The notes under the pieces: generated by a model
Databases searched by the model: none
Told to the model about the DNA's origin: nothing
The model's input: only the letters and a program-made list of their open reading frames with translations
Shown: in pieces, positions 1 through 34,250 of the stretch
How positions within the stretch are numbered: position 1 is the stretch's first letter
Layout of the letters: each line of letters begins with the position of its first letter
Assembly (NCBI GenBank): GCA_009726095.1
Contig: WLMZ01000027.1
Span: 1-34,250 of the forward strand
Direction of reading: 5' to 3'
Source: Actinomycetota bacterium
Lineage (GTDB): Bacteria; Actinomycetota; Acidimicrobiia; Acidimicrobiales; Ilumatobacteraceae
DNA length: 34,250 nt
Program-made: the position numbers and the translations under genes

Positions 1-105
1 CCGAGATCGCCAGTGGCCGGGATGGTCGCCGGCCGGGATGGTCGCCGGCCGAGATCGTCAGTGGCCGGGTGGTGAGTGGCCGGGTTGGTCAGTGGCCGGG
101 ATAGT
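1..105. repeat. 16-bp tandem repeat running into the 3' end of ppa
   Basis: About six and a half degenerate units stand head to tail, each starting CCGGG or CCGAG and most ending in GTGG or GCCGG. Units start at 1, 17, 33, 49, 65, 80 and 96. All full units are 16 bp except the fifth, which is 15 bp; units 2 and 3 are identical. The last units overlap the ppa stop codon (89-91) and its last codons, so the array looks like repeated copying of the end of ppa. It continues past the left window edge, so its full length is unknown. Confidence 0.85.
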
Positions 106-592
106 TGGCGCGGGCGCGGTGGATCTCGGCCCAGGCGGCGTCACGTCCGGCGAGGCCGGCGGTGGATGACGACTTGCCGGGTTCGAGTGCCTTGTAGACC
201 TCGAAGAAGTGCTGGATCTCCGCAACGAGCTGTGGCGTCAGGTCGTCGATGTCTTGCACATCGGCCCAGCGGGGCTCACGCGGTGGGACGCACAGGATCT
301 TGGCGTCCTCGCCGGCTTCGTCGTGCATGAACAGCACGCCTACCGGCCGGGCCTCCACCCAGACGCCCGGATACACCGGGTCCTCCAGCAGCACCAGCGC
401 GTCGAGCGGATCGCCGTCGCCGCCCAGTGTGTCGGGGATGAACCCGTAGTCCGCTGGGTACGTGGTGGCGGTGAACAAGCGTCGGTCGAGAAAGATCCGG
501 CCCGAGTCATGATCGATCTCGTACTTGTTGCGGCTACCACGGGGGATCTCGATGACGACGTGGATGCAGCCGTCGCTTGGTTCCTTTGCCAT
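89..592 (-). CDS. ppa: Inorganic pyrophosphatase, family I
   Basis: This 167-residue soluble enzyme hydrolyses pyrophosphate to two phosphates in the cytoplasm and so pulls biosynthetic reactions forward. The family I signature DGDPLDAL is present, with the upstream motifs VVIEIPRGSRNKYE and YPADYGFIPDTL and the later ARPVGVLFMHDEAGEDAK, all in family order. The length is normal for bacterial enzymes. The start is the ATG giving MAKEPSDGCIHVVIEIP; a GTG six codons upstream with GGAGG before it is a possible alternative. The gene is divergent from the aminotransferase gene, with 114 nt between them. Its last codons (YPGH) and stop lie inside a tandem repeat. Confidence 0.97.
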   Translation of the reverse strand: MAKEPSDGCIHVVIEIPRGSRNKYEIDHDSGRIFLDRRLFTATTYPADYGFIPDTLGGDGDPLDALVLLEDPVYPGVWVEARPVGVLFMHDEAGEDAKILCVPPREPRWADVQDIDDLTPQLVAEIQHFFEVYKALEPGKSSSTAGLAGRDAAWAEIHRARANYPGH

Positions 593-706
593 GACGACAT
601 GGTGCCACACGGATGGCAAAACCTCCCTGCTGTCGCCGCCCCGTTTCGCCGAAGTGTTGAAACCAGCTGCGACGCGGCCGCTTCCACCAACTAACGTCGA
701 GGTCGT

Positions 707-1912
707 ATGGAATTTCGTCGCATCACCAATCTGCCCCCGTATGTCTTCACGATCATCAACAACTTGAAGATCGAGGCGCGGCGAGCAGGCGCCGACGTGA
801 TCGATCTGGGATTCGGCAACCCCGACATCCCGTCGCCCCAGATCGCTGTCGACAAGCTCATCGAGGCGGCTCAGCAGCCCAAGAACCACCGCTACTCGCT
901 CAGCCGTGGGCTGCCCAAGCTGCGCGAGGCGGTTGCTGCGTTGTATGAGCGCAAGTGGGGCGTGGTGCTGGACCCCGAGTTGGAAATCACCAACACCATT
1001 GGTTCCAAGGAGGGCTTCAGCCACCTGATGTGGGTGCTGCTCGACCGTGGCGACGCCGCCATCGTGCCCAGCCCGAGCTATCCCATCCATATCTACGGAC
1101 CGCTCTTCGCCGGCGCCGATCTGCGTCAGGTGCCCATGCGTCACCTCGCCGATCCCCGCGTGCAGGGTGATTTCACGGGCGACTTCTTCGACAGCCTCAC
1201 CACCGCCTACGACGTGGGGTGGCCCAAGCCGCGCGTGCTGGTGATCTCGTTCCCGCACAACCCCACGGGAGCTGTGGTCGACCTCGACTTCATGCAGAAG
1301 GTGGTCGATTTCTGTCGTGAGCGCGAGATGATCGTGGTGCATGACTTCGCCTATGCCGATGTCGGATTCGACGGCTACCAGCCACCATCGATCCTGCAGG
1401 CCGAAGGTGCCAAGGAGTGTGCCGTCGAGTTGTACAGCTTGACCAAGAGCTTCTCGATGGCCGGATGGCGTTGCGCATTCCTGGTTGGTAACAAAGAGGT
1501 CGTGCAGGCACTCGTGAAGCTGAAGAGCTACCTGGATTACGGCATGTTTCAGCCCGTGCAGATCGCTGCAACCGTCGTCATGAACGAGGCTCCCGACTAC
1601 CCAGAGGAAGTCTGTGAGATCTATCAGGGCCGCCGCGATGCATTGATCGACGGCCTGGGCCGCATTGGCTGGGACATCCCCAAGCCCAAGGGTTCGATGT
1701 TCGTGTGGGCGCCGATCCCCGAGCCGTATGCCGACCTGACGTCGGTGGAGTTCTGCTCGCTCGTCGTGCGCGACTGCGACGTGGCGTTGTCTCCCGGGCT
1801 CGGGTTCGGCCCCGGTGGCGAGGGCTTCGCCCGATTCGCGCTCATCGAGAACGAGCAGCGCATCCACCAGGGCATCCGCAACCTGAAAAAGGGCCTGCCG
1901 AAGCTGGGCTGA
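707..1912 (+). CDS. alaC: PLP-dependent aminotransferase, AlaC-like (probable alanine transaminase)
   Basis: This 401-residue class I/II (fold type I) aminotransferase resembles E. coli AlaC along its whole length. Shared features include the N-terminal LPPYVF, SRGLPKLR, the segment GSKEGFSHLM and the strand PSPSYPIHIYG. Cofactor residues are visible: Asn185 in HNPTG, Asp213 and Tyr216 in VHDFAYAD, the Schiff-base Lys247 in SLTKSFSMAGWR, and Arg255. The likely reaction is reversible transamination between alanine and 2-oxoglutarate. Related enzymes use other amino acids, so the substrate is an inference. GAGGTC lies just before the ATG and TAACGT lies 9 nt upstream. An ACT-domain gene follows. 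Confidence 0.9.
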   Translation: MEFRRITNLPPYVFTIINNLKIEARRAGADVIDLGFGNPDIPSPQIAVDKLIEAAQQPKNHRYSLSRGLPKLREAVAALYERKWGVVLDPELEITNTIGSKEGFSHLMWVLLDRGDAAIVPSPSYPIHIYGPLFAGADLRQVPMRHLADPRVQGDFTGDFFDSLTTAYDVGWPKPRVLVISFPHNPTGAVVDLDFMQKVVDFCREREMIVVHDFAYADVGFDGYQPPSILQAEGAKECAVELYSLTKSFSMAGWRCAFLVGNKEVVQALVKLKSYLDYGMFQPVQIAATVVMNEAPDYPEEVCEIYQGRRDALIDGLGRIGWDIPKPKGSMFVWAPIPEPYADLTSVEFCSLVVRDCDVALSPGLGFGPGGEGFARFALIENEQRIHQGIRNLKKGLPKLG

Positions 1913-1967
1913 GTCCGGGTTCACGCTGCCGTTACACAGTGGCCACACTCACGGCATGCCCCATGGC

Positions 1968-1982
1968 TACGTTGGCGCGGTG
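1968..1982 (+). promoter_or_regulatory. Leaderless -10 element TACGTT before GTG 1980
   Basis: TACGTT (1968-1973) stands exactly 6 nt before GTG 1980. The spacing puts the transcription start on or next to the start codon. The same TACGNT-N6-start layout occurs at three other genes in this window. No -35 match is evident. Confidence 0.55.
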
Positions 1983-2627
1983 AACTTCTTCGTGGTGCGG
2001 GTCTGGTTGCCCGATCGTCCCGGTGCACTCGGTCAGGTGGCGGGCCGTATCGGCGGCGTGCACGGCGACGTTCTGGGCATCGAGATCCTCGAACGGGGTG
2101 GGGGCAGCGCCGTGGACGAACTCGTCGTCAGCGTGCCCGACGATGTCACCCTGCAGGTGCTCGTGGCCGCGATCGCCCAGGTCGATGGCGTGGCGGTGGA
2201 AGACGTGCGACCCATCGACCCGAACCGGCCCGACCATGGCATGGCTGCGCTCGAATCGGCGGCGGTGCTGGCCGAGACCAGCGCCGACGAGCGCCTCGAA
2301 CGGTTCTGCGACCAACTCCGCGAGCTCGTCGACGGCACCTGGGCAGTTGCCATGGGCGCCGATCCCGGCGACGATACGGGCCTGATCACCCTCGTTGAGC
2401 GGGGGCTGCCGCCAGATACGGCGTGGCTCGCCGCGTTCTTGGAGGGCAGCCGACACCTGCCGGCAGGAACCCACGGCGAGTCATCGCCGGGCGATGTGGT
2501 GTGGGTGCACCTCGACGCCGCCGGTGTCTCCGTGGCCGCAGGGCGCAGTGACCGACCATTCCACGCCCGCGAGCGCCAGCAGGTGGCTCTGCTGGGACGT
2601 CTTGCCGATGCGTTGCTGCGTCGCTGA
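1980..2627 (+). CDS. ACT-domain protein
   Basis: This 215-residue protein opens with an amino-acid-binding ACT fold: an FFVVRVWLPDRPGALGQVAG strand-loop-helix, then a predicted second strand DVLGIEIL and the later strand AVDELVVSVP. The remaining ~120 residues have no motif I recognise and contain no membrane segment. ACT domains sense small ligands, often amino acids, so a sensory or regulatory role is likely; the ligand is unknown. An upstream in-frame ATG at 1956 would add eight residues. GTG 1980 is preferred because TACGTT lies 6 nt before it and the ACT fold starts there. The gene converges on glpK with 30 nt between stops. Confidence 0.75.
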   Translation: MNFFVVRVWLPDRPGALGQVAGRIGGVHGDVLGIEILERGGGSAVDELVVSVPDDVTLQVLVAAIAQVDGVAVEDVRPIDPNRPDHGMAALESAAVLAETSADERLERFCDQLRELVDGTWAVAMGADPGDDTGLITLVERGLPPDTAWLAAFLEGSRHLPAGTHGESSPGDVVWVHLDAAGVSVAAGRSDRPFHARERQQVALLGRLADALLRR

Positions 2628-2657
2628 TCGGGGCCCCGGGCGGGCTGGCTCGGGCGC

Positions 2658-4133
2658 CTACCCGCGGCTACGTTCGACGGCGCGCAGCCACTGCGAGTGC
2701 AGGGTGTTGGCCAGCGTGCGGTCGGCCTCTGGGGTGAACTCGGCGTCGAGGTGCCACTGGTCGGTGATGGCCTGCAACGACGGCCAGACACCCTCGGCGA
2801 GTCCGGCGAGGAATGCCGCGCCGAGGGCTGTCGTCTCCTGATCGGCGGGCCGGCGCACGGTGACCCCGAGCTGGTCTGCTTGCATCTGCAACAACATGTC
2901 CAACACCGAGGCCCCGCCATCGACTCGCAGATCGTGCAGCTGAGTGCCCGATGCAGCGGTCATCGCATCGACGGCATCGCGCACGAGATAGGCAATCGAC
3001 TCCACAACAGCTCGCGCGATCTGGGCCCGACCCGTGCCGCGGGTGATGCCAACGATGGTGCCGCGGGCGTAGGGATCCCACCAGGGACTCCCCAGCCCCG
3101 TGAAGGCCGGCACCACATAGACGCCGCCGGTGTCGTCAACACTGGCGGCGAGGGGGCCGATCTCGGCGCTGGAGGAGATGATCTGCAGTCCGTCGCGTAG
3201 CCACTGCACGGCGGCGCCGGTGACGAAGATGGCGCCTTCGAGCGCATAGGTGGTTGTGCCGTCGGCCAGGGTCCACGCAACCGTGGTGAGCATGCCCTCG
3301 GTGGGCGGCGGGCAGTTGGTCCCCACGTTGAGCAACACGAAGCTGCCCGTGCCATAGGTGTTCTTGGCCATACCCGGCAGGAAGCACGCTTGGCCGAACA
3401 GGGCGCTCTGCTGATCTCCGGCGATGCCCGACACCGGGATACCTGCGGTGATGCCGCTGGTGGCGTGGGTGACCCCGAAACGGCCGCTGGAAGGCAGCAC
3501 CACGGGTAGGGCATGCATGGGGACGTGGAGGAGATCGCAGAGTTCGGGATCCCAGGCGAGGGTGCGAATGTCGAACAGCATGGTGCGGCTGGCGTTGGAT
3601 GGGTCGGTGGCGTGCACCTGTCCACCGGTGAGCTTCCACAGCAACCAGGAATCGACCGTGCCCAGGGCCAGGTCGTCGTTGTCCTGGACGCCGCCCTCGT
3701 GGAGCAACCACTCGAATTTGGTGCCACTGAAATACGGGTCGAGCACCAGCCCGGTGCGTTCGCGCACCATCGGCAATGCGCCCTGTTCGTTCAGTTCGTC
3801 GCATCGGGGCGCCGTGCGACGGTCCTGCCACACGATGGCCCGGTGCAGCGGGCGGCCCGTGCTGCGGCTCCAGGCCACCGCGGTTTCGCGCTGGTTGGTG
3901 ATGCCGATGGCGCTCGGGGGCTGGGGGAGTCGTGCCAACACATCGGTAAGGGTTGCCTGTGCCGCCTGCCAGATCTCGTCGGCATCGTGTTCGACCCAAC
4001 CGGGCTGGGGGAAGTACTGCGGGAACTCGCGATACGACGAAATCGGCGGTCGGCCATCGAGGAACACGGCGCGGGTGCGTACGCCGGTGGTACCAGCGTC
4101 GAGCGCCAGGACACAGGAGTCGTCGACGCTCAT
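2658..4133 (-). CDS. glpK: Glycerol kinase
   Basis: This 491-residue FGGY-family kinase phosphorylates glycerol to sn-glycerol 3-phosphate with ATP. The family motifs run in order: LALDAGTTGVR (N-terminal phosphate loop), TNQRET, WQDRRT, SGIAGDQQSALFGQ with the catalytic Asp, KNTYGTGSF, and the C-terminal GLGSPWWDPYARG and DGGAS. The E. coli fructose-1,6-bisphosphate loop (GGKGGTR) aligns with TSGITAG, so its key Arg is absent and that allosteric inhibition is probably lost. No glpF or glpD is adjacent. The start ATG overlaps the stop of the upstream small membrane protein gene (ATGA), so the two are probably translationally coupled. Confidence 0.95.
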   Translation of the reverse strand: MSVDDSCVLALDAGTTGVRTRAVFLDGRPPISSYREFPQYFPQPGWVEHDADEIWQAAQATLTDVLARLPQPPSAIGITNQRETAVAWSRSTGRPLHRAIVWQDRRTAPRCDELNEQGALPMVRERTGLVLDPYFSGTKFEWLLHEGGVQDNDDLALGTVDSWLLWKLTGGQVHATDPSNASRTMLFDIRTLAWDPELCDLLHVPMHALPVVLPSSGRFGVTHATSGITAGIPVSGIAGDQQSALFGQACFLPGMAKNTYGTGSFVLLNVGTNCPPPTEGMLTTVAWTLADGTTTYALEGAIFVTGAAVQWLRDGLQIISSSAEIGPLAASVDDTGGVYVVPAFTGLGSPWWDPYARGTIVGITRGTGRAQIARAVVESIAYLVRDAVDAMTAASGTQLHDLRVDGGASVLDMLLQMQADQLGVTVRRPADQETTALGAAFLAGLAEGVWPSLQAITDQWHLDAEFTPEADRTLANTLHSQWLRAVERSRG

Positions 4134-4501
4134 CGGCGTTTGGGCTTGGTGCCCTTGCGTTGTTGCGACGGACCCGTGGAGGTGCGCTTGGTGGGTGCGG
4201 GTCGGGGCCGACTCCCGACGGCACCGGAGGTATCGGACGTCTTCGCCGATGAGCGTGTGGCGGCGGCGTTCTCGCGTTCGACGCGTAGGTCCTTGAAGGT
4301 CTTGCGCGAGTACCCGAACTTGGCCAGCACGGCGCCGAACAACAGATACATCGGTCCGCTGACGAACAGTCCAGCGAAGAGCGACACGGTGAGCTTGTCG
4401 CGGAAGATGATGACGAACGCAACGCTCGCAATTGCGACGTAGATCAGCCATTCACGGATCAGTCGGCGCCACGGCACCGGTCGAGAGGATTCCCACGCCA
4501 T
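4130..4501 (-). CDS. Small membrane protein with basic tail, unknown function
   Basis: This 123-residue protein has two predicted membrane helices (about residues 19-34, WLIYVAIASVAFVIIF, and 41-60, SLFAGLFVSGPMYLLFGAVL). A ~60-residue polar tail follows, rich in Ser, Thr, Pro, Arg and Lys and ending KGTKPKRR. I recognise no catalytic motif. AGGA lies 7 nt before the ATG and is a plausible ribosome binding site. The gene is divergent from pfkA with 59 nt between starts, and its stop overlaps the glpK start by 4 nt. A link to glycerol metabolism is only an inference from that overlap. Confidence 0.75.
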   Translation of the reverse strand: MAWESSRPVPWRRLIREWLIYVAIASVAFVIIFRDKLTVSLFAGLFVSGPMYLLFGAVLAKFGYSRKTFKDLRVERENAAATRSSAKTSDTSGAVGSRPRPAPTKRTSTGPSQQRKGTKPKRR

Positions 4502-4546
4502 GCAGAGTTCCTACCATGCCGGTGCCTCGTCGTGCACGTTCTCGCC

Positions 4547-4563
4547 TATTGTCAGTGATCATG
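4547..4563 (+). promoter_or_regulatory. Possible leaderless -10 element TATTGT before pfkA
   Basis: TATTGT (4547-4552) lies 8 nt before the ATG at 4561. The spacing would start transcription at or within a base or two of the start codon. No Shine-Dalgarno sequence is visible before this ATG, which fits a leaderless message. Confidence 0.45.
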
Positions 4564-5595
4564 CGAGTAGGTCTGCTCACCGGCGGCGGCGACTGCCCCG
4601 GGCTGAATGCTGTCATTCGAGCGGTGGTCCGCAAGGGCGAGATGGAGTACGGCGACGAGGTGATCGGTTTTCTCGATGCCTGGGACGGCGTGATGGACCG
4701 CCGCACGATGTCGCTCGATGTGCACTCCATGCGCGGCATGCTGCCCAAAGGTGGCACGTTGCTCGGCACGCGTCGGGGCAGCCCGTACGAGCGCGACGGC
4801 GGCTTGGAGACCGTGGTCAAGACCTTCGACGACATGGGTCTCGACGCGCTCATCGTGGTCGGTGGCAATGGCTCGTTGACCGTGGCCCACAACTTGCACC
4901 ACGACCTCGGCCTGCCCATCGTCGGAGTACCCAAGACCATCGACAATGATGTGGTCGGCACCGACATCACGTTCGGCTTCAACACCGCCGTGCAGACCGC
5001 CACCGACGCGATCGACCGCCTGCACACCACCGCCGAGAGCCACGACCGGGTGATGTTGGTCGAGGTCATGGGCCGCGACTCGGGCTGGATCGCAACGCAC
5101 GCCGGCATTGCCGGGGGCGCAACCGTGATCCTGATCCCCGAGCAGCCGTTCGATATCGACGAGGTCTGCACCATCCTGCGGGCGCGGCACCAGCGCGGGC
5201 GGTATGCCTCGATCGTGGTGGTGGCCGAGGGGGCCGAACCAGCAGCTGGGACCATGCCATCGCAGGAGAAGGTCTACGACCTGGTCGGGCGGGTCCGTCG
5301 ACGCGGGGTTGCCGACCGTCTGGCCCCCGAGATCGAGCAACGCACGGGCTTCGAGACGCGGGTGGTGCTGCTGGGTCACATCCAACGCGGCGGTACACCC
5401 TCGGCCTATGACCGGGTGCTGGCCACCCGGTTCGGACTCGGCGCCATCGACGCCGTCCACGCCGGGGCATGGGGACACATGACCGCCATGCGCGCCGACG
5501 AGGTCGTGCTGGTGCCGATGAGCGAAGCTGCGGGCAAGACCCGCCCGGTCGATCTCGCGCTCTATCAGAACGTGGCGTCGGTCTTCTTCGGCTAG
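4561..5595 (+). CDS. pfkA: 6-phosphofructokinase
   Basis: This 344-residue enzyme phosphorylates fructose 6-phosphate to fructose 1,6-bisphosphate. It has the N-terminal GGGDCPGLNAVIR, the GGNGS nucleotide loop (101-105), PKTIDND with catalytic Asp128, VEVMGRDSGWIA, and GHIQRGGTPSAYDR. Gly104 in the loop is the residue typical of ATP-using enzymes, while Lys125 is the Lys found in pyrophosphate-using and mixed group III actinobacterial enzymes. The loop Asp of E. coli PfkA (Asp103) is Asn103 here. ATP is the likelier donor but this is an inference. The start gives MRVGLLTGGGD, with TATTGT 8 nt upstream. A tandem repeat starts directly after the stop. Confidence 0.93.
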   Translation: MRVGLLTGGGDCPGLNAVIRAVVRKGEMEYGDEVIGFLDAWDGVMDRRTMSLDVHSMRGMLPKGGTLLGTRRGSPYERDGGLETVVKTFDDMGLDALIVVGGNGSLTVAHNLHHDLGLPIVGVPKTIDNDVVGTDITFGFNTAVQTATDAIDRLHTTAESHDRVMLVEVMGRDSGWIATHAGIAGGATVILIPEQPFDIDEVCTILRARHQRGRYASIVVVAEGAEPAAGTMPSQEKVYDLVGRVRRRGVADRLAPEIEQRTGFETRVVLLGHIQRGGTPSAYDRVLATRFGLGAIDAVHAGAWGHMTAMRADEVVLVPMSEAAGKTRPVDLALYQNVASVFFG

Positions 5596-5701
5596 GGCAC
5601 CGTAGTTTGGGGCACCGCGCTCTGGGACAGCGCTGGTTTGGGGCACCGCTGGTTTGGGACTCCGTGCTTTGGGACTCCGTGCTTTGGGACAGTGCAGCGG
5701 G
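5595..5701. repeat. 15-16-bp tandem repeat filling the pfkA 3' gap
   Basis: Six units and a partial seventh follow the pfkA stop codon. They start at 5595, 5611, 5626, 5642, 5658, 5673 and 5688. Most follow the scheme G-G/A-C-A/T-C-C-G...(T)TTTGG. Units 5 and 6 (GACTCCGTGCTTTGG) are identical, which points to recent duplication. The array fills most of the gap between the converging pfkA and GerMN-lipoprotein genes. I see no intrinsic terminator here. Confidence 0.88.
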
Positions 5702-5724
5702 TCGCCTTCAGGCGCAGCGTCGGC

Positions 5725-6348
5725 TCAGGCAGCGGGCGACGGCAGGGCAGGGAAGTCGGGCTGTGTGGTCTCGATGAAACCGGGGTAGTCGTACACGGTG
5801 AGCGGGATGCTGCGTAGTGATCCATCGCCCCCGGGCCATTGTCGGGCAACGCCGTCGACAAGGATCTGGACCCGTTGGACGTTGCGTACCTCCGCTGCAG
5901 TGAACACGATCTGAGCGACTGCGTCGATGAGCGCGTTGCTGGACAACGACAGGATCGGGTCGGTGACATCGACGATCAGCGTGCCGTTGGTCTGCAGGGT
6001 GGCGGAGAGCAGCTGCAAGGTTTCGGGCAGCGCGGTGCGCAGGCGGGCGGTTGTCTCGGTCAGGCTCAGGGCGCCGAACAACGAGGTGAGGCGCGCCGGG
6101 GCAGACGCGCCCACATCGCGTTGGGCGGCGCGCAGACGACGGGGTTCGGTGGCCGTCTCCGGTGCCAGCAGGAAAATGCGATCGGTACCGGCGGCGCTGC
6201 CGGGCGTGGGGGTTGCTGCCCCGAGGAAGGGGGACCGGTCGACCTCGGGAACGTCCCGTGGCACGGTGTCGCTGGCGACACCACAGGCGGCCATGAGCAC
6301 GGCGGCGGCGGCGGCGGCGACGATGATCAGGTGCCGGCGAGGGATCAT
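5725..6348 (-). CDS. GerMN-domain lipoprotein (short LpqB-like)
   Basis: This 207-residue protein has an N-terminal lipoprotein signal: a basic start MIPRRH, a hydrophobic stretch and the lipobox LMAAC with Cys22. It is therefore expected on the outer face of the membrane. The rest matches a GerMN-type domain: TLIVDVTDPILS, a helix through ALIDAVAQIVFTAAEV, then RVQILVDGVARQWP and a final IPLTVYDYPGF strand. Its start overlaps the stop of the histidine kinase gene (ATGA). Actinobacterial LpqB follows mtrB in the same way but also carries a C-terminal beta-propeller, which this protein lacks. It probably tunes the kinase or acts in envelope homeostasis; that role is inferred. Confidence 0.82.
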   Translation of the reverse strand: MIPRRHLIIVAAAAAAVLMAACGVASDTVPRDVPEVDRSPFLGAATPTPGSAAGTDRIFLLAPETATEPRRLRAAQRDVGASAPARLTSLFGALSLTETTARLRTALPETLQLLSATLQTNGTLIVDVTDPILSLSSNALIDAVAQIVFTAAEVRNVQRVQILVDGVARQWPGGDGSLRSIPLTVYDYPGFIETTQPDFPALPSPAA

Positions 6349-7820
6349 GGTCGCACCTCCTCGGCCGGGAGTTCGATGACGAAGCGGGCCCCGGGTTCGC
6401 CGTCGAGGCGATCCTCGACCCACACGTTGCCGCCGTGCAGCCGAACATGCTCGTCGACCAGAGCCAGACCGAGACCGGCGCCGTCGCTGGAGCTGCGGCG
6501 GCCGGCAACGGCTCCGCGGGCGAATCGCTCGAAGATCAGGTGGCGCTCGTCGAGGGGCACGCCGGACCCATGGTCCTCGACGGCGATCCAGACATGGCCG
6601 ATCGGTTCGCCCTCGTTCTCGGCTTCGGACACGATCGCCTCGGGCTCGCCGCCACCGTGCAGTCGGGCGTTGTCGATGAGGTTGGCGACCACGCGGGCAA
6701 GACGCCGACGGTCGACGTGCATCACCAGGCGCTCGGCCCGTTCTGTGACCGTGAGCGGTGTCTGGGGCAGGCTGCTGACGCCGATGGCCTGGCGTACGAA
6801 CTCGGCAACGGGCAGGTCCTCGAGGTGCAGGCGGATCGCGCCGGCGTCGAAACGCGAGATTTCCAACAGGTCCTCGACCAGCCCCTGAAAGCGGATCACG
6901 TCGCCCACCAGTAAGTCGAGCGCTGCCTGCGCGCGCTCGGGCATCTCGTCGCGTCGGGCCTGCATCACCTCGACGGATGCCGCAAGGGTCATCAGCGGCG
7001 AACGCAGTTCGTGGCTCACGTCGCTCGCGAACCGGGCATCGCGTTCGACGCGTTGCTGCAGGGCCGAGGCCATGTCGTTGAATGAGTCGGCGAGGAGCTT
7101 CAGGTCGTGGTCGTCGGTGGTCTCGAGGCGGGTGTCCAATCGGCCGCCGGCGATGGCCTTTGCAGCCTGGGCGGCGTCACCCAGGGGCTTGACGACGCGC
7201 CGTGATGCAACGGTACCGAGTACCACCCCGAACAGGGTGGTGATGAACCCGGCGAACATCAGCGACAGAGCCACGCTGCGCAGCGTGGAGTTGATCTCGG
7301 AGAGGCTGGAGAACTCGAAGTAGGCGGCTCCGACCTCGGGGATGGGAATGCCGATGATCATCACGGCTTCGCCGTCCAGCGTCACGATCATGCGCGCGGG
7401 TACGCCGTCGATCAGCACGCGATCTTTCAGTAGTGCTGGCACCGCCTCGGGCCCGAAGCGGGCCGAGCCAGCGGTCCAGTCATCGTGATAGTTCAACAGT
7501 GGGAAGCCGATGCCGAGGCGGGACAACGTGTCGATGACCGGCTGGGCAGATGCCGGCGACGACCTCAGGTCATTCAGGGCGACGCCAGCATCGCGGTATG
7601 CCTGCTCGACGTTCGAACGATCGCGCTGGTTGACCAGAGTGCTCTTGGCGAAACTGAAGGTGATCGCTGCCAAGAAGATGGACAGCACCAAAAAGCCCAT
7701 CGTGAAGATGAGCAGGATGCGTGTCCGCAGGCCAACCCGTTGCGGCCTGAGTTGGGCCAGCGTGCGGCTCGCCCGCGTCCAGAGCCGAACCGGTTCGGGG
7801 GCGTCGATCGCTTCGGTCAC
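6345..7820 (-). CDS. mtrB: Sensor histidine kinase, MtrB-like
   Basis: This 491-residue membrane kinase has a first helix at about 35-57, an extracytoplasmic region at about 58-180, a second helix at about 183-203 and a HAMP linker starting at SRRVVKPLGDAA. The DHp motif FASDVSHELRSPL carries the phospho-accepting His270. The ATPase domain has the N box NLIDNARLHG, the G1 box EDHGSGVP, the F box FERFARG and the G2 box GAGLGLAL. It starts with GTG, overlapping the response regulator stop (GTGA), and its stop overlaps the lipoprotein start. Order and architecture match actinobacterial mtrA-mtrB-lpqB, which governs cell-wall and division genes. The signal is not evident. Confidence 0.9.
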   Translation of the reverse strand: MTEAIDAPEPVRLWTRASRTLAQLRPQRVGLRTRILLIFTMGFLVLSIFLAAITFSFAKSTLVNQRDRSNVEQAYRDAGVALNDLRSSPASAQPVIDTLSRLGIGFPLLNYHDDWTAGSARFGPEAVPALLKDRVLIDGVPARMIVTLDGEAVMIIGIPIPEVGAAYFEFSSLSEINSTLRSVALSLMFAGFITTLFGVVLGTVASRRVVKPLGDAAQAAKAIAGGRLDTRLETTDDHDLKLLADSFNDMASALQQRVERDARFASDVSHELRSPLMTLAASVEVMQARRDEMPERAQAALDLLVGDVIRFQGLVEDLLEISRFDAGAIRLHLEDLPVAEFVRQAIGVSSLPQTPLTVTERAERLVMHVDRRRLARVVANLIDNARLHGGGEPEAIVSEAENEGEPIGHVWIAVEDHGSGVPLDERHLIFERFARGAVAGRRSSSDGAGLGLALVDEHVRLHGGNVWVEDRLDGEPGARFVIELPAEEVRP

Positions 7821-8506
7821 GACTGCAGGCGGTAACCCAGCCCTCGGACCGTGACTACGTGGCGCGGGTTGGCGGCATCGGACTCGACCTTGGTGCGGAG
7901 GCGGCGGATGTGTACGTCGACCAGACGGCCATCACCGAAATAGTCGTATCCCCACACCTTGTCGAGCAGGGACTCTCGACTGAACACGCGGCCAGGGCTG
8001 TGTGCCAGCTCGACGAGGAGCCGGAACTCGGTCTTGGTGAGATGTAATTCGGTACCGCCGCGCGTGACCTTGCCCTCATCGGGGATGATTTCGAGATCGC
8101 CGAAGACGAGCTTGCTGTGGCCAGGGCTCATCGGGCGGATGCGTCGCAGCAGGGCGCGGATGCGGGCAGAGAGCTCCTTCGGAGCGAAGGGCTTGGTGAG
8201 GTAATCGTCGGCGCCCGCTTCGAGGCCGGCGACAACATCGTGGGTGTCGGCGCGCGCCGTGACCATCACGATGGGCACGTCACTGGTCTTGCGGAGATGG
8301 CGGCACAACTCGAAGCCGTCGATACCCGGGAGCATGATGTCGAACAGCACGACATCGGGGGACCCGCGGTGGAACAGCTCGATCGCTTCCTCGCCGCTGC
8401 CCGCCTCGTCGACTGTCCAACCCTCGTCCTCGAGCGCGAGCTTCACAGCAGTACGGATGCGCTCATCGTCTTCAACGGTCAGGATTCGTGTTCCCACGCC
8501 TGCCAT
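7817..8506 (-). CDS. mtrA: OmpR-family response regulator, MtrA-like
   Basis: This 229-residue regulator has a receiver domain at about 7-122 with the acidic pair in VEDDE, the phosphorylated Asp56 in LFDIMLPG, the conserved Thr in VTAR and Lys105 in TKPF. The C-terminal winged helix (about 135-229) contains LTKTEFRLLVELA, VFSRESLLDKVWG, VDVHIRRLRTKVE and VRGLGYRL. It binds DNA after phosphorylation by the kinase encoded just downstream. The ATG gives MAGVGTRILTVEDD, with AAGG a few bases upstream. The 83 nt between this gene and the phosphatase gene hold a hairpin and presumably the operon promoter, which I could not define. Confidence 0.93.
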   Translation of the reverse strand: MAGVGTRILTVEDDERIRTAVKLALEDEGWTVDEAGSGEEAIELFHRGSPDVVLFDIMLPGIDGFELCRHLRKTSDVPIVMVTARADTHDVVAGLEAGADDYLTKPFAPKELSARIRALLRRIRPMSPGHSKLVFGDLEIIPDEGKVTRGGTELHLTKTEFRLLVELAHSPGRVFSRESLLDKVWGYDYFGDGRLVDVHIRRLRTKVESDAANPRHVVTVRGLGYRLQS

Positions 8507-8540
8507 GATGCCTTACAGGTGGGCCATCCCGGTGCGATCT

Positions 8541-8584
8541 CGCCCAAAAAATCGGCTGCGGGAGTGCGTTGCCCGGTTTGGGCG
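8541..8584 (-). terminator. Candidate hairpin between the IMPase gene and mtrA-like gene
   Basis: CGCCCAAA (8541-8548) is repeated inverted as TTTGGGCG (8577-8584), an 8-bp stem with a 28-nt loop. It lies just after the stop of the minus-strand phosphatase gene. Read on the minus strand, a run of six T overlaps the second arm. This could end the phosphatase transcript before the two-component operon. The long loop makes this a weak call. Confidence 0.3.
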
Positions 8585-8589
8585 GGGCC

Positions 8590-9411
8590 TTAGTCGGTTG
8601 TGCGACACAGGGTGTCGGCGTGCGCCAGGAGTGAGCGCATCGGTTCGAACAACTGCGCGTTCGTCACGAGCACCTGTGTGGGCCGCACCGGCCCACCGCT
8701 GAGATCGCCGCTGCGGCACCCGGCCTCGGTGGCGATGAGCTCGCCCGCAGCGAGGTCCCACGGACCGAGGTGCTCCTCGAAGTATGCGTCGACCCGACCC
8801 GAAGCGACGTTGCACAGGTCAACCGCTGCGGCACCGCAGCGGCGGATGTCGCGTATGTCTCCGATGATGTGCTGGAGTCGGCTCATCTGTTGGCGACGGC
8901 GGTCTGCGTCGTAGCTGAAGCCGGTGGCAAGCAACGCGTGGGGGAGTGCAGAGGTGGAGGAACAATGGATCGCTGCACCGTTGAGCGTGGCCCCTTCACC
9001 GCGTGCAGCGCTGAACAGTTCGTCGGTGGCCGGCACGAACACCGCACCCGCAAGTGTGCCGAGGTTGTCAGCAGCGGCGATGGATACGGCATAGCCGGGA
9101 AGGCCGTAGAGGAAGTTGGTCGTTCCGTCGATGGGGTCGATCAACCAGCGGACCCCACTGGTACCCGTGTCGGCGGTGCCTTCTTCGCCGATGATGGCAT
9201 CATCGGGGCGGTGCAGCCGCAGTGCCTCCACGATCAGGGCCTCGGACGCGCGGTCGAATGCGGTGACCATGTCAGTGGCCGAGGACTTGGTGTCGACCGC
9301 GCCGACCCCACGGAGCCGCCCCTCGCTGATCAGGTGTCCCGCGCGCACGGCGAGATCGCAGGCGAGCAGTCGTAGTTGTCCCTGCGCCGACGGTGCCGGT
9401 GCGTCGGGCAT
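8590..9411 (-). CDS. Inositol monophosphatase family protein
   Basis: This 273-residue Mg2+-dependent phosphatase belongs to the SuhB/IMPase family. The metal ligands are clear: Glu76 and Glu77 in IIGEEG, Asp92 and Asp95 in the signature WLIDPIDGTTNF, and Asp219 in GPWDLAAGELIA. Members dephosphorylate inositol 1-phosphate, and some use histidinol phosphate or fructose bisphosphate. In actinobacteria inositol feeds phosphatidylinositol and mycothiol, but the substrate here is not fixed by the sequence. The ATG overlaps the stop of the upstream small membrane protein by one base (TGATG), so the two are probably co-translated. Confidence 0.88.
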   Translation of the reverse strand: MPDAPAPSAQGQLRLLACDLAVRAGHLISEGRLRGVGAVDTKSSATDMVTAFDRASEALIVEALRLHRPDDAIIGEEGTADTGTSGVRWLIDPIDGTTNFLYGLPGYAVSIAAADNLGTLAGAVFVPATDELFSAARGEGATLNGAAIHCSSTSALPHALLATGFSYDADRRRQQMSRLQHIIGDIRDIRRCGAAAVDLCNVASGRVDAYFEEHLGPWDLAAGELIATEAGCRSGDLSGGPVRPTQVLVTNAQLFEPMRSLLAHADTLCRTTD

Positions 9412-9698
9412 CAGTGTGAGCCCGGCTGCCGGCGACGATCTTCGAGGTCACGCCACTCGCCCAGTGCGCGTAGCACGAGGATGGCAACCACGCTCATGCC
9501 GAGCGCCGCTGAAACGGCGCCGATGAAGGCGCCGAGGCCGCGGCCGAGGCCGCACTGCCCGCTGCACTGCACCCGCACCAGGCTGTAGCCGATCAGGCCG
9601 CCGGCGAGCCCGCCGAGCAGGATGGCGGCGAAGGCCGCTGCGCGGGCGGCGGGTGATGGCAGGGCGGACAGCGGACGCGGCTCTGGCTGATCGGGCAC
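9411..9698 (-). CDS. Small membrane protein, unknown function
   Basis: This 95-residue protein has two predicted membrane helices (about residues 20-42 and 55-81), both rich in Gly and Ala with small-residue runs such as LLGGLAGGLIGY. A CSGQCG segment lies between them, so two Cys sit in the short loop. The C-terminus is polar and charged. I recognise no family. It starts with GTG, and TACGAT lies 6 nt upstream, which supports this start. It is the first gene of a two-gene unit with the IMPase-family gene and is divergent from the glycosyltransferase gene. Confidence 0.7.
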   Translation of the reverse strand: MPDQPEPRPLSALPSPAARAAAFAAILLGGLAGGLIGYSLVRVQCSGQCGLGRGLGAFIGAVSAALGMSVVAILVLRALGEWRDLEDRRRQPGSH

Positions 9699-9710
9699 GT
9701 CGCCATCGTA
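9696..9710 (-). promoter_or_regulatory. Leaderless -10 element TACGAT before GTG 9698
   Basis: On the minus strand TACGAT (9710 to 9705) is followed by 6 nt (GGCGAC) and then the GTG start at 9698. This is the same hexamer and spacing as before the acyl-CoA dehydrogenase gene. Confidence 0.55.
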
Positions 9711-9741
9711 GGGCGGTTGCAGGGCTGAACCTCTGTCGCCG

Positions 9742-9757
9742 TAGGCTGGCGGCCGTG
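9742..9757 (+). promoter_or_regulatory. Leaderless -10 element TAGGCT before GTG 9755
   Basis: TAGGCT (9742-9747) is followed by 7 nt and then GTG 9755. The element supports this GTG over in-frame starts further upstream, which would run into the divergent gene. Confidence 0.45.
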
Positions 9758-10495
9758 CGTTCCGTGGCCATCGTGCCCACCTACAACGAGGCCGACAACA
9801 TCGAAGCGCTGTGCCGGTCCATCCGCGCCAATGCTCCCGACGTGGGCATCCTCGTTGTCGACGACAACAGCCCCGACGGCACCGCCGACATCGTCGAGCG
9901 CATTGCCGCCGACGTCGGAGATGTCACCGTCCTGCGCCGCTCCGGCAAGCAGGGCCTTGGTGCGGCCTATCGGGCGGGCATGCGCGCCGCCATCGACGGT
10001 GGTGCAGAGATCTGTATTCAGATCGATGCCGACTTCTCACACGATCCGGCAGAGATCCCCAATCTGGTTTCTGCTGTCGAGCACGGTGTCGACCTTGCGG
10101 TCGGCAGCCGTTATGTACCCGGTGGCATCACCGAGAACTGGCCGCGCAAACGGCGGATGTTGTCGCGCTGGGGGAACCGCTACGCGTCGGGTGTGCTGGG
10201 CCTGGCCATTAACGATGCCACGGCGGGCTTTCGCGCGTACCGCAGTTCGTCGCTGGTCGACAAGATGCACTTCGAGGCGGTGCGTGCCGACGGTTATGGG
10301 TTCCAGGTGGAGATGACCCACCGTCTGGTGCGCGCCGGCGGCAAGATCGTGGAGATTCCCATCACCTTCCGCGACCGAACGGCCGGACAATCGAAGATGT
10401 CGCAGAACATCGTCCAAGAGGCGCTGGTGCTGGTGTTGAAGCTGTGGATCGAGGACCGTCGCGGCCGTCGACAGCGGCGAATCCAGGGCGGCTGA
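9755..10495 (+). CDS. Family 2 glycosyltransferase, polyprenol-phosphate mannose synthase-like
   Basis: This 246-residue protein resembles dolichol/polyprenol-phosphate mannose synthases. It begins AIVPTYNEADNI, has the nucleotide-binding VVDDNSPDGT (34-43), a KQGLGAAYRAG loop, the metal-binding DADFSHDP (91-98), VGSRYVPGG and the acceptor-side FRDRTAGQSKMS. The expected reaction moves mannose from GDP-mannose to a polyprenyl phosphate at the inner membrane face. In actinobacteria the product feeds lipoglycan and protein mannosylation. There is no membrane domain, unlike fused Ppm1 proteins with an N-acyltransferase. The GTG start follows TAGGCT by 7 nt. The sugar donor is inferred from the family. 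Confidence 0.87.
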   Translation: MRSVAIVPTYNEADNIEALCRSIRANAPDVGILVVDDNSPDGTADIVERIAADVGDVTVLRRSGKQGLGAAYRAGMRAAIDGGAEICIQIDADFSHDPAEIPNLVSAVEHGVDLAVGSRYVPGGITENWPRKRRMLSRWGNRYASGVLGLAINDATAGFRAYRSSSLVDKMHFEAVRADGYGFQVEMTHRLVRAGGKIVEIPITFRDRTAGQSKMSQNIVQEALVLVLKLWIEDRRGRRQRRIQGG

Positions 10496-10529
10496 GCCGC
10501 ACGATTCGTCCGCGTCAGGACCATCGCAG

Positions 10530-11054
10530 GTGGTTCGGCATGCAGACGTGCGAGACTTCGGGATGCGTTCGTTCCGGGTCGGCGGTGGTCTCATCGTCGT
10601 CGACAACCAACTGTTGCTTGCCGCCAACAGGCGTCGGCAGGGTCATCTCGAATGGACCCCGCCCGGTGGCGTCATCGACGAGGGCGAATCGGTGACCGCC
10701 GGAATCTCACGCGAGGTGCGCGAGGAGACTGGGCTGCAGGTGCACGAGTGGACCGACTGCCACTACACGGTGTCCGTCGATGCGCCCGACATGGGTTGGC
10801 ACATGTCGGTTGAGTCGTGGTTCAGCAGCGTTGCGCACGGCGAGATCGTGCTCGATGACCCCGATGGCATTGTCGAACAGGCCGAGTTCGTGGCGCTGGG
10901 CGATGTGGCCGCGCTGCTCGCTGACTCACCGCTGTGGGTGCGGGTGCCGGTCATGGCGTGGCTCGAGGGCGGGATGCTCCCGCTGTCCTCATTCCAGTTC
11001 GTCGTCGTGGGAGCCGATCGCGCGACGGCAGTTGTGGAGCAAGTGCTCCCATGA
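10530..11054 (+). CDS. NUDIX hydrolase
   Basis: This 174-residue protein carries a full Nudix box, GVIDEGE then seven residues then REVREETGL (about 47-69), whose Glu residues bind the metal. Such enzymes hydrolyse nucleoside diphosphates linked to another group, but the substrate is not predictable here. The fold around it is normal (GGGLIVVDNQLLLA before, WTPPGG at the box, predicted helix near the end). The start is uncertain: GTG 10530 is given, with GTG 10548 and ATG 10563 also possible and no strong ribosome site. Its stop overlaps the DNA polymerase IV start (ATGA), so it may act in nucleotide-pool cleaning beside a lesion-bypass polymerase. Confidence 0.87.
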   Translation: MVRHADVRDFGMRSFRVGGGLIVVDNQLLLAANRRRQGHLEWTPPGGVIDEGESVTAGISREVREETGLQVHEWTDCHYTVSVDAPDMGWHMSVESWFSSVAHGEIVLDDPDGIVEQAEFVALGDVAALLADSPLWVRVPVMAWLEGGMLPLSSFQFVVVGADRATAVVEQVLP

Positions 11055-12367
11055 CCCAGATCGCTCCGTGTCGCACGATCCTGCATGTCGACATGGATGC
11101 CTTCTATGTCTCGGTCGAGTTGCGCCGCCGTCCGGACCTTCGCGGTCAACCCGTGGTCGTGGGTGGCACCGGACCCCGTGGCGTGGTGGCCGCTGCGTCG
11201 TACGAGGCCCGACGGTACGGCGTCTACTCGGCCATGCCCGGTTCGGTGGCCCGTCGGCTCTGCCCCACCGCGGTGTTCCTGCCGGGCGATCACGAGCTGT
11301 ACTCGCGCGTGAGCAAGCAGCTGCACGAGATCCTGCATGAGGCGACGCCGTTCGTCGAGCCACTGGCGCTCGACGAGGCCTTCCTCGATGTCACCGGTGC
11401 CCTGCGCCTGCTCGGCGAGGGGGTGGCGATCGGGCGTCATCTCCGCGAGCGCGTGGCGACCGAACTCGACCTGTCGTGCTCGGTCGGCGTAGCGCCCAAC
11501 AAGTTCCTGGCCAAGCTTGCGTCGGTTGCAGCCAAGCCGAAAGCGACGCCCGAGGGTGTCATCCCCGGCGCCGGCGTGTTCGAGGTCGTGGTTGGGAGCG
11601 AGCTCAAGTTCCTCCACCCGCTGCCTGTGCAGGCGTTGTGGGGCGTGGGGCCGGCCACACTCGAGCGTCTGCAACGGCTCGGGGTGAAGACGGTGGGCGA
11701 CCTCAACGCGCTCGGTGAATCGGCGCTGGTGGCCGCATTGGGCCGGTCCAGCGGACGGCACCTGTTCGCGTTGTCCGCTGGGCGCGACGAACGCCCGGTG
11801 GAGACCGACCGGACGATGAAGTCGATCGGCCATGAGGAGACCTTTGCCCGCGATCTGTACGATCCGGCCGATCTGCGCACCGAGCTCGTGCGATTGAGCG
11901 ATGCGGTGGCATCGCGCCTGCGCGGGGCCGGCGTGGGTGCCCGAACGCTCACCTTGAAGGTGCGGTTCTGCGGGTTCACCACCATCACTCGCTCCACCAC
12001 GCTGGCATCGCCGGTGGCGACCGCTGCGGCCATCATCGGTGCGGTCGCCCCGCTGCTTGCCAACATCGATCCCGCGCCCGGGGTGCGCCTCGTCGGCGTG
12101 CACGCATCGAACTTTGGCGAGCCGGTTGAGCAACTGTGTTTCGACGATCTGTTCGCTCCCGACCCTGTGGCCGGGCGTTCGCAACCGGTTGCCACCGACT
12201 GGACGGAGGCGTCACAGGCGATCGACGCGATTCGCCGGCGTTTCGGTGAGACCGCCATCGGGCCGGCGAGCACAGTCGGCAAGCGGGGCATGCGTCTGGT
12301 GCAGCGCGGAGCCCAGCAGTGGGGCCCCGATCACGAACCGGCCGACCCGCCGGGCCCGTCGCGCTGA
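11051..12367 (+). CDS. dinB: DNA polymerase IV (Y family)
   Basis: This 438-residue translesion polymerase copies damaged DNA with low fidelity and lacks an exonuclease. Catalytic acids are present: Asp14 in HVDMDAFYVSVE and Asp108-Glu109 in LALDEAFLDVT. Other family motifs are YEARRYGVYSAMP, SVGVAPNKFLAKLAS and the helix-hairpin-helix segment LWGVGPATLERLQRLG. The little-finger domain spans roughly 245-355. QLCFDD (361-366) resembles a beta-clamp binding motif of the QLxLF type, so clamp binding is plausible. The ATG overlaps the NUDIX stop. A strong hairpin follows 29 nt after its stop codon. Confidence 0.95.
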   Translation: MTQIAPCRTILHVDMDAFYVSVELRRRPDLRGQPVVVGGTGPRGVVAAASYEARRYGVYSAMPGSVARRLCPTAVFLPGDHELYSRVSKQLHEILHEATPFVEPLALDEAFLDVTGALRLLGEGVAIGRHLRERVATELDLSCSVGVAPNKFLAKLASVAAKPKATPEGVIPGAGVFEVVVGSELKFLHPLPVQALWGVGPATLERLQRLGVKTVGDLNALGESALVAALGRSSGRHLFALSAGRDERPVETDRTMKSIGHEETFARDLYDPADLRTELVRLSDAVASRLRGAGVGARTLTLKVRFCGFTTITRSTTLASPVATAAAIIGAVAPLLANIDPAPGVRLVGVHASNFGEPVEQLCFDDLFAPDPVAGRSQPVATDWTEASQAIDAIRRRFGETAIGPASTVGKRGMRLVQRGAQQWGPDHEPADPPGPSR

Positions 12368-12375
12368 GCTGACTG

Positions 12376-12398
12376 ACCAGCCGGCGTACCAGCCGGCG
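12376..12398. repeat. Two-copy 12-bp direct repeat after dinB
   Basis: ACCAGCCGGCG occurs at 12376-12386 and again at 12388-12398 with one base between. It leads straight into the terminator stem. Confidence 0.7.
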
Positions 12399-12425
12399 CA
12401 GCCGTCGCGTTGTCAGACGGCTGCG
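12397..12425 (+). terminator. Strong hairpin, probable dinB terminator
   Basis: CGCAGCCGTC (12397-12406) and GACGGCTGCG (12416-12425) form a perfect 10-bp GC-rich stem with a 9-nt loop. No T tract follows, as is common for actinobacterial terminators. The loop also contains the -35 hexamer TTGTCA of the next gene. Confidence 0.6.
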
Positions 12426-12438
12426 AACGTGTGAGAAT
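12410..12438 (+). promoter_or_regulatory. Promoter TTGTCA-17-GAGAAT for the DUF3040 gene
   Basis: TTGTCA (12410-12415) matches the -35 consensus in five of six bases. Seventeen bases later GAGAAT (12433-12438) matches the -10 in four of six, with an extended TG upstream. Transcription would start near 12445, at the first arm of a small hairpin AACCGC-ATCC-GCGGTT (12445-12460). AAGGAG at 12469-12474 then precedes the ATG. Confidence 0.5.
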
Positions 12439-12481
12439 GACGCCAACCGCATCCGCGGTTGGGCCGACAAGGAGATCTCTC

Positions 12482-12823
12482 ATGCCGCTCTCCGAAGACG
12501 AGCAACGCATCCTTCGCCAAATCGAAGAGCAACTGAAGGCAGACCCAACGTTCGCGCTCAAGGTCAACCATCGCAGCCACCCGGGCGCGTCCCAACGGCA
12601 TCTCGTGTGGTCGGCCGTGGGGCTGCTGGTCTCCCTCGCCGTGGTCATCGCTGCGCTGCAGATCAGCGCCTGGTTGTCCTTTGCGGCCTTTGTCGGCATG
12701 GTCGTTGCCGGTGTGATCCTCGAACGCGAGGTCACTGCTCGCGGCCGCGATCAACTCAGCCGCATCCCCGACGAACTGCGCCGGCGCGCCGGCCGCAGCA
12801 TGGGCGGGCCGAACACACGCTGA
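12482..12823 (+). CDS. DUF3040 membrane protein
   Basis: This 113-residue protein starts with the DUF3040 hallmark MPLSEDEQRILRQIEEQL, a charged amphipathic helix, then KADPTFA. Two closely spaced membrane helices follow at about 43-60 (WSAVGLLVSLAVVIAAL) and 64-82. A basic cytoplasmic tail ends the protein. The family is common in actinobacteria and its function is unknown to me. The start is set by AAGGAGAT 5-7 nt before the ATG, the clearest Shine-Dalgarno site in this part of the window. It is a single-gene unit with its own promoter and a hairpin after the stop. Confidence 0.88.
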   Translation: MPLSEDEQRILRQIEEQLKADPTFALKVNHRSHPGASQRHLVWSAVGLLVSLAVVIAALQISAWLSFAAFVGMVVAGVILEREVTARGRDQLSRIPDELRRRAGRSMGGPNTR

Positions 12824-12831
12824 GCGTTCGA

Positions 12832-12854
12832 ATGCCCCGCTGACCGCGGGGCAT
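12832..12854. terminator. Bidirectional hairpin between converging genes
   Basis: ATGCCCCGC (12832-12840) and GCGGGGCAT (12846-12854) form a perfect 9-bp stem with a 5-nt loop. It lies between the stops of the DUF3040 gene (plus) and the transglutaminase gene (minus), so one structure can end both transcripts. There is no T tract on either side. Confidence 0.65.
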
Positions 12855-12859
12855 CGTGG

Positions 12860-15175
12860 TTACGGCAGCAGTGCCACGGCCAGCCGGGGGTCGAACCAGG
12901 ACTTGATGCGATCGCCCGATCCGATCAGATCGCGGACGGTCTGCACGACCTGATCAGCGAGTTCGACCGATCGTTGCGCCGACTGGGCGTCGGCGAGGTC
13001 GCCGTATTCGGCAGCGGTGGCGACGTCGGCGAGTTCGTGCAGCATCCGCGGGTCGAGACCCTCGGCCCGGCCAACGCGTTCGGCGTGCTCGAGCGGTGTC
13101 TCCTGGGGGAGTGGCGCCAACCCCAGCACAGCAAGTGCCCGCGTGGCCCGTTGCCAACTGCGCGTGGTCTGCTGCACGGGTGACAGATCGGCGTGGCCGG
13201 CCCTTCGGCGACGCAGCACGTGCGGAAGCGCGAGTGCCCACAGCGCTGCTGTCATCACACCCAACCCGAGCAGCATGATCCACGGTGGGGTGCCGCCCGC
13301 CGCGCCGCTGGTGTTCTCGCCCGGAGTGGGCGGCGGCGTGGTGCCAGCGGGTACCGAGGTCGAGGCAGCGGGCGTGGTCGTGGTCGTGGCGGCATCGCTG
13401 CCGGTGGGGGCGGTGGGTGTGGGAGCGGTGACCGGGGTCGGTAGGCCGGACCCGTCGCTGCTGACCTGTTGTGGCTCGACGCCTGTGTATTGCTGGTTCC
13501 CTGGTTGACCACGGCCCGGGGTGGGTTCGAAGGCCACCCAGCCCACGCTGTCGAACCAGACCTCCGGCCAGGCATGGGCGTTGCGGCCGAAGACGTGATA
13601 GCGGCCGTCGGCCTGGACATCGCCGGAGGTGAAGCCCACGGCCACCCGGGCAGGGATGCCGAGCGAGCGCGCCATCGCTGCGAAGGCGCCGGAGAACTGC
13701 TCGCAGTATCCGCGCCGGGTGCGCAGGAAGTTGACGAGCGCGTCGTCGCTGTGACCCCGTTGCACGGTGAGGTCGTAGGTGAACTGAGTTCGGAACCAGT
13801 TCTGTAGCGCCAGTGCTTTGCCATAGACGGTGGTGGCACCGGCAGTGACCTCAGTAGCCGCCTGCGCTGCCGACAACGGGAAATCAACGGGGAGGCCGGT
13901 CATCGAGCCACCCGGAGGACTCAGCGATGTACTTGCGTTGAGCTCATTGGCATCGATGTCGAGCACTGCTGACACAACGGTGTAGTTGGCTGCGCGTCGG
14001 AGTCCGTCGTTGGGCACCACGAGGGTGCCGGTGTCGCGCACCCAGTAGACGCTGCCGTCCTCGATGCGCACCGGACTGTAGGCGGCCGGCAGCAGGCTGC
14101 CCGCCAGGCCAGCGATGTGGATCTGTTGCACGACCTCGTGCGAGCCCGACGGAGTTCCGGCGAAGCCGCCGGACACCGCGGCAATATCGCCGTCGGGCAG
14201 TTTCCACGTGGACCCATCGAACAGCGACAGGCCTGTGACCCGCCAGTAATTGGGCTCGCTGGCAGCGACCGTGAACAGCTCGGTGTCGGACAGATCGACG
14301 AGCCGGCTCCGGATGTCGACCAAGGGGCTCAGCACCTGAGTGACGTCGTTGTGCTGGCTGGTGTCGATGAGTCCCTTCTCGTGGGCGCCGGGCAGGCGTG
14401 GTCCGAACCACGCCCCGCTGGCCGCTGCGCACCCGGCCAGCACGACCGCAACGGGGAGCGCCGTGATGATGGCCCGTCGGGATGAGCCGATCCATGAGTG
14501 TTCGGCCCGGGCGTGGGTGAGGCGAAGGATGGCCACTGCGGCCAATGCACACGCCAACCACGCAGCGGTTACGGCCACCCGGTCGCGGTCGGCGCCGAGC
14601 GCTGCTGCGAACAAGAACAGGACAGCCGTCGGTACCACAGCCTCGGCGCGTCCGTAGGCGCGAAACGCAAATGCATCGGACAGCATCGCTGCCAGGGCTG
14701 TGGCGGCGGTTGCCAACACGGCGAAACCACTGAGCGTCGACACGGGGGCGACGGCACTGGGGAACTGTTCTCGAACCAGGCGGAGGTCGGACAGCAGCTG
14801 GCTCCAGGTGAGCGAACCCGGCAGGGGGCCGGTCATGGTGTCCGGGTAGTACTTCCAGGCCAGCAGCACGAACAGCACCGCCAGGGTGGCGGGAATGGCG
14901 ATGTAGGCGGGTGCGGCGAGCATGCGCAACAGCGCGCAGCACAGGTGGACGCCCAGCACCACCGTCAGCATCGGGCCGAGGAACTGCCATCCGGCGAACA
15001 CGCGGCAAAAGCCAATGGCCGTGACGGTGCTGAGCAGCGCCAACGCCAACGAGGCGAGTAACGAACCCGTGAAAGCCGAGCGGGTCCCGTTGGGAGTTGC
15101 TGCGGCGGTCGGCGCGCTGAGGGGCGAAGCCGTCGTTGCCTCGTCGGCGACCGGGCGTGCGTTGGTGGGGCTCAT
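12860..15175 (-). CDS. TgpA-like membrane transglutaminase (DUF3488 - transglutaminase core - DUF4129)
   Basis: This 771-residue protein begins with a membrane domain of six or seven helices (about 37-255). An extracytoplasmic part with a transglutaminase-like core follows. The core has Cys491 in RRGYCEQFSGAFAAMARSLG and His534 in NAHAWPEVWF. The acidic triad residue position is Glu550 in FEPTPG, where TgpA has Asp. A Thr/Pro/Ser-rich linker (about 575-625), one more helix (about 631-650) and a cytoplasmic DUF4129-like tail complete it. These proteins probably act as proteases or transpeptidases on envelope substrates; the substrate is unknown. Its start overlaps the DUF58 stop by 4 nt, and the operon is moxR-DUF58-tgpA. 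Confidence 0.88.
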   Translation of the reverse strand: MSPTNARPVADEATTASPLSAPTAAATPNGTRSAFTGSLLASLALALLSTVTAIGFCRVFAGWQFLGPMLTVVLGVHLCCALLRMLAAPAYIAIPATLAVLFVLLAWKYYPDTMTGPLPGSLTWSQLLSDLRLVREQFPSAVAPVSTLSGFAVLATAATALAAMLSDAFAFRAYGRAEAVVPTAVLFLFAAALGADRDRVAVTAAWLACALAAVAILRLTHARAEHSWIGSSRRAIITALPVAVVLAGCAAASGAWFGPRLPGAHEKGLIDTSQHNDVTQVLSPLVDIRSRLVDLSDTELFTVAASEPNYWRVTGLSLFDGSTWKLPDGDIAAVSGGFAGTPSGSHEVVQQIHIAGLAGSLLPAAYSPVRIEDGSVYWVRDTGTLVVPNDGLRRAANYTVVSAVLDIDANELNASTSLSPPGGSMTGLPVDFPLSAAQAATEVTAGATTVYGKALALQNWFRTQFTYDLTVQRGHSDDALVNFLRTRRGYCEQFSGAFAAMARSLGIPARVAVGFTSGDVQADGRYHVFGRNAHAWPEVWFDSVGWVAFEPTPGRGQPGNQQYTGVEPQQVSSDGSGLPTPVTAPTPTAPTGSDAATTTTTPAASTSVPAGTTPPPTPGENTSGAAGGTPPWIMLLGLGVMTAALWALALPHVLRRRRAGHADLSPVQQTTRSWQRATRALAVLGLAPLPQETPLEHAERVGRAEGLDPRMLHELADVATAAEYGDLADAQSAQRSVELADQVVQTVRDLIGSGDRIKSWFDPRLAVALLP

Positions 15176-16323
15176 GACGAACGAGCCGCCTGACCGGTGA
15201 GCGAAGCCCACGATGGGGCCAGGCTGGTGTCGCTCGTGGCGTCGACGACGAATCCGCGCTCGGCCGTTGGCAGCGCCGAGCACGCCACGACCACCAACAC
15301 GTCAGTGGGGGAAAGGCTGCGTCGCGCCACAGCGGCGACGGCGGACTGCGTGCTGCCGGTGACCACGATGATCAACCCGAGACCGTCGCCGTTGGGTGCG
15401 CTGAACACCATTCCCGCGCTCTGGCCGGGCGCCGGGTCGACCATCGTGCAGCTGGCGAGGGCGAGCATCGCAGCAGCGTTCGTCGTAGTGCGCAGATCGG
15501 TCCCGGCGCCGATCAGCAGCCTCAGGTGCAGCCCGGCGCTGCACGCCGCATGGACGGCACCCGCTGCTGCGGACACGGCACGTTCGAAACCCTCGGGGGT
15601 GTACTCGCCCGCAGTGGTGTCCAGCGCGACGGTGGCGCGGCGCAGTCCTTCGGGTTCCACTTGGCGTACCTTCAACGTGTCGCCGCGGGCGCTGGCGCGC
15701 CAGTGAATCTGGCGGAGGTCGTCGCCGTCGACGTACTCGCGCAGTGCATGGAACTCGGTGCCGGTCCGTCCGAGCGAGCGGACGCGGAGTTGGTCGCCGA
15801 GGGGTCCCGAACCGCCCATTCCTGCGGGCAGCTCAAGGTACAGATGGGCGGGCAGCACAACGACCTCGTGTGTGCCGGCGACGATTCGGCGCTGCATGCA
15901 CAGTCCGAATGGATCGCGACGCTCAACGGTGAGCGGCCCGAACACCATGGTGCCGCGGCGCGTCGCCGGAAGCCGGTAGTTGGCGGTGGCTGTCTCGTTG
16001 CGATGCAACGGGGCCAGTCGCAGGGTGGCGCCACCAAGCCCGGCGACCGGTTCCCACAACGTGAGCGAGGGTGTGCCGAACCGGGCGGTGTTGACGATGG
16101 CCAGTTCGACGCGTCCGGCATCACCGACGCGCAACACGTCGGGCACGACCCGTCGGCTGACCGACAGCGAAATGCGCTGCGAGTGCACCCAGAGCACCGA
16201 GACGATCACGAGCGTCAACAGCCCTGTTCCGAAGACGAACAGCTCGAGAATGCCGAACAATCGACCGACCACTGTGCCCAGCGTGGCGAGCAGCACAGCG
16301 CCCCAGCCGTGGCGGGTCAGCAT
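15172..16323 (-). CDS. DUF58 domain protein
   Basis: This 383-residue protein has two N-terminal membrane helices (about 8-26 and 28-46). A beta-rich region is followed by the DUF58 signature ALREYVDGDDLRQIHWRASA (about 195-215). The C-terminal half resembles a von Willebrand A fold (VALDTTAG, then LLIGAGTD). DUF58 proteins are usual partners of MoxR ATPases and may be folded or switched by them. Three bases separate it from moxR upstream, and its stop overlaps the transglutaminase start, so the three proteins are probably made in fixed ratio. Confidence 0.9.
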   Translation of the reverse strand: MLTRHGWGAVLLATLGTVVGRLFGILELFVFGTGLLTLVIVSVLWVHSQRISLSVSRRVVPDVLRVGDAGRVELAIVNTARFGTPSLTLWEPVAGLGGATLRLAPLHRNETATANYRLPATRRGTMVFGPLTVERRDPFGLCMQRRIVAGTHEVVVLPAHLYLELPAGMGGSGPLGDQLRVRSLGRTGTEFHALREYVDGDDLRQIHWRASARGDTLKVRQVEPEGLRRATVALDTTAGEYTPEGFERAVSAAAGAVHAACSAGLHLRLLIGAGTDLRTTTNAAAMLALASCTMVDPAPGQSAGMVFSAPNGDGLGLIIVVTGSTQSAVAAVARRSLSPTDVLVVVACSALPTAERGFVVDATSDTSLAPSWASLTGQAARSS

Positions 16324-16326
16324 TGG

Positions 16327-17292
16327 TCAGCTACCGATGGAGATGGGCACGCTTGCGAGCACCTCGGTGACCGCCCGCTCTGGCGTGAGACCACGCGCCG
16401 CTGCCTCGGAGCGCAGCACCAGGCGATGACAGAGCACGGCGTGGGCCACAGACTTCACATCGTCGGGAGTGGCGTAGTTGCGGCCCCGGGTGGCGGCCTG
16501 AGCGCGCGTTGCCCGGGCCAGTTGCAGCGTGGCGCGTGGCGACATGCCCAGTGTGATCCCCGGGTGACGGCGGCTCGCGTCGGCGAGGTCGACCAGGTAT
16601 CCCTTCAGGGGATCGGCCAGATGTACGCCGCGAACAGCATCGATCATCGCCAGGACCTCCGTCACGGTGACCACCGGCCGCAGCGCCGCCATGGAGTCGT
16701 TCGTGCTCTGCGTGTCGAGGATGGACAGCTCGGCCTCGCGCCCGGGATAGCCGAGCGAAAGGCGCAGAAGGAAGCGGTCGAGCTGGCTCTCTGGAAGGCG
16801 GTAGGTGCCTTCCTGTTCGACAGGGTTCTGGGTGGCGATGACCATGAACGGCGGGCTCAGCGGATGGCTGCGTCCCTCGACCGATATCTGCCGTTCCTCC
16901 ATGGCCTCGAGCAGGGCCGACTGTGTCTTGGGTGACGCGCGGTTGATCTCGTCGGCCAGCACGATGTTGGCGAACAACGGCCCCGGCCGGAAGTCGAAGG
17001 TCTCGGTGGAACGCTGCCAGATACTGACGCCGATGAGATCGGTGGGTAACAGATCGGGGGTGAACTGCACGCGCTTCCACGTGCATTCGAGCGATGTGGC
17101 CAACGCCTTGGCGAGGCTGGTCTTGCCGACCCCGGGCACATCTTCGATCAGCAGGTGGCCCTCGGCGAGGAGGCACACGACAGCAAGTTCGATCTCGGCA
17201 TGCTTACCGCGCACGACGCGTGCCACGTTGTCGGTGATCGCCTGGAACAACGACGCAAACGTCGGGACAGGGGTTGTGGGGGCGGCGGTCAC
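16327..17292 (-). CDS. MoxR-family AAA+ ATPase
   Basis: This 321-residue ATPase has the Walker A motif EDVPGVGKTSLAK, the Walker B motif NIVLADEINRASPKTQ, the MoxR helix ALLEAMEERQISVEG, the sensor 1 Asn in VIATQNPVEQEGTY and the Arg-finger segment LPESQLDRFLLRL. MoxR proteins act as chaperone-like remodelers, here probably of the DUF58 and transglutaminase partners encoded next. Two in-frame GTG codons (17298, 17292) could start it. The second is preferred because TACCCT lies 7 nt before it, fitting the leaderless layout seen elsewhere; the other would add two residues. It is divergent from the ROK kinase gene. Confidence 0.94.
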   Translation of the reverse strand: MTAAPTTPVPTFASLFQAITDNVARVVRGKHAEIELAVVCLLAEGHLLIEDVPGVGKTSLAKALATSLECTWKRVQFTPDLLPTDLIGVSIWQRSTETFDFRPGPLFANIVLADEINRASPKTQSALLEAMEERQISVEGRSHPLSPPFMVIATQNPVEQEGTYRLPESQLDRFLLRLSLGYPGREAELSILDTQSTNDSMAALRPVVTVTEVLAMIDAVRGVHLADPLKGYLVDLADASRRHPGITLGMSPRATLQLARATRAQAATRGRNYATPDDVKSVAHAVLCHRLVLRSEAAARGLTPERAVTEVLASVPISIGS

Positions 17293-17305
17293 GGGCACAA
17301 GGGTA
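17290..17305 (-). promoter_or_regulatory. Leaderless -10 element TACCCT before moxR GTG 17292
   Basis: On the minus strand TACCCT (17305 to 17300) is followed by 7 nt and GTG 17292. GTG 17298 would lie only 1 nt from the element, too near for the start of a transcript. Confidence 0.45.
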
Positions 17306-17339
17306 GACGGCGTGGCGGCAGAATCAATGGCAGCAACGC

Positions 17340-17354
17340 TACGGTGGCGCCGTG
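17340..17354 (+). promoter_or_regulatory. Leaderless -10 element TACGGT before ROK GTG 17352
   Basis: TACGGT (17340-17345) is followed by 6 nt (GGCGCC) and GTG 17352. It faces the moxR element across a gap of about 35 nt, forming a compact divergent control region. Confidence 0.55.
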
Positions 17355-18212
17355 GACACGATGTATCTCGCGATCGATATCGGTGGCACCAAATTGGCAG
17401 CCGGTGTGGTCAGCGATGATGGCAAGGTCATCGTGCGCGATCGGGTCGCCACGCCCCAGCGCGATGTGTGGGTGGCGCTCGAGCGGTTGGTCAAACGGGT
17501 GATGGCCGCTGCGCCGGTTCCGCTCAGTGCGGTGGGCGCTGGTTGCGGCGGTCCCATGGATCCGGGGGCGGGCACGGTGTCGCCGTTACACATTCCATCG
17601 CTCGCCAATTTCCAGCTACAGGCCGCCCTGGCCGAGACAACCGGGCTTGCGACCTTCGTCGACAACGACGCCAAGGCGCTCACCCTCGGTGAGGCCTGGT
17701 GTGGTGCAGGCCGGGGAGAGATGAACATGGTCGGCGTGGTCGTTGGTACCGGCGTCGGCGGCGGCATCCTCAGTAACGGTCGCCTGCTCGGTGGCCGGCT
17801 CGGCAATGCCGGGCATATCGGCCACATGGTCGTCGAGCCCGGGGGGCGACCGTGCGCGTGTGGCGGTGTGGGCTGCCTCGAGGCGTATGCGTGTGGTCCG
17901 GCCATCGAAGCAGAGACGGGCCGACCCCCCCAGCGGGCGCCGCAGGCAATCATCGAACGCACCGGTTTGCTCGTGGGTCGGGCGCTGGCCTCGCTGGCCG
18001 CCGTGGTCGATTTCAACGTTGCGGTGATCGGCGGCTCGGTTGCGCTGGGTTTCGGCGAACCGTTCTTTGCTGCGGCTCAGCATGAGATCAGCGTGCGGGC
18101 CAAGTTGTCCTTCACCGAGGGACTCGAGGTACGCCGAGCGGCGCTCGGCGAACTGGCCCCGCTGGTGGGTGCAGCAGCCTTGGCCCGTCGCGGCCTGCTC
18201 GGGCTGGGCTGA
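17352..18212 (+). CDS. ROK-family sugar kinase (putative glucokinase)
   Basis: This 286-residue kinase has the ATP loop AIDIGGTKLAAGVV, the catalytic Asp106 in FVDNDAKAL, the second glycine loop VVGTGVGGGIL and the ROK zinc signature GRPCACGGVGCLEAYACG with three Cys. The expected reaction is ATP-dependent phosphorylation of glucose or a related sugar. The usual sugar-contacting Glu in GEIGH is His155 here (GNAGHIGHM), so the sugar is uncertain. GTG 17352 is chosen because TACGGT lies 6 nt upstream; ATG 17361 would shorten it by three residues. The acyl-CoA dehydrogenase gene follows in the same direction but has its own element. Confidence 0.9.
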   Translation: MDTMYLAIDIGGTKLAAGVVSDDGKVIVRDRVATPQRDVWVALERLVKRVMAAAPVPLSAVGAGCGGPMDPGAGTVSPLHIPSLANFQLQAALAETTGLATFVDNDAKALTLGEAWCGAGRGEMNMVGVVVGTGVGGGILSNGRLLGGRLGNAGHIGHMVVEPGGRPCACGGVGCLEAYACGPAIEAETGRPPQRAPQAIIERTGLLVGRALASLAAVVDFNVAVIGGSVALGFGEPFFAAAQHEISVRAKLSFTEGLEVRRAALGELAPLVGAAALARRGLLGLG

Positions 18213-18248
18213 CCGGGCTACGCAGCGACCGCAGCGGGCGTTGCGCGG

Positions 18249-18263
18249 TACGATCGCCACATG
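18249..18263 (+). promoter_or_regulatory. Leaderless -10 element TACGAT before ATG 18261
   Basis: TACGAT (18249-18254) is followed by 6 nt (CGCCAC) and ATG 18261. No Shine-Dalgarno sequence precedes the ATG. Confidence 0.55.
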
Positions 18264-19475
18264 CAGCCCACCTATTCCCCAGAAGCAGAGGCCTATCGCG
18301 AGAAGGTGCAGGCCTTCCTCGCGGAGAAGCTCCCCACCAACTGGCGGGGTATTGGCCGGCTCGAAGGTGACGAGCTGCACGAGTTCGTCATGCAGTGGCG
18401 TGTCACGTTGCACGAGGGTCGCTATCTCGCTCCGGGGTGGCCGGTGGAATACGGCGGCGCCGGCCTGTCCGCGCTCGAGCAGGTCATCACGGCCGAGGAG
18501 TTTGCCCGGGCCGGTGTGCCCACCGGTGGCCCCAACGACGTGTTTGGCATCCAGATGCTCGGCAACACGCTGTTGCAGTGGGGCACCGATGAGCAAAAGG
18601 CCTATTACCTGCCGCGTATTCTCTCCAATGCCGACATCTGGTGTCAGGGCTACAGCGAGCCCAACGCCGGATCCGATCTGTCCAACATCGGGCTGCGCGG
18701 CGAACTCGACGGCGACCAGTGGGTCCTCAACGGCCAGAAGATCTGGACATCGGCCGGGCATCTGGCCGACCACATCTTCACGCTCGCCCGCACCGATCCC
18801 GACCTCCCCCGGCACAAGGGCATCTCGTTCCTGCTCGTCGACATGCGCCAGCCAGGCATCGAGGTGCGCCCGATCCGGATGATCTCGGGTGAGAGCGAGT
18901 TCAACGAGGTCTTCTACACCGATGCCACGTGTCCACGGGACAATGTGATCGGCGGCGTGAACAACGGTTGGGCCGTGGCGATGACCCTGCTCGGTTACGA
19001 GCGTGGCGAAGCGGCCGCAACGCTGCCCATTCGGTTCCAGGCCGAGCTCGACCGGCTGATGATCATGGCCGCCGATCGCGGCGTTGCCAACGATCCCGTC
19101 ATCCGCCAGCGTTTGGCGTGGTGCTACTCGAAGGTGCAGATGATGCGCTATCTCGGCATGCGCACGCTCACCAAGTTCATGCAGGGTCATCACCCCGGCC
19201 CCGACGGCGCGATCTTCAAGCTGTACTGGAGCGAATACCACAAGGTGGTGACCGAACTGTCGATGGACATCATGGGCCTCGATGGCCTGGTGCCCACCGG
19301 GCGCGGCCCGTCGAGCGCGTTCCAGACCGACGACGCCGGTGCTCCGAACTCCACTGCGTCGTGGGCCGGAGCATTCCTGAACTCGCGTGCGGGCAGCATC
19401 TATGCGGGCTCCAGCCAGATCCAGCGCAACATCATCGGCGAGATGGTGCTCGGCCTTCCCAAAGAGCCGAAGTAG
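18261..19475 (+). CDS. Acyl-CoA dehydrogenase, FadE type
   Basis: This 404-residue FAD enzyme oxidises an acyl-CoA to the 2,3-enoyl-CoA and passes electrons to electron-transfer flavoprotein. Family features are APGWPVEYGGAGLSALEQ, CQGYSEPNAGSDLSNI, the FAD-side QKIWTSAGHLADHIF, and the C-terminal YAGSSQIQRNIIGEMVLGLP. The usual C-terminal Glu of medium-chain enzymes is not in this YAGSS motif. Glu247 in LLGYERGEAA sits where the base lies in ChsE4-type sterol dehydrogenases, so it is the likely base. The substrate chain is unknown. No other beta-oxidation gene lies next to it. Confidence 0.92.
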   Translation: MQPTYSPEAEAYREKVQAFLAEKLPTNWRGIGRLEGDELHEFVMQWRVTLHEGRYLAPGWPVEYGGAGLSALEQVITAEEFARAGVPTGGPNDVFGIQMLGNTLLQWGTDEQKAYYLPRILSNADIWCQGYSEPNAGSDLSNIGLRGELDGDQWVLNGQKIWTSAGHLADHIFTLARTDPDLPRHKGISFLLVDMRQPGIEVRPIRMISGESEFNEVFYTDATCPRDNVIGGVNNGWAVAMTLLGYERGEAAATLPIRFQAELDRLMIMAADRGVANDPVIRQRLAWCYSKVQMMRYLGMRTLTKFMQGHHPGPDGAIFKLYWSEYHKVVTELSMDIMGLDGLVPTGRGPSSAFQTDDAGAPNSTASWAGAFLNSRAGSIYAGSSQIQRNIIGEMVLGLPKEPK

Positions 19476-19504
19476 TCAGGGTCACGGGAAGGGCGACGTC
19501 GTTC

Positions 19505-19753
19505 ATGGCCTGGTTCCGCATCATCGTTGCCGTGGCCTGCCGTCCGCGGTTGTGGGCAACGGCAGTGCGCCAGATGTGGCGCACCGCAGCACCGGGTTGG
19601 TACCGACGGGCGCCGTTCCTGCCTGTCCCCGCCGGCGAGTATCTGCGCTTCCGGTTGGTGACGCAATACGGCGACGCTCATCATCGACCCGAGGTCGCCG
19701 ATGTGGTCAACTATCTGGCGTGGTGCAGGCAATGGAACAGCGACACTCCTTGA
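19505..19753 (+). CDS. Small conserved protein, unknown function
   Basis: This 82-residue protein starts MAWFRIIVAVACRPRLWATA, with a short hydrophobic start but no clear full membrane helix. It continues with basic and aromatic segments (MWRTAAPGWYRRAPFLPVPA, EYLRFRLVTQYGD) and ends DVVNYLAWCRQWNSDTP. The pattern looks like a real coding sequence, with conserved-looking Trp, Arg and Pro positions, and similar short proteins occur in actinobacteria as far as I recall. No function can be given. It starts 29 nt after the dehydrogenase stop, with GAAGGG about 11 nt upstream of the ATG, and is probably co-transcribed with it. Confidence 0.6.
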   Translation: MAWFRIIVAVACRPRLWATAVRQMWRTAAPGWYRRAPFLPVPAGEYLRFRLVTQYGDAHHRPEVADVVNYLAWCRQWNSDTP

Positions 19754-19832
19754 AGCAGCCAGAGCGACCGGTCGCGCCACGCCCCGATATCCCACCGTCG
19801 TCTCCCGGCGCGCGTCGTTAAGGCCGCGACCC

Positions 19833-20330
19833 ATGCGAAGCGCCCTCGTGTTGAATGCAACGTACGAGCCGCTGAGCGTGGTGCCTGCCCGTCGGGCTGC
19901 GTGTCTGGTGTGGGCCGATAAGGCCGACCTGATCGAAGACGACGGCACCGAACTCCGGTCGGAGAACCTCGCCCTGCCGAACCCGCTGGTGATCCGGTTG
20001 CGCTACGTCGTGAAGGTGCCCTACCACCGGCGCACGGCGTTGTCGCGGCGGGCCGTGTTCGTGCGCGACAACCACTTGTGCCAGTACTGCGGTGGTCACG
20101 CCGATTCCATCGATCACGTCATGCCGCGCTCGCGCGGCGGTGGGAACGAATGGGAAAACGTGGCCGCAGCGTGCCGGCCGTGCAATCTGCACAAACGCGA
20201 CCGCACGCCCGACGAGGCCGACATGCGCCTGGCCCGCACGCCTCGGGCTCCGCGCGAGCAGGCCTGGGTGGTGGTCAGCGTTGGCCTGGTGCCCGATGCG
20301 TGGAAGCCCTATCTGGCCACTGCGTCGTAA
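19833..20330 (+). CDS. HNH endonuclease
   Basis: This 165-residue protein has a zinc-bound HNH domain: CQYCGG (Cys83, Cys86), SIDHVMPRSRGG with the catalytic His95, ENVAAACRPCNLHK with Asn109, Cys114, Cys117 and His120. The N-terminal half (ALVLNATYEPLSVVPARRA) matches the common actinobacterial stand-alone HNH family, in which the role is not established. It could nick or cut DNA in repair, but no methylase or toxin partner is adjacent, so a restriction role is unlikely. The ATG at 19833 gives the conserved MRSALVLNATYEPL start. A ligase-family gene follows 29 nt downstream. Confidence 0.9.
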   Translation: MRSALVLNATYEPLSVVPARRAACLVWADKADLIEDDGTELRSENLALPNPLVIRLRYVVKVPYHRRTALSRRAVFVRDNHLCQYCGGHADSIDHVMPRSRGGGNEWENVAAACRPCNLHKRDRTPDEADMRLARTPRAPREQAWVVVSVGLVPDAWKPYLATAS

Positions 20331-20359
20331 AGGCGGCTGCGTACGGGCATGCTGATGCC

Positions 20360-21019
20360 GTGTGGCAGGTGCAGGTCGATCGGGGTCGGGCCGAGACGTT
20401 CCACGGTCGCGACATGCCAGTGGTCGTCGAGCCCAGCGTGTGGTGGTTCGAAGTCGATCGCCCGGCACTGGTGCTCGGTTCGGCCCAGCCCATCGGGCAC
20501 ATCGACGTTGAGGCTTGCGAACGGGCAGGAGTCGATGTGGTCAGGCGCCGCAGCGGGGGAGGTGCCGTGCTGCTTCGGCCCGACGAAGTGCTCTGGGCCG
20601 ACATCTTGATCCCCGCTGACTCGCCGCTGTGGACGCCCGATGTCTCGAGCTCGGCATGGTGGCTGGGGGAGGCGTGGCGCGAGGCGCTCACGACATTGGG
20701 AATGGATGATCTCCATGTACACCGGGCGCCGATGCAGCGCAGCGAATGGTCGGCACAGGTGTGCTTTGCCGGCGTGGGCGGCGGCGAGGTGATGCTCGGC
20801 CGACGCAAGGTCGTGGGCATCAGCCAGCGTCGCACCCGTGCCGGGGCCCGCCTGCAGTGCGCGGTCTACCGGCAGTGGCAGCCCGAGGCCCACGTGCCCT
20901 TGTTTGCGGCCCCCGGGCCGACGCTCGACGCCCTGGCCGACTGCGTGGCGCCCGTGCCGATGCCGTTTGCCGAGATCCGCCGGGCCCTGCTCGACGCGCT
21001 CGAGGCCCTCGCCGGCTGA
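20360..21019 (+). CDS. Lipoate/biotin protein ligase family protein
   Basis: This 219-residue protein belongs to the BPL/LplA/LipB fold. The diagnostic segment is VVRRRSGGGAVLLRPDEVLW (about 61-80), the ligand loop, and GRRKVVGISQRRTRAG supplies the substrate-binding Lys. Such enzymes attach or transfer lipoyl, octanoyl or biotinyl groups onto carrier-domain lysines. It is shorter than E. coli LplA and lacks its C-terminal accessory domain, so activation and transfer may be split or altered. The GTG at 20360 gives MWQVQVDRGRAETFHG; GTG 20369 is an alternative. The exact acyl group is not determined by the sequence. Confidence 0.78.
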   Translation: MWQVQVDRGRAETFHGRDMPVVVEPSVWWFEVDRPALVLGSAQPIGHIDVEACERAGVDVVRRRSGGGAVLLRPDEVLWADILIPADSPLWTPDVSSSAWWLGEAWREALTTLGMDDLHVHRAPMQRSEWSAQVCFAGVGGGEVMLGRRKVVGISQRRTRAGARLQCAVYRQWQPEAHVPLFAAPGPTLDALADCVAPVPMPFAEIRRALLDALEALAG

Positions 21020-21118
21020 TCTGGGTCCGGGGCCATCCCAAGCCACCCACACCCCGCCCCAGAGCGGTGGCGCAGGCCTCCCACCGGTTGCGGTGCCTGT
21101 CGCGAATCCCCACTGCCC

Positions 21119-21139
21119 ATTCGCGCGCTGAGCGCGAAT
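21119..21139 (+). terminator. Hairpin after the ligase-family gene
   Basis: ATTCGCGC (21119-21126) and GCGCGAAT (21132-21139) form a perfect 8-bp stem with a 5-nt loop, 100 nt after the ligase stop. There is no T tract. It may separate this transcription unit from the dcw cluster. Confidence 0.45.
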
Positions 21140-21141
21140 CG

Positions 21142-21224
21142 TTCCCCACCGAAACAGGGCTTTCGCGCGCATAATGCTCGAATGTGGCGGGGTCGGCGAA
21201 GAAAATGTGGCCCTCGGTGGGGAA
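21142..21224. repeat. 11-bp inverted repeat upstream of the mraZ promoter
   Basis: TTCCCCACCGA (21142-21152) is inverted exactly as TCGGTGGGGAA (21214-21224), with 61 nt between. The second arm ends 6 nt before the -35 hexamer of the mraZ promoter. The rest of the 298-nt gap between the ligase gene and mraZ holds only the hairpin, this repeat, the promoter and the operator described here. Confidence 0.6.
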
Positions 21225-21230
21225 TATCGA

Positions 21231-21259
21231 TTGACTTTTGGGTCGTGGTGGGGCATAGT
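21231..21259 (+). promoter_or_regulatory. dcw cluster promoter TTGACT-17-CATAGT
   Basis: TTGACT (21231-21236, five of six matches) is 17 nt from CATAGT (21254-21259). It is the best housekeeping-type promoter in the window. Transcription would start near 21266, giving a leader of about 50 nt whose first bases can pair (ACGTGG at 21266-21271 with CCACGT at 21281-21286). AAGG lies just before the mraZ ATG. Confidence 0.75.
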
Positions 21260-21273
21260 GGGGATACGTGGGA
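21239..21273 (+). promoter_or_regulatory. Probable MraZ operator: four TGGGN boxes at 10-bp period
   Basis: TGGGT (21239), TGGGG (21249), TGGGG (21259) and TGGGA (21269) are each separated by exactly 5 nt. E. coli MraZ is known to bind TGGGN direct repeats with 5-nt spacers in front of its own operon. The boxes cover the promoter spacer, the -10 hexamer and the start site, so bound MraZ should block transcription of the whole cluster. Confidence 0.85.
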
Positions 21274-21317
21274 TCCCGGACCACGTGAGGCAGCGATCGG
21301 GAAGAAATCGAAGGGCA

Positions 21318-21740
21318 ATGCAGAAGTTTCTTGGCGTTTTTGAACGGCAACTCGACATCAAGGGTCGGTTGGCGCTTCCTGCCACGTATCGCGCGCGCCT
21401 GGGTACGAGCTGCTACCTCACGTTGGGAACGGACAACAGCATCGAGGTCTTCACGACCGAAAAGTTCGAAGAGGAGGCAGACCGCATGCAAGAACTCCAG
21501 GCCAGAGGCGAAATCAGCATGGATCGGCTGCGTGCTTTCTCGGCCAGGGCGTTGGCCATCGAGCCAGACGCCCAGGGTCGCATCTATCTCGACGAACGGC
21601 TTCGCAAGCACGCCCGGCTCGAGGTCAGGGGCCCCGTCATGGTGATGGGTCGCCTCGATCGGATCGAGATCTGCTCAGTCGAGCGATACGACCGCAGCAT
21701 GGCCGCCGGCGAGCAGGAGTACTCCGAAACCAGCTCATGA
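21318..21740 (+). CDS. mraZ: Transcriptional regulator MraZ
   Basis: This 140-residue protein has two SpoVT/AbrB-like halves, each with the DxxGR signature: LDIKGRLALPATYR (12-25) and DAQGRIYLDERLRKHA (84-99). MraZ forms ring-shaped oligomers that bind TGGGN repeats and repress the dcw operon. Four such boxes lie over this gene's promoter, so autorepression is likely. The length is normal. The ATG is preceded by AAGGG with a short spacer. Its stop overlaps an ATG of a short open frame (ATGA) that spans the structured gap to rsmH. Confidence 0.95.
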   Translation: MQKFLGVFERQLDIKGRLALPATYRARLGTSCYLTLGTDNSIEVFTTEKFEEEADRMQELQARGEISMDRLRAFSARALAIEPDAQGRIYLDERLRKHARLEVRGPVMVMGRLDRIEICSVERYDRSMAAGEQEYSETSS

Positions 21741-21847
21741 CCAGCCGCCCGACTCGCCCCCGACAGTCTTCGCTGGCGGGTGCACATTCACGAAAGGGGG
21801 CTCAGGCCCGAAGAACACAGACAGCACAATCAGGTCCGGTGAGTTCC

Positions 21848-21964
21848 GCTCATCGGCAGTCTCCCGGTCAGCAGATGCAGCATTCGTTCCGCCCGCTTCC
21901 ATCTCGCGCCGTCCGGGGAGAAATCCCGGCGACCATGGCTTCCCGGGAGACTGCCGATGAGCGG
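21848..21964 (+). ncRNA. Putative structured leader between mraZ and rsmH (22-bp inverted repeat)
   Basis: Positions 21848-21869 and 21943-21964 are exact inverted copies over 22 bp, leaving a 73-nt loop. The loop holds a smaller hairpin, CCGGG (21913-21917) with CCCGG (21925-21929). The second arm ends 11 nt before the GAGGAAA ribosome site of rsmH, so the site stays outside the stem. No T tract follows. An mraW RNA motif from actinobacteria is a known precedent for structure here, but I cannot confirm a match. RNase III processing or translational control are possible roles. The rest of the 247-nt gap shows nothing clear. Confidence 0.6.
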
Positions 21965-21987
21965 GGCGCGATGGCGAGGAAACCCCA

Positions 21988-22968
21988 TTGAACAGCTCTC
22001 AGTTTGCACAGAACGACGACGCGGCCCGCAGCGCGGGATTTCACCACGTGCCGGTGATGGCGCATGAGATCATCGAGTTGTTCACCACGGTTCCCCCAGG
22101 TGTGGTGCTCGATGCCACCCTCGGCGGAGGCGGGCACAGCGAGCTCCTCCTCGAACGCCATCCCCACCTGAGCATTCTCGGCATCGATCGGGACCTGAGC
22201 GCCATCGCCGCGGCAACGCAGCGTCTCGCCCGGTTCGCGGACCGCTTCCGGGCAGTGCACTGTCGTTTCGATCACCTGACGACCGCCATGAACACAGCAA
22301 ACGTTGCAACGCTCAGTGGAGCCCTGTTCGACCTCGGTGTCTCCTCGCCCCAGCTCGATCAGGCCGAGCGCGGGTTCTCCTATCGCCACGATGCCCCGCT
22401 CGACATGCGGATGGACCCATCCGAGCCATGGAGCGCTGCCGATGTCGTAAACGGTTGTACCGAACAGGAACTCACCCGGATCCTGTCCGAATACGGCGAC
22501 GAGCGATTCGCCCCCCGAATCGCTCGCGCCATCATCGCCCACCGCCCGATCGAGTCGACCGCCGAGCTGGCTGAAGTCGTTGTCGGAGCAATCCCCGCAG
22601 CGGCGCGCCGCACCGGGGGCCACCCGGCGAAGCGGTCGTTCCAGGCCATTCGCATCGCTGTGAACCGCGAGTTGGAGATCCTGCCCGCCGCGATCGATGC
22701 CGCCATCGCCGCCACCACCGTCGGCGGCCGCGTCGCGGTGCTGTCGTACCACTCGGGCGAGGACCGCATCGTGAAAGAGCGGTTTCGTTCGGCTGAGACC
22801 GGCGATTGCACGTGCCCGTCGGGATTGCCATGCGTCTGCGGCGCCATTCGCACCGTGCGCCTGGTGCGCCGTGTGCCTCGCACGCCGGGTGCCGACGAGC
22901 TGGCCAGCAACCGCCGCGCCGCATCGGCGCGCCTGCGCGTCGTCGAGAAGATCGCGCTGGATCACTGA
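21988..22968 (+). CDS. rsmH: 16S rRNA (cytosine(1402)-N(4))-methyltransferase RsmH
   Basis: This 326-residue enzyme (MraW) methylates N4 of C1402 in 16S rRNA using S-adenosylmethionine. Motifs are HHVPVMAHEIIEL, the SAM loop LDATLGGGGHSELLL, GIDRD, GALFDLGVSSPQLD, and the C-terminal RVAVLSYHSGEDRIVKERF, where the usual Leu in SYHSLEDR is Gly. A Cys-rich segment (CTCPSGLPCVCG) near 273-284 is typical. The start must be TTG 21988: an in-frame stop lies at 21958-21960, no ATG or GTG falls between, and GAGGAAA sits 5 nt upstream. A later GTG would remove the conserved HVPV segment. ftsL follows 2 nt after the stop. Confidence 0.94.
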   Translation: MNSSQFAQNDDAARSAGFHHVPVMAHEIIELFTTVPPGVVLDATLGGGGHSELLLERHPHLSILGIDRDLSAIAAATQRLARFADRFRAVHCRFDHLTTAMNTANVATLSGALFDLGVSSPQLDQAERGFSYRHDAPLDMRMDPSEPWSAADVVNGCTEQELTRILSEYGDERFAPRIARAIIAHRPIESTAELAEVVVGAIPAAARRTGGHPAKRSFQAIRIAVNRELEILPAAIDAAIAATTVGGRVAVLSYHSGEDRIVKERFRSAETGDCTCPSGLPCVCGAIRTVRLVRRVPRTPGADELASNRRAASARLRVVEKIALDH

Positions 22969-22970
22969 GC

Positions 22971-23510
22971 ATGGCTGCTGTCACACCGCTTCGCGATGAA
23001 ACCGAGTTCGAGCCATCGCGCCGCGCCGCCAACGATCGTCGACCGCTCGGCCGTGTCAACGACCCCGTCAGCCGGACCGCTGCTCCTGCGGCGCCGAAAC
23101 CCGCTGGGCTGCAGGTGGTACCGCGCCGTCGTCGCAATGCGAGCATCGTTGCGACCTGCAGTGTGGTCATGTTCTTACTGCTGCTTGGCGCGGTGGCCTT
23201 CCAAACCAAGATCGCCCAGAACCAACTGGCGCTCGACACGACCGAACGAGCCGTCAAGGACGCCCGCGAACGCTACGACGTGCTCCGCCGGGCACGGGCC
23301 GAATTGCGCTCGCCGAACCGCTTGTCGGTGGAGGCAGCGCACCTCGGTATGGTGCCGGCCACCAGCGGCGCGTTCATGACCGTGTCACCGCAGATCGTTG
23401 CCTCCATGAAGGCGACGGCCGGTTGGCTGTCCGAGAACGTGGCCAACAACATCACGTCGTCGTTCGACCAGTTCGGTGCCGTGAAGGCCGTCGCAGGGGA
23501 TACTCCGTGA
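22971..23510 (+). CDS. ftsL: FtsL-like cell division protein
   Basis: This 179-residue single-pass membrane protein has a basic cytoplasmic part (1-55), one helix at about 57-78 (ASIVATCSVVMFLLLLGAVAF), and an outer coiled-coil stretch (about 80-112, QNQLALDTTERAVKDARERYD). The segment RSPNRLSVEAAHLGMVPA matches the FtsL/DivIC-type end motif. FtsL bridges the FtsQLB complex to FtsWI and activates septal synthesis. Position between rsmH and ftsI is diagnostic, since FtsL sequences diverge strongly. It overlaps ftsI by 4 nt (GTGA). A ~40-residue tail extends beyond the motif. Confidence 0.85.
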   Translation: MAAVTPLRDETEFEPSRRAANDRRPLGRVNDPVSRTAAPAAPKPAGLQVVPRRRRNASIVATCSVVMFLLLLGAVAFQTKIAQNQLALDTTERAVKDARERYDVLRRARAELRSPNRLSVEAAHLGMVPATSGAFMTVSPQIVASMKATAGWLSENVANNITSSFDQFGAVKAVAGDTP

Positions 23511-25567
23511 GCGAGCACCGCAGCCACTCGGCGGCGGCGGCGGCGACCCGTGGCGCCCGTGCGCACGGGCGCATCCCTCAGCGGACCACATCGGCCGGGC
23601 CCACCACGGCGTCGGGCCACCGGGCACCACGGCCAGAGGCCCGGCATGCGCAGCGCACGACCGGTAAGCACTCCGGCCCGGCACAGGCGCCACAGCACTC
23701 CAGCGACGTGCGCTCCGCAGGGCGCACGACCGCTGCACATCCGCAGCGCAGGCATCCCCGCGGGACAACGCCCACCGATCGTCGGACTCAGGGTGGCGGC
23801 GCGCCCCCGAGGGCGGTCAAGCGCGGTTTCGGAGCCGGCCTACCGCGCCGCCGCCTGATTGCACTGTTCGTGGTCGCCGTGCTCGTGTTCGGCGTCGTCT
23901 TGGTGCGCATTACGTTGTTGCAGACAAGCGGTGCCCGTTCGTACACGCTGGCTGGCACCCATCAGCGCACGCAGGAGACCGTCCTGCATGCCAGCCGCGG
24001 GGTGATCTTCGATCGCAACGGTGACGAACTGGCGTTGTCGGTTCCGGCGACGACCATCTTCGTGAATCCCAAATTGGTCGGCGACGCCGATGCCACGGCT
24101 GCTGCGCTGGGCACCATGTTGCAGCTCACGCCGGAACGGCAACAGAACCTCGCCGAGGCGATGCGCAACAAGGACAAGAGCTTCGTCTATGTGGCCCGCC
24201 AGATCGACGATGCCTCGGCAGCGTCGGTGATGGCGCTCAAGCTCGCCGGCGTCGACTCGTATCGTGAAAGCACCCGTGTGATCCCCGGTGGCGATCTGGC
24301 CCGCGGTGTGATCGGCCATACCGACACCGACGGTACGGGTACGGCCGGGCTGGAGCAGCAGTACGACAAGCTGCTCACCGGTGTTGATGGCGAGCTGGTG
24401 CGCGAGCATGATCGCCAGGGTCGATCCATTCCTGGCACGGGCACGGTGGCAGCACCCGCTGTCCCCGGCAACGACATCGTGTCCACGATCGATCGCTCGA
24501 TCCAGTTCACGCTCGAGCAGGCGCTGCTCGCCCGTGCCAGCGAACTCGGCGCACGCGGCGGCACCGCCATCGTGGAGGAAACCAGCACCGGCAACATCCT
24601 CGCAATGGCCAGCGTGCGTCGCGATGACATGGGCGTGTACCACGTGACCACGGCCAACGTCGGCGCCGTCGATTCCTACGAGCCGGGCTCGGTGGCCAAG
24701 GTGGTCACCATTGCCGCTGGGCTCAATGAGGGCGTCGTCACCCCCGACAGTTCGCTGCGGGTACCCGGACGCATCGTGTACGACTCGGGCACGCCGTGGG
24801 CGTTCACCATCACCGACGCCGAGCCGCACGCCACCGAGGACATGTCGGTGCACGACATCCTCGTGCACTCCTCAAACATCGGCACCATCGGTGTGTCCCA
24901 GTTGATCGGTGCCGAAAAGCAGTACGACTACATGACGGCCTTCGGCCTGGGTCAGCGTTCCGCCCTCGGATTCCCCGGTGAGTCCAAGGGCATTCTCAAG
25001 CAATGGCAGCAGTGGCAGGGCACCGAGCGGATCACGCCAGCGTACGGATATGGGGTCGCCGCCACCGCCATCCAGCTGGTCGGAGCGGTCAACACGATCG
25101 CGAACAACGGCCTGTACGTGGCGCCCCGTTTGGTACAGGCCATCATCGGCCAGGACGGCACGATGCGGCCGGTTGCCGCCTCGGCAACACGCCAGGTGGT
25201 GTCCCCACAGACCGCACAGCAGATGAACCTGATCATGCGTGACGTGGTGTGTGACGGCACGGCCACCCGTGCGCAGGTCGATGGCATCACCATCGCCGGC
25301 AAGACCGGAACCGGCGTGAAGGCGGTCGACGGCCAGTACAGCAGTGCTGCGAAGGTCAAGGCCTACTACTCGTCGTTCGTTGGTTTCTTCCCGGCCGAGG
25401 CCCCACGGGTCACGACGCTGATCTCCATCGACGAGCCCCCTGCGGGCAACATCGACCGATTCGGTGGCACCGCAGCAGCGCCCGTGTTCCAGGCAGTGGT
25501 GCCCACGATCATGCATCAGCTCGGTATCCAACCCCCCAATGCTGCCGGTGGGTGCCCAGCGCGATGA
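23507..25567 (+). CDS. ftsI: Septal peptidoglycan transpeptidase FtsI (PBP3)
   Basis: This 686-residue class B penicillin-binding protein cross-links septal peptidoglycan. A ~115-residue cytoplasmic region rich in Ser, Thr, Arg, His and Pro comes first. A membrane helix follows (about 116-137, LIALFVVAVLVFGVVLVRI), then the dimer domain starting ASRGVIFDRNGDELA. The transpeptidase has Ser395 and Lys398 in EPGSVAKVV, SSN at 455-457 and KTGT at 599-602. The disordered N-terminus is longer than in E. coli but long polar N-termini occur in actinobacteria. GTG 23507 is set by the GTGA overlap with ftsL. No PASTA domain is present. Confidence 0.95.
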   Translation: MSEHRSHSAAAAATRGARAHGRIPQRTTSAGPTTASGHRAPRPEARHAQRTTGKHSGPAQAPQHSSDVRSAGRTTAAHPQRRHPRGTTPTDRRTQGGGAPPRAVKRGFGAGLPRRRLIALFVVAVLVFGVVLVRITLLQTSGARSYTLAGTHQRTQETVLHASRGVIFDRNGDELALSVPATTIFVNPKLVGDADATAAALGTMLQLTPERQQNLAEAMRNKDKSFVYVARQIDDASAASVMALKLAGVDSYRESTRVIPGGDLARGVIGHTDTDGTGTAGLEQQYDKLLTGVDGELVREHDRQGRSIPGTGTVAAPAVPGNDIVSTIDRSIQFTLEQALLARASELGARGGTAIVEETSTGNILAMASVRRDDMGVYHVTTANVGAVDSYEPGSVAKVVTIAAGLNEGVVTPDSSLRVPGRIVYDSGTPWAFTITDAEPHATEDMSVHDILVHSSNIGTIGVSQLIGAEKQYDYMTAFGLGQRSALGFPGESKGILKQWQQWQGTERITPAYGYGVAATAIQLVGAVNTIANNGLYVAPRLVQAIIGQDGTMRPVAASATRQVVSPQTAQQMNLIMRDVVCDGTATRAQVDGITIAGKTGTGVKAVDGQYSSAAKVKAYYSSFVGFFPAEAPRVTTLISIDEPPAGNIDRFGGTAAAPVFQAVVPTIMHQLGIQPPNAAGGCPAR

Positions 25568-25577
25568 TCGGGTCGGC

Positions 25578-27020
25578 ATGAGTGCCCGTTCGTACGAGCA
25601 GCTCTCCTCACTGATCGCCCGGGTCGCCGAGGTGCAGGTTCGCCTCCAGCTTCCCGGTGGAGCGGTGCCTGATCCCATCATCACCGACGTCGTGTTCGAT
25701 TCGCGCCGCGTCGTACCCGGTTGCCTCTTCGTGTGTCTGCGTGGGGCGCACTCCGACGGCCACACCTTCGCCGATGCTGCGGTCTCTGCTGGCGCCGTGG
25801 CACTGGTCGTCGACCATCAAGTGTTCACCAGCGAACCGGTTGCCCAGCTCGTGGTCAGCGACACCCGCCGGGCGATGGGCTACCTGTCGAGCGCCTTCTT
25901 CCACAATCCGAGTCGAGCGCTGACCATCGTCGGCATCACCGGCACCAACGGCAAGACCACCACAGCGCACATTCTGTCGTGTGCACTCGAAGCCCTGGGT
26001 TCGCCCACCGGTGTGATCGGCACGCTCTCCGGGGCGCACACCACACCCGAAGCCCCCGATCTGCAGCGCCGCCTGGCCGGTTTCGTGGAGCAGGGTTGTT
26101 CGTCGGTGGCCATGGAGGTGTCATCGCACGCGCTGGCGCTCGACCGCGTGCTCGGCACCCGGTTCCGTGTCGGCGTGTTCACCAATCTGGGTCGGGATCA
26201 CCTCGATCTGCACCAGACCCAAGAGCGCTATTTCGCCGCAAAGGCCCGGCTGTTCCAGGCAGATCTCACCGATCACGGCGTGGTCAACACCGACGACGTG
26301 CATGGGCGCCTGCTGGTCGACGTTGCCGATATCCCGTTGACCACGTTCTGTCTCGACGACGCCGTGGGACTTGGGGTGAGCGCCTTCGAGCACTCCTACA
26401 CCTGGCGGGGTGAGCGGATCCATGTCGGGCTCGGTGGTCGCTTCAACGCGTCGAACAGCCTGGCTGCGGCAACCACGCTTGGAGTGTTGGGCTACTCCCC
26501 GTCGGATATCGCTGGCGCACTCGCTACCACCACGGCGGTGAGCGGCCGGTTCGAGCCAATCGAGGCCGGCCAGGATTTCGTGGTGATCGTCGATTATGCC
26601 CACACGCCCGACGCAATGGTCGAGGTGCTCTCGGCGGCCCGGGCAGTGGCGGGGGAGCACCGGCTCATCGTGGTCTTCGGCTGCGGCGGCGATCGTGACC
26701 CCGAAAAGCGACCACTGATGGGGCTCGCTGCGGCCACGCTCGCCGACCATCTCGTCATCACTTCGGATAACCCCCGCTCAGAGCCACCGCTCGCGATCAT
26801 CAATGACGTGATCGGAGGGGTACCCGGCGAGTACCGTGAAAAGGCTGTGGTGGAGCCAGATCGTCTCGAAGCCATCGCAGCCGCGCTCCGGGCCGCCGGC
26901 CCGGGCGATGTCGTGGTCATTGCTGGAAAGGGCCACGAAACCACCCAAACAATTCGATCCACGGTGTCACCTTTTGACGATCGGTCCGTGGCGCGAGCAC
27001 TGCTGGAGCGCATGTCGTGA
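25578..27020 (+). CDS. murE: UDP-MurNAc-tripeptide synthetase MurE (meso-DAP type)
   Basis: This 480-residue ligase adds the third amino acid to UDP-MurNAc-L-Ala-D-Glu. It has the ATP loop GITGTNGKTTT (119-129), TTPE at 155-158, the carbamylated Lys222 in YFAAKARLF and the HTPD and GGDRDPEKRP segments. DNPRSE (397-402) is the pocket that selects meso-diaminopimelate over lysine, so the wall is predicted to be of the DAP type. The ATG lies 10 nt after ftsI. Its last bases overlap the mraY start (GTGA). The usual next gene, murF, is not there. Confidence 0.95.
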   Translation: MSARSYEQLSSLIARVAEVQVRLQLPGGAVPDPIITDVVFDSRRVVPGCLFVCLRGAHSDGHTFADAAVSAGAVALVVDHQVFTSEPVAQLVVSDTRRAMGYLSSAFFHNPSRALTIVGITGTNGKTTTAHILSCALEALGSPTGVIGTLSGAHTTPEAPDLQRRLAGFVEQGCSSVAMEVSSHALALDRVLGTRFRVGVFTNLGRDHLDLHQTQERYFAAKARLFQADLTDHGVVNTDDVHGRLLVDVADIPLTTFCLDDAVGLGVSAFEHSYTWRGERIHVGLGGRFNASNSLAAATTLGVLGYSPSDIAGALATTTAVSGRFEPIEAGQDFVVIVDYAHTPDAMVEVLSAARAVAGEHRLIVVFGCGGDRDPEKRPLMGLAAATLADHLVITSDNPRSEPPLAIINDVIGGVPGEYREKAVVEPDRLEAIAAALRAAGPGDVVVIAGKGHETTQTIRSTVSPFDDRSVARALLERMS

Positions 27021-28063
27021 TCGCCATAATGTTCGCAGGCGCAACTGCGATGATCGTGTCCCTCGTGGGTACCCGGTTCCTCATTACCTTTTTTCGTACC
27101 CGGGGAAAGGGGCAGCCCATCCTCGGCAAAGAGGACATGGGTCCTGAGCACCACATGGTGAAGGCCGGCACGCCCACGATGGGCGGCATCGCCATCGTGG
27201 TCGGCGCGTTCGCCGGGTGGATGGTGGCGCACGTTCGCGACCTTGCCTTCTCCAATCAGGCAGAGATCGCCTGGGTGGGCATCTTGGTGATGGCCGGGAT
27301 GGGTTTCCTCGATGACTACATCAAGGTGAAGAAGGCCCACAACCGCGGCATCTTCTGGAAGAAGAAGAGCTACATCACCCTCGGGCTCAGCATCCTGCTG
27401 GCGTGGTGGCTGGTTGCAGCCACCAGCGTCAGCGAGACCCTGTCGTTCACGCGCGCCGACCTGCCCGACTGGCACCTGCCCTGGTACGTGTGGGTGCTGT
27501 GGGCGGGCACGATGATCTGGGCCACGAGCAACGCTGTCAACGTCACCGACGGTCTCGATGGCCTGGCGGGCGGTTCGGCCATGATCGGCTTCCTGGCGTT
27601 CGCAATCATCGGGTATATGGCGCTGCGCTATCGCACCATCTATTCCGACGTCGTGAACCCGCTCGACCTGGCCGTGATGGCTGCGGCCTTTGCCGGTGCC
27701 TGCGCCGGCTTTCTCTGGTACAACGCAGCGCCGGCGCGCATCTTCATGGGTGACGTTGGTGCCCTAGCACTCGGCACGGCGTTGTCGCTGTTGGCGCTCA
27801 CGCTCAACACCCACCTGCTGCTGCTGCTGATCTGTGGCATCAACGTGATGGAGGCCGGTTCGGTCGCCATCCAGATGGTGGTGTTCAAGGCGAGTGGGCG
27901 CAAGAAGCGCCTGTTTCGCATGTCGCCGATCCATCATCATTTCGAACTGCTCGGTTGGCCCGAGACCACGGTCATCATCCGCTTCTGGCTGATCGCCGGC
28001 ATCTCCGTGGCCAGCGCCCTTGCACTGTTCATCGCCGACTTCACCAAGCAGGTCAAGGGCTGA
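27017..28063 (+). CDS. mraY: Phospho-MurNAc-pentapeptide transferase MraY
   Basis: This 348-residue integral membrane enzyme moves phospho-MurNAc-pentapeptide to undecaprenyl phosphate, giving lipid I. About ten helices are predicted. Catalytic motifs are Asp99-Asp100 in GFLDDYIKV, NAVNVTDGLDGLAGG (172-186), Asp246 in FMGDVGALALG and the PIHHHFE motif (304-310) after KASGRKKRLFRM. The usual Thr-Gly-Ser after FMGD reads Val-Gly-Ala. The start is GTG 27017, overlapping the murE stop, and the stop shares one base with the murD start. Its substrate needs MurF, which must be encoded elsewhere. Confidence 0.96.
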   Translation: MIAIMFAGATAMIVSLVGTRFLITFFRTRGKGQPILGKEDMGPEHHMVKAGTPTMGGIAIVVGAFAGWMVAHVRDLAFSNQAEIAWVGILVMAGMGFLDDYIKVKKAHNRGIFWKKKSYITLGLSILLAWWLVAATSVSETLSFTRADLPDWHLPWYVWVLWAGTMIWATSNAVNVTDGLDGLAGGSAMIGFLAFAIIGYMALRYRTIYSDVVNPLDLAVMAAAFAGACAGFLWYNAAPARIFMGDVGALALGTALSLLALTLNTHLLLLLICGINVMEAGSVAIQMVVFKASGRKKRLFRMSPIHHHFELLGWPETTVIIRFWLIAGISVASALALFIADFTKQVKG

Positions 28064-29448
28064 TGGCGCGCGTCCTCGTGTACGGCGTGGCGATCGCTGG
28101 TCGGGCAGCGATCCGCGGGCTGCTCCAACGGGGATACCACGTCGTCGCCGCAGATGATGCCGTCGACCCCGCCAAGATCGCCGTTGCCGACGAGTTCGGC
28201 GTCGAGCTGGTCGCATCGCCCGATGCCGACACCATCCAACGCCTCGTCACCGATTGCGATTTCGTGGCACCCGCGCCAGGGGTGCCCGAGACGCACGCCG
28301 TGGTGATGGCCGCCCTCGCCATGGGCCGGCCGCTGCGCACCGAGATCGATCTGGCCTACGAGTGGGAACAGCAGCGCTCCGGCGGGCCGCGGCCGATGCT
28401 GGCCGTCACCGGTACCGATGGCAAGACCACCACCACGTTGTTGGCCACAGAGATGCTGCACGCTGCCGGACTGCGGGCGATGGCGGTGGGCAACACCGAC
28501 GTGCCGCTCGTCGAGGCCATCGACGACGACACGCTCGATGTTTTCGTGGTCGAGTGCACCAGCTTCCGGCTCAGCTGGACCACCTGTTTCCGGGCCGAGG
28601 CTGCGGTCTGGCTGAACCTCGCCCCCGATCACCTCAACTGGCATCGCGACATGGCCAGCTACGAGGCCGCCAAGGCGCGCCTGTGGATGCATCAACGCTG
28701 CGACGACGTGGCGATCGGCTTCGTCGATGACGCCGCCGTGATGCGCCAGTTGGCCAACGCCCCCGGGCGCCGGCTCACCTTCGGCCTGACCGGAGCCGAT
28801 TACCACTGCCTCAGCCTGCCCGCCGTCGGCGGCACCCTGATGGGTCCGATGGGTCCGATCTGCTCGGTCGCCGAGATGCGTCGGGCGTTGCCGCACGACA
28901 TCACGAACGCGCTCGCTGCGGCTGCGCTGGTCCAGCAGAGCGGCCTTGCCGATACCGCTGCCATCGCCAGCGCTGTCCGCACGTTCGTCGGTCCTGCGCA
29001 CCGCATCGAACCGATCGGCGAAGCAGGTGGCGTGCGGTGGTACAACGACTCGAAGGCCACCACGCCGCACGCAGCGCTCACCGCGATCCGGGCGTTCGAT
29101 CATCTGGTGCTGATTGCCGGGGGACGCAACAAGGGCCTCGATCTGGCATCGCTGGCCGGCGAGCCGGCGCGCATGCGTGGCGTCGTGGCCATCGGCGAGT
29201 CTGCCGACATCGTCAGCTCAGCCTTTGCGGGTCTCTGCCCGGTTCGCCGCGCCGATTCCATGGCCGAGGCCGTGGCGCTGGCCGGCGACATGGCCCACAC
29301 CGGCGACGCCGTGGTGCTGTCACCCGGATGCGCCAGCTTCGACTGGTATCCCGAGGGCGGTTACCCGGCCCGCGGCGACGACTTCCGTCGCTGCGTACAG
29401 GCCCGCCTCGCCACCACACACCACGGCAGTGAGGGAGCAGCACCATGA
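28063..29448 (+). CDS. murD: UDP-MurNAc-L-alanine:D-glutamate ligase MurD
   Basis: This 461-residue cytoplasmic ligase adds D-glutamate to UDP-MurNAc-L-Ala. The ATP loop is GTDGKTTTT with Lys121; the usual Asn is Asp. Other motifs are ECTSFRLSW, NLAPDHLNWH, KARLWMHQ, the DSKATTPHAAL segment, LIAGGRNKGLD and LSPGCASFDWY...RGDDF. These are recognisable but looser than in E. coli (SSFQL, TPDHLDRH, SKATNPHAA). A small 9-bp tandem copy encodes MGPMGP near residue 261. The ATG overlaps the mraY stop by one base, and the ftsW start overlaps the murD stop by 4 nt. Confidence 0.93.
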   Translation: MARVLVYGVAIAGRAAIRGLLQRGYHVVAADDAVDPAKIAVADEFGVELVASPDADTIQRLVTDCDFVAPAPGVPETHAVVMAALAMGRPLRTEIDLAYEWEQQRSGGPRPMLAVTGTDGKTTTTLLATEMLHAAGLRAMAVGNTDVPLVEAIDDDTLDVFVVECTSFRLSWTTCFRAEAAVWLNLAPDHLNWHRDMASYEAAKARLWMHQRCDDVAIGFVDDAAVMRQLANAPGRRLTFGLTGADYHCLSLPAVGGTLMGPMGPICSVAEMRRALPHDITNALAAAALVQQSGLADTAAIASAVRTFVGPAHRIEPIGEAGGVRWYNDSKATTPHAALTAIRAFDHLVLIAGGRNKGLDLASLAGEPARMRGVVAIGESADIVSSAFAGLCPVRRADSMAEAVALAGDMAHTGDAVVLSPGCASFDWYPEGGYPARGDDFRRCVQARLATTHHGSEGAAP

Positions 29449-30641
29449 CGGCGGGCACCACACTCATCGGCGACCGCCGTCGATCGACGCTCGAGCGCAT
29501 GTCGTCGCAACGACACCAGCCCAGCCGCCGAGCCGATGCTCGTCCGCTCGGGCCGCCGCCCGCCGCCTTCTATGTCATTGCCCTGGTGGTCACCGTACTG
29601 ATCATGCTCGGCCTGGTGATGGTGTTCTCGGCGTCGGCCATCACCTCGCTGCACCGCGGCAACTCGCCATGGCGCATCTTCAACCGGCAGTTGCTCTGGG
29701 CCGTGATCGGCGGGGCGGCCATGGTTGGCGCGGCCCGTGTGCCGTACCAAAGCTGGCGGCGCTACATCCGTGCGGGGCTCGGCGTCGCCTACGTGTTGAT
29801 GCTGCTTCCGTTCGTGCCGGGCCTCGGTGTGTCGGTCAACGAATCACGTGCTTGGGTGTTCATCGGTCCCCTCGGCTTCCAACCCTCTGAGTTCTTGAAG
29901 CTCGCCATTCTGCTGTACTGCGTCGACCTGTTGTCTCGCCGCGAGAAGGAGATAGCGAACCTGCGCCGCACGATGGGACCCGTGCTGTGCATCACCGGAA
30001 TCGGTGCAGCGCTGTGCGTGTCGCAGGGAGACCTGGGCTCGGCCATCGTGCTTGCGGCCATGGTCTTCGCCGTCGCGTTCATCGCTGGCGCTCCGATGGT
30101 GCCAATGATCATCGCGACCGTGGCTACGGGGGCCCTCGCATCTGCGTTCGTGTTCAGCAGCCAACGCCGGTTCAACCGCTTCACCGCATTTCTCGACATC
30201 ACCGCCCATAAGGACTATCTCAGCTATCAGGTGTACCAAGCCATGATTGGTATGGCCACGGGCGGGGTCAGTGGTACCGGCGTGGGCAGCGGGCCGTCGA
30301 AGTGGGGCTATCTGCCGTTGGCCCACAGTGACTTCATCTTCGCAGTCATCGGCGAGGAGCTCGGTCTGGTCGGGGTGGTTGCCGTGATCGGTGGTTTCCT
30401 GTTGCTCTCCTATTTTGGTGTGCAGGTGGCGCTCGCCGCCCGCGACCGCTTCGGCATGCTCCTGGCCGGAGGCATCGTGGCCTGGCTGGCGGTGCAGGCG
30501 ATCATCAACGTCGGGGGAGTGAGCGGCGTCATGCCGGTCACAGGACTGACCCTTCCGTTCGTGTCCTCCGGTGGTAGTTCACTGTTTGTCTGCATGACCG
30601 GGGCGGGCCTGTTGCTCAACGTCGCCCGCAACGTCAGGTAG
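29445..30641 (+). CDS. ftsW: Septal peptidoglycan glycosyltransferase FtsW
   Basis: This 398-residue SEDS protein polymerises lipid II glycan strands at the septum with FtsI. A ~40-residue polar N-terminus precedes about ten helices. Motifs are LVMVFSAS after the first helix, FQPSEFLKLAILLY, SQGDLGSAIV, the large-loop LAHSDFIFAVIGEELGLVG with the catalytic Asp, and LPFVSSGGSSLFVCM, where the usual Tyr of SYGGSS is Ser. The ATG overlaps the murD stop (ATGA), and murG starts 6 nt after. The order murD-ftsW-murG is the standard dcw order, which separates it from RodA. Confidence 0.95.
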   Translation: MTAGTTLIGDRRRSTLERMSSQRHQPSRRADARPLGPPPAAFYVIALVVTVLIMLGLVMVFSASAITSLHRGNSPWRIFNRQLLWAVIGGAAMVGAARVPYQSWRRYIRAGLGVAYVLMLLPFVPGLGVSVNESRAWVFIGPLGFQPSEFLKLAILLYCVDLLSRREKEIANLRRTMGPVLCITGIGAALCVSQGDLGSAIVLAAMVFAVAFIAGAPMVPMIIATVATGALASAFVFSSQRRFNRFTAFLDITAHKDYLSYQVYQAMIGMATGGVSGTGVGSGPSKWGYLPLAHSDFIFAVIGEELGLVGVVAVIGGFLLLSYFGVQVALAARDRFGMLLAGGIVAWLAVQAIINVGGVSGVMPVTGLTLPFVSSGGSSLFVCMTGAGLLLNVARNVR

Positions 30642-30647
30642 CCCCGC

Positions 30648-31760
30648 ATGGAGCCCACGGCGTTTGCCGTGATCACAGGAGGCGGCACGTCCGGGCACGT
30701 GTTGCCGGCGATTGCCATCGCCGACGCCTTGGTGGCCAACGGGCACCGGCCTGATGAGATCGTCTACATCGGCGCCAAGCGCGGCATCGAGACGCGGTTG
30801 TTGCCGGAGACCCCGTACCCGCATCACTTCCTCGACGTGATCGGACTGCAGCGGCGGATCACGGCGACCAACCTGCTGTTCCCGTTCAAGTTGCTGAAGG
30901 CCATCGCTGCGGCCCGTGTGCTGCTGCGTGCGCTGCGACCCGCTGTCGTGGTCTCCGTGGGTGGCTACGCCAGCTTTCCCGCCACATTCGCCGCGCGCCT
31001 TCGGCGGATCCCCATTGTCGTCGTCAGCTACGACCGCATCCCTGGCCTTGCTAGCCGGGTGAGCGCTCGTTTCGCCACCGCCTGCGCGGTTGCATTCGAC
31101 GGCTCAACGCTGCGCCGGGCGCACTACACCGGCGCCCCGGTGCGTCGGGAGCTGGTGCTGCTCGATCGGCGTACGCAGCGCATTCCTGCCCGCGAGGCAC
31201 TGCACATCCCGCTGGACCGGTTCGTGGTTGCCGTCTTTGGTGGCTCGCTCGGCTCGAAGGTGCTCAACGAGTCGGTGGCCGGCATGGTCGACATCCTCGC
31301 TGATCGTGGCGATATCGCCGTGCGTCACGTGGTTGGTGACCGCTTTCTCGCCGGGGCCGGCGCAGAACGATCCGGCGAACGCGGCATCATGTACACCGTG
31401 ATTGGGTACGAGAATCAGATGGTGCAGGTGTACGCGGCCGCCGACCTGATGGTCACGCGCGCCGGAGCAAGCACCATTGCCGAACTGGCCACTGCCGGGA
31501 TGCCGGCGGTGATCGTGCCGTGGGCGGGTTCGGCCGATGATCATCAAACCGACAACGCACGCATTCTCGCCTCGGTGGGTGCCGCAGTGGTGGTTCCCGA
31601 GAACCAGTTGTCGGCCAGGGCGCTCGCCGACATCGTCGTTGACCTCGTGGACAACCCCACCTCGCTCGAGACCATGGCCGCCGCCGCACACCATGCCGGC
31701 GATGCGCACCGCAGCGGCCGGCTCGGCGCCCTGATCGAGCGAGTGGCGGCTCAGCGATGA
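30648..31760 (+). CDS. murG: Lipid II-forming GlcNAc transferase MurG
   Basis: This 370-residue GT-B enzyme transfers GlcNAc from UDP-GlcNAc to lipid I at the inner membrane face. It has the lipid-side loop GGGTSGHVLPAIAIA with His17, VSVGGYASFPA, FGGSLGSKVLNE, TRAGASTIAEL with Glu279, and ADDHQTDNA with Gln300. The N-domain HEQN motif is replaced by SYDR (127-130, VVVSYDRIPGLASRV). UDP-GlcNAc contacts in the C-domain are kept, so activity is probably retained. It starts 6 nt after ftsW and overlaps murC by 4 nt. Confidence 0.93.
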   Translation: MEPTAFAVITGGGTSGHVLPAIAIADALVANGHRPDEIVYIGAKRGIETRLLPETPYPHHFLDVIGLQRRITATNLLFPFKLLKAIAAARVLLRALRPAVVVSVGGYASFPATFAARLRRIPIVVVSYDRIPGLASRVSARFATACAVAFDGSTLRRAHYTGAPVRRELVLLDRRTQRIPAREALHIPLDRFVVAVFGGSLGSKVLNESVAGMVDILADRGDIAVRHVVGDRFLAGAGAERSGERGIMYTVIGYENQMVQVYAAADLMVTRAGASTIAELATAGMPAVIVPWAGSADDHQTDNARILASVGAAVVVPENQLSARALADIVVDLVDNPTSLETMAAAAHHAGDAHRSGRLGALIERVAAQR

Positions 31761-33202
31761 CCGAGAGCAACGCCGAGCAGCGGCGCGAACCGGTCCCGGC
31801 GCCCGTGGCGCCGATCGATCTCGGCGCGCCTCAGCGGCTCCATGTCGTGGGCGTGGGTGGCCCCGGCATGAGCGCGATCGCGATCGTGCTCGCCGAGATG
31901 GGCCACTCCGTCTCCGGTAGCGACATCCGCGACAAGCCGGTGCTCGACCGACTCCGTGCGGCGGGGGTGCAGGTCCACATCGGCCACCAGCGTCAGCATG
32001 TGCACGGCGTCGATGCGGTCACGGCATCTACCGCCGTTCCGGGGCGCAATGTCGAGCTCGACGAGGCCCGTAGCACCGGCGTGCAGGTGTTGCGCCGGGC
32101 CGGCATGTTGGCCGGCATCTGCGCCCGCGCTCGTTCGTTGGGTGTGGCCGGAACCCACGGCAAGACAACCACCACCAGCATGCTCATGCTCGTGCTCGCC
32201 GAGGCGGGGCTGAAGCCCAGCTTCGTCGTCGGAGGCGATGTCACCGATATGGGCACCGGTGCCCAGTGGACGGGCGGTGAATGGCTCGTCGTCGAAGCCG
32301 ACGAAAGCGACGGTACGCACCTTGAATTGCCGCTGTATGGCACGATCCTGACCAACGTCGAGGTCGACCATCTCGACTTCTACGGCTCGTTCGAAGGCAT
32401 CGTTGCCGGTTTCGACCAGTACCTCGCACAGATCGCCGGGCCAAAGGTGCTGTGCGCCGACGATCCCGTGTGCGCGCGGTTGGCGCAGTTGCACGGCGCG
32501 ATCACGTATGGCTTTGCGGAGTCGGCCCATTACCGGGCGATCGATCTGCAGGCCGAGAGCGGGTCGTTCCGATTCGCCGTCGAGCACCTCGGCGCGCTGT
32601 TGGGAGAGGTGCACCTGCCGTTGCGCGGCCGGCACAACGTGCAGAACGCAACCGGCGTGATCGCAATGGCCATGAGCGTGGGCGTTTCGTTTGCCGATGC
32701 CGTCACCGCCCTGGGCCGTTTCGGTGGCGTTGCCCGCCGTTTCGACATCCGTGGCCAGCACGGCGGGGCCACCTTCGTCGACGATTATGCGCACCTGCCC
32801 ACCGAGATCGCCGTGGTGTTGGCCGCTGCACGCGGCAGCGGCGATGAATGGCAGCGGACCGTGGCCGTGTTCCAGCCCAACCGGTACAACCGGATGGAAG
32901 AGATGTGGCCCGAGTACCGCGACGCGTTCGTCGATGCCGACATCGTGGTGATCACCGACATCTTCGCCAGCGGTACCGAGCCAATCCCGGGCGTCACGGG
33001 CAAGTTGGTGGTCAACGCCGTGCTCGATGCCCACCCGCACTCGCAGGTGGTGTGGCTGCCTCGTCGGCACGATCTCATCGAATACCTGGCGCGTGTGCTG
33101 CGACCGGGAGATGTTGCGATCTCGATGGGGTGCGGAGATATTGCGTCCCTCCCCGCAGAGGTGATCAGCAGGCGATCGGACATGGAGATGTCGCCACCGT
33201 GA
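31757..33202 (+). CDS. murC: UDP-MurNAc:L-alanine ligase MurC
   Basis: This 481-residue cytoplasmic ligase adds L-alanine to UDP-MurNAc, the first step of the stem peptide. A ~25-residue polar extension precedes VVGVGGPGMSAIA. The ATP loop is GTHGKTTTT with Lys136, followed by VEADESDGTHLEL, TNVEVDHLDFYG, GRHNVQNATG, RRFDIRG, the DDYAHLPTEI motif and MGCGDI. The usual FQPHRYSRT reads FQPNRYNRM here, so a normally conserved His is Asn. The ATG overlaps the murG stop. murB overlaps its stop by GTGA, and no ddl gene lies between them. Confidence 0.95.
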   Translation: MTESNAEQRREPVPAPVAPIDLGAPQRLHVVGVGGPGMSAIAIVLAEMGHSVSGSDIRDKPVLDRLRAAGVQVHIGHQRQHVHGVDAVTASTAVPGRNVELDEARSTGVQVLRRAGMLAGICARARSLGVAGTHGKTTTTSMLMLVLAEAGLKPSFVVGGDVTDMGTGAQWTGGEWLVVEADESDGTHLELPLYGTILTNVEVDHLDFYGSFEGIVAGFDQYLAQIAGPKVLCADDPVCARLAQLHGAITYGFAESAHYRAIDLQAESGSFRFAVEHLGALLGEVHLPLRGRHNVQNATGVIAMAMSVGVSFADAVTALGRFGGVARRFDIRGQHGGATFVDDYAHLPTEIAVVLAAARGSGDEWQRTVAVFQPNRYNRMEEMWPEYRDAFVDADIVVITDIFASGTEPIPGVTGKLVVNAVLDAHPHSQVVWLPRRHDLIEYLARVLRPGDVAISMGCGDIASLPAEVISRRSDMEMSPP

Positions 33203-34200
33203 TCGAGGGAACCACCCGCCGCATGCAGGCGGATGCCATCGAGCGCGCCGCCGGTCTGTTGGGCGACCTGGCCCAGCGCGATGTCGCGCTGGCACCGTTG
33301 ACCACGTACCGCGTCGGTGGCGCGGCGGCGATCATGGTGCGGCCCCGAAGTGTCGACGACCTGTGCCTGATTGCCGAGACGCTCGCTGCCACGGGCCTGC
33401 CCGTGCTGGTGATCGGGCGCGGTTCCAACCTGCTCGTGGCCGACGACGGCTTCGCAGGGATCGTCGTCAGCTTGGTTGAGATGTCGTCAGAGTTCACCGT
33501 CGACGGCACCCAGGTGGTGGCCGGGGCGATGGTGGCGCTCCCGCAGCTGGCACGTCGCCTGGTGGCCGTTGGGCTCACCGGCTTCGAATGGGCTGTCGGT
33601 GTACCGGGCAGCATCGGTGGCGCCGTGCGTATGAACGCCGGCGGGCACGGTGGCGACATGGCCGCGTGCCTCCTCGAGGTGTATTTGTTCGACCTACGCA
33701 GCGGTCGGCACGGCTGGGTGGCAGCCAACCATCTGGGCCTTCGGTTCCGCGGTAGCGACCTGGCCGATCATCAGGTGGTGATCGAGGCGCGGCTGCAGTT
33801 GACCCACGGCGATCGCCAGGTATCCGAGCGCGAACTCGACGAGATCGTGCGGTGGCGTCGCGAGCATCAGCCCGGCGGTCAAAACGCCGGTTCGGTCTTC
33901 GTCAACCCGATTCCCGGCCAGCTCAGTGCGGGCGAGCTCATCGAGCGGGTCGGCCTGCGCGGCTTCACTCTTGGTACGGCGTCGGTGTCCGATAAGCACG
34001 CCAACTTCATTCAGGGATCCGATGGCGGATGCGCCGCTGATGTGCGAGCGCTCATCGAACTGGTCCGTCAGCGCGTTGCGGCGCAAACCGGCTACGAGCT
34101 GCGCAGTGAGGTTCGCCTTGTCGGCTTCGCTGACGTGCCGGGCAACGACCTGTTGGGCAGGGATCTGTCGGGCGACGACGTGCGTGAGGTGCAGTGGTGA
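33199..34200 (+). CDS. murB: UDP-N-acetylenolpyruvoylglucosamine reductase MurB
   Basis: This 333-residue FAD enzyme reduces UDP-GlcNAc-enolpyruvate with NADPH to UDP-MurNAc. FAD motifs are TYRVGGAAAIMV, GRGSNLLVADDGF and the GVPGSIGGAVRMNAGGHGGD loop. Catalytic residues are Ser232 in NAGSVFVNP and Glu304 in LRSEVRLVG, with SVSDKHANFI before them. The GTG start overlaps murC by 4 nt. A ~20-residue polar tail follows the last motif. Its stop overlaps a GTG that opens the next frame. Confidence 0.95.
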   Translation: MIEGTTRRMQADAIERAAGLLGDLAQRDVALAPLTTYRVGGAAAIMVRPRSVDDLCLIAETLAATGLPVLVIGRGSNLLVADDGFAGIVVSLVEMSSEFTVDGTQVVAGAMVALPQLARRLVAVGLTGFEWAVGVPGSIGGAVRMNAGGHGGDMAACLLEVYLFDLRSGRHGWVAANHLGLRFRGSDLADHQVVIEARLQLTHGDRQVSERELDEIVRWRREHQPGGQNAGSVFVNPIPGQLSAGELIERVGLRGFTLGTASVSDKHANFIQGSDGGCAADVRALIELVRQRVAAQTGYELRSEVRLVGFADVPGNDLLGRDLSGDDVREVQW

Positions 34201-34250
34201 GCGGCCCCCAGCCCCCCATTGGTGACGGCAACGTGCCCGACAAGGTGCTC
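34197..34250 (+). CDS. Start of a further dcw gene, probably ftsQ (cut by window edge)
   Basis: GTG 34197 overlaps the murB stop (GTGA), the same coupling used along the cluster. The frame stays open for 18 codons to the window edge and reads as a polar start, VSGPQPPIGDGNVPDKVL. In dcw clusters ftsQ follows murB, and its polar N-terminus precedes a membrane helix and a POTRA domain. Only position supports ftsQ, since no domain is visible here. Confidence 0.45.
   Translation, partial: MSGPQPPIGDGNVPDKVL

Follow-up and report, generated by a model that had tools for sequence, protein, structure and literature searches.

Why does a perfect inverted repeat, far longer than any other nearby, lie between mraZ and rsmH in a member of the Acidimicrobiia? 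The repeat is part of a stretch of 34,250 nucleotides (contig WLMZ01000027.1, forward strand; here referred to as the window) from a genome of the family Ilumatobacteraceae, and a preliminary description of this DNA considered several roles for it, namely, a site for RNase III, a limit on read-through from mraZ, a control of rsmH translation, or the remains of a small palindromic element. The repeat is a conserved folded RNA, and it functions at the RNA level with the polarity of rsmH. It is best explained as the outer stem (P1) of a cis-acting leader RNA, conserved in the mraZ-rsmH messenger of Acidimicrobiia, that controls the translation of rsmH; we give this reading a probability of roughly 0.6. 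The structure, its strand, its fixed place 5' of rsmH, and the in-frame start codon in one arm of 38 of 81 copies are computational observations. A class-wide structured RNA heads a gene cluster for cell wall and division, and it offers a testable handle on the role that the mraW RNA, and RNAs comparable to it, play in Actinomycetota, as well as on the reason for an RNA leader on a 16S rRNA methyltransferase gene. A possible mechanism is suggested by the start codon that many copies have within the stem.

Gene neighbourhood of the repeat

The genes that flank the repeat, and the site that precedes them, are as follows.

21231 to 21272, + strand: promoter-like site (21231-21259) with three GTGGG repeats (21248-21272), 5' of mraZ (promoter scan, repeat count)
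21318 to 21740, + strand: mraZ (Pfam MraZ, E 5.5e-18)
21988 to 22968, + strand: rsmH (mraW), with a TTG start (Pfam MraW methylase, E 3e-108)

The gap between the mraZ stop and the rsmH start measures 247 nt, and the cluster continues with genes for a penicillin-binding transpeptidase, Mur ligases, and proteins of the MraY, FtsW and MurG types. The three GTGGG repeats, for which the chance expectation in the window is 0.00, overlap the promoter-like site. The site is probably the promoter for the entire operon; repeats of this kind bind MraZ, and it is probably MraZ's own operator as well. In the mraZ-rsmH gap, the scan detected neither promoter-like nor terminator-like signals of the kinds covered, and rsmH is therefore probably transcribed from the mraZ promoter. 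An intrinsic terminator was rejected, as positions 21200-22050 contain no G+C-rich hairpin with a T run. The gap sequence had no match when searched against phages. Upstream of mraZ, two overlapping frames (19701-20330 and 20078-21019) have matches to the HNH endonuclease and lipoate/biotin ligase families.

It is very improbable that the gap codes for a protein. An 84-aa frame (21737-21991) is open in the window and makes stop/start overlaps with the genes at either end, but it has no Pfam match, and in six of seven same-genus loci it is interrupted by a stop ahead of the end of the RNA, for which it was rejected; in the seventh (L011), the frame is open through the RNA and stops later.

The repeat as the outer stem of a structured RNA

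Two 22-nt arms without mismatch are located at 21846-21867 and 21943-21964, with a spacer of 75 nt. The perfect arms first described are real, while the start and spacing then given (21848 and 73 nt) were each off by two. Their length also stands out as had been stated: among perfect inverted repeats with arms no more than 200 nt apart, the runner-up in the window has only 13 nt, and the maximum in 100 first-order Markov windows was 15 nt, reached once. When G-U pairs are counted, P1 comprises 25 bp (21843-21867 / 21943-21967). The 136-nt RNA has a folding energy of -78 kcal/mol (z = -5.25), and none of 200 shuffles was equally stable. P1 encloses two hairpins, P2 and P3, in an RNA of ~125 nt; the inner hairpin of the preliminary description exists, as one of a pair. 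The elements of this RNA and of the start region of rsmH are listed below.

21835 to 21975, + strand: whole leader RNA element (match to covariance model R1, 115.3 bits, E 3.4e-26; the window is itself among the 45 sequences behind R1)
21843 to 21867, + strand: 5' arm of the outer helix P1 (21846-21867 perfect; fold and repeat search)
21873 to 21904, + strand: P2 hairpin, an AGATG/CATCT stem with a C-rich loop (covariation, loop counts)
21913 to 21929, + strand: P3 hairpin, CCGGG-GAGAAAU-CCCGG (covariation)
21943 to 21967, + strand: 3' arm of the outer helix P1 (21943-21964 perfect; fold and repeat search)
21957 to 21959, + strand: AUG in the P1 3' arm, at the position where many relatives start rsmH; in the window it is out of frame and precedes the rsmH start by 31 nt
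21976 to 21982, + strand: GAGGAAA, probable rsmH ribosome-binding site, outside the stem (read from sequence)

Pairing between the P2 loop and P3 was inspected by eye and excluded from the counts given below.

Distribution and fixed place

The same type of repeat occurs in the gap 5' of rsmH in many relatives. An alignment of 45 sequences (A1), from which L008 and L079 (near-identical to others) and L057 (a false repeat) were left out and in which L090 was trimmed, is the source of R1. Among 100 genomes, 95 of which have a detected rsmH (own genome included), R1 matches 63, again including the own genome, and every match lies beside rsmH as judged by eye against the rsmH positions; L013 and L022, at ~14 bits, were scored as no match. 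Each of the 63 genomes has one locus, second matches being the same place on the opposite strand. When applied to a draw of 396 Actinomycetota genomes, R1 matched 22, all in Acidimicrobiia, and rsmH is downstream in all 17 loci taken from this search. Taken over all copies examined, rsmH is downstream on the same strand in 82 of 82.

A second covariance model, R2, matches 218 of 296 Acidimicrobiia genomes, a presence count in which the gene neighbours were seen for part only. In the phylum draw it matches 24 of 396 genomes, all among the 38 members of Acidimicrobiia, and none of the 358 genomes outside the class. These R2 searches used strict filters and can miss weak matches. The conservation in relatives that the preliminary description had proposed to look for with a new model is thus present in 63 of 100 genomes and 218 of 296 members of the class.

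This distribution bears on the suggestion that the repeat is the remnant of a mobile palindrome of the REP or MITE type. Such an element would fit a repeat that is long, nearly perfect and intergenic, yet the arm has no second copy in its own genome at up to 2 mismatches (assembly 87.8% complete), and the search yielded just two stray matches with 3 mismatches. With a single locus in each of the 63 matched genomes, a fixed place, and covariation (see below), a mobile origin is extremely improbable and was rejected.

In L139, a second weak R1 match (2237-2333, 31.4 bits) lies upstream of the main match (2903-3016). In L020 (G026:C117), ~1.1 kb separates an mraZ-like match from rsmH, and the RNA is still directly 5' of rsmH. 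In genome G634, the R2 match is in pieces on two contigs.

Covariation and strand

In A1, 94.7% of cells pair and both sides have changed in 31 of 39 pairs; none of 500 shuffles reached any of five measures. When the structure is slid along the alignment, 37-47% of cells pair. In a larger alignment of 99 sequences (A5), which includes copies of 45-47% GC, 93.5% of cells pair and, again with 0 of 500 shuffles equalling any of the measures, both sides have changed in 37 of 39 pairs, which provides the compensating base changes in the arms that had been named as a check. Because A1 yielded the structure and A5 was aligned to the resulting model, the slide control is biased towards that structure. 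Left out of A5 were L008, L079, L021, L239, L241, L245, L216 and L222-L224, as well as the R1-matched loci L095-L097, L100, L107, L110, L139, L140, L146, L151, L158, L161 and L163; these are duplicates, weak or incomplete copies, or beyond 100 sources, and inclusion of the weak copies would reduce the share of paired cells. G-U cells outnumber A-C cells (442 vs 78), and the window scores 115 bits with R1 on the rsmH strand vs 48 on the other. This indicates that the fold is kept as an RNA of the rsmH (messenger) strand.

Comparison with the mraW RNA and other known RNAs

A leader RNA of the same gene is already known, namely, the mraW RNA motif (Rfam RF01746) of Weinberg et al. 2010 (PMC2864571), and a search with it had been proposed for this locus. 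RF01746 has no match in the window at the gathering cut-off (50 bits), nor in 21740-22000 at E up to 10, and none in the 100 relatives or in 14 distant loci of the class. In the reverse direction, R1 at E up to 1 has no match in six loci carrying RF01746, and R2 has none in 35 loci, 32 of them with an RF01746 match (L274 and L275 left out). In the draw of 396 Actinomycetota genomes, RF01746 was matched in 28 (22 above the cut-off), none of them in Acidimicrobiia, and R2 in 24, with an overlap of zero. The two RNAs are alike in their position 5' of rsmH, their long helix, and the C-rich loop at the tip. They differ in that the mraW RNA is a single hairpin whereas the Acidimicrobiia RNA has P2 plus P3, and in that the tip loop reads ACUUCCCC in 24 of 28 mraW RNA loci vs mostly ACUCCGCCC in the Acidimicrobiia RNA. 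With no match in either direction, and a single hairpin vs two inner hairpins, membership in RF01746 was rejected. On these sequence comparisons, the like place and tip loop would not be proof of common descent, nor would the missing match exclude it. Five copies from other orders of the class (L217, L219, L222, L223 and L224; 116-119 nt) lack P3 and form one long hairpin; these are nearer to the mraW RNA in shape and are possible intermediates.

No family of Rfam 15 matches the Acidimicrobiia rsmH leader RNA; weak matches of the window to MIR9677, Termite-flg and MIR1858 (E 0.098 to 9.1) were taken as chance. The mraW motif is among the leader transcripts detected in the work excerpted from PMC4046766. 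The METTL15/RsmH literature, in its listings and passages, gives no hint of a leader, and the titles and abstract openings searched, which cover few subscription journals, hold no description of an Acidimicrobiia rsmH leader RNA. The structured leader of rsmH is real and class-wide, and a description of it was found nowhere in the literature searched.

The corynebacterial data on the mraW RNA bear on a further explanation, in which RNase III would cut the 25-bp helix, part mraZ from rsmH, and leave a new rsmH 5' end near the ribosome-binding site. As a full account of the repeat, this is rather unlikely. The stem exceeds 20 bp and the genome has an RNase III gene (rnc). Moreover, passages of PMC3890552 and PMC5784534 place a mapped 5' end of the C. 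glutamicum rsmH messenger within the mraW RNA, close to the 3' end of that RNA, and say that the C. diphtheriae mraW motif sits upstream of the rsmH start site; these papers term such 5' ends transcription starts. The corynebacterial ends, however, belong to a different RNA family, and processing alone would leave the C-rich loop (CCRCC in 97 of 99), P2, P3 and the start codons in the arm unexplained. Cutting by RNase III may act alongside the control of translation.

The rsmH start codon and the 3' arm

The control of rsmH translation, which the preliminary description had listed among its options, is supported by the compensatory changes, the conserved place, and a start codon within the stem of many relatives. 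One column of the 3' arm holds AUG, GUG or UUG in 59 of 82 copies, with a G-rich stretch about six nt upstream. Of 81 copies (L216, from the same genome as L234, was dropped from the 82), 38 have an in-frame rsmH start codon within the 3' arm: it is the most downstream candidate in 27, has another candidate downstream in 9, and is at the edge of the match in 2. The remaining 43 copies, the window included, have no in-frame start in the arm, with a start-like codon out of frame in 20 and none in 23. It follows that the hiding of a start codon is not what maintains the RNA.

The distance to the mraZ stop is shorter in copies with an in-frame arm start (medians 29 vs 63.5 nt, n = 35 and 40, i.e., the 75 of 81 copies with an mraZ distance; Mann-Whitney p = 1.1e-4, for related species with kinship ignored). 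The short copies of other orders (L217, L219, L222-L224) have the arm start in frame in all five cases, suggesting an in-stem start as the ancestral state. In the window, the rsmH start has moved downstream of the arm: GAGGAAA begins nine nt past the stem. Because the TTG at 21988 is 21 nt beyond the helix, the RNA could act here only from just upstream, via ribosome access or cleavage. As proposed for the class, the P1 helix would keep rsmH translation low, and it would be opened or held either by a factor that acts on the C-rich loop of P2 or by a ribosome as it completes mraZ.

Translationally coupled genes in which a stem hides the start site are known. The Acidimicrobiia RNA resembles them in the in-frame start within the 3' arm (38 of 81 copies) and in the upstream stop codon, which is nearer in copies with an arm start. 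It differs from a plain coupling stem in its additional conserved inner hairpins and loop and, in the window, in a start outside the stem.

The P2 loop and its resemblance to 16S rRNA

The P2 loop contains CCRCC in 97 of 99 sequences, CUCCRCC in 96 of 99 (the window, with UUCCGCC, is one of the three exceptions), and CCGCCCG in 76 of 99; variants include CCACC, CCACCU and UUCGCC. In the window, CCGCCCG occupies 21889-21895. We take CCGCCCG to be the 16S rRNA sequence around position C1402. A 16S rRNA was searched for in the own genome and none was found; relatives were therefore used, and a 16-nt pattern containing CCGCCCG, GYACACACCGCCCGTC, was found in five of eight. RsmH methylates C1402 of 16S rRNA (PMC5053481). 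A feedback can be conceived in which the P2 loop would imitate 16S rRNA around C1402, so that free RsmH would bind it and keep the leader closed. Such feedback is improbable, even though CCGCCCG, seen in 76 of 99 loops, arises in only 1.6% of shuffled loops and the leader belongs to the gene for the C1402 methyltransferase itself. The match was picked post hoc, 5.3% of shuffled loops contain some 7-mer that spans C1402, kinship links the 76 copies, and the loop varies. Furthermore, RsmH is reported to require the assembled 30S subunit, not free 16S rRNA (excerpt of PMC5053481), and human METTL15 to bind RNA without sequence preference (passage of PMC10828496).

Carried to its full extent, the same improbable idea would have an rRNA methyltransferase gauge either its own abundance or how many unmodified 30S subunits are available, through an imitation of the decoding site, with its start codon locked in the same fold; the mraW RNA would then be a long-diverged or independent version, and leader control of RsmH would be a phylum-wide theme in Actinomycetota. 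Ribosomal-protein operon leaders that imitate rRNA exist. As in these, the gene product acts on rRNA and the loop resembles its target; unlike in these, the resemblance is short and not universal.

Loci without the RNA

The leader RNA that we favour as a control of rsmH translation is lacking in 24 loci of the family. Both genes were seen in 23 of these, and in 21 of them rsmH starts at the mraZ stop, defined as a possible rsmH start no more than 16 nt from where the mraZ stop ends (19 by script; L026 and L070 by eye, with ATGA). The exceptions are L064, with a start 76 nt away, and L013, with candidates at 148, 85 and -14 nt, which was counted as an exception; L034 and L056 have an additional candidate start 17 and 29 nt downstream. 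Of eight RNA-less loci at the order level, four show both genes, with a start within 8 nt in L232 and L247 and no start at the mraZ stop in L242 (37 nt) and L246 (28, 19 or -20 nt). The loss of the RNA therefore often accompanies a direct overlap of mraZ and rsmH.

Lastly, in two same-genus genomes (G005:C80:826-1851, L041; G006:C296:7517-8542), rsmH matches as two pieces within a single open frame, a pattern that would fit an in-frame insert in RsmH, roughly 26-30 residues long and located near residue 107.
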